Assembly: GCA_002786025.1 (NCBI GenBank) | Contig: NHNW01000031.1 | Location: forward strand, 124,001-188,000 | DNA from: Zasmidium citrigriseum | Taxonomy: Eukaryota > Ascomycota > Dothideomycetes > Mycosphaerellales > Mycosphaerellaceae | DNA length: 64,000 nucleotides | Direction: 5' to 3' | Part shown: positions 1 to 64,000 of the stretch, piece after piece | Layout of the letters: each line of letters begins with the position of its first letter | How positions within the stretch are numbered: the first letter of the stretch is position 1 | The notes under the pieces: generated by a model | Seen by the model: the letters and a program-made list of their open reading frames with translations, nothing else | Told to the model about the DNA's origin: nothing | Databases searched by the model: none | Position numbers and translations under genes: made by a program

Positions 1-218
1 AAGTTCGTCTTTGAAATGGAGAAAAGGAAGGTTTGCCGGTGAGTCTTGGCATTGAGTAGACATGTACGAGTATATGCAAGTCACGGAGCACTGTCACTTT
101 GTGATTGACAAGGCTTTGCTAGCACCGCAGATATCACAGCATATTGGCAACCACATGCCGTCCGACTCTGAGCCGTCGTACGATTCGCAATCTTCCCCAC
201 AACGCAACGAGACTCTCA

Positions 219-1755
219 TCAATCCTTCAACGATTTCACTGGCTTGTCGGCCATGATTTGGATCAGAGAATGGACCACCTCAGCAGCCGCCAGAATCGTT
301 GTTTCACCAGGATTGTCGTAGATCTGAAGATTCTCGTCAGCCAGTCTGTAATCAAACTTGGATCACATCAAAACGTCACTCACCGGTGCAACTTCAACGA
401 CATCAGCGCCAATCAACTCAATCCCCGTCAACCCATCGAGAATCGTGAGGAGTTCCCTGGTCGTCCATCCTCCCACCTCTGCCGTGCCAGTAGCTGGCGC
501 ATACGCAGGATCCAAGACATCGATGTCCACTGAAATGTAGACTTTGGAGCCTCTTACCCTCTCCTTGATCTTCTCGATGAAGCCTGCAGTCCCGATCTTG
601 TCAAGATCTCTAGCTTTGAGGATGTGGAAACCGCAAGCTTTGTCGTTCTTCAAGTCGTACTTCTTGTTCGACACGGGAGCTCTGATACCAGCGTGCATGG
701 AGGTGTTGCGTATCAGACCTTCTTCGTGGGCGATGTGTAAGAATGTGCCGTGATTCACGCCACTGTTGTTCAAACGTCAGATTACGGATGATCATAATGT
801 GTGTCAGACTCACGCATAATGAGAAAGACCGCCACCGAGCACGTCCGGATCCCAGGTATCCAAGTGAGAATCGAAGTGAAGGACAGATACCGCACCCCAG
901 TGATCGAACGTCGAACGAAGTGCTGACAGCGTCGTTGTATGATCTCCACCAAGGGTAATGATTCGCGGTACCGTGTATTCAGAAGCGTTGGCAGTTCGTT
1001 TCGATACGACCTGGAGAAATGTGTTAGCAGCTATCGCCAGACGCACGAATCGAAACACCCACACGATGAGCTTTATCGAGCTGCTTCAAGGCGATGGTGT
1101 TATCCTGGCATTGGTCAGCACACTTCATCTTCTGATCGCTACGACTACTACTTACAAGAAAGGTGAGCGGAGCATCACCGCAGTCAACAGCTTTCAAACC
1201 CTGCTGAAAGGCATTTTTACCCGTGTATATGTTGTATGAGAATTCGGGTGACATTCGAGTCCTTGAGAAACAATGAGCAAACCGACCATGTCAGAACGTG
1301 CAAACACTGAAGACCTACGAGCCTTGCCGTATGCCCTTCGGACCAAATCGAGCGCCTTTCACATGTCAACATCGAAGAAAGATCCTATATGTTGGCTTGG
1401 TGATACAAACCTGGCCGAGCAGTCACGCCCTATCTGTTGTTAGCACGTCCAACATCAATGTGTATGAAGAAGAGCATACTGTATCAAAAGGAGCCCCCAG
1501 AATAGCGATATCGTAAGGCTCGATGGTTTCGTTCTCTCCAGCTAGGCAATGAACATACGGAAGATTGGCAAATGTCGACAATCCCGCGTACATAGCCGCC
1601 GATATGTCAAGTCCTGGATGTATTGGACTCTCAAAGAGATCCATTCCACCCATTGGATGTTGAACTCCAGCAACCGGTGGAAATGTGATTTCTCGGGCAG
1701 AGGACACAGCTGCTAGAGCCACCAGTAAGCTCACATGGTTAGACATACTGCTCAT
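219..1755 (-). CDS. Secreted-type agmatinase/ureohydrolase
   Basis: Ureohydrolase (arginase/agmatinase) family, which hydrolyses agmatine or a related guanidino compound to urea and an amine. I assemble eight exons: 1755-1480, 1429-1411, 1355-1319, 1261-1156, 1104-1063, 1010-814, 762-384 and 323-219. They sum to 387 codons (386 aa). Seen: GAPFDTG near residue 90, GGDH (H184), DSHLD (D207, H209, D211) and [10 protein letters not shown] (D305, D307). All six expected metal-ligand positions are present, although the second motif reads DSHLD rather than the usual DAHLD. The first ~20 residues form a hydrophobic signal-like segment ending near Ala-Arg, so export or a vacuolar location is inferred. 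Agmatinase rather than arginase is inferred from the overall motif pattern; the true substrate is unknown. The 19-nt second exon is a micro-exon. Confidence 0.9.
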
Positions 1756-2092
1756 CCGTTCAATCGATCAAAAATACTGTACTCTAGAGGAATGAGAGAT
1801 GAAGTTCAGCAAATGACTGTTTATCAGAGATGCATTACCTAACTGCCCTGGCCGCGAGGCGCGGAGTCCGCCGAGGCGAGTGATGCGCCCCAGACCCCAT
1901 CCTGCCAGATTTGGGCATTCGATGCGATGGATTGGAGACGTTCGCATTTTGTCCTAGCCGACCGTAATGTATAGGCATTTGCAGAATAGAGGCTGATGAG
2001 GTGCCGGCGTTGACACAACTTGCGACTCATGCCATCTTGTCGAAGTGCGCGCGCATGCTAGGAACTGCACCAAAGCAAGCATGACTGCTGCT
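1756..2092. other. Intergenic, no gene seen
   Basis: Upstream flank of the agmatinase-like gene and downstream flank of the DPP III gene. I see no gene or RNA here. Confidence 0.6.
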
Positions 2093-4378
2093 CTAGATGT
2101 AGTCTCGATCCACGAAGGACTGGATCATACCCTCTGGAGTTGCCTCGTACTCCTTGAGAACCACATCGTCACCCTCGAGGAAAGTATTCGCCTGAACGAA
2201 CACCTTCCGAGGCTTTGCGTTCTTGACCACGATCGGACGCACCTTCTTCGCGAACCATTCGTTCACATCGGTGTATTTCTCGTACAGGGCCTTGCCTCCC
2301 TCAAAGTCTGCAGTGGCCTTGTAGACATGGAGCTTCTGAAGGAACTTGTTGACGGCAGGGCGGCCATGAGACTCGATCTTGTTGCGGTCGAGCCGGATGA
2401 CCAGGTCGGAAAGATCATCCTTCGTGTACTCCAACTTGCAGAAGTCTCCTCCGGCCTCGAGGAAGACGTTCAGGATGGCGAATCTGGCTTGCATGTGAGG
2501 TTGACCATGTCGACGGCTGTTGGGATCCCAGAATTGAAGTGCAGCAAGTCCAGCTCGAGCCATTGAGAGGTAGCAAATGTAGAGGACATCAGCAGCTTCT
2601 TGGCCACGGAAACCGAAGATCTCGAGGATGCTGTAATCGGGGCACAAGCTCATCGCCACGCTCTCAGCGCGACACTCCTCGTAAGATGGACCCATGCCAC
2701 CGAAAACAGTACCCCAAGTCTCAGAGGGCTTGTAGTACGTGGATACAGGCTTCCCAGTGACTGGGTTCAGTGGTGGATTCTTGTGGTCGAAGTTGAACAC
2801 GCCAGGTGAAGTCTCCTGGAGTAGCTTGCCACAGCCATGGCCAAGGAGCTCGTGCAGACCGACTTGCACTTCGAAAGACTCATTGTTGTACTTGTCCCAA
2901 GCCTCTTGGTCCTCTGGGCGAATAAAAGGCGTTGGCTCTTTGGGTGGTTTGGCACTGAGAACGTTGCCGAGAGAGACGTTCTTGAAGCCTTCATTTTGTC
3001 TGACACTGTCGTAGTTGGGGATGCTAAAGGACAGAATGTCAGCAAATGGCACGAACATGGAACGGCATGGCTTCTGCCCAGTTAACGTACTTGATTCCTG
3101 CAGGAATGCCACTACCAGCGAAGGTCAAGACCTCAAGACTGGTGAAGTCCGGCGACAAGAACTTGTCCTTCTCGAAGTCCTTCGGCCATGGGAGCTTCGG
3201 AATTTGCGTAGGCGCTGACTCCACGAGCTTTCCGAAAGCCTTGGTTCTCTCCTTGTTGACCATGGCTGCAAAGCCCTCCCACTCACCACGAATACCATGA
3301 GGATCTCGGTAGGTCTCGATGAATCCGATGTTGCATTCGACATTGGGACCCTTGTCCTTGATCCAGTGCCTCTGCGAATCGAGATGCGCGAACATGGATC
3401 CATCGTGGAAGGCCTTCACGTACTCGCCCTGCATCTTGTCTTCTGCATCATTAAGAGCATGCTTCTTGGCTTCCATGAGGTTGCGTGCAACCTTGCCCAT
3501 CTCGGTAGAATAGTCGCCGTAGACGAGCGAGAGCTTCTTGCCCTTCAGCGGTCCTTCCAGGGTCCATTGCGACTCCTTGAGATCACGATGAGCTGGCTCA
3601 GTCACTGCAGAGGCAATCAGAAGCTCGAAGTCGCCAGATGAGGTCTTTCGCAGTCTAGTGTTCTCTGGCATGAGGCCCTTGTTCTTCAGGAAGTCCGACA
3701 CATGCTCGATCTCATCGTGGGTGATGTCTGGAGAATCCGGATAGTATGTACTGACATGGCCCTTGTCGGGGTAGCCCAGGTGCATCTTGCCGATAGAGGT
3801 CGACTCGTAGAGAGCATCTTTGATTTGATGCCAGAGCTTCTCAGCCTCCGGCGATGCCTTTGCAAGTGCCTCAACCTTCTCTGCGGGTACGCGAGGAATG
3901 AACTTGGAATCACCAAATGACCTGTATCGATTTAGAATACGGACTATCCGGATCATAGTAGGAGGGAGCACATACTTGAAGTTGCCAGTGTTGCCAATGA
4001 ACTGGGCAGCGTAGCTCAGAAAATGCTTCAAGTCCTCATCTGAGATGCCTGCCTGGGACTGCAACTTCTTCCAGTCGCCATTGCAGCTCTTGTGGAGGGC
4101 AAGGATGAAGTCGTAGATGGACTCACTCTCAGGCGATACTTGACGGAGGTTGATTCTAGTGCCCGAGAAGGCAGCTCGAGAGATGTAATGGGCGTATCTG
4201 TGGATGACATGGTCAGCCATCAAGGTCTCGAATGGAATGGATCACGGGCCTGGACCTACTTCTTCTCCTGCTTGGAGAGGGCCTCAAAGTGCGGCTTAAT
4301 TGCAAGCGGTACCACGGTCGGCGGGTCGTCGGCCAGGTATTGCTGCAGAGTCGTTTGATCTATGGCGTTCTCAAACAT
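2093..4378 (-). CDS. Dipeptidyl peptidase III (M49 zinc peptidase)
   Basis: Cytosolic metallopeptidase that removes dipeptides from the N terminus of short peptides. Four exons (4378-4260, 4197-3976, 3921-3091, 3023-2093) sum to 701 codons (700 aa), the usual family length. The zinc motif HELLGH lies at residues 448-453 and the second motif EECRAE at 506-511, with the conserved spacing between them. The three introns (62, 54 and 67 nt) all fall in phase 2. I chose the ATG at 4378 because the reading frame upstream is arginine/alanine-rich and does not resemble the family; an in-frame N-terminal extension, for example a targeting peptide, cannot be excluded. The neighbouring agmatinase-like gene lies downstream on the same strand. 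Confidence 0.95.
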
Positions 4379-4796
4379 CTTTGCGGTGATGCGGGTTGAT
4401 GGGTTCCTGTTCGCTCGTGGTGTTGTGCGGGCAGCGTTTGGTGGAACGCCTCGTGATGAGCAACCAGAAGCGGGGCCACGAGGTTGGTGGGACCTTGCAG
4501 CAGCTCCCGCCCTTGCTTGGTTGTCAAAACACACCAAGTGCCGTAAACAAATTCGATGATGTGCTTCCGATGGAAGACTGTACGAAAACGTGTGAAGTTC
4601 GTACAAGATGCTATTATGTTTAGCATGGGAAGCATGCCGCTACATGAAGTACTTGTGGGTATTGACATCGTAATCTGTCGTGCGCCTCTGAAAAACGTCC
4701 CTAAACCAATCCTGCTGTTGTCCAACCTGTACGTACACGAATCCAGACTCTGCATTACACTTTTTGAATCGCTATACAAAAAACAAGACCAACTCT
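4379..4796. other. Intergenic, no gene seen
   Basis: Promoter side of the DPP III gene and 3' flank of the GPI-protein gene. Nothing recognisable. Confidence 0.55.
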
Positions 4797-5566
4797 TTAC
4801 AGAAGAGCAGCGAAGAGAGCACCGAGACCGAAGACGGCACCGGATGCAAGCTTGATCGAGTCGGCAGCGGAGGACGAGGTCTCGCTGGCAGAGCTCTCGG
4901 TGGAGGAAGGACCGTTATCGCTGGTGGCAGTAGCCTCGTCGGAAGATCCGGATGCGGAGGAGTTGGAGTCGTTGTCGTTGTCCGAGTTGCTGCTGCCGGT
5001 GGAAGAGGCGCCGGAGCCGGAGCCAGTTCCAGTGGCGACAGAGGCGCTGCCCGAAACGACGGTCGCGCCAGTCTGAACGTCACCGCCAACAACAACAGTG
5101 GTGGAAGTTCCAGCGCTGACGATGAACGAGCTAAGGGACGAGCCGTTGCCGATGTAGACGGTGTTGATTCCAGAGAGGCCTGACAAGTCATGAGCTACGA
5201 CGCCAATAGGGTCGCAAATGTTGTGGAATGTACTCACCAGCTGGAACAGTGGCGACGTCTGGCTGCGAAGTCACAGCTGCGGTTGCGACAGCGCCGTTGG
5301 AGAGAGTTGGCATGCCAGTGACCACTCCGTCGCTGTTGGTCAGAGACAGGAAGTTGGTCATGGTGTTGGAGTAAGTGTAAGTGCTGGAGATGGTGGTGTC
5401 ACCGCTGACGACTGGGACGACCTGCAATGCCTGTCAGTGATCCATGCAATGAGCGAACACCTGGAGATGGGCGATGACCCACAGTCGGCGAGGCGGACTC
5501 GGTCTCAGAAGACTGAGCGTAGGCGGCGGCCACGAATGGCGCGACGGCGATGATGGAGTAGCGCAT
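4797..5566 (-). CDS. GPI-anchored Ser/Gly-rich cell-surface protein
   Basis: Three exons (5566-5483, 5421-5238, 5179-4797) give 216 aa. The N terminus is a clear signal peptide ending in AAAYAQ. The middle is rich in Thr, Ser and Val. Residues ~120-190 form a low-complexity Ser/Gly/Asp/Asn stretch likely to be O-glycosylated. The last ~20 residues are hydrophobic (GAVFGLGALFAALL) and follow a small-residue site, the layout of a GPI-attachment signal. The function is not recognisable; a plasma-membrane or cell-wall location is inferred from layout alone. Several long open frames overlap it on both strands because the low-complexity region lacks stops; the spliced minus-strand reading is the one with signal sequences at both ends. 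Confidence 0.8.
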
Positions 5567-7002
5567 GTTGGCGATTAAAAGTGCTGGTGTATGGTGATAA
5601 TTTGGGTGGTGATGAGGAACAACGAGTTGCTCTGGGAAGAAGAGAAGTAGTAGCGCTGTGCTGCTGCTGTGGTAACGACCGGACTAGAGCAAGGAAGGAC
5701 GACGAGGAGAGAAGGAGTCGTGGTTGGGGGGCGTGTGGACGATATACATGCTGGCGCGTGCACGGGCGTCTGCTCACCCGCTCATCTAATTTGCAGCCCC
5801 TGCCCGTGTGAACGCACTCTGCTTCATCCTGCAGCCGCCTGCGTGCGCATTTGCCTCTCGAGACCTTGAATTTGCGCTGTCTGCTGCTTCACCATGCGCT
5901 GCGCCGCGTCTTGTCCTGCTTTTCCACGAGCAATGGTGGGAGCGGGAGAGCTGGTGGACGCGTCGTCGACGCCTCAAAATAGACCAGCCGCGAGCCGTTG
6001 AGTGAAATTCGGGTAGCGATCAACACGAGGCGAAGAACGTGGAGATCATCATGCGCACCACTGGAAATTTCTCGCCCACTTCGACCTCCGCTGTACCACC
6101 TTCTATGGCCAACGACGATGCAGCCGAAGACTCCACGATGGAAGAGACAACCGTCTTGGCCATGCCTGCCCCAGAATTGATCTGACGCGACCTGCTACAT
6201 GTGGCGTTCGCCGCCGGCTGCAAGATGCGACAACCCTTCTCCGCCGCGTTGACTGGCCGACTGGCGAAAGTATCGTGAGGAGCCTCAAGTTAAGGTCCGG
6301 TCCGAGAGATCCATTGCAACGTTCTTCTCCCGATCACGTGTGACTGCCGCTCCTGGAAGTCCAATATCTCCACCACATCGCCAAAGGCTGGCCATCCTGG
6401 CTTCATATCTGCGAGACCTCCGAACGCATGAGGTCTGGGTGTACGACATGGTGTCAATTTCTCGATCGGTCCTCTCGTGCGACAAAATGTTGCACCACTC
6501 TCCACACGTTGTCTTGTCCTTCACTGGAGGGCACGTGCTCTCGGAAAAACTGGTTTCTCCATCGGGAAGCTCAACGACATCCCTCCGGCTTGCTCTGGCA
6601 TCAAAGATACACCGTAGCTCTGATGTCTCGTCGCAATCAAGCCAACGAACTACATACCGCCGACGCAGGCAATCACGCGATAATGGAAGGACCGGAAGCG
6701 GTCTGCTGTGAGCATAAGAAGCGCGATTTCCTGATACCTCGCTGTTCCCTCTCTTCCTCTTTTCTCATCAGCTTCCGCTCACTCTGCTAAACATCTCTGC
6801 ACAGTGCGGTCCTCCTGCCAATTCTTTGTTCTCAGTCTCCGCTTGCACGTCTGCAACAATCATTCCCATTGCTGGTAAGCCTATTGCCGTCTTATTCACA
6901 CTGCCCATCACCGCCACCAGCTTCCCCTTGAGTTTCGGGCAGACCATGTTCCAAGTCGTGCACCAATACTGACATTGATAAGCGAACAAAGAGGTCACAA
7001 AT
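5567..7002. other. Long non-coding stretch upstream of INO1
   Basis: About 1.4 kb between the start of the GPI-protein gene and the INO1 start. It must hold both promoters. I see no conserved protein, tRNA or repeat. Pyrimidine-rich runs just before 7003 (around 6740-6840) look like a typical fungal 5' leader. Confidence 0.5.
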
Positions 7003-8607
7003 ATGGCACCTCACGCAAACGATCCAAACGGATTCGCCACCGGCATGACGGCGACGCAGCTGAGCAGCGTCCAAGACTCTGCCTTTGTCGTCGACAGCCC
7101 CAACGTTGCATACAGCGATGCAGAGATTCGAAGCAAGTACCACTACCGCACGACGCAAATCAAGCGTGTCGATGGCAAGGTCGTCGCTCAACCAAAGGCC
7201 TCCGTCTACGACTTCAAGACTGAACGCAATGTCGGCAAAGTCGGTGTCATGCTTGTCGGTCTTGGTGGCAACAACGGAACCACCGTTACCGCTGGTATCC
7301 TCGCCAACCGCCGCAAGCTGCAGTGGGAGACCCGAGAGGGACCTCGCGCCGCCAACTACTACGGCTCCGTCGTCATGAGCTCCACCGTCAAGCTGGGCAC
7401 CGACAGCGAGACCGGCAGCGACGTCAACATCCCACTTCAGAGCATGCTTCCAATGGTGCACCCCAACGACCTTGTCATCGGCGGATGGGACATCAGCGGC
7501 ATGGACCTTGCTGCGGCCATGGATCGTGCTCAAGTCCTCGAGCCTACCTTGAAGTCGCTGGTCAAGAAGGAGATGGCCGCCATGAAGCCACTGCCCTCCA
7601 TCTACTACCCCGACTTCATCGCCGCCAACCAAGGGGATCGTGCCGACAACATCATCCCTGGATCAAAGGCATGCCCAGAGCACGTCGAACACATCCGCAA
7701 AGACATTCGCGAATTCAAGGCTGCCAATGGTCTCGACAAGGTCATCGTCCTCTGGACTGCCAACACTGAGCGTTATGCCAACATCATCCCTGGCGTCAAC
7801 GACACCGCCAAGAATCTCATGGAGGCGATCAATGCTGGCCATGAAGAAGTCTCCCCATCGACCGTCTTTGCCGTGGCCAGTATCCTCGAGAACGCACCCT
7901 TCATCAACGGCTCGCCACAGAACACTTTCGTTCCAGGCTGCATCGAGCTGGCTGAGCAACACAAGGCCTTCGTCGGCGGCGATGACTTCAAGTCAGGCCA
8001 GACCAAGATGAAGTCTGCCCTCGTCGACTTCCTCATCAACGCCGGTATCAAACTCACATCCATCGCCAGCTACAACCACCTGGGCAACAACGACGGAAAG
8101 AACCTCTCGTCGCAGAAGCAGTTCCGCTCCAAGGAGATCAGCAAGTCCAACGTCGTTGACGACATGGTCGCTGCCAACAACGTGCTCTACGAGAAGGATG
8201 AGCACCCAGACCACACCGTCGTCATCAAGTACATGCCTGCTGTCGGCGACAACAAGCGTGCTCTTGATGAGTACTACGCCGAGATCTTCCTTGGCGGACA
8301 TCAGACCATCAGCATCTTCAACGTTTGCGAAGACTCTCTGCTCGCCTCGCCACTCATCATCGACTTAGTTCTCGTCGCTGAGCTCATGACCCGCATCCAA
8401 TGGCGCCGTGATGGCGAAGAGGACTACAAGAGCTTTCACAGCGTGCTGAGCGTCCTCAGCTACATGCTCAAGGCACCCATGACGCCACCTGGAACTCCTG
8501 TTGTCAATGCTCTCGGCAAGCAGCGCAGCGCCCTTGTCAACATTCTTCGTGCCTGTGTTGGATTGGAGCCAGAGAACGACATGACACTGGAGCACAAGCT
8601 GTTTTAA
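7003..8607 (+). CDS. INO1: Inositol-3-phosphate synthase
   Basis: Converts glucose-6-phosphate to 1D-myo-inositol-3-phosphate with NAD, the committed step of inositol synthesis that feeds phosphatidylinositol, phosphoinositides and inositol phosphosphingolipids. A single exon encodes 534 aa, the standard length. Seen: the NAD-binding GLGGNNGTT near residue 84, [11 protein letters not shown] near residue 305 and [13 protein letters not shown] near 355, all family signatures. The ATG at 7003 sits in an A-rich context and begins the usual N-terminal segment. Yeast INO1 is repressed by inositol, but I did not identify a convincing inositol/choline-responsive element upstream. It is followed by a lipid-enzyme pair at 9.7-12.9 kb, separated by one unrelated gene. 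Confidence 0.97.
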
Positions 8608-8798
8608 ATGATGATGCTGATGAAGAAAGACTTGCTTAATGGAACGCAACATACCCCTTGATGACTTGCTAGCTTCAACAGAGTAATAGAGTCGAAGCCT
8701 GGGAAAGGCAGCTAGAGTAGATGAGGCCAAGAAGAATGCATCGATTGAATCTTTTCACGTTCGATGTCAATCCAAGTATCGAGAATCCGCTCATGCTT

Positions 8799-9546
8799 TC
8801 ACATGAAATCATCCAGGAAGTCCGCATCGCGGTCTTGGTTGCTCGACTCGGCCATCTGGTCATCCGTGTGGAGTTCGTCGTACATGTGGTCCTTCTGCCA
8901 CTTGAGTTTCTGCCGCTCCTCGGCCAGCTTCGCATCTTCCTTCTTCTGTTCACATGTCAGTCTCCAGTCCACATCAATCCAGGAAATGAATGTCATACCT
9001 TTTCCTGCGCCGCAATCCTCTCCTTCTTCCTCAACTCCCTCTCCTTATCCGCCTTCTCCTGCCTCAAATCCGGGTACTTCTCGACCTTGGTCTTATTCAA
9101 CCGATTCACAATCGGATTCTCCCTCTTCTGCACATAAACCCTCTTCACCAGCTTCTGATCCTTAAACCCGACCTGTCCCGTCGCCATATCGCCCGTCTTC
9201 TTCAAATTGCTCCATGGCGTGTAGATGACCGTGATATTGTCCTTCTTGTTGCCTTCGATACTGTTGGCTTTGGTGAGTTGGGCGCAGTCGACGAGGAGGT
9301 TTTCGGGGAGGGAGTCCCAGGTTTCGTTTTCGCGCATGCGGAGGTAGACGTGGGCGGAGGAGAGGTTGTCGACGTGGAACCAGACGTCTTCGTCCCAGCC
9401 GTGTGCGATTAGGTCCTCATCTCTAGCCGAGTCAGTGGGTGGTTGAATGGGTGTATGGGAGTGGGGGATTTACTCTCGACTTTGTCTTTGCCCATGTAGA
9501 TGTAGGCGGGTGGATCTACCACGTTGCTAGTGAAGTAGAAGACCAT
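8799..9546 (-). CDS. CCDC25/Jlp2-family protein (NFACT-R domain)
   Basis: Homologue of human CCDC25 and yeast Jlp2, a small conserved family built on an NFACT-R-type domain with a charged coiled-coil tail. Three exons (9546-9474, 9420-8999, 8945-8799) give 213 aa. The start MVFYFTSN, then IYMGKDK, ENEDLIAHGW, DCAQLTKANSI and YTPWSNLKKT are family landmarks. Residues ~125-185 are dense in Glu, Lys and Arg (coiled coil), and the C terminus is acidic and ends FLDDFM. The biochemical role in fungi is poorly defined. The start lies 141 bp from the divergent KDSR start, so the two probably share a bidirectional promoter. It converges with INO1 on its other side. Confidence 0.92.
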
Positions 9547-9687
9547 CTTGACGATATGTCTTGAATGCTTCTGTGGAGTTGTTGTTCTTGAGGTGATTGT
9601 CACAATGGAAATGGAGGGGCTCGTGAAGTTCAAACGAAATCCTAGTGCCAGAATCTGCGCGTGAATGCGCGTAGCTGTGAGAACAGA

Positions 9688-10974
9688 ATGTCGACGAAGT
9701 TCGAGCTCGAGAAGAAGTCAGGCCTCCTGAACCAACACCAATATCTGAACATCAGACTTTCCTTGCGAGTCAGCAATGTGCTGGGCTTACCAATGGCAAT
9801 AGGACTGTTCTGGGCCACAGCGTGCCTCTGTGTGCTTTTGTTCGTATTGGCACTGGACATTATGGGTGTCTTTTCAAGAAAGAACCACTTCGATGTGGAT
9901 GGCCGGGTAAGCAATACTCTCCAACCCAGTTCTGCAACGTACTAACATATTCCACAGACGGTCGTGATTACTGGCGGCTCTCAAGGCATGGGCAGAGGTC
10001 TGGGCAAACTATTGGCACAGAAGGGAGCAAACGTCGTGATTGTCGCACGAAATAAGCAGAAGCTCGAAGACGCTCTGAAGTACATCAGTGTATGTCCTCG
10101 CCGAAAATCATGAACGGGTCTTTTCTGACAGATCTCTCAGTCCGCTGCGAAGAATCCTCAAAAGCAGAGATTTCACACTATCAGCGCAGATGTCACCAAA
10201 CCCGAGGAGAGCGAGCGCATCATCACGGAAGTCAGTGAGTGGAACAATGGCAACTCTCCTGATGTCGTCTGGGCCAATGCTGGGTCTGCACACCCAGGCC
10301 TTTTTCTGGACACCCCTCCCGAGACTCTTCGATCGCAGATGGACATCAACTACTTCGCCGCTGCTTACCTGGCTCAGTCCGCTCTGAGAACCTGGATCAA
10401 GCCTTCTACCAGTGCTTCAGGCACCCCAAACCCAGCACAGGCCAAACCAAGACACTTCATCATGACTTCGAGCGTCGTCAGCTTTGTCGGCCTCGCTGGA
10501 TATGGACCATACTCAGGACCGAAATCTGCCATGCGGTCATTAGCAGACACGTTACGAAATGAAGTGAATCTCTACAACGGCGCGAGGAGGAAAGACCCAG
10601 TCAATGGCCCGCCAGCTGATATCAAGATCCATATTGTCATGCCTGGCACCATTACTAGCCCGGGATTTGAAGAAGAGGAGAAGCTGAAGCATCCAGTCAC
10701 GAGGATCTTGGAGGAGGGAGATCCAAGCCAGAATGAGGACGAGGTCGCAAAGGCTGCCATCAGCGGACTCGAGAAGGGCGGTTTCATCGTCACCACGCAG
10801 CTGCTGGGCCATGCAATGAGAGCGGGTGCTTTGGGAGGCAGTCAAAGGAACAACTGGTTCGTTGACACGGTCTTCAGCTGGGTCGTCGCAGTTGCGTGGT
10901 TGTTCATTGGCCCTGATCTCGACGGCAAGGTCTTCAACTATGGCAAGAAGCATGGTTTGACAGCTTCGAAATGA
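9688..10974 (+). CDS. TSC10: 3-ketodihydrosphingosine reductase (SDR family)
   Basis: Short-chain dehydrogenase of the ER that reduces 3-ketodihydrosphingosine to dihydrosphingosine with NADPH, the second step of sphingolipid synthesis. Three exons: 9688-9906, 9958-10089 and 10141-10974 (394 aa). A 42-nt second intron ending at 10131 would also keep frame, but the 51-nt form places the CTGAC branch site correctly. Seen: a hydrophobic N-terminal membrane segment (~residues 42-64), [10 protein letters not shown] at the start of exon 2, NAG, and catalytic Tyr241/Lys245 in YSGPK. A second hydrophobic segment lies near the C terminus. I chose the ATG at 9688 because the open frame upstream lacks an ATG. 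Divergent with the CCDC25 homologue. Confidence 0.92.
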
Positions 10975-11390
10975 GTATGCAGGAGATGAACGTAGCTTTC
11001 GAATGCGCCAGAGAAGGTGGCTTCTTCACTCTTGACCAGCAGTCCCGGGCGCATCTCATGCTTTTGAAATCCCATACACTCTCAAGGTCAAGCGTTCTAT
11101 ATCGTCAAAAGATGGATAGTCGGATCATGGTACGCTTGGCAGGTCGATGTTTCCGCGTCAGAGCAAGTGGCTGGGAAAGCACAGACACTTTGTGATTGGA
11201 CCAGACTCGAATGTCTCCAGGGAGAAAGAACGAGACGTGAACTCTTACTTGCCTCTTTACGCAGGCCAAACAACCATCTCTCTACTCATCTTTATCCAAT
11301 TTATCCCTCCATCGAAGTCTGTGCCCACTGGTTTGGGAGACTTTCCCGTGCCACCTAGATCCGCAACATCCGCCAATTCCATTGGCCACA
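10975..11390. other. Intergenic, no gene seen
   Basis: Spacer between the KDSR and DHCR24-like genes, which lie on the same strand. The last ~120 bases are pyrimidine-rich, as in a 5' leader. No gene recognised. Confidence 0.5.
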
Positions 11391-12884
11391 ATGGAAGCTC
11401 ATCAGCAGGCTGTTGCAGCCATCGCCTCACGGGTCAAGACCTTTCACGAGAAGCAAGTGCCGTTTCGACTATACCATGGATCAACCAACACAACGCAGCA
11501 GCGAAAAGTCGACCCGAACAAAGTCATCGACACTAGCAAGCTGAACCATGTCATCAAAGTGGACACCGAGAAAATGGTCTGTCTTGTCGAGCCCAACGTT
11601 GCCATGGACGAGCTAGTCGAAGCAACTCTGCAATATGGTGTCTTGCCTCCGGTCGTGATGGAGTTCCCAGGGATCACCGTTGGCGGGGGCTTTGCTGGCA
11701 CGGCTGGAGAGAGCAGTGGCTTCAAATACGGATTCTTCGACTGCATTGTCAACTGGATTGAGATGGTTCTGCCCAACGGCGAGATCGTCACTGCCTCTCC
11801 GAAAGAACGTTCCGATTTGTTTCACGGCGCTGCGGGCAGCTTCGGTACACTTGGAGTCGCCACGCTCTTCGAACTTCAATTGATCCCATCGAAACCGTTT
11901 GTCGAGCTCACATATCATCCCGTGACGAGCGTCCAGGAAGCACTCTCGACAATGGACAAAGTCACAAATGACGAGACACTGGACTACGTCGACGGCATTC
12001 AGTTCAGCCTCAACAAGGCTGTCATTGTCACCGGCCGTCTGACGGATACCCTCGACATCGGCGTGAAGCTGCACAAATTCAGCCGCTCGATTGACCCCTG
12101 GTTCTACATGCACGTCGATAGGACAACGGGTAAGAGTCTGGAGAAGGTCAAACTCGCGACTCCAGTACAAGACTACCTTTTCAGGTACGACCGCGGTGCA
12201 TTCTGGACCGGCAAATACGCATATCAATACTTCATGACTCCTTTCAACCGGATCACGCGATGGGCACTGGACTACTTCATGCACACTCGTGTCATGTATC
12301 AAGCACTTCATGAGAGTGGGCATGCTTCGAAGTACATCGTCCAGGACCTACTACTTCCTCGAAGCGGAGTCGAGGAGTTCATCAACTGGATCAACGCCGA
12401 GTTCCAATTCTGGCCTCTCTGGCTCTGTCCCTTGAAACGTGGCCAGGAGGTCTCAATGCATCCCAAGCTTGGAGGTGATGCCACTAAGGACGACAAATCG
12501 GTCTCGTTCGTCAACGTGGGCGTCTGGGGCCCTGGCTCAACCGACTACGCCAAGTTCATCAGCCAGAACCGACAGATCGAGAAGAAGCTCCGTGAGCTTG
12601 GAGGAATCAAGTGGCTATATGCTCAGGCTTTCTATACGGAAGACGAATTCTGGCAGATCTATGATAAGCAGTGGTACGATGCTCTGCGGGAGAAGTATCA
12701 TGCGACATACTTGCCGAATGTCTGGCAGAAGGTTCGTGTGGATCTCAGCAAGGCGAACGCTGCGAATGAGAGCTGGTCGGCATGGGTGCAGAGTATGTTC
12801 TGGAATACGTGGCCGATGAGTGGGTTGTACGGTGTGGCGAAGACGTTGCTTCAGAGGGATTACCTGTTGGCGAAGAAGTCGTAG
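11391..12884 (+). CDS. DHCR24-like FAD-linked oxidoreductase
   Basis: FAD-binding PCMH-type flavoprotein most like delta(24)-sterol reductase. A single exon encodes 497 aa. The FAD-binding segment is clear: FPGITVGGGFAGTAGESSG around residues 100-118, followed by NWIEMVLPNGE and LFHGAAGSFGTLG. The C-terminal half carries the DHCR24-type cap region, with many Trp and Tyr. The open frame extends three codons upstream to a TTG, but the first ATG is at 11391. Unlike animal DHCR24 it has no hydrophobic N-terminal anchor. Ascomycetes normally finish the ergosterol side chain with ERG4, so a sterol substrate is family inference only. Confidence 0.85.
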   Translation: MEAHQQAVAAIASRVKTFHEKQVPFRLYHGSTNTTQQRKVDPNKVIDTSKLNHVIKVDTEKMVCLVEPNVAMDELVEATLQYGVLPPVVMEFPGITVGGGFAGTAGESSGFKYGFFDCIVNWIEMVLPNGEIVTASPKERSDLFHGAAGSFGTLGVATLFELQLIPSKPFVELTYHPVTSVQEALSTMDKVTNDETLDYVDGIQFSLNKAVIVTGRLTDTLDIGVKLHKFSRSIDPWFYMHVDRTTGKSLEKVKLATPVQDYLFRYDRGAFWTGKYAYQYFMTPFNRITRWALDYFMHTRVMYQALHESGHASKYIVQDLLLPRSGVEEFINWINAEFQFWPLWLCPLKRGQEVSMHPKLGGDATKDDKSVSFVNVGVWGPGSTDYAKFISQNRQIEKKLRELGGIKWLYAQAFYTEDEFWQIYDKQWYDALREKYHATYLPNVWQKVRVDLSKANAANESWSAWVQSMFWNTWPMSGLYGVAKTLLQRDYLLAKKS

Positions 12885-12997
12885 ATTGCGGACACACAAT
12901 CAGCCTGAGCGAGACCTGTATTATGCCGATGATATAGATATAGAGCAACGAGATGCTGATGCCTTTGTTGTATGGCCGTCAAAGGAGGTATGAACGA

Positions 12998-15528
12998 TTA
13001 GAACAGGTAGGCTGCGATAACACCTCCCCAGCTGCCACTGTTCTCCGCCTGAGTTGCCGCGACTTGATCGTCAACAGTAACCATGTTCTGCACACTCTTC
13101 GTATTCAACCCGTACAGCTCGACACCATCGCCCTTGGTGAGATCATTCAGATCCACGATATTGATCTGGCAGACACCATCCGGACCGGCGCAACCACCAT
13201 AATTCGGTCCGTTGAAGAACACCCAGAAACCCTGGCCATACAGCGGAAGCGTGTGCGTCTCCTCGCCAATGATACGAAGAGCCCATTGCATGTAGCATTG
13301 CGAGATGTTACCCTTGCAGCCCGAAAAGTCGGGGTCGTTCCAAGCTGGATCAGGAGTCCACGGGGCCGGAGCTCGGGGTGTTGGCTGCCAGTACGGAGAC
13401 TCAACTTGGAGGAGAGAGGCGAAGACGTTGCTGGCGTCGCTGAATTGGTAGGCGTACAAGGTGTGGTGTTCAGAACCAGTTCCCAGCAGCCAGGTTCCCG
13501 CCGTGGCCTCGATGTACATGCCTCTGCCGGTACCGATTTGCTGATTATACTCTCCGTCGAGGTCGTGATCAGCGGCCCAGAGCCATGCGTTCTCGATGTA
13601 GCTGGAGCTGGTCTTCTTCAGATGCATGACCAGGAACGCAGCTTTGCATGGGTCGGACTCCGTTTGACACGCGGTCTCAGTACGAGAGTCCGCAGCGCCT
13701 CCGATGCGGTAGTGGGTGTTGTGGAAAGAAACATCGCCTTGATTGGCTCCAGCCATATTGATTTCAGTGAGAATCGCGCCGGGGAGTACGTCTGCGACGG
13801 TGAATAGCATGTCTGTGACTTCACAGATACCGACTTCTCCTGGCTTGCCGATCTGGATCAATGGCTGAGGGTTGCTGGCGTCTGAGAAGTGCTCGCCGGA
13901 GGCTGTGATGGTGGACCAGACCTCTCCGACGACTCTGGATCCTGGTGGGAAGTAGATGGTATCGGTGACCAAGTACACGCCGTGTGGGAAGTAGGTGATT
14001 TTGCAGCCGGCGTTCGAGTTCAGGGCGGCTTGGATTGCAGCTGTGTCATCTGTGACACCGTCGCCTTTGGCGCCAGCATCCCGGACAGAAGCAAATGCAG
14101 AAGCAGGGTAGTGCTCGTACTGCGGCTGCTTCTTGGTGAAGTATCGTCCATCACCGGCCGTCAAGCTTCCTCTATTGGTGTATGGCAGAAATGTGCCATT
14201 TCGAGCAACGGGAGCTGTTCCATTCCCAGACAGATGAGGCCGTCCAGTACCATCGCGGTAGACATGGCCTTGAACATACGTCTTGCCAGTCAAGTCGCCG
14301 ATTGGTCGAGTCATCCCGTCAACTTTGAGAGTCGGCCCAGAGTTCCTGACCGCGATGTTCTCAAGCAAGATCGAGCTCGTTCCGTTGACGACAATGCCGC
14401 AGTTGTCACAACTGCTGTCGATGAGGTTGATGGATCCGGTAGTATCGATGGGTCCCATGTCCACGCAGATACCAACTCCAACACACTCAATGCCCTGCAT
14501 TGTGAGGGAGAAGGCATGCTTCACGGCAATTCCGGTCGCCGTGTTGGTGAATTTGATGTTCTTCATGGCGTATTGCTGGTTGTTGAATAGGATTCCAATG
14601 AGGCCGCCTTCGAAGTTCAAGTCGCCCATGAAGAGGCCAGAGCCACCTCCGCTATCGCCACCATCCATCTCAAGTCCGATATGCTGGCTGGATTCCGGCA
14701 TAATGAAGTCCACATTGATGAGGTTTGTCGCTTGAGAAACGGCCCAGTTCAAAGCGTAGATTGTATCGTCTGCTGCTGCACCTGTCGTATCGATGACGAT
14801 GTTTCGAAGACCTATGTAGAAGTTTGTCGTCGATGGTTGGCCTGGAAAACGTAAGTCTTTTGGAGAGAAATGCACAAAGGTTGGTCTCTCTCACCAAAGT
14901 CGTACCCGGCGATCATCACCGTGTTGTTCCTCATCTCAGAGGAAGCTTTGATAGTCGGTCGGTTAGTAGCGTCGCCAATGACCTGAGTATCGATGAAGAG
15001 TTGCACAGAAGACGAGATCACGTAGTCGCCGGCAGGTACGTAGATGAGAGCTGGCTGTCCAGTCGAACCACCCGCACCCTTTCCACCGCCCATGCGAGAC
15101 TGATCCGTGATCGCCCTGTTGAATGCATCTGTATCGTCCGTTTGGCCATCGCCCTTGGCGCCGTAGTCCTTCACATTTCGGAAGACTTTGTAGTCGTGAC
15201 CATCGACAAGGAACGGCGAGATGCCTTCTCTCGCGCCTTTGAAGTTCTCAAGCCAGAACTTGTTCTGCTGAGAGGGGTGTTGGACACCACAGACAGGCGG
15301 TCTCGGGTAGTGAGGAGGCTGCGGATGATGCCATGGCTTCCAAGGCGTAACAGAGTCGTTCTTGTTGCCAAAGGAAAAGGAATACGAAGTCGGAGGTAGC
15401 CAGTCCTGGTACTCTGTCGGATCCGGCTTGATTATGTATGCTGGGGCTGGTTCTCTATACTGTTGCTGAGCGGCCACATCTTGGAGGAGGAAAGAGCAGA
15501 AAACGAGTGACTGAAGTAAGGACTGCAT
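12998..15528 (-). CDS. GH55 exo-beta-1,3-glucanase, secreted
   Basis: Secreted glycoside hydrolase of family 55, which cleaves beta-1,3-glucan in fungal walls or algal laminarin. Two exons (15528-14895, 14841-12998; 53-nt intron) give 825 aa, close to the family norm. A signal peptide occupies the first ~20 residues. A proline-rich segment follows, and then two pectate-lyase-like beta-helix domains. Each opens with the hallmark repeat: VKDYGAKGDGQTDDTDAF near residue 116 and RDAGAKGDGVTDDTAAI near residue 485. A role in wall turnover, autolysis or mycoparasitism is family knowledge. It converges with the DHCR24-like gene only 113 bp away, so the two 3' UTRs probably overlap. Confidence 0.93.
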
Positions 15529-16146
15529 TCTGGCCTACCTGTCGGCGAGGTTGGAAAGAAGCGGCAGATTAGAGTCTTGGTTTCGACTATAGGCAAAATC
15601 TGCGGTAGGGCCACCAGTCGCCATTTAATGAGAGTCTCACCTATACGGCCATGATCCCTACCCCTCTGGAGGGTGACATCGTTCAGCATCCTTCACATGC
15701 CGCTTGGGGGAAGTCGAATTGCGGCTGTAAGAAGATCGACGTTCCGTACCTGGCAGACGCAGGATAATGCCTGTATAGGGCTACGCCGTCCGCGACGTCG
15801 TGCAGCGCAGCTTGCATCCGGGTGCCACCGTGGCATAAAGGCGGTAACAGATGGGAATCGGTGAACGGAATGGAAGAAGACAGACCTCTTTGCGAAGTTC
15901 TGCCTGAACTCATCAAATCTATGAGACAGGGAAGCTGGAAATAGAACCCCGACAGAGAGAGGAGAAGCTTGGCAGATGCGGGCCTCGCAGCTCTCTCCTT
16001 ACAAACTCCGAACCCTGCAATTGATATACAACCCATTCGTAACGACATCAGCGCGACAATCCTCATGTCCGCCCGCAATTCCAGCCTTTTTGTTCAAACA
16101 TCCAGACAAAAATGTCCCGCCATACGCCCGAACAGCTCGAACCAGC
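15529..16146. other. Intergenic, no gene seen
   Basis: Promoter of the GH55 gene and 3' flank of the permease gene. Short open frames on both strands do not resemble known proteins. Confidence 0.5.
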
Positions 16147-18280
16147 TCATTCTTGCTTGATGAGATCCCTTGGAGCGACGTACTTCCGACCACCGCCGAA
16201 GACGTAGTATACCAGCGCAAGCAAGCAGGCGGCTGAGAAGATGATGATGGCGTAGTTGAAATCCATGGCCCAGGTCGGATTGCCAACAGATGGATCCGTA
16301 GGGAAGAAAGAGAAGACAAAGATGACCATGAGGAAGGCCAACGTGATGTCGTTGATAAGCCCTCCCCACTTGCCTAGAGACCATCGTCGCGGCAGTAAAG
16401 GCTCGCCACGGAGGCGCTTGAGTCGAATGCATCCCACCGAGATGATATAGGAGAATCCGAGAGCCGCGTTTGAAACGCCAACGACAGCGTTGAACGCGAC
16501 GTCTGAGCCGAAGTTGATGACGGAGATGACAAGAGAGACCCCGAGACATACCAAAAGCTATGCGATATTAGCAGTCGGTTGAAGAAACGCATGTGAAGTA
16601 CTTACGGCATTTACGGGAATCTCATACTTTGGCGCCACTTGTCGAATCCAGGTAGAAAAAGGGAAGCCCTTTCAGAGTGTCAGTTGAGCTGGAGTAGAAT
16701 CATTTAACGTGGCTTACCTGATCTCTGCTGAACGCCCAGATTTGACGAGACGCGCTGGCGACGGTGGTCACCGTCGAGAAGAACAGAAGGACGATCAGGA
16801 GGGAGCCGAGGACGATGGTGGCCGCGTCTGACTTTGTCGTCTCATGGAGAACTTGGATGATGGCGAAGTCGGATTCACTGTTGACGATTGCCTCGATGTC
16901 CGTGATGCAAAAGCTGTTGTGCGTTAGTCAGAGCTTGCACGGGAAAGCAGTTTACCCTTACCAGAAGCTGATGAGCATAGTGATGCCCAAGACGCCATTC
17001 AGGACAGTGGCCCACATCATGGCCCTTGGCAGCTGGATGGAGGCGTCTTTCAGCTCTTCGCTCATGTGAGCGCCCGCGTCAGGACCGATGAAACACCAGA
17101 CTGGCGTTGCAAGGCCCACCAGACAGGAGAGGCCTGTGCCCCAACCACCGCCATCACTGCACTTGATCAGTCAGGCCCTTCGCCCTTTCACTTTCGGCAC
17201 TTACTGGAATTCGGTGAAGACGCGGTCTGCAGGAGCTGTCAAGCGTCAGTGACCACCTTCAAATTCCGGAAGCTTTCATGCGACACACCATGTTCGCCCA
17301 TGATCCAGAAAACAAGGAGGAAGACGAAGAAGGCGAAAATATGAACGAAGAGGATGATGCCCTCAGCCAAGGGAAGATGCTGAGCAAAGAACTGCACAGA
17401 AAGAATGAGTCAGCTTCGCGATCCAAAGGCAGCCCATCTAATGGGGTTTGCTTACGATGTTGAAGGCAACGGTCAGAGCGATGAAGCAGTACAGCAGCAG
17501 GGTTGCTTGCCAAAGCCGGCTGACGTCGGCGTCTGGGTGAACCAGCAGGATCATTGTCTGCACCATGCCAGCGAGCTGCACGCAACAGGAAGGCACGCCA
17601 GCTATCCAGCCCAGACAACAGCACCAGCCAACGACATAGCTGAGCGGCTTCTGCAACGAGGGCGGAGCGAATTCGCTGACCTGGGATTATGTTGTCAGCT
17701 TGATGAAGGAATGCTTCATATCGATGGTTCTAGTACCCAGTGGTATTGACCTGGAAGCATCAGCGAACAAGCACAACAACATCAGGCATCGATTTCTAGA
17801 CCTACCGCCACTCGTTGGAGACATGGATGCCATTTCCGCGCTGTATTCAAATCAGACTCGTGACACAGATGATTCGAGGAATTGGTACGACGCACAGAGA
17901 AGCGATCATGCAAAGCATCAGAATCCAGACGGCAATCGTCATCCAAATGAGGCCTATATGGGGCGTAAGCGGACGATATCGACCTCAATGGGGGCCTGGG
18001 CTGCTTTCTCACCAGCAGTGCCGCCATTGTACAGGCCAAACCAGTTCGCCAGAAGGACGTTCTCCCACGTGGCCTGGAGGATGGTGACGAAACCGACAAT
18101 GCCTACGAACTTGAAGTTACGACGCAGTTCTTGCGTCTTGCCCATGCGACTCATGTCGGCGGCATCAGTCTGGGTGCCGCCCTTCTGGTGCATGACGCCG
18201 CCGTCGCCATCGCGATCGAGGTCGGCCAGGGCGATGTTGTCGTCCTCGGGCTTGAAGTCGGGCAGGGCTGTGGCTCCCAT
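16147..18280 (-). CDS. APC-family amino acid/GABA/choline permease
   Basis: Polytopic plasma-membrane or vacuolar transporter of the amino acid/choline transporter group. I assemble eleven exons: 18280-18013, 17953-17896, 17840-17806, 17750-17737, 17680-17456, 17391-17289, 17235-17205, 17156-16962, 16913-16718, 16668-16606 and 16557-16147. They sum to 533 codons (532 aa). Family landmarks are FVGIVGFVTILQATWENVL at the first membrane segment, SLAEMASMSPTSGGQYHWVSEFAPP split over four exons, FIGPDAGAHMSEELKDAS and the hydrophobic tail helices. The acidic cytosolic N terminus (~60 aa) is typical. The 14-nt fourth exon (17750-17737) and 31-nt seventh exon are micro-exons. The substrate (amino acids, GABA or choline) cannot be told from sequence. 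Confidence 0.92.
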
Positions 18281-19640
18281 CGTCGCGGCGGGATGGCGTG
18301 GATTTAGGATCGAAGCAGGTCGAGAGCGGTGAAGATCGAAGAGCACAGCGCAGACGGTGAGCGCTGGACGCAGGTGAGGGACTGCACTTCTTGAAGGGTG
18401 AGGAGGGCGGGCGTGGAGCAAGGTGCACCAGAACGGCGCGGTTACGCAGAAGCGTGGCAAGCACGTCGGACTGAATGAAGCGGATGAACGGCTTCTTGCC
18501 GCGCTGCCGAACGTCGACGGGACTGCTCCTGTCAACTTTCACGTTTGTGACGAGCCATCGACAACACCCCCAGACATGGAGAACAGATCATCTCCGCCAG
18601 CGCCGTCGCCGCTGTTGTTGTGCGACGTTGGACGCACGTCTCTACGTACAGATGCAACTGGCGGGCCTGCTGGATGCGCTCCCTCGCCCAACGGGTTAAT
18701 GCATTGGGCGCCCCAAGTCTGCAACTCCAGAATCTCTGCTGCTGCTCGCTGACAGGTTTCACCACCGGCCGTGGCACGATCTGGGTTTCGGTGCGGCGCC
18801 ATTGCGCTGCGTCGACGCGATGATTGCATGCCAGCAAGCCTCCAGCGCGCCCTTGCTAAAATGTCCGAAGTGCAAGCCAGGTAGGCGGATCGCAGGTATC
18901 ACGATGCACGGAATCGCGCATCCGCTGCCGTCGCACAAACTTCGAACAAACGAGCAGCGCCGAGGATGAGCGACGTACCGGCCTGTCGTGCAACGAAGCA
19001 CCAAAACGCTCGTCTAGCCCCTGGACGCTGCCGCCCGCTGCTTGAGGAACCCCTTCCCAGCCCGGCTGTGCGACGTCGCTGGGTCTGGGACGGTCGACCA
19101 CAGCATCTGTGCCGAGAGATGACGAGCGTCATGTCATGCCAGGGACCCGCGCGCTGCGAAGGTTGTGTTTGACCGAACGGGTCAGCCGTGCTGTTAAAGC
19201 AAGGTAAGAGCCCTCTCTCTTCCACTCACGCACTCTACTGCAAACTGCGCATTCCCGCCCCAGAACGCTCTGAGGCATTGCGGCGGCGCGGGCGCCCTAT
19301 CTGTAGAGTCCCGAAGACAGATGATGCGTGTGGTCGCACACAGCGCTTACAATTACACTGCGCTGTTGCGAGTGCTACCGGGCTTGCCTCTCCCGCCATG
19401 TAGGTAGATGTCTTTCCTTCAAACGCTTCTTGCCTCGAGCGCTCGGAATACAAGTGAATGACTGCACCATTGCCGCGCGCTCGGTGGCGGTTGAAGCCGG
19501 CCAGACCCGCGTTTGCTTGAAGCTCGTCGTCGCCAATTCCAAACCTGTGAGGTCTTGACTCTGCCGCACTGAATCAAATCGCGTCGCCATCCGCACCTTC
19601 GACGGCGAGTCTCAGACTCGAGGCTCCACAGCACCTCAGC
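18281..19640. other. Divergent promoter region, no gene seen
   Basis: About 1.36 kb between the divergent permease and rhodopsin-domain genes. It is GC-rich with many short open frames, none recognisable, and I saw no tRNA or repeat. It presumably carries both promoters. Confidence 0.45.
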
Positions 19641-21064
19641 ATGCCTCGACGAGAGGGATACGAAAACTCGCTCCTCTTCGTCATCAGCCTGTCCCTGGTC
19701 TTCACCGTCTGCATCGCCCTGCTTCGCCTTTGGATTCGAAAGAGCGCGTACGGTGTCGACGATGTGGTCATTGGAGCGGCGACATTGGTCTCGTTGGCAC
19801 ATACTGGAGCAAGTTATGCTGCTCTGAGCTATGGATTGGGAAAGACATGGCCAAGAATCCTTGATCAAGGCGACTTGGCACAACTCAATCAGGTGGGCCC
19901 AGGCGAGGATGTGGTCGCGCGGCGATGCTGATGAGATTCCTAGGCCTCCATCGCTGGAGTGGTGCTGTTCTTCATCGCACTGTACCTGTCCAAATGCGCC
20001 ATGATCTCCTTCTTGACTCGAATCACCAAGACACCATCTCAAATCAAGCTCTACCATTCCTGCAACGCGATCGTCGGAATCATGGGGTTTGTCTCGATTC
20101 TTGTCGCAACAGCCGGCTGTCGAACGAATACCGGTACGTCTCAGAGCCAAAAGCGACAGTCTTCGAAGCTTGCTAAGATGTCGTAGGATACTATTGGGCA
20201 TTCAAGGATAATGCGGACACTTGCAGTTCTCAGGTGAGCTCTCTTCACAACGTACATTAGCGCCATCTGACTCGCTTCCCAGGCTGCACGATGGCAGGCG
20301 ATCACTGGATTAGACGTTACTACCGAGATCGTCCTGCTCGTCCTTCCGATCCATCTGGTCTGGAACTTGCACATGGCCAATTCGAAGAAGCTGCTGATCC
20401 TTGTGGCGTTTTGGATCAGATTGCCGTAAGTGACTGCCAATCATTAGCGAGGTACTCGTCTGACTTTGTTGGCAGAGCTCTTGGATTCTCAATTGGACGA
20501 AATTACTATACTCTACTCTTGAACCATCAGGACGTGGATGCCGGTCTTGACAGCGCACTGGTCGAAATTTGGCTCCAAGTCGAACTCGCATACGCCATCG
20601 GATCCAGCACACTCTCGGCTCTGAAGAGCTTCACAGACAACTTCACGACAGGATTCGGATTGGGTTTCACGAGGGGCAAGGGCGAAGACAGCTACGGAAT
20701 GTCCAATGTCTCCGGATCGACCGGCCACACATCGAAGACGGAGAAGACAGCCAAATCCGCATCGCCTCCTCAGAGTCGCACCGACAAGATTGCCGATTCA
20801 GCGCCAGAGAACAAGATGCCCACCGACGTGCGAGTACCACCGACAGCACACGTGGCCGCCGATGAGCCGTTGAAATTGCGGCCAGAAGGGGCAGTTGCCT
20901 ACACGTCGGTCTCGGCAGAGCCTTATGGTGGCGATCTGTGGCGCGCGAACAGCAGCGTGGGAAGCGACAGCTCGGGCGACGAGATGGTCATCCTTCGTGA
21001 GACTGCGTACGAGGTCCAGCACGACCAGGCGCCGATGTTGCCGGTTCGAGAAACACTCGCATGA
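19641..21064 (+). CDS. Rhodopsin-domain integral membrane protein (fungal 7TM)
   Basis: Fungal-specific seven-helix membrane protein of the rhodopsin-domain (PTH11-adjacent) superfamily. Five exons (19641-19892, 19944-20133, 20187-20233, 20283-20425, 20476-21064) give 406 aa. Seen in order: helix 1 LLFVISLSLVFTVCIALLRL with the following WIRKSAYGVDDVVI typical of the family, further helices through ITGLDVTTEIVLLVLPIHLVW and LLILVAFWIRLP, then a long polar cytoplasmic tail from ~residue 270 rich in Ser, Thr and Lys. No retinal-binding lysine is evident, so this is not an opsin. Members are usually called putative receptors or effectors of membrane signalling, and no specific role can be assigned here. 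Confidence 0.88.
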
Positions 21065-21690
21065 GACGCAGGGCGGCTTTGTGGATTTGAATCGGTGGCG
21101 TTTGACTAGCATCGGAATGGCGTTGTCTATGATGAGAAGGCGGTTGCAAAGCCTTGGGAAGTAAACGGGACCAGTACAGGCAACAGAGGATTTGTGTAGA
21201 AGGCAATGACGATGCAGCGAGTGAATGACAAAGTTTACAGCGTGCATGTGAAGTCGTGAAGTCTCCCGTGAACTCAAAGCATACTGGTCCGTGCGTTGGG
21301 TCTAAACCTCGTTCGGCCGCTTGCAGGTGAACTTGAACTTCAGGCTTCGTCTTTGTAGAGGTCAACCTTGACGCCGACATTCGCATCCTCAGTGCCGTCC
21401 GACCCTCCTTAATATCCCGCCGTATCCAGCCGCCTGTTCGAAGCAAAAAGCTGTACGACATAGGCGATTCCTACCGGCGCAACTCTCATTATTCCAGGCG
21501 CGCTCTCCGCATAGGCGACAGCGCACACCAGCATAGACACCCGCTACTATTCACTTTGCGAACGAGACCGCGCCTTCCTTCCATTCGCTCATTTGACCCC
21601 GCTCGGTCGCCTCGAGACCAGCGACTCATACTTCTCGCGCCCATCAGTCCTTTCAGCGACAGTCCACCCCACGATCCTTCCACCACAGCC
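21065..21690. other. Intergenic, no gene seen
   Basis: 3' flank of the rhodopsin-domain gene and promoter plus leader of RPB7. The last 150 bases are C-rich, like a 5' leader. Confidence 0.5.
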
Positions 21691-22321
21691 ATGTTCTTCA
21701 TCGCCCACAAGGAGCGCGAGCTCACCATGCACCCCTCTTTCTTCGACAGCGCGGCGACAGACAAGATCCGAGAACAACTACACTCCGACCTCGAGGGCAC
21801 GATCGAGGGCACGTTGATGATCATCCAGATCATCGAGATTGACGAGATCAGCGAGCCGATGCTGGTACCAGGAACAGGCATGGCGAAGTACAACGTCTCA
21901 TACCGCGCGCTGGTGTGGCGGCCGTTCCGAGGGGAGGTGGTGGATGGGCTGGTGAGGAGCGTGGTGAACAATGGGTTCTTTGTGGATGTTGGTGGGATGG
22001 ATGTGTTTGTGAGCAAAGCGGTAGGCACACCAGGTACATGTGTGGGACATGGGCAGTTTGAGGCTGACATGTGGTTTTGCAGATGATTCCTCAAAACCTC
22101 AAGTACACGGTCGAGGGCTCGACGCCGTCTTTCACGGACAACAGCGACCAGCACATTCAGAAGGACACCCAGGTGCGGTTACGGATCAAGGGTATTCGTG
22201 GCGAGATTGGCCAGATGTTCGCCATTGGTAGCATCCGTGAGGACTATCTTGGGTGAGTCAATATCCGAGGATGCTAAGAGATGTCAAATGCTAACTTTGA
22301 TTTAGACCATTGGACTTGTAA
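21691..22321 (+). CDS. RPB7: RNA polymerase II subunit Rpb7
   Basis: Rpb7 pairs with Rpb4 to form the stalk of RNA polymerase II. Three exons (21691-22020, 22083-22252, 22306-22321) give 171 aa, the family size. The N-terminal tip domain begins MFFIAHKERELTMHPSFF. The central VWRPFRGEVVDGLV and VNNGFFVDVGGMDVFVS mark the OB-fold start, and QVRLRIKGIRGEIGQMFAIGSI is the conserved C-terminal strand set. The last exon is only 16 nt and supplies the final residues GPLDL, which standard ORF callers would miss. It converges with SPT2. Confidence 0.96.
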
Positions 22322-22789
22322 CTTGTAAGATATGTGGAGTGTTGTAGCCCTTTCGAAAGGCGACACTAGGATGCATGCATGCTTGAAAGTTTTATAAAGC
22401 GAGGCGTTTGGATGAAAAGCGACTTAACGAGGGCAATGCATTGGGGCGGCATGGACTACGAGATACCCAGAGCAGAAAAACAAGTTTGAACTGTTGTGTG
22501 CCTTGAATACATCACTCGTCTCCTTTCCATATGATGGCAGCTCGTGCTCAGGACGTTCAGTGATGAATGTGAGACGACTGAGACTAGCGTTGCGTATGCA
22601 TGTGACGATCGTTTAATTCGCGTCTACCTATACAATGCGAGCGATTGCCCTACCCAAGCACATCAACACTGCGGCCCGCCAACTCCATCGCTAAAGGTAA
22701 TGCCCATCGTTATGCAACTGCCCATCTTCAACGCCTAATCCAAGTTGCAGCTATTCGTGTCCCGTTAAAACGTCATGTGGTTTCGCACC
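22322..22789. other. Convergent 3' region, no gene seen
   Basis: Shared downstream region of RPB7 (plus) and SPT2 (minus). A short alternating ATGCATGCATGC stretch lies at about 22371-22382. No other structure noted. Confidence 0.5.
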
Positions 22790-23922
22790 TCAGAACTTCT
22801 TGCGAGCGGCAGCACTCTTGCTAAGAGCCTGGAGCTTTCTCTTGCGCTCCAGCTTCTCACGCTTGTGCCGCTCCTCTTCCTCCAAAGCCTCTTGATCTTC
22901 CTTCTTCGCCGCAGCAAGTGCCATGCGCTCTTCTGACTCCATGTCGTCGAATCCAGCGTCCATGTCCGATTCGGAGTCGTAGTCTTCCGGTTCCTCGTCC
23001 TCGGCATCGTCCAGTTCGGACCAGCTGACATAGCCGTCGTATTTGCTCTCCCGAGCCTTCTTGGCAGCGGTCTTCGCCTTGGCTGCATTCGGGTCTGCTT
23101 TGCGCATCGTGCCCTTGTATGTGAACTCCTGCCTCTCGACCGGCTTCTTCATCGTTCCTTTGTACGTGGGCTCGGGTGCCTTCTTCATGCCACCCTTTAC
23201 ATCGACTGGTGTACCACTCCGACTTCTATCATTTGCCACCATCTTACCAGCCTTGCCACTGGCTTTCTGCTGCTGCTTTGCCGCCTCTTCTTGCCTCGCC
23301 CGCTCACGCTTCGACATTCTCTCCACGGGCTTATGCTTGATCGTACTAGAACCAGCAGCTTTGGCTGCCTCTTGTGCAGCCTTGGCCTTTTCCATGAGAG
23401 AAGCGAATCCACGCTTGGGTTTCGGGGCGCCATTTGCTGCGGCGGGAGCAGGGGCGTTTGTCGTTGATGCAGTGGGTACAGTGCTTTGACTGAGCTTTGG
23501 AGTTGGTTTCAAGGTCGGTCTAGTCGCAGCGTTCGACGCCCCTGGGCCTCGTGCGGTTCCTCGGTATTCGCCAGCCGGGGCGGGAGCGGGGATGGGTTTG
23601 GCAGCGGCGGGTTGTCCTGGTGGCCGGACAGGCACATTGACCTCAGTCTTCACCACTTTGGGCTTCGGCGCAGCGGCCTGGTCCTCAGGCTTGCGCTTGA
23701 CCCCCGCCACGGCATTGTTCGACTGAGGCCGGGCTCCGTTTGATAAGGCTTGCGCATTTCCGGCTTGGCCTCCTGGTGGTTTCGAGGTCGCTGCCGGCTT
23801 TGGCTGAGGTGCCTGAGGCTGTCCGCTGATGGACGAGAGGAGGGAGGCGAATGACTGCATATGTGAGTCAGTGTCGTGTGCAGAGATTGTCAGAGCGGAG
23901 AGTCACAAAGGCTTACCGTCAT
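22790..23922 (-). CDS. SPT2: SPT2-family chromatin protein
   Basis: Histone H3-H4-binding chromatin protein that acts with transcription elongation. The main exon 23854-22790 is continuous. I add a six-base first exon (23922-23917, Met-Thr) joined through a 62-nt GTAAGC...CAG intron with a CTGAC branch site, giving 356 aa. The alternative is an in-frame ATG at 23860. Seen: a disordered Pro/Ala/Lys-rich N-terminal two thirds, repeated YKGTM motifs (two in PTYKGTMKK and FTYKGTMRK), then the SPT2 signature. This is an acidic block (DDAEDEEPEDYDSESDMDAGF) followed by the basic C-terminal helix ending KSAAARKKF. Divergent from the ribosomal P2 gene. Confidence 0.85.
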
Positions 23923-24398
23923 GGCGATTCCAGCAGCGGTAGAGTGTGCTATCTGGGGAGTTCGAGGTCGTGTAGCAAGAGCATGTCAAGGTCGACACAC
24001 AGAGCGTCTGCGGACGGGGCTGCTGGCGAAGAATGCGGAAGACAAAGGAGAAAGGTGGTGACGGAAGAAGAGGGCTTTGTATGTGCCACGCTGTTCGAGA
24101 AGCGCAAGACGTCGCGCGGGCCGTGACGCGGGAAGAGCCGCGCGTGACTAATCGCAAAAACGCAGTCTTGGCGCGGCGGCACTGGACTCTTCAAATTGGT
24201 CTAGTCGGAGAAAGAACGACCACCGCACTGCACGACATCCCATATCAGAACCTGAAGTCTCAGTCTGCGCTCAAGCCCGCGCTTAAATCGATTGATTCTC
24301 TTGTTCTTTACCGACCAACAACCCCAACCGTGAGCGCGACCGTCCACGCCTTCACTTTTGACCAATCTCTAACAGCGAAATTTCCAGACACCATCAAA
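23923..24398. promoter_or_regulatory. Divergent SPT2 / ribosomal P2 promoter
   Basis: 476-bp spacer between two divergent start codons, so it must carry both promoters. The part before P2 is pyrimidine-rich, as is usual for ribosomal-protein genes. No specific factor site is claimed. Confidence 0.5.
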
Positions 24399-24793
24399 AT
24401 GAAGCACCTGGCGGCATACCTCCTCCTCGGCCTCGGCGGCAACTCCTCCCCATCCGCCGAAGACATCAAGGGCGTCCTCTCCGCCGTCGGTATCGAGGCC
24501 GATGACGAGCGTCTCAACCAGCTCCTCGGCGAGCTCGAGGGCAAGGACATCAACGAGGTGTGATTTACCAGGACTCTAGAAAGGATTCGAGGCATCGTAC
24601 TGACTTCACATGACAGCTGATCTCCGAGGGTGCTACCAAGCTCGCCTCCGTCCCATCTGGTGGTGCTGCTGCCCCAGCTGCTGGCGGTGCTCCCGCTGCT
24701 GGCGGTGCCCCAGCAGAGGCCGCCAAGGAGGAGGCCAAGGAAGAGGAGAAGGAGGAGTCCGACGAGGACATGGGCTTCGGTCTCTTCGACTAA
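24399..24793 (+). CDS. 60S acidic ribosomal protein P2
   Basis: Stalk protein of the large ribosomal subunit that recruits elongation factors. Two exons (24399-24557, 24617-24793; 59-nt intron) give 111 aa. The N terminus [14 protein letters not shown] and the helix [17 protein letters not shown] define P2 rather than P1. Exon 2 carries the Ala/Gly/Pro hinge, the Glu/Lys run and the invariant tail [13 protein letters not shown], which binds translation factors. The protein sequence is typical and complete. It converges with MMS19. Confidence 0.97.
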
Positions 24794-25126
24794 GCGTATC
24801 GCGACTAGGACGGAAAGATCGAGCATTTTGGGTCGGCAAGGAAACGTGTTTGAGTGGCAGATACGAAGAACATGGAATTGTTCTATATGCGCTCGAAAGA
24901 GTCGTTGCTGGGAGACTACGCAGATACTCTACGCCAATTGACCTGACTTCTCCCGCCCAAGATTCAGTCATCTCTTCACAGCGTTCGAAAGCACCCGGCC
25001 ATATGTTGTCGACATTCCATGCCTGACAAGCTGGCTGAACCAGCAGTGTTCATGAATCGTTCTATCAATGTACGACTTACTGACTGACTTCCAAAGCCTC
25101 CAAGCTTTACCTACTTGCACCCCAAA
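24794..25126. other. Convergent 3' region, no gene seen
   Basis: Downstream of both the ribosomal P2 gene and MMS19. No gene or repeat seen. Confidence 0.5.
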
Positions 25127-28100
25127 TCAGTCCTCGTCATCGTTTCCTTCGTCCAACGTCAACCAAGCGCTCCTGCATTTCACAGCAGCAGACCTGACGC
25201 TTCTCTTCGCATCGTCCAAACAGCCTAACAGCTTCTTAACCACAGGCCTTCGATACGGCACCACGGACTCCCTCTTCAGCTGTCGTGGAACGAGCGTCAA
25301 GCATTGCAGTGCTTTCGCCCTCACCTTGGCAACGTTGCCAGGACCGGACGTCGAATTGAGCAGTCTCGTGATGAGAGACGCGGAATGCTCTGCCGCAACA
25401 TTCGGATCGTGCATAAGCAGCGATTCGAAGACGGTCAGAGTGGAGTACTTGACTGGCTGGTCGGTAGAATCATTCAAATCAAGGCTCTGAAGAAGAGATG
25501 GCATCAAAGATGCCAACGAGGATTCGATGATGGAGTAGGGGAGCCATCTCAGGATGCCAGACATCGCGATGAGATAGTTGGGTTTCGTGCTCTGTTCGGC
25601 AGTCCTCACACTATCAATCATCGGCGGAATCGTCTGGCTGAAGGTCTTCTGCTTGTAGAGGTTCGAGACCAGACAGTGATTCTCCTTGGTGAGAATATCG
25701 TCAGGGGCAAGCAGCTCTGCGAATCGTCGAGCGAAGGTCTTGTCTGCTTTGGGAAGTGTTTGCAACAGCAGCGAGATGTACTTTGCTGTCAACGATCCAC
25801 TCCGTCCTTGGACGATCAGTGCCTTAACGACAGCAAAGGCAACGACTACCTTCGCAGGCATAATCTCGTCGCTCAGTAATGCTTCCACCTCAATTCCCGC
25901 ATCTTGCAAAGTCTGCTGCATTACGTCGGGCTTGAGGAACTTGTTGATCACCATCGACAAGTGTCTTGCTACGATTGCGGTACTGGCAGAATCCTGAGTA
26001 CTGCTGAGAAGATAGTGAGAGAGCGCTTTGAGCAAAGTGACGATGTTGGCTGGATCCACGATCTCAGGTCGTAAGGAGGCGTAGTAGTAAGTCGAGAACG
26101 GTGCGAAGCGGCGAACTCGAGAGTCGATGCTGGCGTTGTCCGTAGACGAGAGCATCCATTCCATGTTCTTGTTGTACACCGAACTCTGGAAGTGCGGTGT
26201 CTGCTGTCTAAGGATGATGTTGGTCAAGCGGCCGATGATTTCTGCGACTGCGTCGTCCTGCTCAGACGGCAACGCATCTCGTAGTCTCTCAATCAAGGGC
26301 TCGGCGTAGTCAGAGAAGTAGGAGCTTCGTATGACCCCTTCTTCACGCATCGGTGATCCGTGTGTGCAGATATAGAGTTGCGCTAACAGGAGTGCTCTTT
26401 GATAGTCGCCGGAGGCATTCTGAAACCTCGCAGCGTTATGCTTGTTCTTGATTCGCACGGCGACCGTGTCGAAGATCTGCTGTTCTGTGCTCAATTGCAC
26501 AAAAGCTTCCAGTACCGGCTTCCAAGTCGTCTCATCTTGAGGAGCGTCGGGCAGCTCTACCATGAAGGCCGGTATGGCCTGCTGACGTATTGCCTCTGGA
26601 GCTGCATGAGCAATGTTGACCAAGCTTTTGACAGCCTCTGCGCTGATGTCCCCATGGCCGTCAATACGTTCATGGAGAATTATCTCGTCGATAGCATCTA
26701 TAGCTCGAGCAACTTGGTCTTCTGACAGAGCCCCTCGCACGGCTGACAACTTTGCGAGGCCGTTCAAAGCCGCAAGTCGGAACGAGACTTCTGCTTTGGG
26801 TGCGCTCGTCACTGCGCGGATCAAAGCATTGAGAGCATCGTCTGCGAATGCTTGCAAAGCTTCTGCATCTGCTGCCGGATGCGAGATCTGTAGCTCCCGA
26901 TACGCATCAACAATTTCATTGAACACCTCGAGAAGTCCTCTCCGCTTCGTAATTGACTCTGAAGACTGGAATAGAGTGAACAGGACAGGGAACACTCCCT
27001 TTGCGATCTTGTCTCCAACGGCAGGGCTGGCCTTCGTAATGGCGTGAAGGATGCGACCAGCCCCTTGAGATTGTTTCGTCGGTGCGTCTTCGAGGTGCTC
27101 GTTACATTCCTTCACAATGGGACGAATGTACGAGTTCAGAGGTCCTTCAGCATCCGCAAACTTTTCAGCAATGAGCCCCAGCGTTTTCACTGCCTCCTGC
27201 GCAAGGTCTTCTTCCTGCACGTTGATGACCTCAAACTTCAAAGCATCCCACAAGGTGACTGAGTAGAGGTTGATGGTATTGGCGATGTAGCGGCTCACAC
27301 ATGATTGCAGAGTCTGTAGTACATCTCGTTTCGTGTTGATTGAAGTGGAGTCCAGCTTGTCCAGCAAAGCCGGGAATGCATAAGGAGCGAAGTCGGAGTT
27401 CGCCGCTATGCAGTCTCGTAACCGGTCTTTCAGATCTTGAGCTGTGATACCGTATGGATCATCCGGCGGAGGCTTGAAAGTGATTGGGAAGTAATCAAAG
27501 ACGGCCTCAAACATGTCTTGCGCAAAAGCATGGATATCCCACTCGGCCATAGGAACCTGTAGCAAGGAGAAGACGATCATCAAGTTCCGAGGATCTTTCT
27601 CGCCCTCGAAGTATGATATGAAGCCTTCCATGAATTGCGGATCAGTCTCGTGAATCTGTTTCATCGGCGTCCGGTATTTGGCCAGCAAACGGTCGATAAG
27701 CTGAATCACTGGATACCTTTCAGTTTGAAGCTTAAACTGCCGAAGAGGATGTGTGTGGTCCAAGAAGGTCCGCATCACTCTCTGCGCCAACTCGGGATCC
27801 CATTTGCCACGCTCCTCGAGCGCGAGCAATGCTCGCGCCGAAGCGCCCACGCCTTCGACATCGCCCTCGAGTCGGCCAAGGATAAAATCGCAGAGTAACC
27901 TTCGCTCCTGACCCGACAAGACTTTCGGTGGCAAGTTTTCTAGGACATCGGCGAGGTATGCGACTGATTTTGCGCGAATGGCGCCATCGTTTTTGTCGTT
28001 GATGTACTCCTCGAGACTGGTGATGAGGTCGATAAGTTTCAGCTGCTTTTCCTGGAGTTTGGTGGCGCTTTGAGTGGCGATTCGTTGCGCTTCTGGCTTG

Positions 28101-28141
28101 TTCTTGTCTACCTCGAGCAGGTAGAGCTGGATGTCTGACAT
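25127..28141 (-). CDS. MMS19: MMS19/Met18 nucleotide excision repair and Fe-S targeting factor
   Basis: Scaffold of the cytosolic iron-sulfur targeting complex, which delivers Fe-S clusters to DNA repair and replication enzymes such as XPD and DNA polymerases. It has an uninterrupted 1004-aa frame and no introns, in contrast to most neighbours. The N-terminal region contains the conserved block LLCDFILGRLEGDVEGVGASARALLALEERGKW... with HPLRQFKLQTERYPVIQLIDRLL. The middle has PVAEWDIHAF-like (here PMAEWDIHAF) and DYFPITFKPPPDDPYGIT, diagnostic of Mms19. The rest is helical HEAT-repeat sequence to the C terminus, which ends in an acidic DEGNDDED. It is about 300 bp from the stop of SLA1, in tandem. 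Confidence 0.95.
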   Translation of the reverse strand: MSDIQLYLLEVDKNKPEAQRIATQSATKLQEKQLKLIDLITSLEEYINDKNDGAIRAKSVAYLADVLENLPPKVLSGQERRLLCDFILGRLEGDVEGVGASARALLALEERGKWDPELAQRVMRTFLDHTHPLRQFKLQTERYPVIQLIDRLLAKYRTPMKQIHETDPQFMEGFISYFEGEKDPRNLMIVFSLLQVPMAEWDIHAFAQDMFEAVFDYFPITFKPPPDDPYGITAQDLKDRLRDCIAANSDFAPYAFPALLDKLDSTSINTKRDVLQTLQSCVSRYIANTINLYSVTLWDALKFEVINVQEEDLAQEAVKTLGLIAEKFADAEGPLNSYIRPIVKECNEHLEDAPTKQSQGAGRILHAITKASPAVGDKIAKGVFPVLFTLFQSSESITKRRGLLEVFNEIVDAYRELQISHPAADAEALQAFADDALNALIRAVTSAPKAEVSFRLAALNGLAKLSAVRGALSEDQVARAIDAIDEIILHERIDGHGDISAEAVKSLVNIAHAAPEAIRQQAIPAFMVELPDAPQDETTWKPVLEAFVQLSTEQQIFDTVAVRIKNKHNAARFQNASGDYQRALLLAQLYICTHGSPMREEGVIRSSYFSDYAEPLIERLRDALPSEQDDAVAEIIGRLTNIILRQQTPHFQSSVYNKNMEWMLSSTDNASIDSRVRRFAPFSTYYYASLRPEIVDPANIVTLLKALSHYLLSSTQDSASTAIVARHLSMVINKFLKPDVMQQTLQDAGIEVEALLSDEIMPAKVVVAFAVVKALIVQGRSGSLTAKYISLLLQTLPKADKTFARRFAELLAPDDILTKENHCLVSNLYKQKTFSQTIPPMIDSVRTAEQSTKPNYLIAMSGILRWLPYSIIESSLASLMPSLLQSLDLNDSTDQPVKYSTLTVFESLLMHDPNVAAEHSASLITRLLNSTSGPGNVAKVRAKALQCLTLVPRQLKRESVVPYRRPVVKKLLGCLDDAKRSVRSAAVKCRSAWLTLDEGNDDED

Positions 28142-28439
28142 TGCCTCATGTCTCGTGGATGATGGGTTGGTGCGAGCACATGCAGTTCATGGGATTTTTG
28201 ATCGCTCAAATCAGCCTCACGTCATTCGCTGATCGGCTCGGAAGATCTGCCGCTAGCGGGTAAAATAGCTGGCTGCAGAAGTGGTGGTACAGCTTTGACA
28301 TTCACTTCACATGCTTCCATTCTTCTACTAACGGGGAATCGGGGTATGGTGATATTAGCGAGCGAGTTACACTATATACATGTGGTGCACATATGCACAT
28401 CCCATTGACGTCCTACATAGCGAGTTTTGGCGGAAATGC

Positions 28440-31400
28440 TTAAAAGCCAAATGGGTTCTGAGGAGCTGAACGACGTTGTCAGTAGACATTCGCACAAGGA
28501 CGATGTGGGTGATAGAAGACTTACTTGCTTTGGACAAGTTGGCCCGACCGGTTGGCTGAGGTGCCAGTGGTTTCGCTCCGGACTGCACACCAAATCGTAC
28601 TGGTGGTGGTGGTCCAGTCTTTTGAGGCACCAGAGGAGCGACGGGCTGAGAAGGACCAAACACCCCGCCGGTTTGCTGAGGAGGCATTTGTGGCATAGGC
28701 TGTGTTGGCTGCGCTCCAAAGCCGTTCATACCGGTAGGCTGCGAAATACTGAAGGACGGCTGGAACCCCGTCTGCTGAGGGGTGAACGAGTTTGATAGAC
28801 CAGAGGGCATGGGCTGGAACTGTTGCCGCGGTGGGTCTGCAAACGGAGAACCACTCTGCTGACCGTTGATGAGTTGTTGCTGGTAGTTCGGCTGTCCCAT
28901 GCCCAGCTGCTGCGCTTGCTGTTGGCCAAACTGCGATTGAGGCTGGAATCCGGTCGGCTGTGGTTGTAAGGCAGGGTAGTTCTGCTGCATTGATTGGATC
29001 CCGTTCTGCTGCGGTGGCATGCCATTGGGCTGTGGGAACCCAGCGCCATATCCTGTTGGTGATTGAAACGCCGTTTGTTGAGGTTGCATCGGCTGGAATT
29101 GTTGCTGCTGTGGCGCGCCCATTTGAGGCGGGTATCCAGTCAATTGGGGCTGCAGAGGCTGAGCGCCGAAACCTGATTGTTGAGGGAATCCTGGGGCAGA
29201 TGAAGCTCGCGGAGGTGGAGGCATGTTCAGTGGACCTCCGGTCGCCTGCTGAGGCGGTGGAGCTGGCCGTTGTCGTGGCATTGCAGTCTGCTGAGGTTGC
29301 ATAGGTTGCTGCGGCTGGAAGCCAGTCTGCATGGGCTGCATTGGTGGCTGCTGGTATCCTGTCTGCATAGGCTGTTGTTGCGGTTGCCTGTTCGCGGGAG
29401 CAAGAGCAGCAATCTTGTCGAAGATAGCCTGATTTGCACCTTGAGGTTGTGGCGGTTGCTCGGGCTGCGTAGGCTGAGCAGCCTGTACGGGGGCAGGCGC
29501 TGGAGCAGGCGCTGGAGTTGGTTGTAGCGCAGGGCTTGAAATGGAAAGCGATACCAGGTCTTCGTTGATCTTTGGTTTAGGCGGTTCTACCACCGGAGCA
29601 GGTGCTGGCGTAGGCGTGGTACTTGCAGTGGCAGTGGGCGTCTGCGATCTCGCTGGTTTGACATCCCAAGCATCATCGTCAAAGCCGCCGGTCGTTTGTC
29701 GGACTGGAGCAGAGGTGAGAGGCGTTGCCTTTGCATCTGCAGGGGGCTCTTTTGTGGCGGGGCTCTCTGTCTTTGGCCTGAATGCGCTTTCGTCCACCAC
29801 ATCGTTGGTCTGAACAGCGGGTGCTGGCCTACCCTTCCTCGTGTTGTTTCGTAATGCGCCTCCAGGGCCAGAGAACAAGCCACCTTCAGCTGCAGCGCTG
29901 TCTTGCCCGCTTGGTGAGGCCACATCCCGTTTTCGGTCGTACTTGTTGTCAAGGAACTTCATCACCCGCAAAATGTCGCCTTCTTTGAGTCCAAGCGTTC
30001 TGAGAAGCTGCTCATTGACCTCAGGAAGCACTTCGGGGCTCATCTGATCTCTCGCAAAGGCACCGGCGTATCGACCACAGATCTGTGGATTGACACCGCA
30101 TTGCAAGAAGAAGTCAAACCATTCGTCCTCATCCTTGTTCTGGATAGTGGCACCAGCCCCTCGAGTCCCGTTTGAGCGCTCTTGATCCTTCTGCCTCTGG
30201 GTGTTGCGTCGCTTGATATCAGATAATGGCTTATCCTCATCCAAGCTTGCGCCGGTGGCACGCTCGACGTACTCCAGATCCTCAACAGCCATCTTGGCAA
30301 CTGGAACGGCAATCTTGACTCCGTTAAGCTTGTGAAGGTGAATCTTTCCTTCTCGGAGCCCAATGAACTCTGCCTCCACTTTGAAGCTGCCCGTCCGATC
30401 TGTCCATGTTCTCACCCTGGAGGAGTTCGGCTTGGATTTAGACTGCTCTTTCGAGCTGCGCTTGTCGGAACCTCGCATAGATGTACGCCTAGTATCACCT
30501 GCGAGACTGCTGTGTCGCTCTGGCGGAACGACCTCTCCATCACGCTTCTTCTTAGAAGCTTCTTTCGCGAGTCGCTCCTCCTCCAATCTGTTCTGCTCCA
30601 CTGTACTCCTCGCAGCGTTCAAGCCGGAAATGCTGTCTGATGCCGAGGGGACGACGCCGGTTATTTCAACATAGGACGAAGGGACGACGCCTTCCTTGCC
30701 ATTCTTCAGTCGCCGGACCATCCACCACTCGTCACTCTTGCTGTCGTCAAGAACAATGACCTGATCGCCCACGGCAACAGTCACTTCGTCCTCGCCCTGT
30801 GCCATGAATTCGTACAGCATCTGGCCCATCTTCTTTCCAGCTGCTCCAGTGCCAGCGCTGGCAGCCAGCACTTCCCTCAGACCTTCTCCTCTTGCTGCGC
30901 CTGCCAGCTCGCCGAGCGCTGCTACAATCTCTTGTGCAGTGTCCTTTGCGCCTGCGTGGAAGTCTATGCTCTTGCTGGGCCGCACAAGCTCTACAAACAC
31001 ATGCTTTCCTTCAATGCTGTAATGCGTAAGTTTATCAGCGGTCCATTCCTTGCTAGGACCGTCTCTGCTCTTCTCCGGACTGATCATGATTATGCCTTTG
31101 GCAATGTTGATGCCCAGCGTTGTCGGCATCTTCTTATTCTTTCCCATATGCTGTACCATCTCGTGGATGTTGTAAAGGTGGAATCCGCCTGGTGAACGCA
31201 CCGCTTCTTCTCCATAGTCGTCATCGTACGTCGTTGAGATCACTCGGTTGTGTGGAGGCGAGGGCAGGACGCCTGGAGGTTCCGAGTCGCGAGGAGATGC
31301 GAATTGTACTTGAGGCTGCGAAGGTGGTGATACGGGGTAGCTCTGTGACGGTGGCCTCCGTGGAAGAGAGGGAGCTGCCTCTTCATCGCTCTCCTCTGGC

Positions 31401-32050
31401 GTATATTGCGGTCTCTGGGGAAGTGGCGGCGAAGCTAATGCACGCTCTGTGCTCGGCGATGGTTGTGTCCCGCCAGTCTTTTGCGCAATGATCCCCGCCA
31501 GCTGTGCAGCTGGATTGTTCGCAGGCGGATCAGGAGACGGTGTCGGTCTAGTGCCTGGGTCGGGATAGTCGGCCTCTCCAGGAATGGGCTCATCAGCGGC
31601 CGGTGGTCGTGCTGGCATGGGCGGAGGAGCTGGCGCCAGATTGCGAACGGGTGGTGCTGCCGCAGTAGAGTCTACGCGCTCAATGTATATCGCCGGTGCG
31701 AAGCCATACTCGCCATGAGCTCCTACCAGTGTCCAGTCCGGATCGCTCACATCATAAACATCCAATCGGGCATCCTCTTTGAAGGTCAACTCCTCATCGG
31801 TCTGCTTGGTATAGTCATATAAAGCCTTGGCCTGGTACAATGGCCGCACCTCCTCAATGTAGTTGTTCGGCACCAGCCCTTCTGGCTCTTCATCATCGTC
31901 AGACGTAGCCTTCCGCTTGCACTTCCACCAATCGTCCTCGGTGCTCTTCTCAAGCAGGAGTAGCAGGTCGCCCTCCTTGATCTCTAGCTCCTCCTCGCTT
32001 TGGGGCTGGTAGTCGAAGATGGCCCGGTAGCAGCCAAGAAACAGACCCAT
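28440..32050 (-). CDS. SLA1: SLA1 endocytic adaptor / actin-assembly regulator
   Basis: Clathrin-mediated endocytosis adaptor that binds cargo, clathrin and Las17. Two exons (32050-28525, 28465-28440) give 1183 aa. Seen in order: SH3-1 from residue ~5 (GCYRAIFDYQPQSEEELEI), SH3-2 ~75-130 (AKALYDYTKQTDEELTF), a Pro-rich linker, SH3-3 ~420-480 (VVPSSYVEI), the SHD1 domain (RTWTDRTGSFKVEAEF), the SAM-like SHD2 (WFDFFLQCGVNP), then a long Gln/Pro tail with more than ten QxTGF/QPTG-type repeats that are Prk/Ark phosphorylation-like sites. The 26-nt last exon adds TPQNPFGF, an NPF motif for EH-domain partners. The ATG at 32050 begins the family N terminus; an open frame upstream has no similarity to the family. 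Confidence 0.95.
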
Positions 32051-33207
32051 TGTCGGAGCAGCGTCGGCAGCGACGGATGCGATGCGCACAGTGAAGTGTC
32101 GGTCAAATCTTTGAAGGGCGGCGGATTGGGGGTGGTGAAGGTAGTGCGACCAAGACACGTGGGCTGGCCGTCAGACGAGCACTGTGACCACTGCTGCCGC
32201 TGGCGACTCAGGAGATGAGTGGCGGTTGCACGGGGCGGCGCGGTGCAGCGGAGCGCAGCGGAATGTCGACGGCGACGGGGTGGGAGAGCAGGCCCAGCGG
32301 CGTTTCAGGCGGCCAGGTGTTTGGGCATGGCAGAGGCAGCGAGACGAAGTTCAGTTGTAGGGCCTTGTTGTTTCCGGGCCACCATGCAAGCTTGGGCGTC
32401 TCGCTATGTCATCAGCGCCAGCCAAACGGCTTTCGCTTCTCGCCAGCCTCTTCACTTCACTTCAACTCACATCAACACATTCAAATCAATATTCATTCGA
32501 GTAACAAAACCTCGAAGCTACGTCTACGGAATCTTTGAGATTGCCTCGTTTCGTCTGCCACCAGAGCAGACGTGAAGGATGCCACGCCGACACATTGCAA
32601 CCCGATCAATCTCGCGTTAGATTGGCAGTGGATCCCAGACGACGGATCGAGCACATGCAGCCTGCAGAGCCCAAGCCACTCATTCTTGTTGATAGCCATG
32701 ATTTTGATTGCAAAAGACATCGATTTCAACATAGGCAATCAATGATCAAGTGGCATATCCGAGCTCTGGACCGAGTGATATACATGAACGAGGCGATGTG
32801 CATGCACTAACTCGCAGTCCTGTCTGGCAGTCGAACAACCTTGGTGGATCTCTTTGCAGGCTCATTGTCATTCTTTCGACTCCGAGCCCGCTTGTCGTTG
32901 ATGTGTTCAACCTGCTCCAAACCCCACAACTTGAACGGAGATGGCAGTCCTCCATAAGTTCGAGCCGATCAAGTAATGTCAATGCTTCGATACAGTCGTG
33001 GATCAAATGTCAACTTCGCTTTTCTCATCATTGATGTGGCGAGCTCCTCAATGGCCGGTACAAGCCGCCAGCTCGTTCAAGCCATCTCTTCCACCCATCT
33101 ATCATTCACTTCTATCTTCTGCCAACCATCAAACCTACTGACCCACTTTGCCAAGGTTTAGGTACATATATTTGACGGATACTCCCGCTTCGATACTCTC
33201 TAGCCAC
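32051..33207. other. Gene-free stretch upstream of SLA1 and the tRNA
   Basis: Promoter of SLA1 on the left, then about 1 kb in which I recognise no protein, RNA or repeat. Confidence 0.45.
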
Positions 33208-33228
33208 CGAGCTGCATCAAGCAGCTCG
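33208..33228. repeat. Perfect 8-bp inverted repeat just upstream of tRNA
   Basis: CGAGCTGC, a five-base ATCAA loop, then GCAGCTCG. It ends 10 bases before the mature 5' end of the tRNA-Leu. It could form a hairpin in the pre-tRNA leader or act as a DNA site, or it may be chance. Confidence 0.7.
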
Positions 33229-33245
33229 AAAACTTCAAGCTACGG

Positions 33246-33256
33246 TGGCCGAGTGG
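33246..33256 (+). promoter_or_regulatory. RNA polymerase III A box
   Basis: TGGCCGAGTGG matches the A-box consensus TRGYNNARNNG at every position. It is internal to the tRNA D arm. Confidence 0.85.
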
Positions 33257-33276
33257 TCTAAGGCGGTAGATTTAAG

Positions 33277-33296
33277 TCAGTCACACGACTGCAAAC
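33277..33296 (+). other. Canonical tRNA intron (position 37/38)
   Basis: A 20-nt segment between G37 and C38 of the anticodon loop, the standard site for eukaryotic tRNA endonuclease. It contains a perfect CAGTC/GACTG hairpin with an ACAC loop. Confidence 0.85.
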
Positions 33297-33320
33297 CTCT
33301 ACTGGGGAGACCCGCGCGCG

Positions 33321-33371
33321 GTAAGCTTCCCTCTCTTGCCTTTTCTTTGATCATTTTCTAATATGTTGCAG
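33321..33371 (+). other. Spliceosomal-like 51-nt intron inside the tRNA T arm
   Basis: Begins GTAAGC, has a long pyrimidine-rich middle, a CTAAT branch-like site at 33358-33362 (branch A ten bases from the end) and ends TTGCAG. It interrupts the tRNA between G53 and T54. Without removal no T stem can form; with removal GCGCG pairs with CGCGT. Its length and motifs match the protein-gene introns in this window (45-67 nt, GT-AG, CTGAC/CTAAC). Its final G doubles as the first base of the B box, so the Pol III promoter survives the insertion. Nuclear tRNA introns are otherwise known at 37/38. Splicing itself is inference. Confidence 0.75.
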
Positions 33372-33379
33372 TTCGAACC
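33371..33379 (+). promoter_or_regulatory. RNA polymerase III B box
   Basis: GTTCGAACC fits the B-box core GTTCRANNC. The first G is the last base of the T-arm insert. Confidence 0.8.
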
Positions 33380-33394
33380 GCGTCCGTAGCAACA

Positions 33395-33400
33395 TTTTTT
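33395..33400 (+). terminator. Pol III terminator (T6)
   Basis: A run of six T starts four bases after the discriminator base of the tRNA. Confidence 0.85.
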
Positions 33401-35014
33401 GGTTCTTTTGCAGCACTCCGACATTACCTGCTGGAGTATGGGATGATCTTGACTCCTAGCTACTCACTCGATGAGCGATGGTATCGAGGCGAGAACGGGA
33501 GTGGTCTTTTTGCAATGTTGACGACATGCACGCAATTGCATGATCAATGGACGAATAGACAACACCATCGTAGACTTTCGATCTGCCTTGCTACATCGTC
33601 ACCAGTACTGGCATTCACTTCATCGATGGCCCGTGCAAGGCAACGGCCGGCTGTGCAGGCGGCTTGAAACTCTGGATACACATCAAAGAGGAAACCAAGT
33701 CGGAAGAGTGGCTCAAATCTCATATCAGAATCGAACATGTTCGATAGATCGCATGGCAAACCCGGGGCGCCACCAGGAGTGAGCCATTTGTTTGGTGTTT
33801 CGCAGGCGGCTTTGGTGGGGATCTGCGGATCACAAGCTGCACAGCCCTGGGAGGCCGGCTGCTGCGCATGGCGAACACCTGACCCAGGAACCACTGATAT
33901 ACAGGCTGTATCACGGACAACCGCTCGACGGATTCTCCTCCGCGGCAGTCTGCGCCTCAATTGGCGGAAGGAGCTGCAGGAACAAGGCACCTCTGCATGT
34001 CCAGCGTCCGTCCCGAGCCAACTCCTTCACCGGTAAGGATGACTGAGGACTTTGTCGTCGAATCTTGTCAGGTTTCCTCGCGTGCGAACAGTCTACATAG
34101 CCGCCCATAGCTCACGAACATAGCCCCGAATTCAACACTTCTCGTGAGTGGAGTTTCCCGCATTGCTGGCTATGCACATGGCTCGGTTTGCTTCGCAATC
34201 TGCTTTATTATCTTCGGATGCGTCCCCTCCGTCTTTTCGTCTCATTTCTCTCCCCGAGTATTCGTCATCTCTCAGCATTGGCGCCATCTTTCAGCTTTCT
34301 CGAATTGCGCGAGGGTTCTCCAAACGAGTAAGGATACGCTGACAACCAAGACCGCCCACGTCAACTCAGCATAGCAGCTTCTGCAACGACTTCGAACGCC
34401 AAGCATTCGTACGGATTGACAAGTAACCGTCTGACAAGGAAGCGCCGTCGAGAGTCTGTAGGCAGATCCACTTAGCGGCCCTGACTTGAGCAGAGCTGCC
34501 TGGAGGCAATTGGAAGGCATGTGAATGTTGATAGTGTGGTGAATGAGAATCCAGGGCTAATACCTACTAGTTGCGTCCAGGTAGAGGTCCATTCTACCAG
34601 CAGAGGCGATCACGGGCTGCACCTGCTCCCTTCGAAGTGCCTCTTGAGTCGGCACACCAAGTGGCATCTTCAACCCTCATCGCTTCAAGGTCTTGCGCCT
34701 GATCAGCCCGTTGGTAGACGAACTCCAGGCGGCCAAGTGTCATTCTCCGGATCCCAGACCGGTCTGCGTAGGCGACGAAGTTCTCGAGGACACGTGAATT
34801 GAATTCTGTTGTGTGCCTGAAAAACAGCTGTGCCGCCGCTTATTAGTTGTAACTTGCCTCAGTCTGGTCCGGAAGTATTTGGAAAGCCGGAAGAATCACA
34901 GCAAGGCCTGGCACTGATGGTTCTTCTGTGAGAGCCCCGACTCGAGCCACTCTGAGCACGGCATGGCCTTGGAGCATCCGACCTTCACTCGCTATCATCT
35001 GAAGGGTCTGCTGG
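33401..35014. other. Mostly gene-free; one weak cysteine-rich frame
   Basis: About 1.6 kb before the C2H2 gene. The only stretch with protein-like composition is on the minus strand around 33544-33860, listed separately. The rest shows nothing recognisable. Confidence 0.4.
33544..33860 (-). pseudogene. Possible cysteine-rich protein remnant, unrecognised
   Basis: An open minus-strand stretch contains GCAACDPQIPTKAACETPNKW, GLPCDLSNMFDSDMRFE and FDVYPEFQAACTAGRCLARA, with a balanced residue composition and about seven cysteines. The upstream part of the frame is arginine-rich and does not look coding, and no convincing start, signal peptide or splice pair completes it. I do not recognise the family. 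It could be the remnant of a small secreted protein or chance. Confidence 0.25.
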
Positions 35015-36890
35015 ATGTATGAAGAATCGGAGGACCGCAAGCCCAACTTCGACGCCGCCGGAAATATGGTCGACGCGGCGGGACACGTGCTGGTCCCCAG
35101 TCATGTCTTCGACGATTACATGCCCGGCTTTCGGCGCCCGCGGAGTGCGCAGCAATATTCAGGTGAGCGCACACCATTGCAGATTGTGTGATGGTCGAGT
35201 TGTCGTTAATTTGTGAAGCAGCAAACCTCGAACTCGGGCGGACCAGTCAGCGGGCGCACGGCATGCAGGGACCACGTCCAACGTCTCGGCAGGCATCACC
35301 GTCGACTTCTGCTCAGCCACAGCCACACTTCACCTCCCACTCCCACTCCCCGTCGTTCCCATCGCATCCAGCGCACCCGTCTGGCCGTGACTCACGCTTC
35401 GCACCAAGTCCCACCCAGTCGCTCGTGCCTAGCAGGCCGTCACATGACGAGGTCGTCGGCGGGCTAGCCATCCCTGGTACAAATAACACCTTCTCCAGCG
35501 CTACTGCTGCTGCGCCCGCCCCGGCGCACGCGTACACGGCCTCCGCGCAGTCCCTTTGGGTGCCTCAGGAATATCACTCTGGCTCAGCGGGCTTGGCCTT
35601 CGACGGCAGCAACAGCGCATACCCAGCTGACGACATTTCATGGCTCGCAACTCAGCAGCCTGGCCTTTATGAACACTCGCAGCAGCAGCACGCGCCTTTG
35701 CCACCGCGTCCGCGCAACCCGTCGACTCCGGCCATAAGAGTCACTACCGACTTCGCCGGTGCACAAGACTTGTCACAGCCTCAGGACGCGACCTTTTCCG
35801 CGTCATCTGCGAACTCGTCTTTGCCACCTCACGACTATCTCACCTATAACAACTATCACTCTGGCCATTTGAGCCCGCAACGGCCACACTTCATGCCTCA
35901 GGACTCGGAGAACATGCAGACACCCGTTTCGCCAGTGAGCGCTCAAAATTCGCCCCACGACGGATCTATAGGCGAACCGGGTTCAAGAAAACGGTCGCAT
36001 TCAGAAATGTCACAACAGGATGTAGCGGCCATCGCACATGCGGCGCACAGTCGATCAGGTTCCATCGTCTCGGCGACTGGAGCCTCACCAAATGATGGTT
36101 CAGATGGCTATTACCCCAAGCGACTGAATTCGCGCGCTTTCAAACGCGGCGATCCTCCCATGAACGAGGAGCACAAATACATTTGCGATTTCTCAGAAGA
36201 ATGTCGAGGGCAGACCTTCGATCGAAAGTGCGAGTGGAGGTGAGTCTTTACTGATGATGTTAATGGTGGTAATTAGACTGACTCTGTCACAGTAAACACA
36301 TGGACAAGCACGATCGTCCTTATCGATGTCCCCATCCGTCTTGCGCGAAGTTGCAAGGCTTCACATATTCAGGCGGTCTTCTACGACACGAACGAGAAGT
36401 TCACGGCAAGCATGGGGGCCCAAAGGCGCAACTCATGTGTCCACATTCGGACTGCAAACGACATTCTGGCAAAGGATTTACACGAAAAGAGAATCTCAAC
36501 GAGCATCTACGAAGGGTACATCCGACGAGAGACCAGGAATCACAAGCTTCCACTCTCAGAAGGGATGCTACAGACATAACCAACTCAGGATTCGAAGATG
36601 GAGAGACACCCGCCTCACGGACTTCTGAACCAGCTGATCACGACGAGATGGCTACATCACCTATGCTGGGGAAACGGAAACGAGATGGGTTGTTTTCTCT
36701 GGATTCGGACTCTCTGGAGGATATGAATAGCATGAGGTCAGAAATCAAACGACTACGATCCGAAGCCGAGCAAAAAGACGAGCGGATACGCCAGATGGAG
36801 GCGGCCGCGGCGGAGTACGAAGCGAAGACTCAACAGCTGGAGGCTTTACTCAACATGCAACAATTGCAACAGGAAACGAACCAAGGTTAG
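35015..36890 (+). CDS. C2H2 zinc-finger transcription factor with coiled-coil tail
   Basis: Likely nuclear DNA-binding regulator. Three exons (35015-35162, 35222-36239, 36293-36890) give 587 aa. The first exon (MYEESEDRKPNFD...) is linked by a 59-nt GTGAGC...CAG intron in the right phase. Residues ~50-350 are low-complexity Ser/Pro/Gln. The zinc-finger block starts with CDFSEECRGQTFDRKCEWSKH, followed by YRCPHPSCAKL...HEREVH and LMCPHSDCKRH...HLRRVH, three C2H2-type units with a shared CEWSKHMDKHDRPYRC core seen in other fungal C2H2 factors. The C terminus from about residue 535 is a heptad-like coiled coil, which suggests dimerisation. The target genes are unknown. Confidence 0.87.
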
Positions 36891-37473
36891 GCACCTTTCG
36901 ATCCGTGTTGATTGTTGGGATCTTGGGCAAGACGTGGACTGTGGGGAGTTGAGGCGCAAGAAGGAGGTGGTGGGCTATGTTGGGCAGGCATGGAAAGCCG
37001 TGTGATCAAGGCGTGGGCTTGGTGGGAGGGGCGTCGTTGGTTCAAGAGTCATCAGAATGCTGCTGCCTGTTAGGCAGGACCGATGGACAGAGATCATTTG
37101 CTTCGCAGCTCAATACCCAAGGATCGGTTGTAAGGAAGTGTACTAATGAAATATTACACATCGCATAAAATTTCGCCCCCAACTCCTCTCTCTCTCTGAA
37201 TGAAGTGAAGTCGTGGAGTAGTAGGAATGTCGCTTGCCTCAGGCATGACTTTTATGCTGGAGATTTGATCGTTTCATTATTCTCGGCATGCATTCCAGTA
37301 TCGAAGTGCTCACCCTGTTATATGGATCTTGGCTATGACTTCTTCAAACTTGGAAGCAAGAAGGCTGTTTCATATCTCAGCCACCAGACGAATGGTCAGC
37401 ATGCTGGATTGGAGACTGTCTCGTCCAGTCTCGAACATGACTGCGACCGTGTCCCGCCACATGTGCATTCCAA
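36891..37473. other. Convergent 3' region
   Basis: Downstream of the C2H2 gene and of the SDR gene. A short CT repeat lies at about 37186-37196. No gene seen. Confidence 0.5.
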
Positions 37474-38442
37474 TCACCAAGGCAGCTCAAAGCCCTCTCG
37501 ATGCCAAAACTTGCCCGTCTCATCAATCCCATGCGCCATGAATACCTGCCATAGCTTCGTCGCCGCCTCTTCAGGCTCGACGCTTTCGGGATGGGCATCG
37601 GCCGTCGGGTTGAGGTTCGTCCTCGTGATGCCCGGGTGTAGCAGACTCACCACCACACCCTTCTCTCTTAGATCTACCGCCAAGCTCTTGCCTATGGAAT
37701 TGACCGCAGCTTTCGATGCGCGGTATGCGTAGCTCCCACCCGTGCTGTTGTCGCCTATACTGCCCACTCTGCTGCTCACGATGCCGACCCGGGGGCTCTC
37801 TGAGGCGAGGAGGTTTTCGAGCAGGGCTTGCGTTAGGAGAAGAGGGCCGAAGGTGTTGGTTTCGAAGGTCGTGGTGAGGGAGTCTTTGGTTACGTGGCCC
37901 AGCGTGTCTGAGTCGCCTGGGGCCATGACACCTGCTACGTTGAGCAGGACATCCACTGGCTTACCAGCGAGCTGGTTCGCAAAGCCGGTTATTGATTCGG
38001 GGGCTCGGACATCAAGGCCTGCGAGAGCGTGTCAGTGGGTCTTCAGGATCGTTGGGCTTTGGGCGTGGGTGACAGACGGTGTAGACGGCATTGCAGCGAT
38101 TGCAGCCTCTCTCCCACGGCCACGTCTGCAGCCTGTCAAGCAGCCTCACTGTCAGTATCGGGCTCGATTAGTAGCCTTGTTGTCGAACGATAGGTATGCG
38201 TACATGCACTTCAAAGCCCTTAGAGTCGTGTCAGCCGGGCTTGTCGTTGAAGGTGCTGTTGCTCGTTGGCATGATGTCTGCCTCTCATACCTCGTCGATG
38301 AGAAGCTGAGCAAAAGCGTGTCCAATGCCACTGTTGATCCTCTCAGTTCGGCTCTGATCCGTAGCAAGCAAGCAAGCTGTTGCTGCCCAACGCTGATGGC
38401 GGCGCCCTACCTGTTGGCTCCGGTGACCACGGCTGTCGGCAT
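37474..38442 (-). CDS. Short-chain dehydrogenase/reductase
   Basis: NAD(P)-dependent oxidoreductase of the classical SDR family, substrate unknown. Five exons: 38442-38411, 38330-38291, 38218-38204, 38132 to about 38077, and 38018-37474. The first exons encode MPTAVVTGAN and SGIGHAFAQLLIDE, giving the Rossmann TGANSGIG motif split across an intron. The last exon carries NVAG, the catalytic Ser region SSRVGSIGD and the YRASK pair. The donor of the fourth intron is ambiguous (GTCTGT or GTCTAC), so a few residues near QSLQC are uncertain. The third exon is only 15 nt. The protein is about 230 aa, a normal length for a classical SDR. Confidence 0.8.
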
Positions 38443-41400
38443 GTTGATTGGTATCTTCGCTGTCAATGTTTTCTGTGGCTCTCGTGCTCGTATTTCCCGT
38501 ACAAATGAGACAGATGAATGTGTTTACCTCTCAACTGCTCTGCTCTGGAGGGGAGGTGCGGAGCGACGTTGTCCAACGTCATCGCACTGAGGTGGCTCGA
38601 GCAGCTGTGCCGTGTCTCCTCACGCGACTCTCTTCGGTGCTCTTCATCACATATGGCCTATCTTTGATAGAATACGAAGCAGGAGACGAAGAGGATGGAG
38701 CTGTCTGATATAGTGCGTCTAGCTCACTCGAGTCGTTATCCGCATCCCAGGCATGAACTTCCTTGTCACATGACTCGCCGAACCCGAGAGCAAGGACGAC
38801 TTCACATCGATTCTTCAAAACCAATTTCTTACTGAAATGATCGAAACAATGACCACTTTTCACAGGGACCAATGAACGACATTTTGCCACTGGCGTATAG
38901 CCACAGGAGAAGGTTTGGTCGGCAAGACTGCACGAATGTCTTGCTTGTAGTTGGCTTACCAGCATGGTCGACCAGCTCGAAGGCCTTGGCTGAGAACGAG
39001 CCGCCAATGTGTACTGACTCGATCATCAGGAAGAGACAGTAAGGGCTCAGGGCCTTGGTATGTGTTGTCCATCTATTGCTGTTCTTCTAGGTGGCATCCC
39101 AGAATCTGAGGTTGAGAGACACGCAGTCCTTGGGGGCACCTCGACCCCTATGATCCTGGACTTCAACATTGGTGGGTATGTTCGGCACGAACGTTGATTT
39201 GGTCCGTATGTGCTTTTTGCAGCTGGAATCTCGACCGTGTGCATGGCAAAGGACTTCGAAGTGAGGTACGTTAGTATGCCCGAGGTGTTAATGCCTAGGT
39301 AGGAAGCAAATTGCGTATGCCACAGCTCTTTAGGTATACCAAGGCGGGTATAGACGGTTTCTGAAATCCATCCGTCGAGTTCAAAGAGTGTATGGCGGTC
39401 CAATGCTCTGTTAAATGTGCAAGGTCTGATTGCATAGAAATCCAGTGCAGCTTTCTCGTCCACTGGACAGGCATTTGATCAAAACAATTTTGCTGTTGAA
39501 TGAGAGGAAGACGTTGAAGTGAGATCTGGCAGCCTCTCTCGTGTTCTTGGCGCTCTTCAGCAGCATCTTTCTGATCAAAGTCGTTATCTTGATAGGACGG
39601 CAGCAAATTGAACTCGCCATTATTGGTGAAGAAATGTTGCGTGAAGAGTGAAATGTCCTGAAGTGCGCCAAAACAAGCTGCTCGACAAGAGCCGCAGACA
39701 GCCCGGCAGAGAAGCCCCTGAAGAGCCGTTCGTCACGCTAGCGATCGGTGAGGCCTTACCCGTTAAAAACGCAATGTTCACGACCCTGATCTTCAACAAC
39801 GCAGGGTCCCGGACGACGGTGCTGTCGACATTCATTTAATTTGTTCGGCATCTCCTGGGAAATGGTACACCATTGGGCGAAAAGGGTCGAAAAATGCATG
39901 ACACATGACTCAGTACCCCTAATCTTTGGCGTGGTCCTTTCCACAGAGTCGATACGACATGCTGGCAGCGATGGCTGTGCAGTGTCCTGTACGACGGGCA
40001 AGCTAGCAAGTCATCAGCAACTGTCAGTCGAATATGGAGAGATGGCGATTGACTGAGAGATGGGGATGCGAACAGCCAGGCAAACATCATGCGGTTACCT
40101 CGAACTGAACGACATTGGCAGGAACGCCGCTGGACGAACGGGGGCAATGCAGAGAACAGCTCCTGCCATGTTTTGGTCGTAGAGGAAGTCGGGCTGGATG
40201 CCTTGCACGGTCAGCCTTCGGGAAATGTGTCCGCGATGGGATGCGACTGCGTCAAGGCAAACAACTTTGAACTCCGCGGGCGCCCGTCAAGCGAAGGTCA
40301 TGTGCTCCAAGCTGACAAAAGTACGCCCTCTCGGCTTCATGCAGCTCATTGAAAGCTTGACCATCGCGGTGAATGGCTGCAGTACGAGACCGGACTTTGG
40401 AGAAGCTCCCGAAACAGCAGAAGCGGTAATCGCTCTTCAAGCCTCTGCGGACCACCTGAGAAGAGCATGTGCGCAGAAGATATGCCGAAACTTTGAATGT
40501 GACAGCTTGAGTGCCGAACGAGGTTCTTGGTCCAAAGTGTGTGAGCTTGCGACATTCTGAATTTCGGGAGAAGGATGTGAGTTTGGAAGACGTGAGAGAA
40601 GATTCCACGCAGAGACATCCCTGGCTTCGCAGCAAGGGGGCCTGACGCTCGGGTCAGTTCGACCTCATTCTTTGGCAGTTTCAGCGCCAACGCATGGGTT
40701 GAGATGGTGTGCACAAGCCTTAGCGAGGTCGCTCGTTTAACAGCATGCCGAGTCCGTTGGATTGGAGCCATGTCGCCATCGTATTGGAAATGGCAGCTAT
40801 TGGGTATAGCGAACCCCGGGTGACGTCCATTCGGTCGGCGCGCCTGTTGTTGTCAGACGCATACTTGCCGCGTTTGATTGAGGATTTCTTGCGCGCCAAT
40901 AATTTCCTGAATGCGAGGCTGGTGGTGACGACACAGGTAATCCTCAAACATACTATGCCCAGGGTGTCAAACCTGCTTTGCTCCTGTGCAGACCGCACCA
41001 TACTCACGGAGCGTGACTCCTCAGCTGATGATTGTCGCCCGGTGGTGTTGCTCTCCAGTAAACAAGTTATTCACCGAGCCTGGCCCATGATTGGAGGACC
41101 TCGAACCTAGATACGGTGTGCCCGCGGTGTGTTTGGAAGTAGTGTCCAGGGTGGAGTTTCTAAAGCACCCCTGCCGTCGTCTCCGACGATCGTTCTATTT
41201 TATTCTACCGCAGCTCTGCCAAGCAGCGAAGGAAGTGCGCGCTCGGATAGAATGTCAGAAGTTTGTAAGCTCAATGCGGTGAATGAGCAAGACAGCAGCT
41301 GCGGAGCGACGGTGAGGCTGGACGGGGAGCGAGTGGTGCATCGCGAGTGTTCCAGAACACGCCTGGAAAGCATCGAGTGGTGATGCCAGTATTGACTCAT

Positions 41401-41630
41401 GCCTCACGTGGTGGTTGGCTGCGAGCTTGTTCAAGGCAACTAGCAGAGTAGCTGCAGCACCCATGCCCCGGTACGAATGGGGGCGGGTTTAGACTGCGCA
41501 CGAGCAATGCGCAATCATGGCGACGGCAGCCCATCATCATTCATGCGGCAGTAATTGCACAGCCAGGAGATCGACACGAGTAATTGCAGGCACAGTGTCT
41601 CCGAGGGAGGAATGAATGCGAATCCTGCGC
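38443..41630. other. Gene-poor flank of the retrotransposon
   Basis: About 3.2 kb without a gene I can name. On the minus strand 38579-39640 there are protein-like stretches (for example AALDFYAIRPCTFNRALDRH and HCFDHFSKKLVLKNRCEVVL), but frames change without clean GT-AG links, so this may be a decayed gene or an unknown one. On the plus strand, open frames at 40198-40560 and 40745-41110 are weaker. Base composition is normal here, unlike the mutated element that follows. Confidence 0.35.
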
Positions 41631-41635
41631 CAAGG
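41631..41635. repeat. Target-site duplication, left copy
   Basis: CAAGG immediately before the 5' LTR. The same five bases follow the 3' LTR at 48853-48857. Confidence 0.9.
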
Positions 41636-41804
41636 TATTGTCTTAGACTGCCTATGTCCTAGACACGTGATCCAGATCATGTGACTAAGGAAGGTAGCAA
41701 ACAAGACACAAACAGGTGTGAAAGAAGAGGTGTAGTATATTACTACGTAGCTAGACTTAGATTAAGGAATTTAAGTAAGTTACTTACCTTATAGAGTTTT
41801 AATA
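41636..41804 (+). repeat. 5' LTR (169 bp)
   Basis: Starts TATTG and ends with the mutated form of CAATA (TTTAATA). It differs from the 3' LTR at ten positions, all CA/TA or TG/TA transitions. The eight mutated in this copy all lie in its last ~52 bases. Confidence 0.95.
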
Positions 41805-42119
41805 GATTTATAGTCTTAAAGTCTCTTCTACGAAGTACTAAAACTTAATTAACCTACCGTCGTATCGATTATCTAAGTAAGTAAAAGCTCGTACGATATC
41901 GCTCCGACAATATAATATCCTAAGACGTTTAACCTAATAATAATAACGGTAATAAGAGAGTTATCTTAACTAGACCTAAGAACTTTTAGCGCTAGTACCG
42001 ATAGTAGTAGGCCGATACCGTACTTAAGGGAGTCTCTAAGATCTTTAATAAGTCTAAAGATATCCTCTCTAAGCTAGAGCGCCCTAAACGCCTAAATATA
42101 CTAGATCCTAGCCTAACTA

Positions 42120-43000
42120 CTCGCTCCGTTAAGACTAAAGTAGATAAAGTAGCTACCGCCGTAGAATCTAGCGCTAATACTATACTTGAATATACTTTTA
42201 CTCTCTTTAAGATCGATATAGAAGAATTTAAAGCGGATATACTACTATACGAAGCCTAATAGAAGCTTATCTATACTACCTAGAAGATCCTCTATAATAG
42301 TATCGATCCCGCTCTTACTATAGGATTAGCTAGAATAGAGTATCTAGTAGACAGACTAGTATACCTAACTCGTCTCTACAAAATATAAGATACTCGTACT
42401 CTCGATAAAGCTCTAGAAGGTATCGAAAAGGTTACTTACGACAAATATACTAGTATATTAGACTATATTAATAAGCTCCTTATCTTCTAAAAAGACATTA
42501 AAGATCTTAAGGGAGAATACACTTACGACATAATAATTTCTAAAATCTTTCGCGGTCTTCTAGAAGCTTTCGACACCTTCGAGGACTACTTCTATAATCT
42601 TATAGACGACCTAAGCTACGTCGTACTAACGACTAAGGAAGAAAAGGCTAAGTAAATCTAGAATCTTTAGGGTAGACTACTAGGATAGGAGACTAAGCTT
42701 AAGGCTCGGAAGAACCTAAACTAGCCTAAGGATAGAAAGAAGGGCAAAGATCCTAAGAACGATAAGAACGATAAGACTAATAAGGGTACTAAAGAAAATA
42801 AAGACGACTCTCTAAAGGTACTAAAGGTTAAATACTCTTACTACGGTAGAACTAGTTATAACGACACTTAATATATCTAGAAGCACCTAGAACTTAAAGT
42901 AGACTACGAGAAGCGTATAGTCGAGAAGAAGAAGGACAAGTAGGCTAATATAGTTAAGAAAGCGGAAACTAATAAAGAAGCTCCCGAGGAGAAGCCTAAG
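42120..43000 (+). pseudogene. Decayed copia gag region
   Basis: Between the 5' LTR and the protease remnant. Around 42831-42871 the plus-strand reading KYSYYGRTSYNDT looks like a CCHC zinc knuckle whose Cys and His codons (TGC, CAC/CAT) were turned to Tyr (TAC, TAT) by CA/TG-to-TA change. Stops interrupt all frames. The boundaries are approximate. Confidence 0.7.
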
Positions 43001-43849
43001 AAGAAGAAGGTCGTCGCTATAGCTTTTATACCCGATCGCGAACGCTATCTATAATAAGTCTCTACGCCTTAGAGAATTTAAGTTTTTCGATAGGACCTCG
43101 ATAACGCTTTCTAGCTCGATAACGACCTCGATCTCTCTCTTCTAGTTAATACTCCGTTCGAAGACAACGGTATCGAGGACCTCTCTGTCTACGATAAAGC
43201 TTAAGATAAGGTTAACGAATAGCTCTAGAGAGAACTCGATATAGTATCTCTTAACGCTATTATAAACTTACGTACTAATATGTCCGGAAAGTAGCGAGCT
43301 ATTTAGAAGACGGAACTAACTAAGGACGGTCTAATACGAGTTCTTAAGACGAAGTACCGCTACGTTCCTAAGCTATTTAGCCTTACTTCTAATACTAAAG
43401 ACTTTAACGTTAAAGACGCGTTTATAAACGGAGATCCTTCTATCGATAACGAAGCTAAAGCCGAAGAAGTTAGCGACGAAGATCTTACGGAATATATACT
43501 AACTTAGAGCACTTAGGGTAAGAACACCTATACTCGCTCTACCTCTCCTAAGTTAACTCTAAGACGTATTTACTAGTAAGCTCGTCGCTACCTATCTATT
43601 AGTACTACGATATAAAGCCTAACTCTAGACTAGAATAGTACTACTACTAGCTCCTCTACTAACTAAAACTCCGCGATTACTAACATACTCTATAGTACGT
43701 ATACTACTAATTCGTTCTCTAACCCTTAAACTAACTTCGGACTCTAGGATTAGCTTAGTTCTTTATTAGATAGCTAAACCAAGATAATAAATAAAGCTAA
43801 GGGGGAGGAAATAATATTAGAAGGACGAATTATAAATATAGATATAATT

Positions 43850-46800
43850 AATAGGATAAGGAAGGTATAGGTTAGTCCGAAAGTTATAATAGTATTATAA
43901 GATACCTATATATAGGATATATACTAGATAGTAGACTCGGGTGCAAATATATATATTTTAAATAATAAAGCCTAGTTTAAAGACTTCCGATCAACTTCGT
44001 ACTTAATAAATAACGCCGATAAACATAGTTCTATAAATATAACTAGAAGCGGCACCGTTGAACTTATATTCTTTAATTCTAAGGAGGATACTATAGTTCT
44101 CGAGCTAATAAATGTTATATACGTTCCTACTACTCGCTATAACATTCTTTTACTTACATAGATAGTAGAGAGGGTAGGATACTAAGGTATATAGAGTAAG
44201 GACGGACTTATTATTCGAGATATAGATAGAGATCTTATCGGAAGAGTAAATCCTAAAGATAAACTCTACGAACTATAGCTCGACGAACAAGAGACTTAGG
44301 ATCTTATAGAGGATATTAACATGTCTACTAACCTACTAGCTATACTAGGGGGAGTTAAACCTCCTTATATAGTCGCCCTTATCGACTTCTCCGATCTAGT
44401 TATACTTATATATCGAAAATTAGGACATATTAGTCTCGATAACCTAATTAAGCTTATCGATATAAGCGAAGGGATTAACCTTACTAAGAAGCAGATTTAA
44501 GCAAAGATAAAAGTTATCTATCTAGTTTATACTATTAGTCGATAAACTAAGTCTATTCTAAAGGAACCGGCTACGAGGAAAATAAAGAAACTAGGCGAGA
44601 TACTTTATAGCGATATCTAGGAGTATCCTATTAGGGCGTAGGATAGTTTAAAGTATATTCTTACACTTACTAATAATATAGAGCGCTTTACTTAGTCGGA
44701 ACGAATATAATATAAGGATAACCTTCCCGTCGTCTTCTAAAAGATATACGACTATATCGAGAAGCGTTATAAAATTGTTATTCGAGGGTATCGAGTCGAT
44801 AACGAATTCACGCGTAACGATAGAATAAAGAATTTCTTTAACTCTCGATCTCTCTATATCGAAGCAATTTAACCTTATATGTACTATTATAATAGAATAG
44901 CTAAACGTAGTTACCGCACTTATCGCGATAAGGCAGCTACTATAATATAAGAACCGGACATCGTAACAAAATATACGGCACTCTTCGATACGCAATCCGT
45001 ATAATAGATAAAGGAGACTAACCTTCCCGAGGTGCTTTTTCCGGAATTATTCGAGTATAGTATTTAGTTAAAGAATCGATCTCCTACTCGAGTACGTAAG
45101 AATAAGAAGAGAACTCCTTAGGAAGGAATTTACTATTAGAAACTAGACCTTAGTAAGGAACACGTCTTTAGTAGCCGTATATTTATGTCTATACTACTAG
45201 AAGCCCGAAGAGGAAAATCGTTAAGAACTCCTCGAGCTTAGATAGGATACTTCGTCGGTTTTTATGTTTCGGAATTAATAATAAAGGTTTAGAACCTAGA
45301 CACTAAGAAGGTATATAATATCGCTAGCGTAAGAGTTAATAAGAACGAGGGATTAGATAATCCTTAGCCGGGTTAACCTATTGCGAATTAGTTTACGAAG
45401 GAATAGCTCGAAGAAGTAGAAACGGCTAGTTTTTACTCTAATTTAGGCTCGGATTTATTAAGCGATAACGGGGAATTAGACGAATTAGATAACGACTTAG
45501 AGATTTATAGTAACCCTAAAAACCCTCGAGTTTATATAGTGTATTATAGCACTAACGTACTTTAAGGAGTTCGAAACGAACTTAGAAAGTATATCTAGAT
45601 ATTCTAGAAGCGTATCTTAATTAATATGTTCTTCGTTATTAAAGCCCTTCGAGATTAAGGAGATCTAGCTATTAAGATAGCTATTCTTAAAGACTTAAAT
45701 AAGTATAAAGGATTCGATATTAGTTACTTCTAAGAGAAGATCGATAATAACGAAAAGACAAAGTTCGGGAGTGCGGCCTAGAATATCCTTAAGGTATATT
45801 AGGACCTTAGTTAAGCGTAGAAAGAGGAATATTACCTAGCTATTCTAGACGACATTCGAAAAGGCTAAGTTCGTTAAATAGTCTTAGAAGTAATCGATAG
45901 ACTTAGAATTCGGGACACCGCTTATACGAACTACTAATTAAAAAACCGTTATTACGTATTTCGCCTATATACCTCCTATATTAAAAGTAGAAAACGGTAC
46001 TACGTCGAGAAGACTAATTATAACACTAAACTAGTTTAGTATATCGAGGACATAAAGGACCTTAAGGGTCTTCTTAACCCCGACATATAATATAATTATT
46101 ATATAACTTATATAGCTCGTTCGCGTAAACTCTTCGGCAATACTGTTACTAGAGATAGAGAATTCCCGTATTCTAGATACTAAGATAGGATCTACTATCG
46201 TTATAGGAGACACGGCCCTATAGGCTCTATTAAAGAAGAATACAAGTCTAGGTAGGGTTCTAAGGACACTCTAATAAACGAGACTAATAATCTATTAGCT
46301 ACTCTTAATTCTAGTAATAACGATAGTACTATAGATAATAAGGAGAATAATTCTTAAACTAAAGATACGCTCGATAACGATCTTAGTAATTTAGATAAAA
46401 TTCTCGCGGCTTAGGGATATAGTAAAGATACTACGGATCTAAAAGACGGAGATAACGATCTTAGTAATCTAGATAAAATTCTCGTAGCCTAGGAAAATAA
46501 TTACACTCTAGAAGATAAACAGATTCCTTACATAATCCTAGACGACATAATCGATCCCGAACTTCGAAATATAGTAGAAGCTACGTAGTCGAAGAATATA
46601 CTATCGCCTTAACTTGTTTATTCTAGACACGATAGGAACTTAACTATAAGATCGAAATTAAGGAGCCTAAACTAAGGACTAACGTAAGCTCGTATAATAC
46701 CTAGTATTAAAATAAACCTTACTAAGAGTCCGCTAAAATAATAGAAGAGCTTACGAAAGCGGAAACGGGTAAATAGCCCTAAACCGAAAGAGTAAGAAGC

Positions 46801-48650
46801 CTCCGACGATAATAACTCTAACGTGAAAATAGATTAAACATTACTATACTTTCTATATACTTTACTAGAATTTTTAGCGGGCGTACTACTACGATAGCCT
46901 CGACTACGGCGTTTTAACTTAAATAACTTCCGCTACGACTAGCTAAAGCCCTCTACGAATATAATTACCGCGGGTATTAGTAGGGGGAGAAGAGGTCGTA
47001 GCGGAGTTTCTCTTATAGTATTTATGCGAAATCGCGGCGTACTATCTAGGGCCCGAAAGAAGTATAACATAATAACAAATTAGAAACTAGGACCTAAACC
47101 TTCTACTAGACGACAAGCGTTAGCTAGCCCTAAACGCGAGTAGTAGGAGAAGGTAATATAAGAAGAATATTAGAGTCTAATTAAGAATAAGACTTAGGAA
47201 GAAGTCGATACGCTAAAGAATTATAATATGCTTAACTTACGTTAGGTTTTTAAACGTAAACTTAGACTCGATAGAGAAGTTGCTCGGTATAAAGCAAGAT
47301 TCGTAGTAAGAGGTTTTATATAAGTCTATAGAGTAGACTTTAATAAGACCTATACTTCCGTCTATAAAGCCCTATTATACCGTTTACTATTCGTACTTCA
47401 AGTAAGGTATCGCTAGAAATGCTATTAAATAGACATTAAGACGGCCTTCCTTAATAGGGATATAGATTATAACATCTATATTCGAGCCCTAGATAGGTTC
47501 CTACTTCTACCGGGTAAAGTCTTAAAGCTAAACAAGGCACTATATAGACTAAAGTAGTTACTACGCCTCTAGTATTAACGACTTCGAACGTTCCTCGAGA
47601 AGAACGGTTAGTAGGTATCTAAGTTTAATAACTCGGTCTTTATATACCGGGAAGATAAGCTTATTATAGTAGTATACGTCGACGATATTCTTTTACTCGG
47701 GAAAGACGATAACAAGATTATAAAAATCAAGTAAATACTTACTACTAAGTTTTAGATAAGTAACATAGGACTATACGTATACTATCTTAGGATATATATT
47801 AAGTAACGAGTAAATAGAGACGTTTATCTCTATTAGGAATTATACTTTCGCTAGGTACTAGAACGATACGGCTTAAGCGATATTAAAGTTACTTTAACTC
47901 CTATAGACGCTCGAAATAAGTTAACTAAGTACGAAGATATTCCCGAGATACTAGAGTTCCGTAGACTCTACTAGTCGAAGGTAGGAGTATTAAACTATAG
48001 GATAATTTAGACTAGACTAGATATCGCCGAAGTAGTAGGAGTTATAGCTTAATACTCCTCTAATCTAAATAAATAACATATAGCTATAGTAGATCGAATT
48101 ATAGCTTATATTAAGGGTATACTAAGGCTAGGACTTTATTATAAGTACGACGCCTAATATAAATAACCTAGAGTCTTTTATAATATAGATTAGGCTAGAT
48201 ATCTTAATATCCGACAATCTATAACCGGCTAGGTAGCTATAATCTTAGATAGACTAGTATTATAGGTATTAAAGCGCTAGAGATCCGTTACTATATTGAC
48301 CTATTAGGCGGAATACTACGCTACGAGCGAAGCTATAAAGGAGGTAGTCTAGTTATAGAACTTTCTATAGGAACTGTCCCTTCTAGGAATAAATATAGAG
48401 TAGTTACTATTATATATCGATAATAACGTAGCTCTAAAGCTAACACGTAACCCGGAGTTTTACGCTCGTACTAAGTATATCGAATTAAGGTATTACTTCG
48501 TTCGAGAAATAGTAACCGAGTAACGACGACTTACTACTATTCGAGTTAACTCTAAAGACAATCTAGTAGATCTCTTTATAAAACTAATAGACTAAGACAA
48601 CTACGAGAGGCTAGTACGGATAATAGGAATAGCTAAAGGTATATCTTAGT
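43850..48650 (+). pseudogene. Decayed copia pol (PR-IN-RT-RH)
   Basis: Recognisable islands in the plus strand: protease VDSGA at 43931-43945; GAG-pre-integrase KLGHISLDNLIKL around 44417-44455; integrase start GEILYSDI around 44597-44620 with EYPIR after it; RVDNEFT around 44792-44812; reverse transcriptase YVDDILLLG with YVDD at 47675-47686; RNase H AEYYATSEAIKEVV around 48308-48350; and the copia tail SKDNLVDLF around 48550-48576. TAG/TAA stops lie between them, many at former TGG, CAG or CAA codons. It is non-functional. Confidence 0.85.
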
Positions 48651-48683
48651 ATTACGAGTAAGGAAACAGGCATTTAGTAGGAG

Positions 48684-48852
48684 TATTGTCTTAGACTACC
48701 TATGTCCTAGACACGTGATCTAGATCATGTGACTAAGGAAGGTAGCAAACAAGACACAAACAGGTGTGAAAGAAGAGGTGTAGTATATTACTGCGTAGCT
48801 AGACTTAGATTGAGGAATTCAAGCAAGTTACTCACCTCACAGAGTTTCAATA
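48684..48852 (+). repeat. 3' LTR (169 bp)
   Basis: Starts TATTG and ends CAATA, an inverted 5-bp terminal pair. It carries only two RIP-type changes, both in its first ~40 bases. A weak purine-rich tract (AGTAGGAG) precedes it. Confidence 0.95.
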
Positions 48853-48857
48853 CAAGG
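48853..48857. repeat. Target-site duplication, right copy
   Basis: CAAGG immediately after the 3' LTR, identical to the left copy. Confidence 0.9.
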
Positions 48858-50352
48858 CAGCAAAGGCAGCGAAGTTGCCGGACTCCTCGACTCCTCGTAC
48901 TCGCCGACGCCGGTCGGAGCCATGCGGCAGTGGTCAAAGACGGGTGGGCGGCAGCAGCAGCAGCGACAAAGAGCTCCCTGCAGGCTTACCGAACTCGTGA
49001 CCGGGCAGGTCGACATTCGTTGCCAACGCACATTGCATGTCCGGCTGGTTCGCATGCAGCAGCTCGAGCAGACGCCGCGGGCACAGGACGCCTGCGCGAC
49101 CGTCTCGGGGTTGGCGCGGACGACGATGATGGTGGTCATGATAGCGAGGCCGCGGTGGTGACCGGATGGTGGTGGTGTTGTTGTTGCTGCTGGTGTCTTT
49201 GGGAAATTGAAGTGGTTTGGAGTCATTGATTCGTCCGGCAGGAGAAGCGATTCCGGCTACGTCACTGTTCCTGGGACTGGGTTCGGGAGCGGACACTAGC
49301 GTGCGGGAGCCAGGATGGCTCTTTGGGCTGCTAGGATTTGCGCGCGGAACAGCGCAGAGCGCACAGAAACGAGGCAAGAACGGACCTGCGCTGCAAGTCA
49401 TAGCGGGTATTATTAGATTATCGGTGTCGTCTGTCCGCGCGCATGAGCAGGCCGGCGCTGGTGATGTTATATCGACGGCGCCCGTGAGCCCTGGCGCCGC
49501 AACGGTTGGGTCGAAAGTTGATGATCGTCAACGGTACGCCAAAATAACCTTTTTCTCCTGCCCGTCGTCGACCCTGGCTCTGCTGCGCTCCATCCCCAGC
49601 ACACACGACACCCGCGCTGCGCTGCTTTGAAACTCATTCCCTTCCTCGAGTCTTGCTGCTCACCACCACCGCTCCTTTCTCCTCGTGCGCCGCAGTGCAG
49701 TGCTCTGCCCTCCTCACCTCCGCGCCGCGACGCATCCTCGTCTCGTCTCGTCTCAGCCGCCTGCTCCGCCGGCACACCGTCCTTTTGTCACTGCCGCCAT
49801 CCTCTGCGTTGCTGCGCACGCACGCTCTCAATACGACACCGACTCCCAAACATAGCCGCGTGGGGTGCATCAGCCTTATACCGATTCCAACTGGCCCTGC
49901 ATACGTCCGCGCTGGTGCTCTGCACTCCTCGTCTGCCTGGCGCAGACTCCTTCTGCACGCAGCCTCCCCTCCTGCTTGCTGCCACGCTGGAGGGCCGGAT
50001 CCTCGCCAGCGCGCACCCATTGATGAGGCCCGGGAGCCACTGAAACCGCCCTCGACCGCTTTCCTCGTCTACTCAATACCGCCGCTTGACCTGTCCGCCC
50101 CAGGTTTCATCTGCCCAGCCGTCTGCTGTGCGGCCAACCGCCCACTTCTGCTGCCACCCGCGCGACCACTTGCGCTCGTCGGCCGACTACACCTGTCACT
50201 GCGCTGTACGACGCGCCTCGCTGCCTTCCTCCGGCTCAGCTCTTCTTGTGTCACAAACTCACCGGACGGCGCTCTATTCGGACGGTCACCATGCGCAGGC
50301 GTTCTCGAATCGAGTAGCTCCCCTCCACCTTAACACGGCGACCGCGACCGAT
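48858..50352. promoter_or_regulatory. Long leader/promoter of phospholipase C
   Basis: About 1.5 kb between the retrotransposon and the PLC start. A (CAG)4-5 run lies at 48951-48964. From about 49560 the strand is strongly pyrimidine-rich, as in a long 5' leader. The PLC frame stays open upstream to about 50086 but contains no ATG. No other gene is recognised. Confidence 0.5.
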
Positions 50353-53300
50353 ATGAATCTACCCTGCGAGACGCACGACCAAGATGCCTCACAGTCTACC
50401 TCTGCCGCTGGCTTAACCCCCAAAGCTCCCGCTCCGACAACTCATCCGCCTCCAATGGCTACCACTACCATCAACACTGCAGTCGCCATGACTGTCACTC
50501 CCGCCTCCGCCGCAACGAGCGCTGCAGGCTCTACCGCAAGCCGTAGCAGCTCATTCCACTACTCTACCAAGCCCTTCCCGACCATCTCCCAGGATTCGCT
50601 CCAAGAAACCAACGGCTTCTCTCCCCAGGTCTACGCCTCGTCTCCCAATCCGCGTTCGGCCATGTCAGAGGTCTTTGCTGCTGAGCGATCCCCTTCGCCA
50701 CACACCCGTGTTCCCCAGCCTGGCGCCATGGCAGAGGCCATCAATGTGGGTCGCAGTCCAAGTCTAGGACGAAGCCCAAGCTTGATTCGCAGACTGTCTC
50801 GAGGAGCTCACAACAAACTCCGGCGCAGGGCGTCGACACAACATTCTATGCGCATTCGCGATCCCAGCGCTGGTCCTACACTCATTCGACGACGCAGCGA
50901 TAGCAATGGTGCCTCTGACATGGGCCAGGACGTTTCAGATCTGGATCTGGACAGCACCGCAGAGGACGTTATTGAAGACACTCCTTATCCATCCTTAGCA
51001 TCTTCTTTTCGAGATCGAAGTAATGGTCTCGGAATCACCCTTGGCAGGCCAAGCTTGGCATCGAGCAATGCCCACAATGTCTTTGAAGGAGGCATTGCCC
51101 CGGCCAATTCAGCAGTGCTGGAAAACGGGACCTGGCTCACAAAATTCACATCGCGGAAAACCAAACGGATCAAGCTGTGGCTTGATTCCAATTCCGCGCG
51201 AGTGTGCTGGCACTCATCCAATCCAAGCAAGTCGTTCTTCATCGACGACGTCAGAGAAGTCCGTGTAGGAGTTGAGTCCAGAAATGCTCGAGACGACGTC
51301 AAGATCCCTGAAGATCAAGAGGACCGTCTTGTAACCATTCTCTACGATGTCCCGGAACGATCGAAAGGCAGGACGTACAAATCCATGCATGTTTTGATGC
51401 CGGACGATTACCTCTTAAAGCTCTGGACTGATGCTCTTAACACCGTCACCAGAGAACGCATCGAGATCATGAATGCGTTGTCTTCATCTCCAGAGAAAAG
51501 CGAAAAGAGCATGGCCATGGCTTGGCAACATGTCATGCACCGGAAAGGCCAATCTGGCGACGAGCGTTTCACCCTGGACGATGCGAGATGGCTGTGCCGC
51601 AAACTTGAAATCAACTGCACCGATTCCGCGGTCGTAACTCATTTCAAGAATGTCCCGGCCGATCACAATGCTGGCTTGGATTATGAACAGTACCGTAGCT
51701 TTGTTCGGTCCTTCCGCGAACGAAAAGACATTCAGCGTATCTTCAAAAATATGCAGTGCGGGACAGATTTGGACATGGACCTCAATACATTCTTGGAATT
51801 TTTGAAAACCGAACAGGCTGTTGATGTCGACAAGGAAAGAACATATTGGGAGACCGTCTTCGACAAGTACTCGCGGCCCTCGCAAAACCGCCCTTCGCTA
51901 CCCGATGCGCCGCCCGCCGCTCCTCAGCGGGTGTTGAACATGCAGAGCTTCCAGAACTTCTTAACGTCGTCGCACAGCTCACCGCTTGTACCCGTTCGAG
52001 GAGAGCCTACACTGGACAAGCCCCTGAACGAGTACTACATCTCGAGCTCGCACAATACCTATCTGTTGGGTCGTCAGGTCGCAGGAGCGTCCAGCGTGGA
52101 AGGCTACATCGCAGCGCTTGTGAAAGGATGCCGGTGTATCGAGATCGATTGCTGGGATGGCGACGACGGCAGACCAATGGTCACACATGGCCGCACGATG
52201 ACGACCAAGATTCCTTTCGAAGATTGTGTGTCTGTCATCGCCAAGTATGCCTTCAACAGCTCGCCATACCCGCTGATCGTCTCACTCGAGGTGCATTGCA
52301 GCGCAGACCAACAGCTGGCCATGGTTGAGTTGATGAAGAGATACTTTGGCAGCATGATGGTGACCGAGCCGATTGTGCCTAATCCGATCAGCCTGCCATC
52401 ACCTGAGGAGTTGCGGAACCGGATCCTGATCAAGGTCAAAGCCTCCGAAGATGCGGACCAACCTCACCCACTTCACGAGGTTGCGAACGGAGCTGGACGC
52501 AGTAGAGCGCGGAGCATCAACAACTTCACTCGCACTCCTTCGATCGAAAACCAAAGCAACGTCTCGTCGCCCCTCATTGCGAGCTCTGTTGTCTCAAGTC
52601 CTTCTGAGATCAACTCTTCTTTCACGCCTCGAGGATCGACAACATCTGGCCCTACCGCGACCCCAAGTAGCTCCGCCGAAGACAGCGACGAGGTACCAGT
52701 GTCCGCTGAAAAGGTCAAGAAGCGAACCAAAACCAGCAGGATTACCAAAGAACTCGGCAAGCTGGGCGTGTATACCCAAGGGATCAAGTTCAACGGCTTT
52801 CAGGAACCAGGCGCAAAGACATTCAACCACATCTACTCTTTGGCGGAGAACAATTTTGACAGACTTTGCACGAAGAACACCGACAACAAGGCGCTGCTCG
52901 AGAAGCACAACCAGCGCTATCTCATGCGAGTTTATCCCGGCGCCAGACGAATCGACTCGTCCAACTTCAACCCTCTCCAATCATGGCGGCGAGGCGTTCA
53001 GATGGCCGCACTGAATTGGCAGACCTACGACGTCCACCAACAAGTCAACGAGGCCATGTTCGCTGCCGGTTCGGACCGCCTCGGCTATGTGCTCAAGCCA
53101 GATGAACTTCGACACGCCAAACATGTTCCTATCGCCGACACGATCGCCGAAATGCCTGAAAAGAAGGAGAAGAAGGGCAAGAAGCTGGTTCGGTTCAGTG
53201 TCGACATCATCTCCGCTCAACGATTGCCAAGGCCACGGAATCAAAATGCCGATGCTGGTATGAACCCTTACATCGAGTTCGAAATGTACTCAGCCGAAGA

Positions 53301-53859
53301 CAAGGCTCGTGGTATCGCTACGGCTCAAGGTGGTACTGACGCGTCAGCCCGCGATGGGTTTTCCGGCATCGGGTCACCGCTTCGCAAGCGAACGCGCATT
53401 GTCGAGGGCAACGGGTTTGATCCGCAGTTCCCAGACGGCCCTATCACCATCACAGCTGAAACGAAGTACCCGAGCCTGATATTTGTCCGCTGGACGGTAT
53501 GGAACAAATCTGCGTCGTCGAACACTCTGCTTGCCACATTCACAGCGAAGCTCAGCAGCCTCCAGCAAGGATATCGGCATCTGCCCCTGTTCAATCCACA
53601 GGGCGAGCAGTACCGTGATGCGAAGCTGTTCGTCAAGATCAAGAAGGAGGCGCCCATACCCTTGCAGCATGAAGACAACGCTTACGGTTTCATGGAGCCG
53701 TCAGCGTCTCCTCGGCCCGAAGCAATCCGATCGGAACGATCGTGGCCACGTCGCATATTCAGCCGGAATCCGAGCCAGCGACGAAAGAAAGAGAATGGCA
53801 GCGACATTGCTGGGCCACTCAGCCGCACATCGAGCATGGACCGCGAGTCCATCCGATAA
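50353..53859 (+). CDS. PLC1: Phosphoinositide-specific phospholipase C (delta type)
   Basis: Hydrolyses PIP2 to diacylglycerol and IP3 in calcium signalling. A single exon from the first in-frame ATG (50353) encodes 1168 aa, longer than yeast Plc1 because of disordered insertions. Domains: a Ser/Thr/Pro-rich N terminus to ~250, a PH domain ~255-375, an EF-hand-like region ~385-505, a PI-PLC X domain ~550-690 with catalytic His567 (SSSHNTYLLG) and His612 (VTHGRTMT) 45 residues apart, a serine-rich linker ~710-790, a PI-PLC Y domain ~795-925 (GIKFNGFQEPG, SWRRGVQMAALNWQTYD), a C2 domain ~945-1100 and a basic tail. Key residues are present. The neighbouring INO1 supplies the same lipid pathway but lies 42 kb away. 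Confidence 0.95.
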   Translation: MNLPCETHDQDASQSTSAAGLTPKAPAPTTHPPPMATTTINTAVAMTVTPASAATSAAGSTASRSSSFHYSTKPFPTISQDSLQETNGFSPQVYASSPNPRSAMSEVFAAERSPSPHTRVPQPGAMAEAINVGRSPSLGRSPSLIRRLSRGAHNKLRRRASTQHSMRIRDPSAGPTLIRRRSDSNGASDMGQDVSDLDLDSTAEDVIEDTPYPSLASSFRDRSNGLGITLGRPSLASSNAHNVFEGGIAPANSAVLENGTWLTKFTSRKTKRIKLWLDSNSARVCWHSSNPSKSFFIDDVREVRVGVESRNARDDVKIPEDQEDRLVTILYDVPERSKGRTYKSMHVLMPDDYLLKLWTDALNTVTRERIEIMNALSSSPEKSEKSMAMAWQHVMHRKGQSGDERFTLDDARWLCRKLEINCTDSAVVTHFKNVPADHNAGLDYEQYRSFVRSFRERKDIQRIFKNMQCGTDLDMDLNTFLEFLKTEQAVDVDKERTYWETVFDKYSRPSQNRPSLPDAPPAAPQRVLNMQSFQNFLTSSHSSPLVPVRGEPTLDKPLNEYYISSSHNTYLLGRQVAGASSVEGYIAALVKGCRCIEIDCWDGDDGRPMVTHGRTMTTKIPFEDCVSVIAKYAFNSSPYPLIVSLEVHCSADQQLAMVELMKRYFGSMMVTEPIVPNPISLPSPEELRNRILIKVKASEDADQPHPLHEVANGAGRSRARSINNFTRTPSIENQSNVSSPLIASSVVSSPSEINSSFTPRGSTTSGPTATPSSSAEDSDEVPVSAEKVKKRTKTSRITKELGKLGVYTQGIKFNGFQEPGAKTFNHIYSLAENNFDRLCTKNTDNKALLEKHNQRYLMRVYPGARRIDSSNFNPLQSWRRGVQMAALNWQTYDVHQQVNEAMFAAGSDRLGYVLKPDELRHAKHVPIADTIAEMPEKKEKKGKKLVRFSVDIISAQRLPRPRNQNADAGMNPYIEFEMYSAEDKARGIATAQGGTDASARDGFSGIGSPLRKRTRIVEGNGFDPQFPDGPITITAETKYPSLIFVRWTVWNKSASSNTLLATFTAKLSSLQQGYRHLPLFNPQGEQYRDAKLFVKIKKEAPIPLQHEDNAYGFMEPSASPRPEAIRSERSWPRRIFSRNPSQRRKKENGSDIAGPLSRTSSMDRESIR

Positions 53860-54603
53860 GGCATTACGAATACCATCTTCAAAACACACACCTCTCATTT
53901 GGGCCGGCGTTTTTGGGCATTACCACCATCAAGTGGACGCGCAACAGGACGCGTGCGCTACATTGGGTCGGCATTCTGTATACCTCGTCTTATACCCCCT
54001 TTTGCACCATGTGGAAAAACTTTTGTTTGGCGTGTTTTTGTTTGTCTCTTGGCGACGGAGTTTTGTGGGCTTTATCTTGGGATACCGGGGGGAGCATTTT
54101 TGGCATCAACCAGGCATCGCGTCGGCCGACACGCGCAGTAAAACAAAACTAATTTGCTGACGACACACCCCATGGACCCCGGAAAGAGGAAGCCACCAAC
54201 GTTCTCCTTTGTTCGATCAACAACTTCTTGTACATTACCAACAACATGGCATTGGGCATCATGGCATCTTGGAACGGGGGATGGGATGGGACTTCCCGCA
54301 TCTTGGGCCGGTTGGAACTTGGGGCGCCTTTGCTTGTTTTATTCTTCGATTCTGCACATCGCTCTGCTGGCTCTTGAGGATGTTTTGTATTATGGTATGG
54401 GATATGGGGAAAGAGGAGGCGAAAAGGGACAGGAAAGCTCCCTTCGGACCCCGAGGTTTTGCGCCAGGGTACGCACGATACAGTAGAAGTATGACAAGGA
54501 AAAAGGAATACCAACGAAGAAGCACCAGAATGACACCTTTGGTGATTTTGGAATGAACAAAATTTTACATGTGTCTGTTTCTTTCTGTTTCTGTCAACAT
54601 GTC
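53860..54603. other. Convergent 3' region, no gene seen
   Basis: Downstream of PLC1 and of the Zn2Cys6 gene. Open frames on both strands lack similarity to known proteins. It is G- and T-rich, like fungal 3' UTRs. Confidence 0.5.
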
Positions 54604-56248
54604 TCACTTGCTCGTCGTAGAATCGAACCACCGTGTCGCCATTCTCTCGTGTTCCACGATATTCCTAGGATCACCTCCCTCGGGCGTCGCGCTCGCCGCC
54701 ATGCTCCTCAGAAACCCGGAGACCATGATCGCTTTCGGCGAGCTGTCCAACGAAGTCTTGATCATACGCATCTCGGGGCTTTGGAAGGCGCCAATCGCGG
54801 CGTAAAAGTGGAGAGCGGCGCCGAAGGGGAAACTTGCGGTTGAGGAACCCCAGAGCCCGGCTTCGTCGGTGAAGAAGTGCAGGGCGCTGTGGGCTATGTT
54901 GGCGGCGTGCGGCGTGGGGTCCATCCAGCAGGGGATTTTGGGGAGGTTGGAACAGGTTGTGAGGGGGAGGAGTTTGCTGTGGGTTACGTAGGTTGTGCCG
55001 TGGACGATTAGGCTTGCTGTCCAGAAGAGGGTGCAGAGGTGGAAGAAGGCGAAGCCGTGGGATTTGCTGATGGAGAATAGGGTGAGACTTGGATCGTCGC
55101 CAGTGTCGGTGTCGTTGCGGGCTTGACGAGCGACGGCCAGGGTTCTGCGTTCCCAGGTGCAGAGTTTCTTTGCGAGGCATATGCACTTCTCGAGGATGTC
55201 GATGCCATCGTCTAGGACGATGTTGGTGGCTTCATCGTCGGTGGCTTCTGCAATGGCCGCGAAGAGCTGTTCTTGTCGATGCAACAGGTGTGGAACTTCG
55301 AAGAGGAAGTCCAAGAGTTCATCGCGTAGTGTTTTGTCGCTCTTCTCCCACGGCACAGTGGACCATGACGGAGCGGAGAAGTATGCCGGCGTCAGCTTCT
55401 GGGTAATGCCCGCCGAGGATGCAGATATTCGGGCGTCGAGCCAGAGGTCATGGCCGTATTCTGATGCCGCCATCTCTGGCCCCCTTAGGTCTACGATCCG
55501 GCAAGTACCATCGACATGTCTTTGCCAGTCCCAGCCCTGCGTTGACGGCAAGCCATCTTCCTCGAGATGAAAAGTTTCGTAAATGCCCAGGAGCTTGCAG
55601 GAAGCGAGTGTTCCGTCACTCTGTGCTCGTTTGGGGTCACAGATGGCTTTGTTCGTCTCGCGTAGTGCACGCCCGTAGAGCTGTCTGGCGTATCGCACAT
55701 AACTTCGATTATGTTGCAACCGACCGAGACTCTTCATTGAAGGGTCAGCTAATGCCCGTCCATAGAAGTTGTCTTCGCCGGCCTACCATGAAAGCACAAG
55801 CTTGCAACGCGATCAACACCCATCGATCCTGGAGACAAATCGTCTGTACAGCGCGCTTCCATGGCGTTCTAACAATTGCACCGATGTAGACCGTATCGGG
55901 TCGGTCTCGTGGCAGGTACAACCTCCAGAACTGATCGACGACTTGGATCTCTAGAGCAGTACGGGATAATGACCTATGTTGCAATACTGTGGCCGACGGC
56001 TCGGTGGTCAACACGGCTGGTTGGAACTCGTCGGCATCGACTTTCTCGTTCACGAAGGTCCATGTTCGTTCCTTGTATGTCTGCGTTCCTGAGTGAGCTT
56101 CTCGGCTATGAGTCCAATGGCAAAGTCAGCCACCCACGCATTCGAGTCTCAGCTTCACGCATTGCCCGCAAGAGGGCTGAGCCAAATCGCAGCCTTTCTT
56201 CTTTCTCGCGCAATTCGTGCACCTTCGAGATCTTGGGACGCCGACCAT
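54604..56248 (-). CDS. Zn2Cys6 fungal transcription factor
   Basis: Nuclear DNA-binding regulator. Three exons (56248-56134, 56088-55787, 55731-54604; introns 45 and 55 nt) give 514 aa. The small first exon carries a perfect binuclear cluster, Cys10, 13, 20, 27, 30 and 37 (spacing CX2CX6CX6CX2CX6C), preceded by the typical MVGVPRSRRC. The rest matches the fungal-specific transcription factor domain (DUF3468-like), with helices such as RYARQLYGRALRETNKAI and LLGIYETF. The DNA-binding exon is easily missed because it is short and separated. The target genes are unknown, and no metabolic cluster adjoins it. Confidence 0.9.
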
Positions 56249-57249
56249 CGGGATTGTAGAGATTACTTCATGCAAGGAGTGTCCATGAGGTCAAACATTT
56301 GTAAGTTTCAGATCACTGTTGCCGCCTTCGCGGTCGAACTCGATGCAGCCCTCAGCCCCAATGCCGTAATCAAGATCAGGGTTCAACTCAGTTATTACGG
56401 ACGAACTCTTCATGACGATCTCCTGTTGCTCGTCAATTCAGCTGCTCATTTGCAAATGCCTTCTGCACTGCCACGCTTTTCATTCTATGCCATATCCATG
56501 CGAAATATTATTCCTGTTGCTTGAAGCCCGATTCAGAGCGGAGCTCAATCGCAGTGGCAAAAGCTGTGGGTTGTCCCCGGTGCAGCCAATCACAAGTCGC
56601 ATGGCGACTTCTCCAAATGTCTTGTTGTGCAATTGCGGTAGACAAATCGCATAGTTTTGTTGAAAGACGACGTCCGTCAGAATCGTGAATGCAGCCTACC
56701 GAAGCGTCGAACTTTGTCAAATGAATTTGGTCCTCATCGCCTCATGAAATCGAAAAAGCGACAAGTCATCCTGCATGCGTAGTAGTCGACTGGACGATAC
56801 TGTTGGATTCGCGCGTGTCGCTGCAGAACAAGAGCCATCGGCTTCCAATGCAGAGAGCCAGATTCCGTCATGGCACCGCAGCAAAATCGTCAATGAATGA
56901 TTCTTCGTCAGGTGAATAGAGCTTCGTCCAGCCTGCCGCTCGTAGAGCTATGCTTGCGGCTTGGAAATCGATGGAGGAGCTTTGATAGTCTGTTAAATGT
57001 CAGTCGTGACATCTATGACCCCAGAGCAACGATTGCCATACGCAAGGGGCATAGCAATCCTCGGACTCATCCGTCGCCATCATATGCAGTAACGTTCAAC
57101 TCGAGGTTGAATATCTCGTGAGCAGTCCTCACGGGCCCGAAGAGTCCGGATCATGTTCGCACTGACGGCAAAGAAGCTCGTGCCTTCCGACGATGCCGTG
57201 AGACGCGCCTCATACTCGTTCAAGGCTCGGATTGCGGTGATGTCCGAAA
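56249..57249. other. Intergenic; possible coding remainder at right end
   Basis: Upstream of the Zn2Cys6 gene and downstream of the F-box-like fragment. At about 57077-57240 a minus-strand frame reads ITAIRALNEYEARLTASSEG and looks coding; it may be a further exon of the fragment on its right, but I found no clean splice pair. The rest shows nothing. Confidence 0.35.
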
Positions 57250-57525
57250 TCAATCATCTGATGGTAGACCAAGGTAGTTCTTGTTGAAGTGCTCGACGAC
57301 CTCCTCGCGGACCTGGCGGCTCACAAACATGAGGGAGCATTGTGACCGGCCCATGTTATACTGAGATCCTTGGTAGTCGCGAGAGGTCCTGACGAGATGA
57401 CCCAGAACGAGGTCGTATATCGTGATACGCAACTCTGCAGGCAGATGGAGGAAGCTTGTTGGTGTGCTTTTGGAGTCTGAAGGCTCGTTGAAACCCTCCA
57501 GAACGGAGTCCTTGCGGATGGTCAT
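57250..57525 (-). CDS. F-box-like small protein or fragment
   Basis: A 91-aa frame with FLHLPAELRITIYDLVLGHL followed later by CSLMFVSRQVREEVVEHF. This is the LPxELRxxIY plus (V)xRQVxxE pattern of many fungal F-box/2EXR-type proteins. These are usually 200-400 aa, so this is either truncated, continued by an unrecognised downstream exon (about 57077-57240), or a short member. The start at 57525 is preceded by a TATA-poor promoter shared with STT3, whose start lies 290 bp away on the other strand. Confidence 0.55.
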   Translation of the reverse strand: MTIRKDSVLEGFNEPSDSKSTPTSFLHLPAELRITIYDLVLGHLVRTSRDYQGSQYNMGRSQCSLMFVSRQVREEVVEHFNKNYLGLPSDD

Positions 57526-57815
57526 GGCGGACGGTGAGGATGCGACAGTGAGAGGCAGCTGAAGGCCGCCGATGGATCAGCGTGGCCATCCATGGGTGTT
57601 TATATGAAAGCGACAAGATGAGCCGAGGCGTGGTGTGCTAGCCTGTGGTTGTGCTTGGTTGTGTCTGGAGGAGCTCAGGGCTGCTAGCGCGACGCGAATT
57701 AGAGTTCGGGCCAAGCCGTCAGGACAACTTACAGCTCTGGCACTGCGGTCTCAGGAACGAAGACGACGACGACAAGAGGCATTGTCACGCACCAACGCCT
57801 CCCATCTCCTCCGCC

Positions 57816-60314
57816 ATGGCCGCCGACACCGCCGTGCCCGGCGCCGCCTTGTTCTTCAAGGGCGAGAGCGGCCGCAACACTCGAGGCCTGCTCCGTCTGC
57901 TCACCCTCGTCACCATCGCTGCTGCCGCCATTGCAGCTCGACTCTTCTCCGTCATCCGCTTCGAGAGCATCATCCACGAGTGTCAGTCCCGCACAGCAGC
58001 CCCTCTGGATCACATGTGTCTAATCAATTGCATGAACAGTCGATCCGTGGTTCAACTTTCGAGCCACAAAGTACCTCGTCAACCATGGCTTCTACAAGTT
58101 TTGGGATTGGTTCGATGACCGTAAGAGCTGCAATGGGGATTGAGATAGCATCTGGAGCTGACGGATAGCATTCAGGAACATGGCATCCTCTGGGCCGTGT
58201 CACTGGTGGCACTCTCTATCCAGGCCTCATGGTCACGTCCGGCGTCATCTACCACCTCCTTCGATTCCTGACCCTCCCCGTCGATATTCGAAACATCTGC
58301 GTTCTCCTCGCCCCAGGATTCTCTGGTCTTACAGCTTTTGCGTCATACCTCCTGACCTCTGAGATGAGTGATAGTCCATCAGCTGGTCTGCTGGCTGCAG
58401 CTTTCATGGGCATTACCCCTGGTTACATCAGCAGAAGTGTTGCAGGATCATACGATAACGAGGCCATCGCCATCTTCTTGCTGGTATTCACCTTCTTCCT
58501 CTGGATTAAGGCGGTCAAGCAGGGTAGCATTATGTGGGGAGCTCTTTGCGCCCTGTTCTACGGATACATGGTCAGCGCATGGGGTGGTTACGTTTTCATT
58601 ACGAACTTGCTACCACTGCATGCGTTTGTCTTGATCTGCATGGGCCGATTCAGCGCACGTCTCTATGTCGCCTACACCACGTGGTACGCTCTGGGTACAT
58701 TAGCCAGCATGCAGATTCCTTTTGTGGGTTTCCTTCCGATCAGGAACAGTGACCACATGTCTGCACTTGGTAAGGATCAAGTTGATAATATGCGAGCACG
58801 AACTAACGAATCGCAGGCGTCTTTGGCCTTATGCAGCTGGTGGGCTTTGCGGAGTACATCCGCCACCAGCTCCCCTCCAAGCAATTCCAGACGCTCCTGC
58901 GAGCTATGGTGCTCATCGTTTTCGGGCTCGCTTTCGGAGGCCTGGTCCTCCTTACTGTGTCCGGTGTTGTGGCCCCATGGAGTGGACGTTTCTACTCGCT
59001 CTGGGATACGGGCTATGCCAAGATTCACATTCCCATCATCGCGTCCGTCTCGGAGCATCAGCCCACCGCCTGGCCGGCCTTCTTCTTCGACTTGAACATG
59101 CTGATCTGGCTCTTCCCCGCCGGTGTCTACATGTGCTTCCGCAACCTCAAGGATGAGCAGGTCTTCATCGTGATCTACGCCGTGCTGGCGAGCTACTTCG
59201 CTGGTGTCATGGTCCGGTTGATGTTGACATTGACCCCAATCGTCTGCGTCGCCGCCGCCATGGCTCTCAGCCAGATCCTCGACACTTTCCTTGTCTCAGC
59301 CCAACCAACCGAGCCTACGGAGACACCACGAGCCAACGGCGCTGCGAACGGCTCTGCAGACATCAAGGACAAGCTCAATGCCGCCATTCCAGAATCTCTG
59401 CGATCTACCAAGGGACCTCTCGTCGGTATCTACAGCTACCTCTCTAAATCTGTTATTACTGGAGCTGTCACGGCCTATCTTCTCCTATTTGTGCTGCACT
59501 GCACGTGGGTCACCTCCAACGCATACTCTTCTCCATCTGTGGTGCTGGCTTCCAGACTGCCTGACGGTAGCCAGCACATCATCGATGACTACCGCGAGGC
59601 CTACTACTGGCTGCGGCAAAACACTAAAGAAGACGCCAAAGTCATGAGTTGGTGGGACTATGGCTACCAGATTGGTGGTATGGCCGACAGGCCTACGCTG
59701 GTGGACAACAACACCTGGAACAACACCCACATCGCCACGGTTGGCAAGGCCATGTCCAGCCGCGAGGAAGTCTCGTACCCAATCATGAGGCAGCACGAAG
59801 TCGACTACGTCTTGGTCGTGTTTGGTGGTCTTCTCGGATACTCGGGTGATGATATCAACAAGTTTTTGTGGATGGTCAGAATCGCCGAGGGTAAGATGCT
59901 CCTGATATAACCGCGGTATACACATCACTAATCACAATTGCAGGCATCTGGCCAGACGAGGTCAAGGAGCGTGACTTCTTCACCCCACGTGGCGAGTACC
60001 GTGTGGACGATGAGGCCACACCAACCATGCGCAACTCGCTCATGTACAAGATGAGCTACTACAACTACAACTCACTTTTCCCCGCCGGCCAAGCCACCGA
60101 CAGAGTTCGAGGCTCCAAGCTGCCGGCCCAGGGCCCAGAACTTTCAACGCTCGAGGAAGCGTTCACCAGTGAGAACTGGATCATCAGAATTTACAAGGTC
60201 AAGGACCTCGACAACCTTGGCCGCAGCCACCAAGAGGCGGTTGGCTTTGAAAAGGGTAACAAGAGAAAGAAGGCTGGAAAGAGGAGAGGACCGAGGACTC
60301 TCCGCGTCGACTGA
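57816..60314 (+). CDS. STT3: Oligosaccharyltransferase catalytic subunit STT3
   Basis: ER membrane enzyme that transfers the preassembled glycan to Asn-X-Ser/Thr. Five exons (57816-57981, 58040-58120, 58176-58769, 58817-59890, 59944-60314) sum to 762 codons (761 aa). Seen: [15 protein letters not shown] with the first acidic DxD-like site split over intron 1, [19 protein letters not shown], about eleven to thirteen hydrophobic helices, SVSEHQ at 357-362, the catalytic WWDYG at 559-563 and the NNTWNNTH segment just after it, itself a glycosylation sequon. A basic tail ends RGPRTLRVD. All catalytic landmarks are intact. TMA22 follows 196 bp downstream on the same strand. Confidence 0.96.
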
Positions 60315-60509
60315 GCACTTACCAGCGTGCTCGGGTTCAGATGTACAATATTCGATAGATATCAAAAATGCATTGTACTGAATTGAGAAAAGCATCACGT
60401 GGGTACTTTCTGCCTGAGGCCAATGTTGCCCCACCAAGACCCCGCGATTCTCAGACGACTTCACGCAAAACATCGCCGTCACCTTCCACCAACAAAACAA
60501 CACACGATC

Positions 60510-61199
60510 ATGGCAGACACAGAAGCCTCAGCTGCTCCAGCAGCAGACCTCAAGCCCGCGCGCAGCGTGGTGTATTGCGGCGTCTGCACTCTCCCTCCAG
60601 AAGTAGGTACGGCGCCTTTCACGAGCGAGAACAGCCAATCCTCTCTACCTCTCAACGACCTTGACCAAAGAACCTACAACTGACCTCGCACTCTCCTGTA
60701 GTACTGTGAATACGGCGGCACCGTCAAAAAATGCCAAGACTGGCTCGAAAAGAACCACCCAACCCTGCACGCACACCTCTACTCCGCCGAAGCCGTGACC
60801 GCCAACCTCTCGACCCTCTCCGTCGACGCCCAAAAACGCGCCGAAAAAGACGCCCAAAAGAAAGCCGCCAAAGCCGAAGCCCAAGAAGCCCGCGAGTCGG
60901 AAAAACGCGCAACCTCCAAAATCACCATCAAGCGCGTCGAGCGCAATAAGCGGAAATTCGTAACAGAAATTTCGGGTCTGGAAGCTTTTGGCTTGGATTT
61001 GAAGAAGGTGGCCAAGGAGTTTGGGAAGAAGTTTGCTACGGGGAGTAGTGTGACGAAGACGGCGGCGGGTGGGGAGGAGATTACGGTGCAGGGGGATGTG
61101 AGTGATGATGTGTTTGATTGGTTGACGGAGAAGTATGAGCAGATTCCGGAGGATAATATTGAGTTGGTGGAGGATAAGAAGAAGAAGAGTGCGGCTTGA
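60510..61199 (+). CDS. TMA22: Translation machinery-associated protein 22 (DENR homologue)
   Basis: Ribosome-binding protein that with TMA20/MCT-1 recycles 40S subunits and affects reinitiation. Two exons (60510-60602, 60702-61199; 99-nt intron, one of the longest here) give 196 aa. The N-terminal zinc-binding-like CGVCTLPPEYCEYGG is split by the intron. A Lys/Glu-rich linker follows, and then the SUI1 domain (KITIKRVERNKRKFVTEISGLEAFGLDLKKVAKEFGKKFATGSSV, ending DVFDWLTEKY). Codon use changes within exon 2: the first half is C-ending and the second half G- and T-rich. Confidence 0.95.
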
Positions 61200-61550
61200 G
61201 CAGGTCAAGAGGTTGTGCTGTTGTTGAGCGAAGGCGTGAGGAGTTGAAGGTGCAGTGGAAGCAAGCTCAAGAGAGATGAAGATGAGACAGCAGTCAAGAA
61301 GAGTTCAGGTTAGGGAAACACTGCCAGTGGTGTGGCATTCAGTCAATTTCTGAAGAGTCTATCATATTTCGAGCTCTTTGCTTTTCCTCATCCCCTTATC
61401 CAAAGAAACAGACCAATCAAATTGGTATCGCAGCAGCAAACAAACAACGCTCAGAAACGCTCAGAAGAGAACGACGACGAAAAAGCGCTTCCAACAGTCT
61501 TCGAGAAACGCTCAAAAGAGGGAATATTGATGCTCTTCATAATTCCATGC
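61200..61550. other. Convergent 3' region, no gene seen
   Basis: Between the stops of TMA22 and the MPS1-type kinase. Nothing recognised. Confidence 0.55.
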
Positions 61551-64000
61551 TCACAGCCCCTCATGTTTGGCCCTGATTCTATCCAGGAAGGTCTTGGAAT
61601 ATAAGCTCGACTCGTCCGGAGTTGGGGGCCCTCGCTTCGGATCCTTGCATCGTTCTATGATCTTATGTATGATTTGCGAAAGGACCTCCTCGGTCATGGG
61701 AATGCTATTCCTGGGTCCCTCCGGGTTGAGGTATGGATCGGTCTCTGAGAGCATGTCTGTGATCTTGGGCCTCTTATCTGGATCGCGGTTCAGACATCTT
61801 CGCAGAGTACCGATCAGAGTCGAAGGGATCCGTGCACCTCCAACGCCAGTCTCGGGAAACTCGATAGTATGCTTGGGATTCGTAATAGCCATGATGCGCG
61901 AGATCTGGTTCGAGATGTGTGCAAACGGCGGCCGCCCGTAAGTCATCTGGTAGAGTATGCAGCCCAGACTCCAGACGTCTGATGACTTGCCAATGCGCAT
62001 GTCCTTCTTCACAGGCCTTCCCGCTTCATCTCGGCTTGGTCCATTCGCGTTCGTGTCCGTAATACTTTCGGGAGACATATAATTCGGGGTGCCGACGTGG
62101 GAATCTCGGTGTACATTGACAGTGTTGTCCGTGTCAATGGCGTTGGCGATGCCAAAATCGATCAACTTCAGTCGTCCTTGAACAAGGAGGAAGTTGGCGG
62201 GCTTCAGGTCCGAGTGGACGATGTCGTAGTCGTGTACCGCTTGAACGCACTCAAGCATCTCCTTCCAGTGGTACCGAGTGAAGGTGGCATCGAACTTGGC
62301 ATCAACGCCATTCAGTCGTAGGGTGAGAAGGCGGTTGAGGTCAGTGTCGCCCTTTTCCATGAGCACAATAAGCTCCTGTTTCTCCTCGTTGAGTTCCCAG
62401 TCGAAAAGCCGAACCACTCGGTCCACCTCGGTGAGCTTCTTCAAAAGATCGATTTCGCCCTTGTAGCCACGGACGGCGTTCTCGTCACAATCTTCGAGCT
62501 TGACTCGCTTCAAGGCGAAGGTCTTGTAGTTCTCAGCCATGACACAATAGACATCACTCGAGCCTCCTTTGCCAATCTTGCCCATTTGTGTGAAGATCTT
62601 GCCGTTGACCACCATGTGCTGACGCTTCTTTCTGGTCTTGGTCGTACTCGCGCCTGCCGTGGTGGTGGCGGCATCCAGGACGCTCATCTTTGGTGGAGGT
62701 GCAGGAGCTTGACGATGCGGCGTGTTCCCACTGATCGTTCCCAAAGCCTTTCTTTGCTCCTGTTGTGGGACTGGTACAGGCGTCTCCTCCACAGGCATCT
62801 GCTTTGGCTTTTCGTCATCGGAGATGGCCATTGAAGGCTTTCCAAGGTACTTGAACTCCTGCTCCCGGTTGCGCTTGAAGGTTGGTGGTGGCACATTTTC
62901 CTGGTCCTCAGATGCATCGGTATGTACTTTCGGCGCTGCATATCTGTAACTCGCGCGGCCATATGAGGGAGCCCTCTGCAGTGGCTGCTGCTTCAAGGCT
63001 GGTCTCTGTTGGCTGCTCTCGATGCTTGGTCTCCTTTGTTGCTGTTGCTCCGGCTGGGCGATGGCAGACGTATCTACTGCTGGAACACTATTCTGCCTGC
63101 GATGCTGATACCGTTCGGCACTTGGCTGCCGACTTCTCGGGAGATCTCTGCTTGCTTGTCGTGACGGTGGTCGTGATTCGTTGCTCATTTGACTTCGTGA
63201 CAGATATGATTGCGCCTGTCGTGACGCTGGTCTTGATTCCTGCGATGCGTATGCTTGTTGGGCGAAGTCATGCACCGAAACCGGCTCCACGGACGTGGCT
63301 CGGGTATTGACACTGCCACTTCTGCTCCGAGATCCATCCAATTGAGACATACTTCGATCCTGCGGTGTGTAACTGGATGCGCTGGGTTGTGATGCTGATC
63401 CGTGTTGTGGTTCTTCCTGGCTGGAAACGTTTTCTTCACTATCTCTGCGTCTGAATCCCCGTCTCACTGGCCCGCTCCTCAGAAAAGTTCCAGTACCAAT
63501 GGGTGCTCGTTTGATGCGTTGCGAGCCGGGAGGATGTTGCGTCTCCGCAGATGCGTTTCGTGTCCTTGCTACGGTGGATGGTGCATATCGCGATGCTGTG
63601 TCCGCAAGGTTGTACTGTGAAGCGCTGCGATTTAAATCCGATGCTTGAGTCTTCCGTTCGCCTGTATCAGGTGCTCTGATTGCACTGCGAGAAGTAGGTC
63701 TGCTGATGGACGAGATCAAGTTGGATCTGTCATCCTGCGAAGCATTACTTCCGGCCCTGGAGCGAGTAACTACGCGAATGGCGCGCGGGTGTGCAGGCGT
63801 GACGACCTCTGATTTCATGCCCGTCTCTGGAGTGGGTTCTCGCTTGCTACGCTGTGGATATGGTCCTGATATGCTGATAGAGCGCTGGGCGGAGCCGCTT
63901 CCTTTTCCGCCAAGATGAACGATGCGCGGTGGTGTATGCCCTCTTCCTTGCTGCCCAGAGCCGGGGGCATTCGATGGCGAGCTACGGCGCAAAATCTTGA
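61551..64000 (-). CDS. MPS1: MPS1/TTK-type dual-specificity kinase, 5' end outside window
   Basis: Spindle-checkpoint and spindle-pole kinase. The frame is open to the right edge, so at least 815 residues are seen and the true start lies outside. Numbering from the edge, a long Ser/Arg/Gln-rich disordered region fills ~1-450. The kinase domain then begins KIFTQMGKIGKGGSSDVY (~465), FALKRV with the ATP-binding Lys, HSDLKPANFLL (~590), IDFGIA (~612) and VGTPNYMSPESI (~640) in the activation segment, then DVWSLGCILYQMTYGRPPF and RCLNRDPDKRP. All catalytic residues are present. MPS1 rather than another kinase is judged from the DLNRLL...YHWKEML region and the activation-loop context. Confidence 0.9.
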   Translation of the reverse strand, partial: KILRRSSPSNAPGSGQQGRGHTPPRIVHLGGKGSGSAQRSISISGPYPQRSKREPTPETGMKSEVVTPAHPRAIRVVTRSRAGSNASQDDRSNLISSISRPTSRSAIRAPDTGERKTQASDLNRSASQYNLADTASRYAPSTVARTRNASAETQHPPGSQRIKRAPIGTGTFLRSGPVRRGFRRRDSEENVSSQEEPQHGSASQPSASSYTPQDRSMSQLDGSRSRSGSVNTRATSVEPVSVHDFAQQAYASQESRPASRQAQSYLSRSQMSNESRPPSRQASRDLPRSRQPSAERYQHRRQNSVPAVDTSAIAQPEQQQQRRPSIESSQQRPALKQQPLQRAPSYGRASYRYAAPKVHTDASEDQENVPPPTFKRNREQEFKYLGKPSMAISDDEKPKQMPVEETPVPVPQQEQRKALGTISGNTPHRQAPAPPPKMSVLDAATTTAGASTTKTRKKRQHMVVNGKIFTQMGKIGKGGSSDVYCVMAENYKTFALKRVKLEDCDENAVRGYKGEIDLLKKLTEVDRVVRLFDWELNEEKQELIVLMEKGDTDLNRLLTLRLNGVDAKFDATFTRYHWKEMLECVQAVHDYDIVHSDLKPANFLLVQGRLKLIDFGIANAIDTDNTVNVHRDSHVGTPNYMSPESITDTNANGPSRDEAGRPVKKDMRIGKSSDVWSLGCILYQMTYGRPPFAHISNQISRIMAITNPKHTIEFPETGVGGARIPSTLIGTLRRCLNRDPDKRPKITDMLSETDPYLNPEGPRNSIPMTEEVLSQIIHKIIERCKDPKRGPPTPDESSLYSKTFLDRIRAKHEGL

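Follow-up and report, generated by a model that had tools for sequence, protein, structure and literature searches.

A tRNA-Leu(UAA) gene of Zasmidium citrigriseum with a predicted spliceosomal intron in its T arm, one of many tRNA genes apparently split in this way

The gene at positions 33239-33391 (+ strand) of the window, the 64,000-nt stretch of Zasmidium citrigriseum DNA that was analysed, is very probably a functional nuclear tRNA-Leu(UAA) gene which carries both an intron of the kind removed by the tRNA endonuclease and a U2-type spliceosomal intron, and this fungus appears to have many genes of the kind. Nuclear tRNA introns have been described as one class, removed by endonuclease and ligase, and spliceosomal introns normally reside in Pol II transcripts. 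The introns reported here would form a distinct class: we consider it likely that much of the nuclear tRNA set is encoded by Pol III genes with one to four spliceosomal introns, those for initiator Met, Trp and Leu(UAA) among them, and that translation in this fungus depends directly on the spliceosome for the supply of mature tRNAs. No precedent for spliceosomal introns in nuclear tRNA genes was found in the literature searched, which mostly leaves out subscription papers, so a report could exist.

Read directly, the 153 nt form a class II tRNA with a TAA anticodon, from G1 at 33239 to A73 at 33391, with all elements on the + strand. Exon 1 (33239..33276) comprises the 5' strand of the acceptor stem, the D arm and the anticodon stem and loop up to G37, and holds the A box (TGGCCGAGTGG, 33246-33256) and the anticodon (33273-33275). 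A 20-nt intron of the ordinary nuclear type follows at 37/38 (33277..33296, placed by the fold and by ARAGORN), after which exon 2 (33297..33320) runs from position 38 through the 3' strand of the anticodon stem and the variable arm to the 5' strand of the T stem, ending at G53. Here the gene is interrupted a second time, by a 51-nt intron of mRNA type between G53 and T54 (33321..33371), which was recognised by its splice signals and by the cloverleaf. It begins with the donor GTAAGC (33321-33326), contains the branch motif CTAAT (33358-33362) with the branch A at 33361 (10 nt from the 3' boundary), and closes with the acceptor TTGCAG (33366-33371). Exon 3 (33372..33391) supplies the T loop, the 3' strands of the T and acceptor stems and A73, and a T6 run resembling a Pol III terminator lies at 33395..33400. 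In the unspliced DNA the B box reads AGTTCGAACCG (33370-33380), the final two intron bases standing in place of G53 and, it seems, C52. The T-arm insert differs from the ordinary intron of the same gene in lying at 53/54 rather than 37/38 and in having splice-site and branch signals.

All seven pairs of the acceptor stem GCTACGG/CCGTAGC are present, and the T stem GCGCG/CGCGT forms solely once 33321-33371 is excised. At minimum energy the unspliced 153 nt fold without a T arm, whereas the 82-nt product forms a cloverleaf. Neither ARAGORN nor Rfam (at gathering scores and at E<=10) called a tRNA in the unspliced DNA; with the 51 bases removed, ARAGORN reports tRNA-Leu(taa) and its 20-nt intron, and an excision displaced by 7 nt gave no ARAGORN call. 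When the boundaries were varied by ±10 nt and splice signals were ignored, four excisions tied as the best cloverleaf, one of them being the GT-AG excision. The preliminary description had given the same coordinates for the tRNA and the same length for its 37/38 intron, had placed the second insert exactly between G53 and T54 with the anatomy of an mRNA intron, and had stated that the T stem and an 82-nt Leu tRNA arise only on splicing; direct reading agrees with the first two points, folding and ARAGORN with the third, and the comparison it proposed, of the gene called with and without 33321-33371, separates the two forms as above. It had also likened the insert to the protein-gene introns of the window, which is supported by four of these, of 47, 53, 53 and 67 nt, in which CTAAC, CTGAC or CTAAT precedes the end by 10-15 nt; they were found heuristically in a search that gave 12 candidates, some of them spurious. 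Among them are the introns of an STT3-like gene (47 nt, its CTAAC at a distance of 10 nt) and of a dipeptidyl-peptidase III-like gene (67 nt, its CTGAC at 15 nt), both genes being named from their translations.

The genome searches, which covered 44.4 Mb in 148 contigs and give lower bounds, led to a catalogue of 30 nuclear tRNA genes. Eighteen of these are split by one to four mRNA-type inserts (35 introns, one tentative) and 12, for other anticodons or isotypes, are uninterrupted; the catalogue was ascertained and is not a random sample, and so provides no estimate of the split fraction in the genome. A genome-wide Rfam tRNA search listed 43 matches at E<=10, of which 17 lie on two contigs of 15-16 kb (C41 and C51) that were taken as mitochondrial by assumption. 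The other 26 comprise 12 intact genes, 10 split genes (Lys(CTT) tentatively), an uninterrupted Ile(TAT) match (L021) that the solver described below missed and that stands outside the 30, one apparently degraded copy and two matches without a resolved cloverleaf. Further split genes came from gapped patterns and BLAST. Three gapped-pattern searches returned 8, 29 and 13 hits, and their reversed-pattern controls 3, 33 and 21; 5 of the 8 and 21 of the 29 were not assigned to tRNAs, and 2 of the 13 hits of the third search were examined.

An intron-aware cloverleaf solver, permitting introns of 40-90 nt with a branch motif within about the last 34 nt, gave 27 tRNAs, 15 of them with introns, when run over the non-mitochondrial loci at a threshold of 26. 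Applied to 848 overlapping 520-nt segments of the window (64 kb, both strands), it scored at least 27 in two, both of which contain tRNA-Leu(UAA). Initiator Met copy 1 was recovered with relaxed settings. Manual assignment was needed for initiator copy 2 and Ala(CGC), since an intron of each lacks the usual branch motif and another of the initiator copy is GC-AG. For two of the 12 intact genes (L007 and L015) the ARAGORN names differ from those of the solver through another intron placement.

A single mRNA-type intron was found in Leu(UAA) (53/54), Leu(CAG) (variable arm), Val(CAC) (variable loop), Val(AAC) (D loop), Met(CAT) (9/10) and Lys(CTT) (69/70), the last being tentative since ARAGORN accepts its unspliced form too. 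Two are present in Asp(GTC) (D loop and 53/54), initiator Met copy 1 (6/7 and D loop), initiator Met copy 2 (D loop, GC-AG, and 30/31), Thr(CGT) and Arg(TCT) (both 4/5 and 62/63), Arg(CCG) (11/12 and 62/63), Ala(TGC) (4/5 and 54/55) and Trp(CCA) (4/5 and 53/54). Arg(CCT) (4/5, 53/54 and 68/69), Arg(TCG) (4/5, 24/25 and 69/70) and Pro(AGG) (4/5, D loop and 61/62) each have three, and Ala(CGC) has four (4/5, 26/27, variable loop and 63/64). The 4/5 junction recurs among unrelated isotypes; its frequency stems partly from one search pattern that required 4/5, yet four of the 10 split genes found first by Rfam also have it. At two Arg loci (L029 and L084) both strands of the acceptor stem are cut, 4/5 and 68/69 of Arg(CCT) lying opposite each other on its two strands and 4/5 and 69/70 of Arg(TCG) being one step apart. 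A hand reading of Met(CAT) with a 20-base variable loop was replaced by ARAGORN's 43-base intron at 37/38.

The ends of the introns are GT-AG in 34 of 35 and GC-AG in one, a count that is partly circular because the patterns and the solver sought GT-AG in part of the catalogue. The exception, the D-loop intron of initiator copy 2 (L104, C72:184720-185150), reads GCGAGT..CTAAC..CCAG and has the only non-GT donor; the donor is GTAAGT in 15 of the 35. All but one of the introns measure 50-59 nt (the other is 69 nt), and the branch motif is CTAAC in 24, CTGAC in four, CTAAT in four and another YTRAY in two, with none in one. In 32 of the 34 that have a branch motif, 10-13 nt separate the branch A from the intron end. 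This length and this distance were not imposed, since the solver permitted 40-90 nt and about the last 34 nt. With boundaries varied by ±10 nt and splice signals ignored, the best excisions included the GT-AG one in 30 of 35 introns and the GC-AG one in one; GT-AG was the sole optimum in 10, and another excision was better by 0.4-1.0 in four. The test has little power in loops, where six introns had 13-28 tied excisions each. ARAGORN found a complete cloverleaf in all 18 genes after excision, each with the expected anticodon, compared with four of the 18 unspliced (two of these with another anticodon) and five of the 18 with excisions displaced by 7 nt. Several split genes also scored below the Rfam tRNA cut-off, and tRNA counts in such genomes may consequently be too low.

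The best reading of the split genes is that they are functional and would be matured by the spliceosome. Among the 15 that the solver scored, 10 have no stem mismatch and five have one. Searching with the spliced initiator tRNA gave two loci, each of which is split, the junctions differing between them; the repeated gain of introns in tRNA genes, which we likewise hold to be likely, follows from these two copies being cut at different places. Once spliced, they differ at four positions, which make up two compensatory acceptor pairs, and this points to selection having acted on the joined product, in this single pair of paralogues. For Trp the corresponding search gave a single locus, which is split twice, and the 5' part of Leu(UAA), 82 bases long, had no match but itself, which bears on the question raised earlier of whether this is the sole UAA isoacceptor. 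No intact copy of initiator Met, Trp or Leu(UAA) was thus found in the genome copy searches, in which a similar intact copy would be expected to match along the full length of the query. The same search with Asp came back empty and missed even its own locus, so that split copies with short exons can escape it.

The split genes are probably transcribed by Pol III. A run of T5 or longer lies downstream of all 30 catalogued genes, within 43 nt for the 18 split and within 55 nt for the 12 intact, against a background of 378 out of 18,266 stretches of 60 nt sampled from the window (2.07%). Such runs were absent from the inside of all 30 genes; for the introns alone this absence is not significant (P 0.17), and selection against T5 runs within introns was accordingly not upheld. 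The best match in unspliced DNA was as good as that in spliced DNA for the A box in 14 and for the B box in 15 of the 18 split genes; in the remaining genes a single letter of the A box is lost (four genes) or between one and three letters of the B box (three genes), Ala(TGC) losing three. The idea that intron placement spares the promoter found no support, as the placement spares the A and B boxes no more than random placement does (P about 0.52), and box retention therefore speaks neither for nor against Pol III.

The U6 snRNA of fission yeast and other fungi is known to carry introns of mRNA type, as is U3 snoRNA, and U6 is a Pol III RNA. Three U6 loci were found (L100, C117:112082; L101, C72:164981; L102, C59:490950), each with a 56-58-nt GT-AG intron at the same site, ATGGCC/CCTGCAC (TTGGCC/CCTGCAC in L102); all three matches fall below the Rfam cut-off because the intron splits them. 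Two of the three introns contain the B-box-like GTTCGAATC, and the U6 introns of fission yeast contain a B-box match as well, according to the title of a work cited in PMC10484740. The U6 and U3 introns thus resemble those of the split tRNA genes in being spliceosomal and in residing in short structured non-coding RNAs; the hosts here differ in being tRNAs of many isotypes, with up to four introns per gene, some of them in the acceptor stem or the T arm. For 5S rRNA there were 25 full-length matches of 119-121 nt without an insert, besides three weaker ones, which shows that Pol III genes are not all affected. SRP RNA gave no match, which carries no weight either way.

It is rather unlikely that the inserts are spliceosomal introns in genes transcribed by Pol II, with splicing coupled to transcription and the spliced RNA trimmed to a tRNA. 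In its favour, such introns are normally at home in Pol II transcripts, letters are lost from the unspliced A box (four genes) and B box (three), and the placement of the introns does not favour the boxes. However, T5+ runs follow every split gene within 43 nt, as they also follow the intact ones, most A and B boxes are unchanged, and U6 has introns of this kind in the same genome. That the tRNA splicing endonuclease cuts out the inserts at new sites, in the way known for archaea and Cyanidioschyzon, is highly improbable. Donor, branch and acceptor signals are not read by the tRNA endonuclease, and it is these signals, with the length of an mRNA intron, that the inserts have in common, which is why a new endonuclease site, one of the explanations first offered, is disfavoured. 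A full 4-bp central helix is possible at four of the 35 junctions, though the mean for permuted sites is 3.3 (P 0.42), and the strict helix-bulge-helix-bulge-helix arrangement occurs at none of the 35, in a test that is weak and non-discriminating since ordinary 37/38 introns fail it too. In favour of the endonuclease, the tRNA genes of archaea, Cyanidioschyzon merolae and the Guillardia nucleomorph are known to have ectopic introns at 3/4, in the D arm, at 53/54, in the T arm and at other sites (PMC4090602, PMC3978253). These can occur several to a gene, and wherever the two papers give a mechanism they are tied to a bulge-helix-bulge and the tRNA endonuclease, the introns of the Guillardia nucleomorph (3-24 nt) being unexplained. 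They share with the inserts described here the positions outside 37/38 and the multiple introns per gene; the latter differ in their 50-59-nt mRNA-intron anatomy.

A further possibility, which we regard as very unlikely, is that the split genes are dead copies, having received introns or intron-like insertions, and that intact genes elsewhere supply the tRNAs. The genome searches are lower bounds on an assembly in 148 contigs, the 12 intact genes show that whole genes for other anticodons or isotypes exist, and a third of the scored split genes (5/15) have a stem mismatch. Against this stand the mismatch-free stems of the other 10, the compensatory changes across introns of the two initiator copies, the intact initiator, Trp and Leu(UAA) copies that the copy searches did not find, and the exact boundary and full splice signals, seen 35 times and unexpected of a dead insert. 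For Leu(UAA) itself a dead copy, as had been suggested, is improbable because no other copy of its 5' part was found and 17 further tRNA genes (one tentative) are likewise split. Chance or an assembly artefact can be given almost no credence: a flexible solver is able to join unrelated pieces, and part of the set came from gapped patterns whose reversed controls also gave hits, but the solver had no other hits across the 848 segments, the 18 loci on many contigs are concordant in length and branch distance, and ARAGORN agrees. Spliceosomal processing, which had been listed among several possibilities, is thus the best fit.

From the sequence we infer the splicing, the polymerase and the order of maturation of the split tRNAs. 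Pol III would transcribe the tRNA-Leu(UAA) gene from its internal boxes and stop at the T6 run, and the spliceosome, recognising donor, branch and acceptor, would excise 33321-33371. The T arm would form only after this excision, and end processing and the removal of the 37/38 intron would come later. If this is true, the spliceosome routinely handles short structured Pol III-like transcripts, apart from any coupling to Pol II, and the supply of tRNA can depend on mRNA splicing. The many short and sharply bounded intron gains, some differing between paralogues, would also offer tests of intron insertion. An origin from introner-like elements, which are a source of new spliceosomal introns in the Dothideomycetes, the class of this fungus, had been proposed and finds no support among the 35 introns: such elements form families of similar sequences, and no family was found here, similarity within the set extending no further than 11-14 nt. 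Zasmidium cellare is in the species list of a paper on these elements (PMC4457414), and no word beginning with tRNA occurs in the main text, as available, of that paper or of PMC9860276.

Some further loci and neighbouring features deserve mention. Two weak tRNA matches, L069 (C72:1046975) and L070 (C101:211803), and a pattern hit, L080, were dropped after the relaxed solver run gave no cloverleaf; in the first two the T arm and the 3' strand of the acceptor look intact, and their 5' or anticodon parts, which defied resolution, may contain introns lacking the usual signals. L019 (C49:1534-1996), a tRNA-like copy that is rich in AT and contains a long insert, scores 49 bits in Rfam and looks like a dead tRNA gene mutated in a RIP-like manner. 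The tRNAs of contigs C41 and C51 are clustered and some pairs have identical Rfam scores; the two contigs are perhaps two versions of the mitochondrial genome. In the window, a perfect hairpin, GAGCTGC ATCAA GCAGCTC with one additional outer C-G pair (33208-33228), ends about 10 nt upstream of tRNA-Leu(UAA); stems of at least 5 are commoner in the leaders (7 of 30) and trailers (9 of 30) of the catalogued genes than in 30-nt stretches of the window (9.2%). An MMS19-like protein encoded at 25130-28186 (- strand) is 86% identical to a protein of Zasmidium cellare and 89% identical to another protein.
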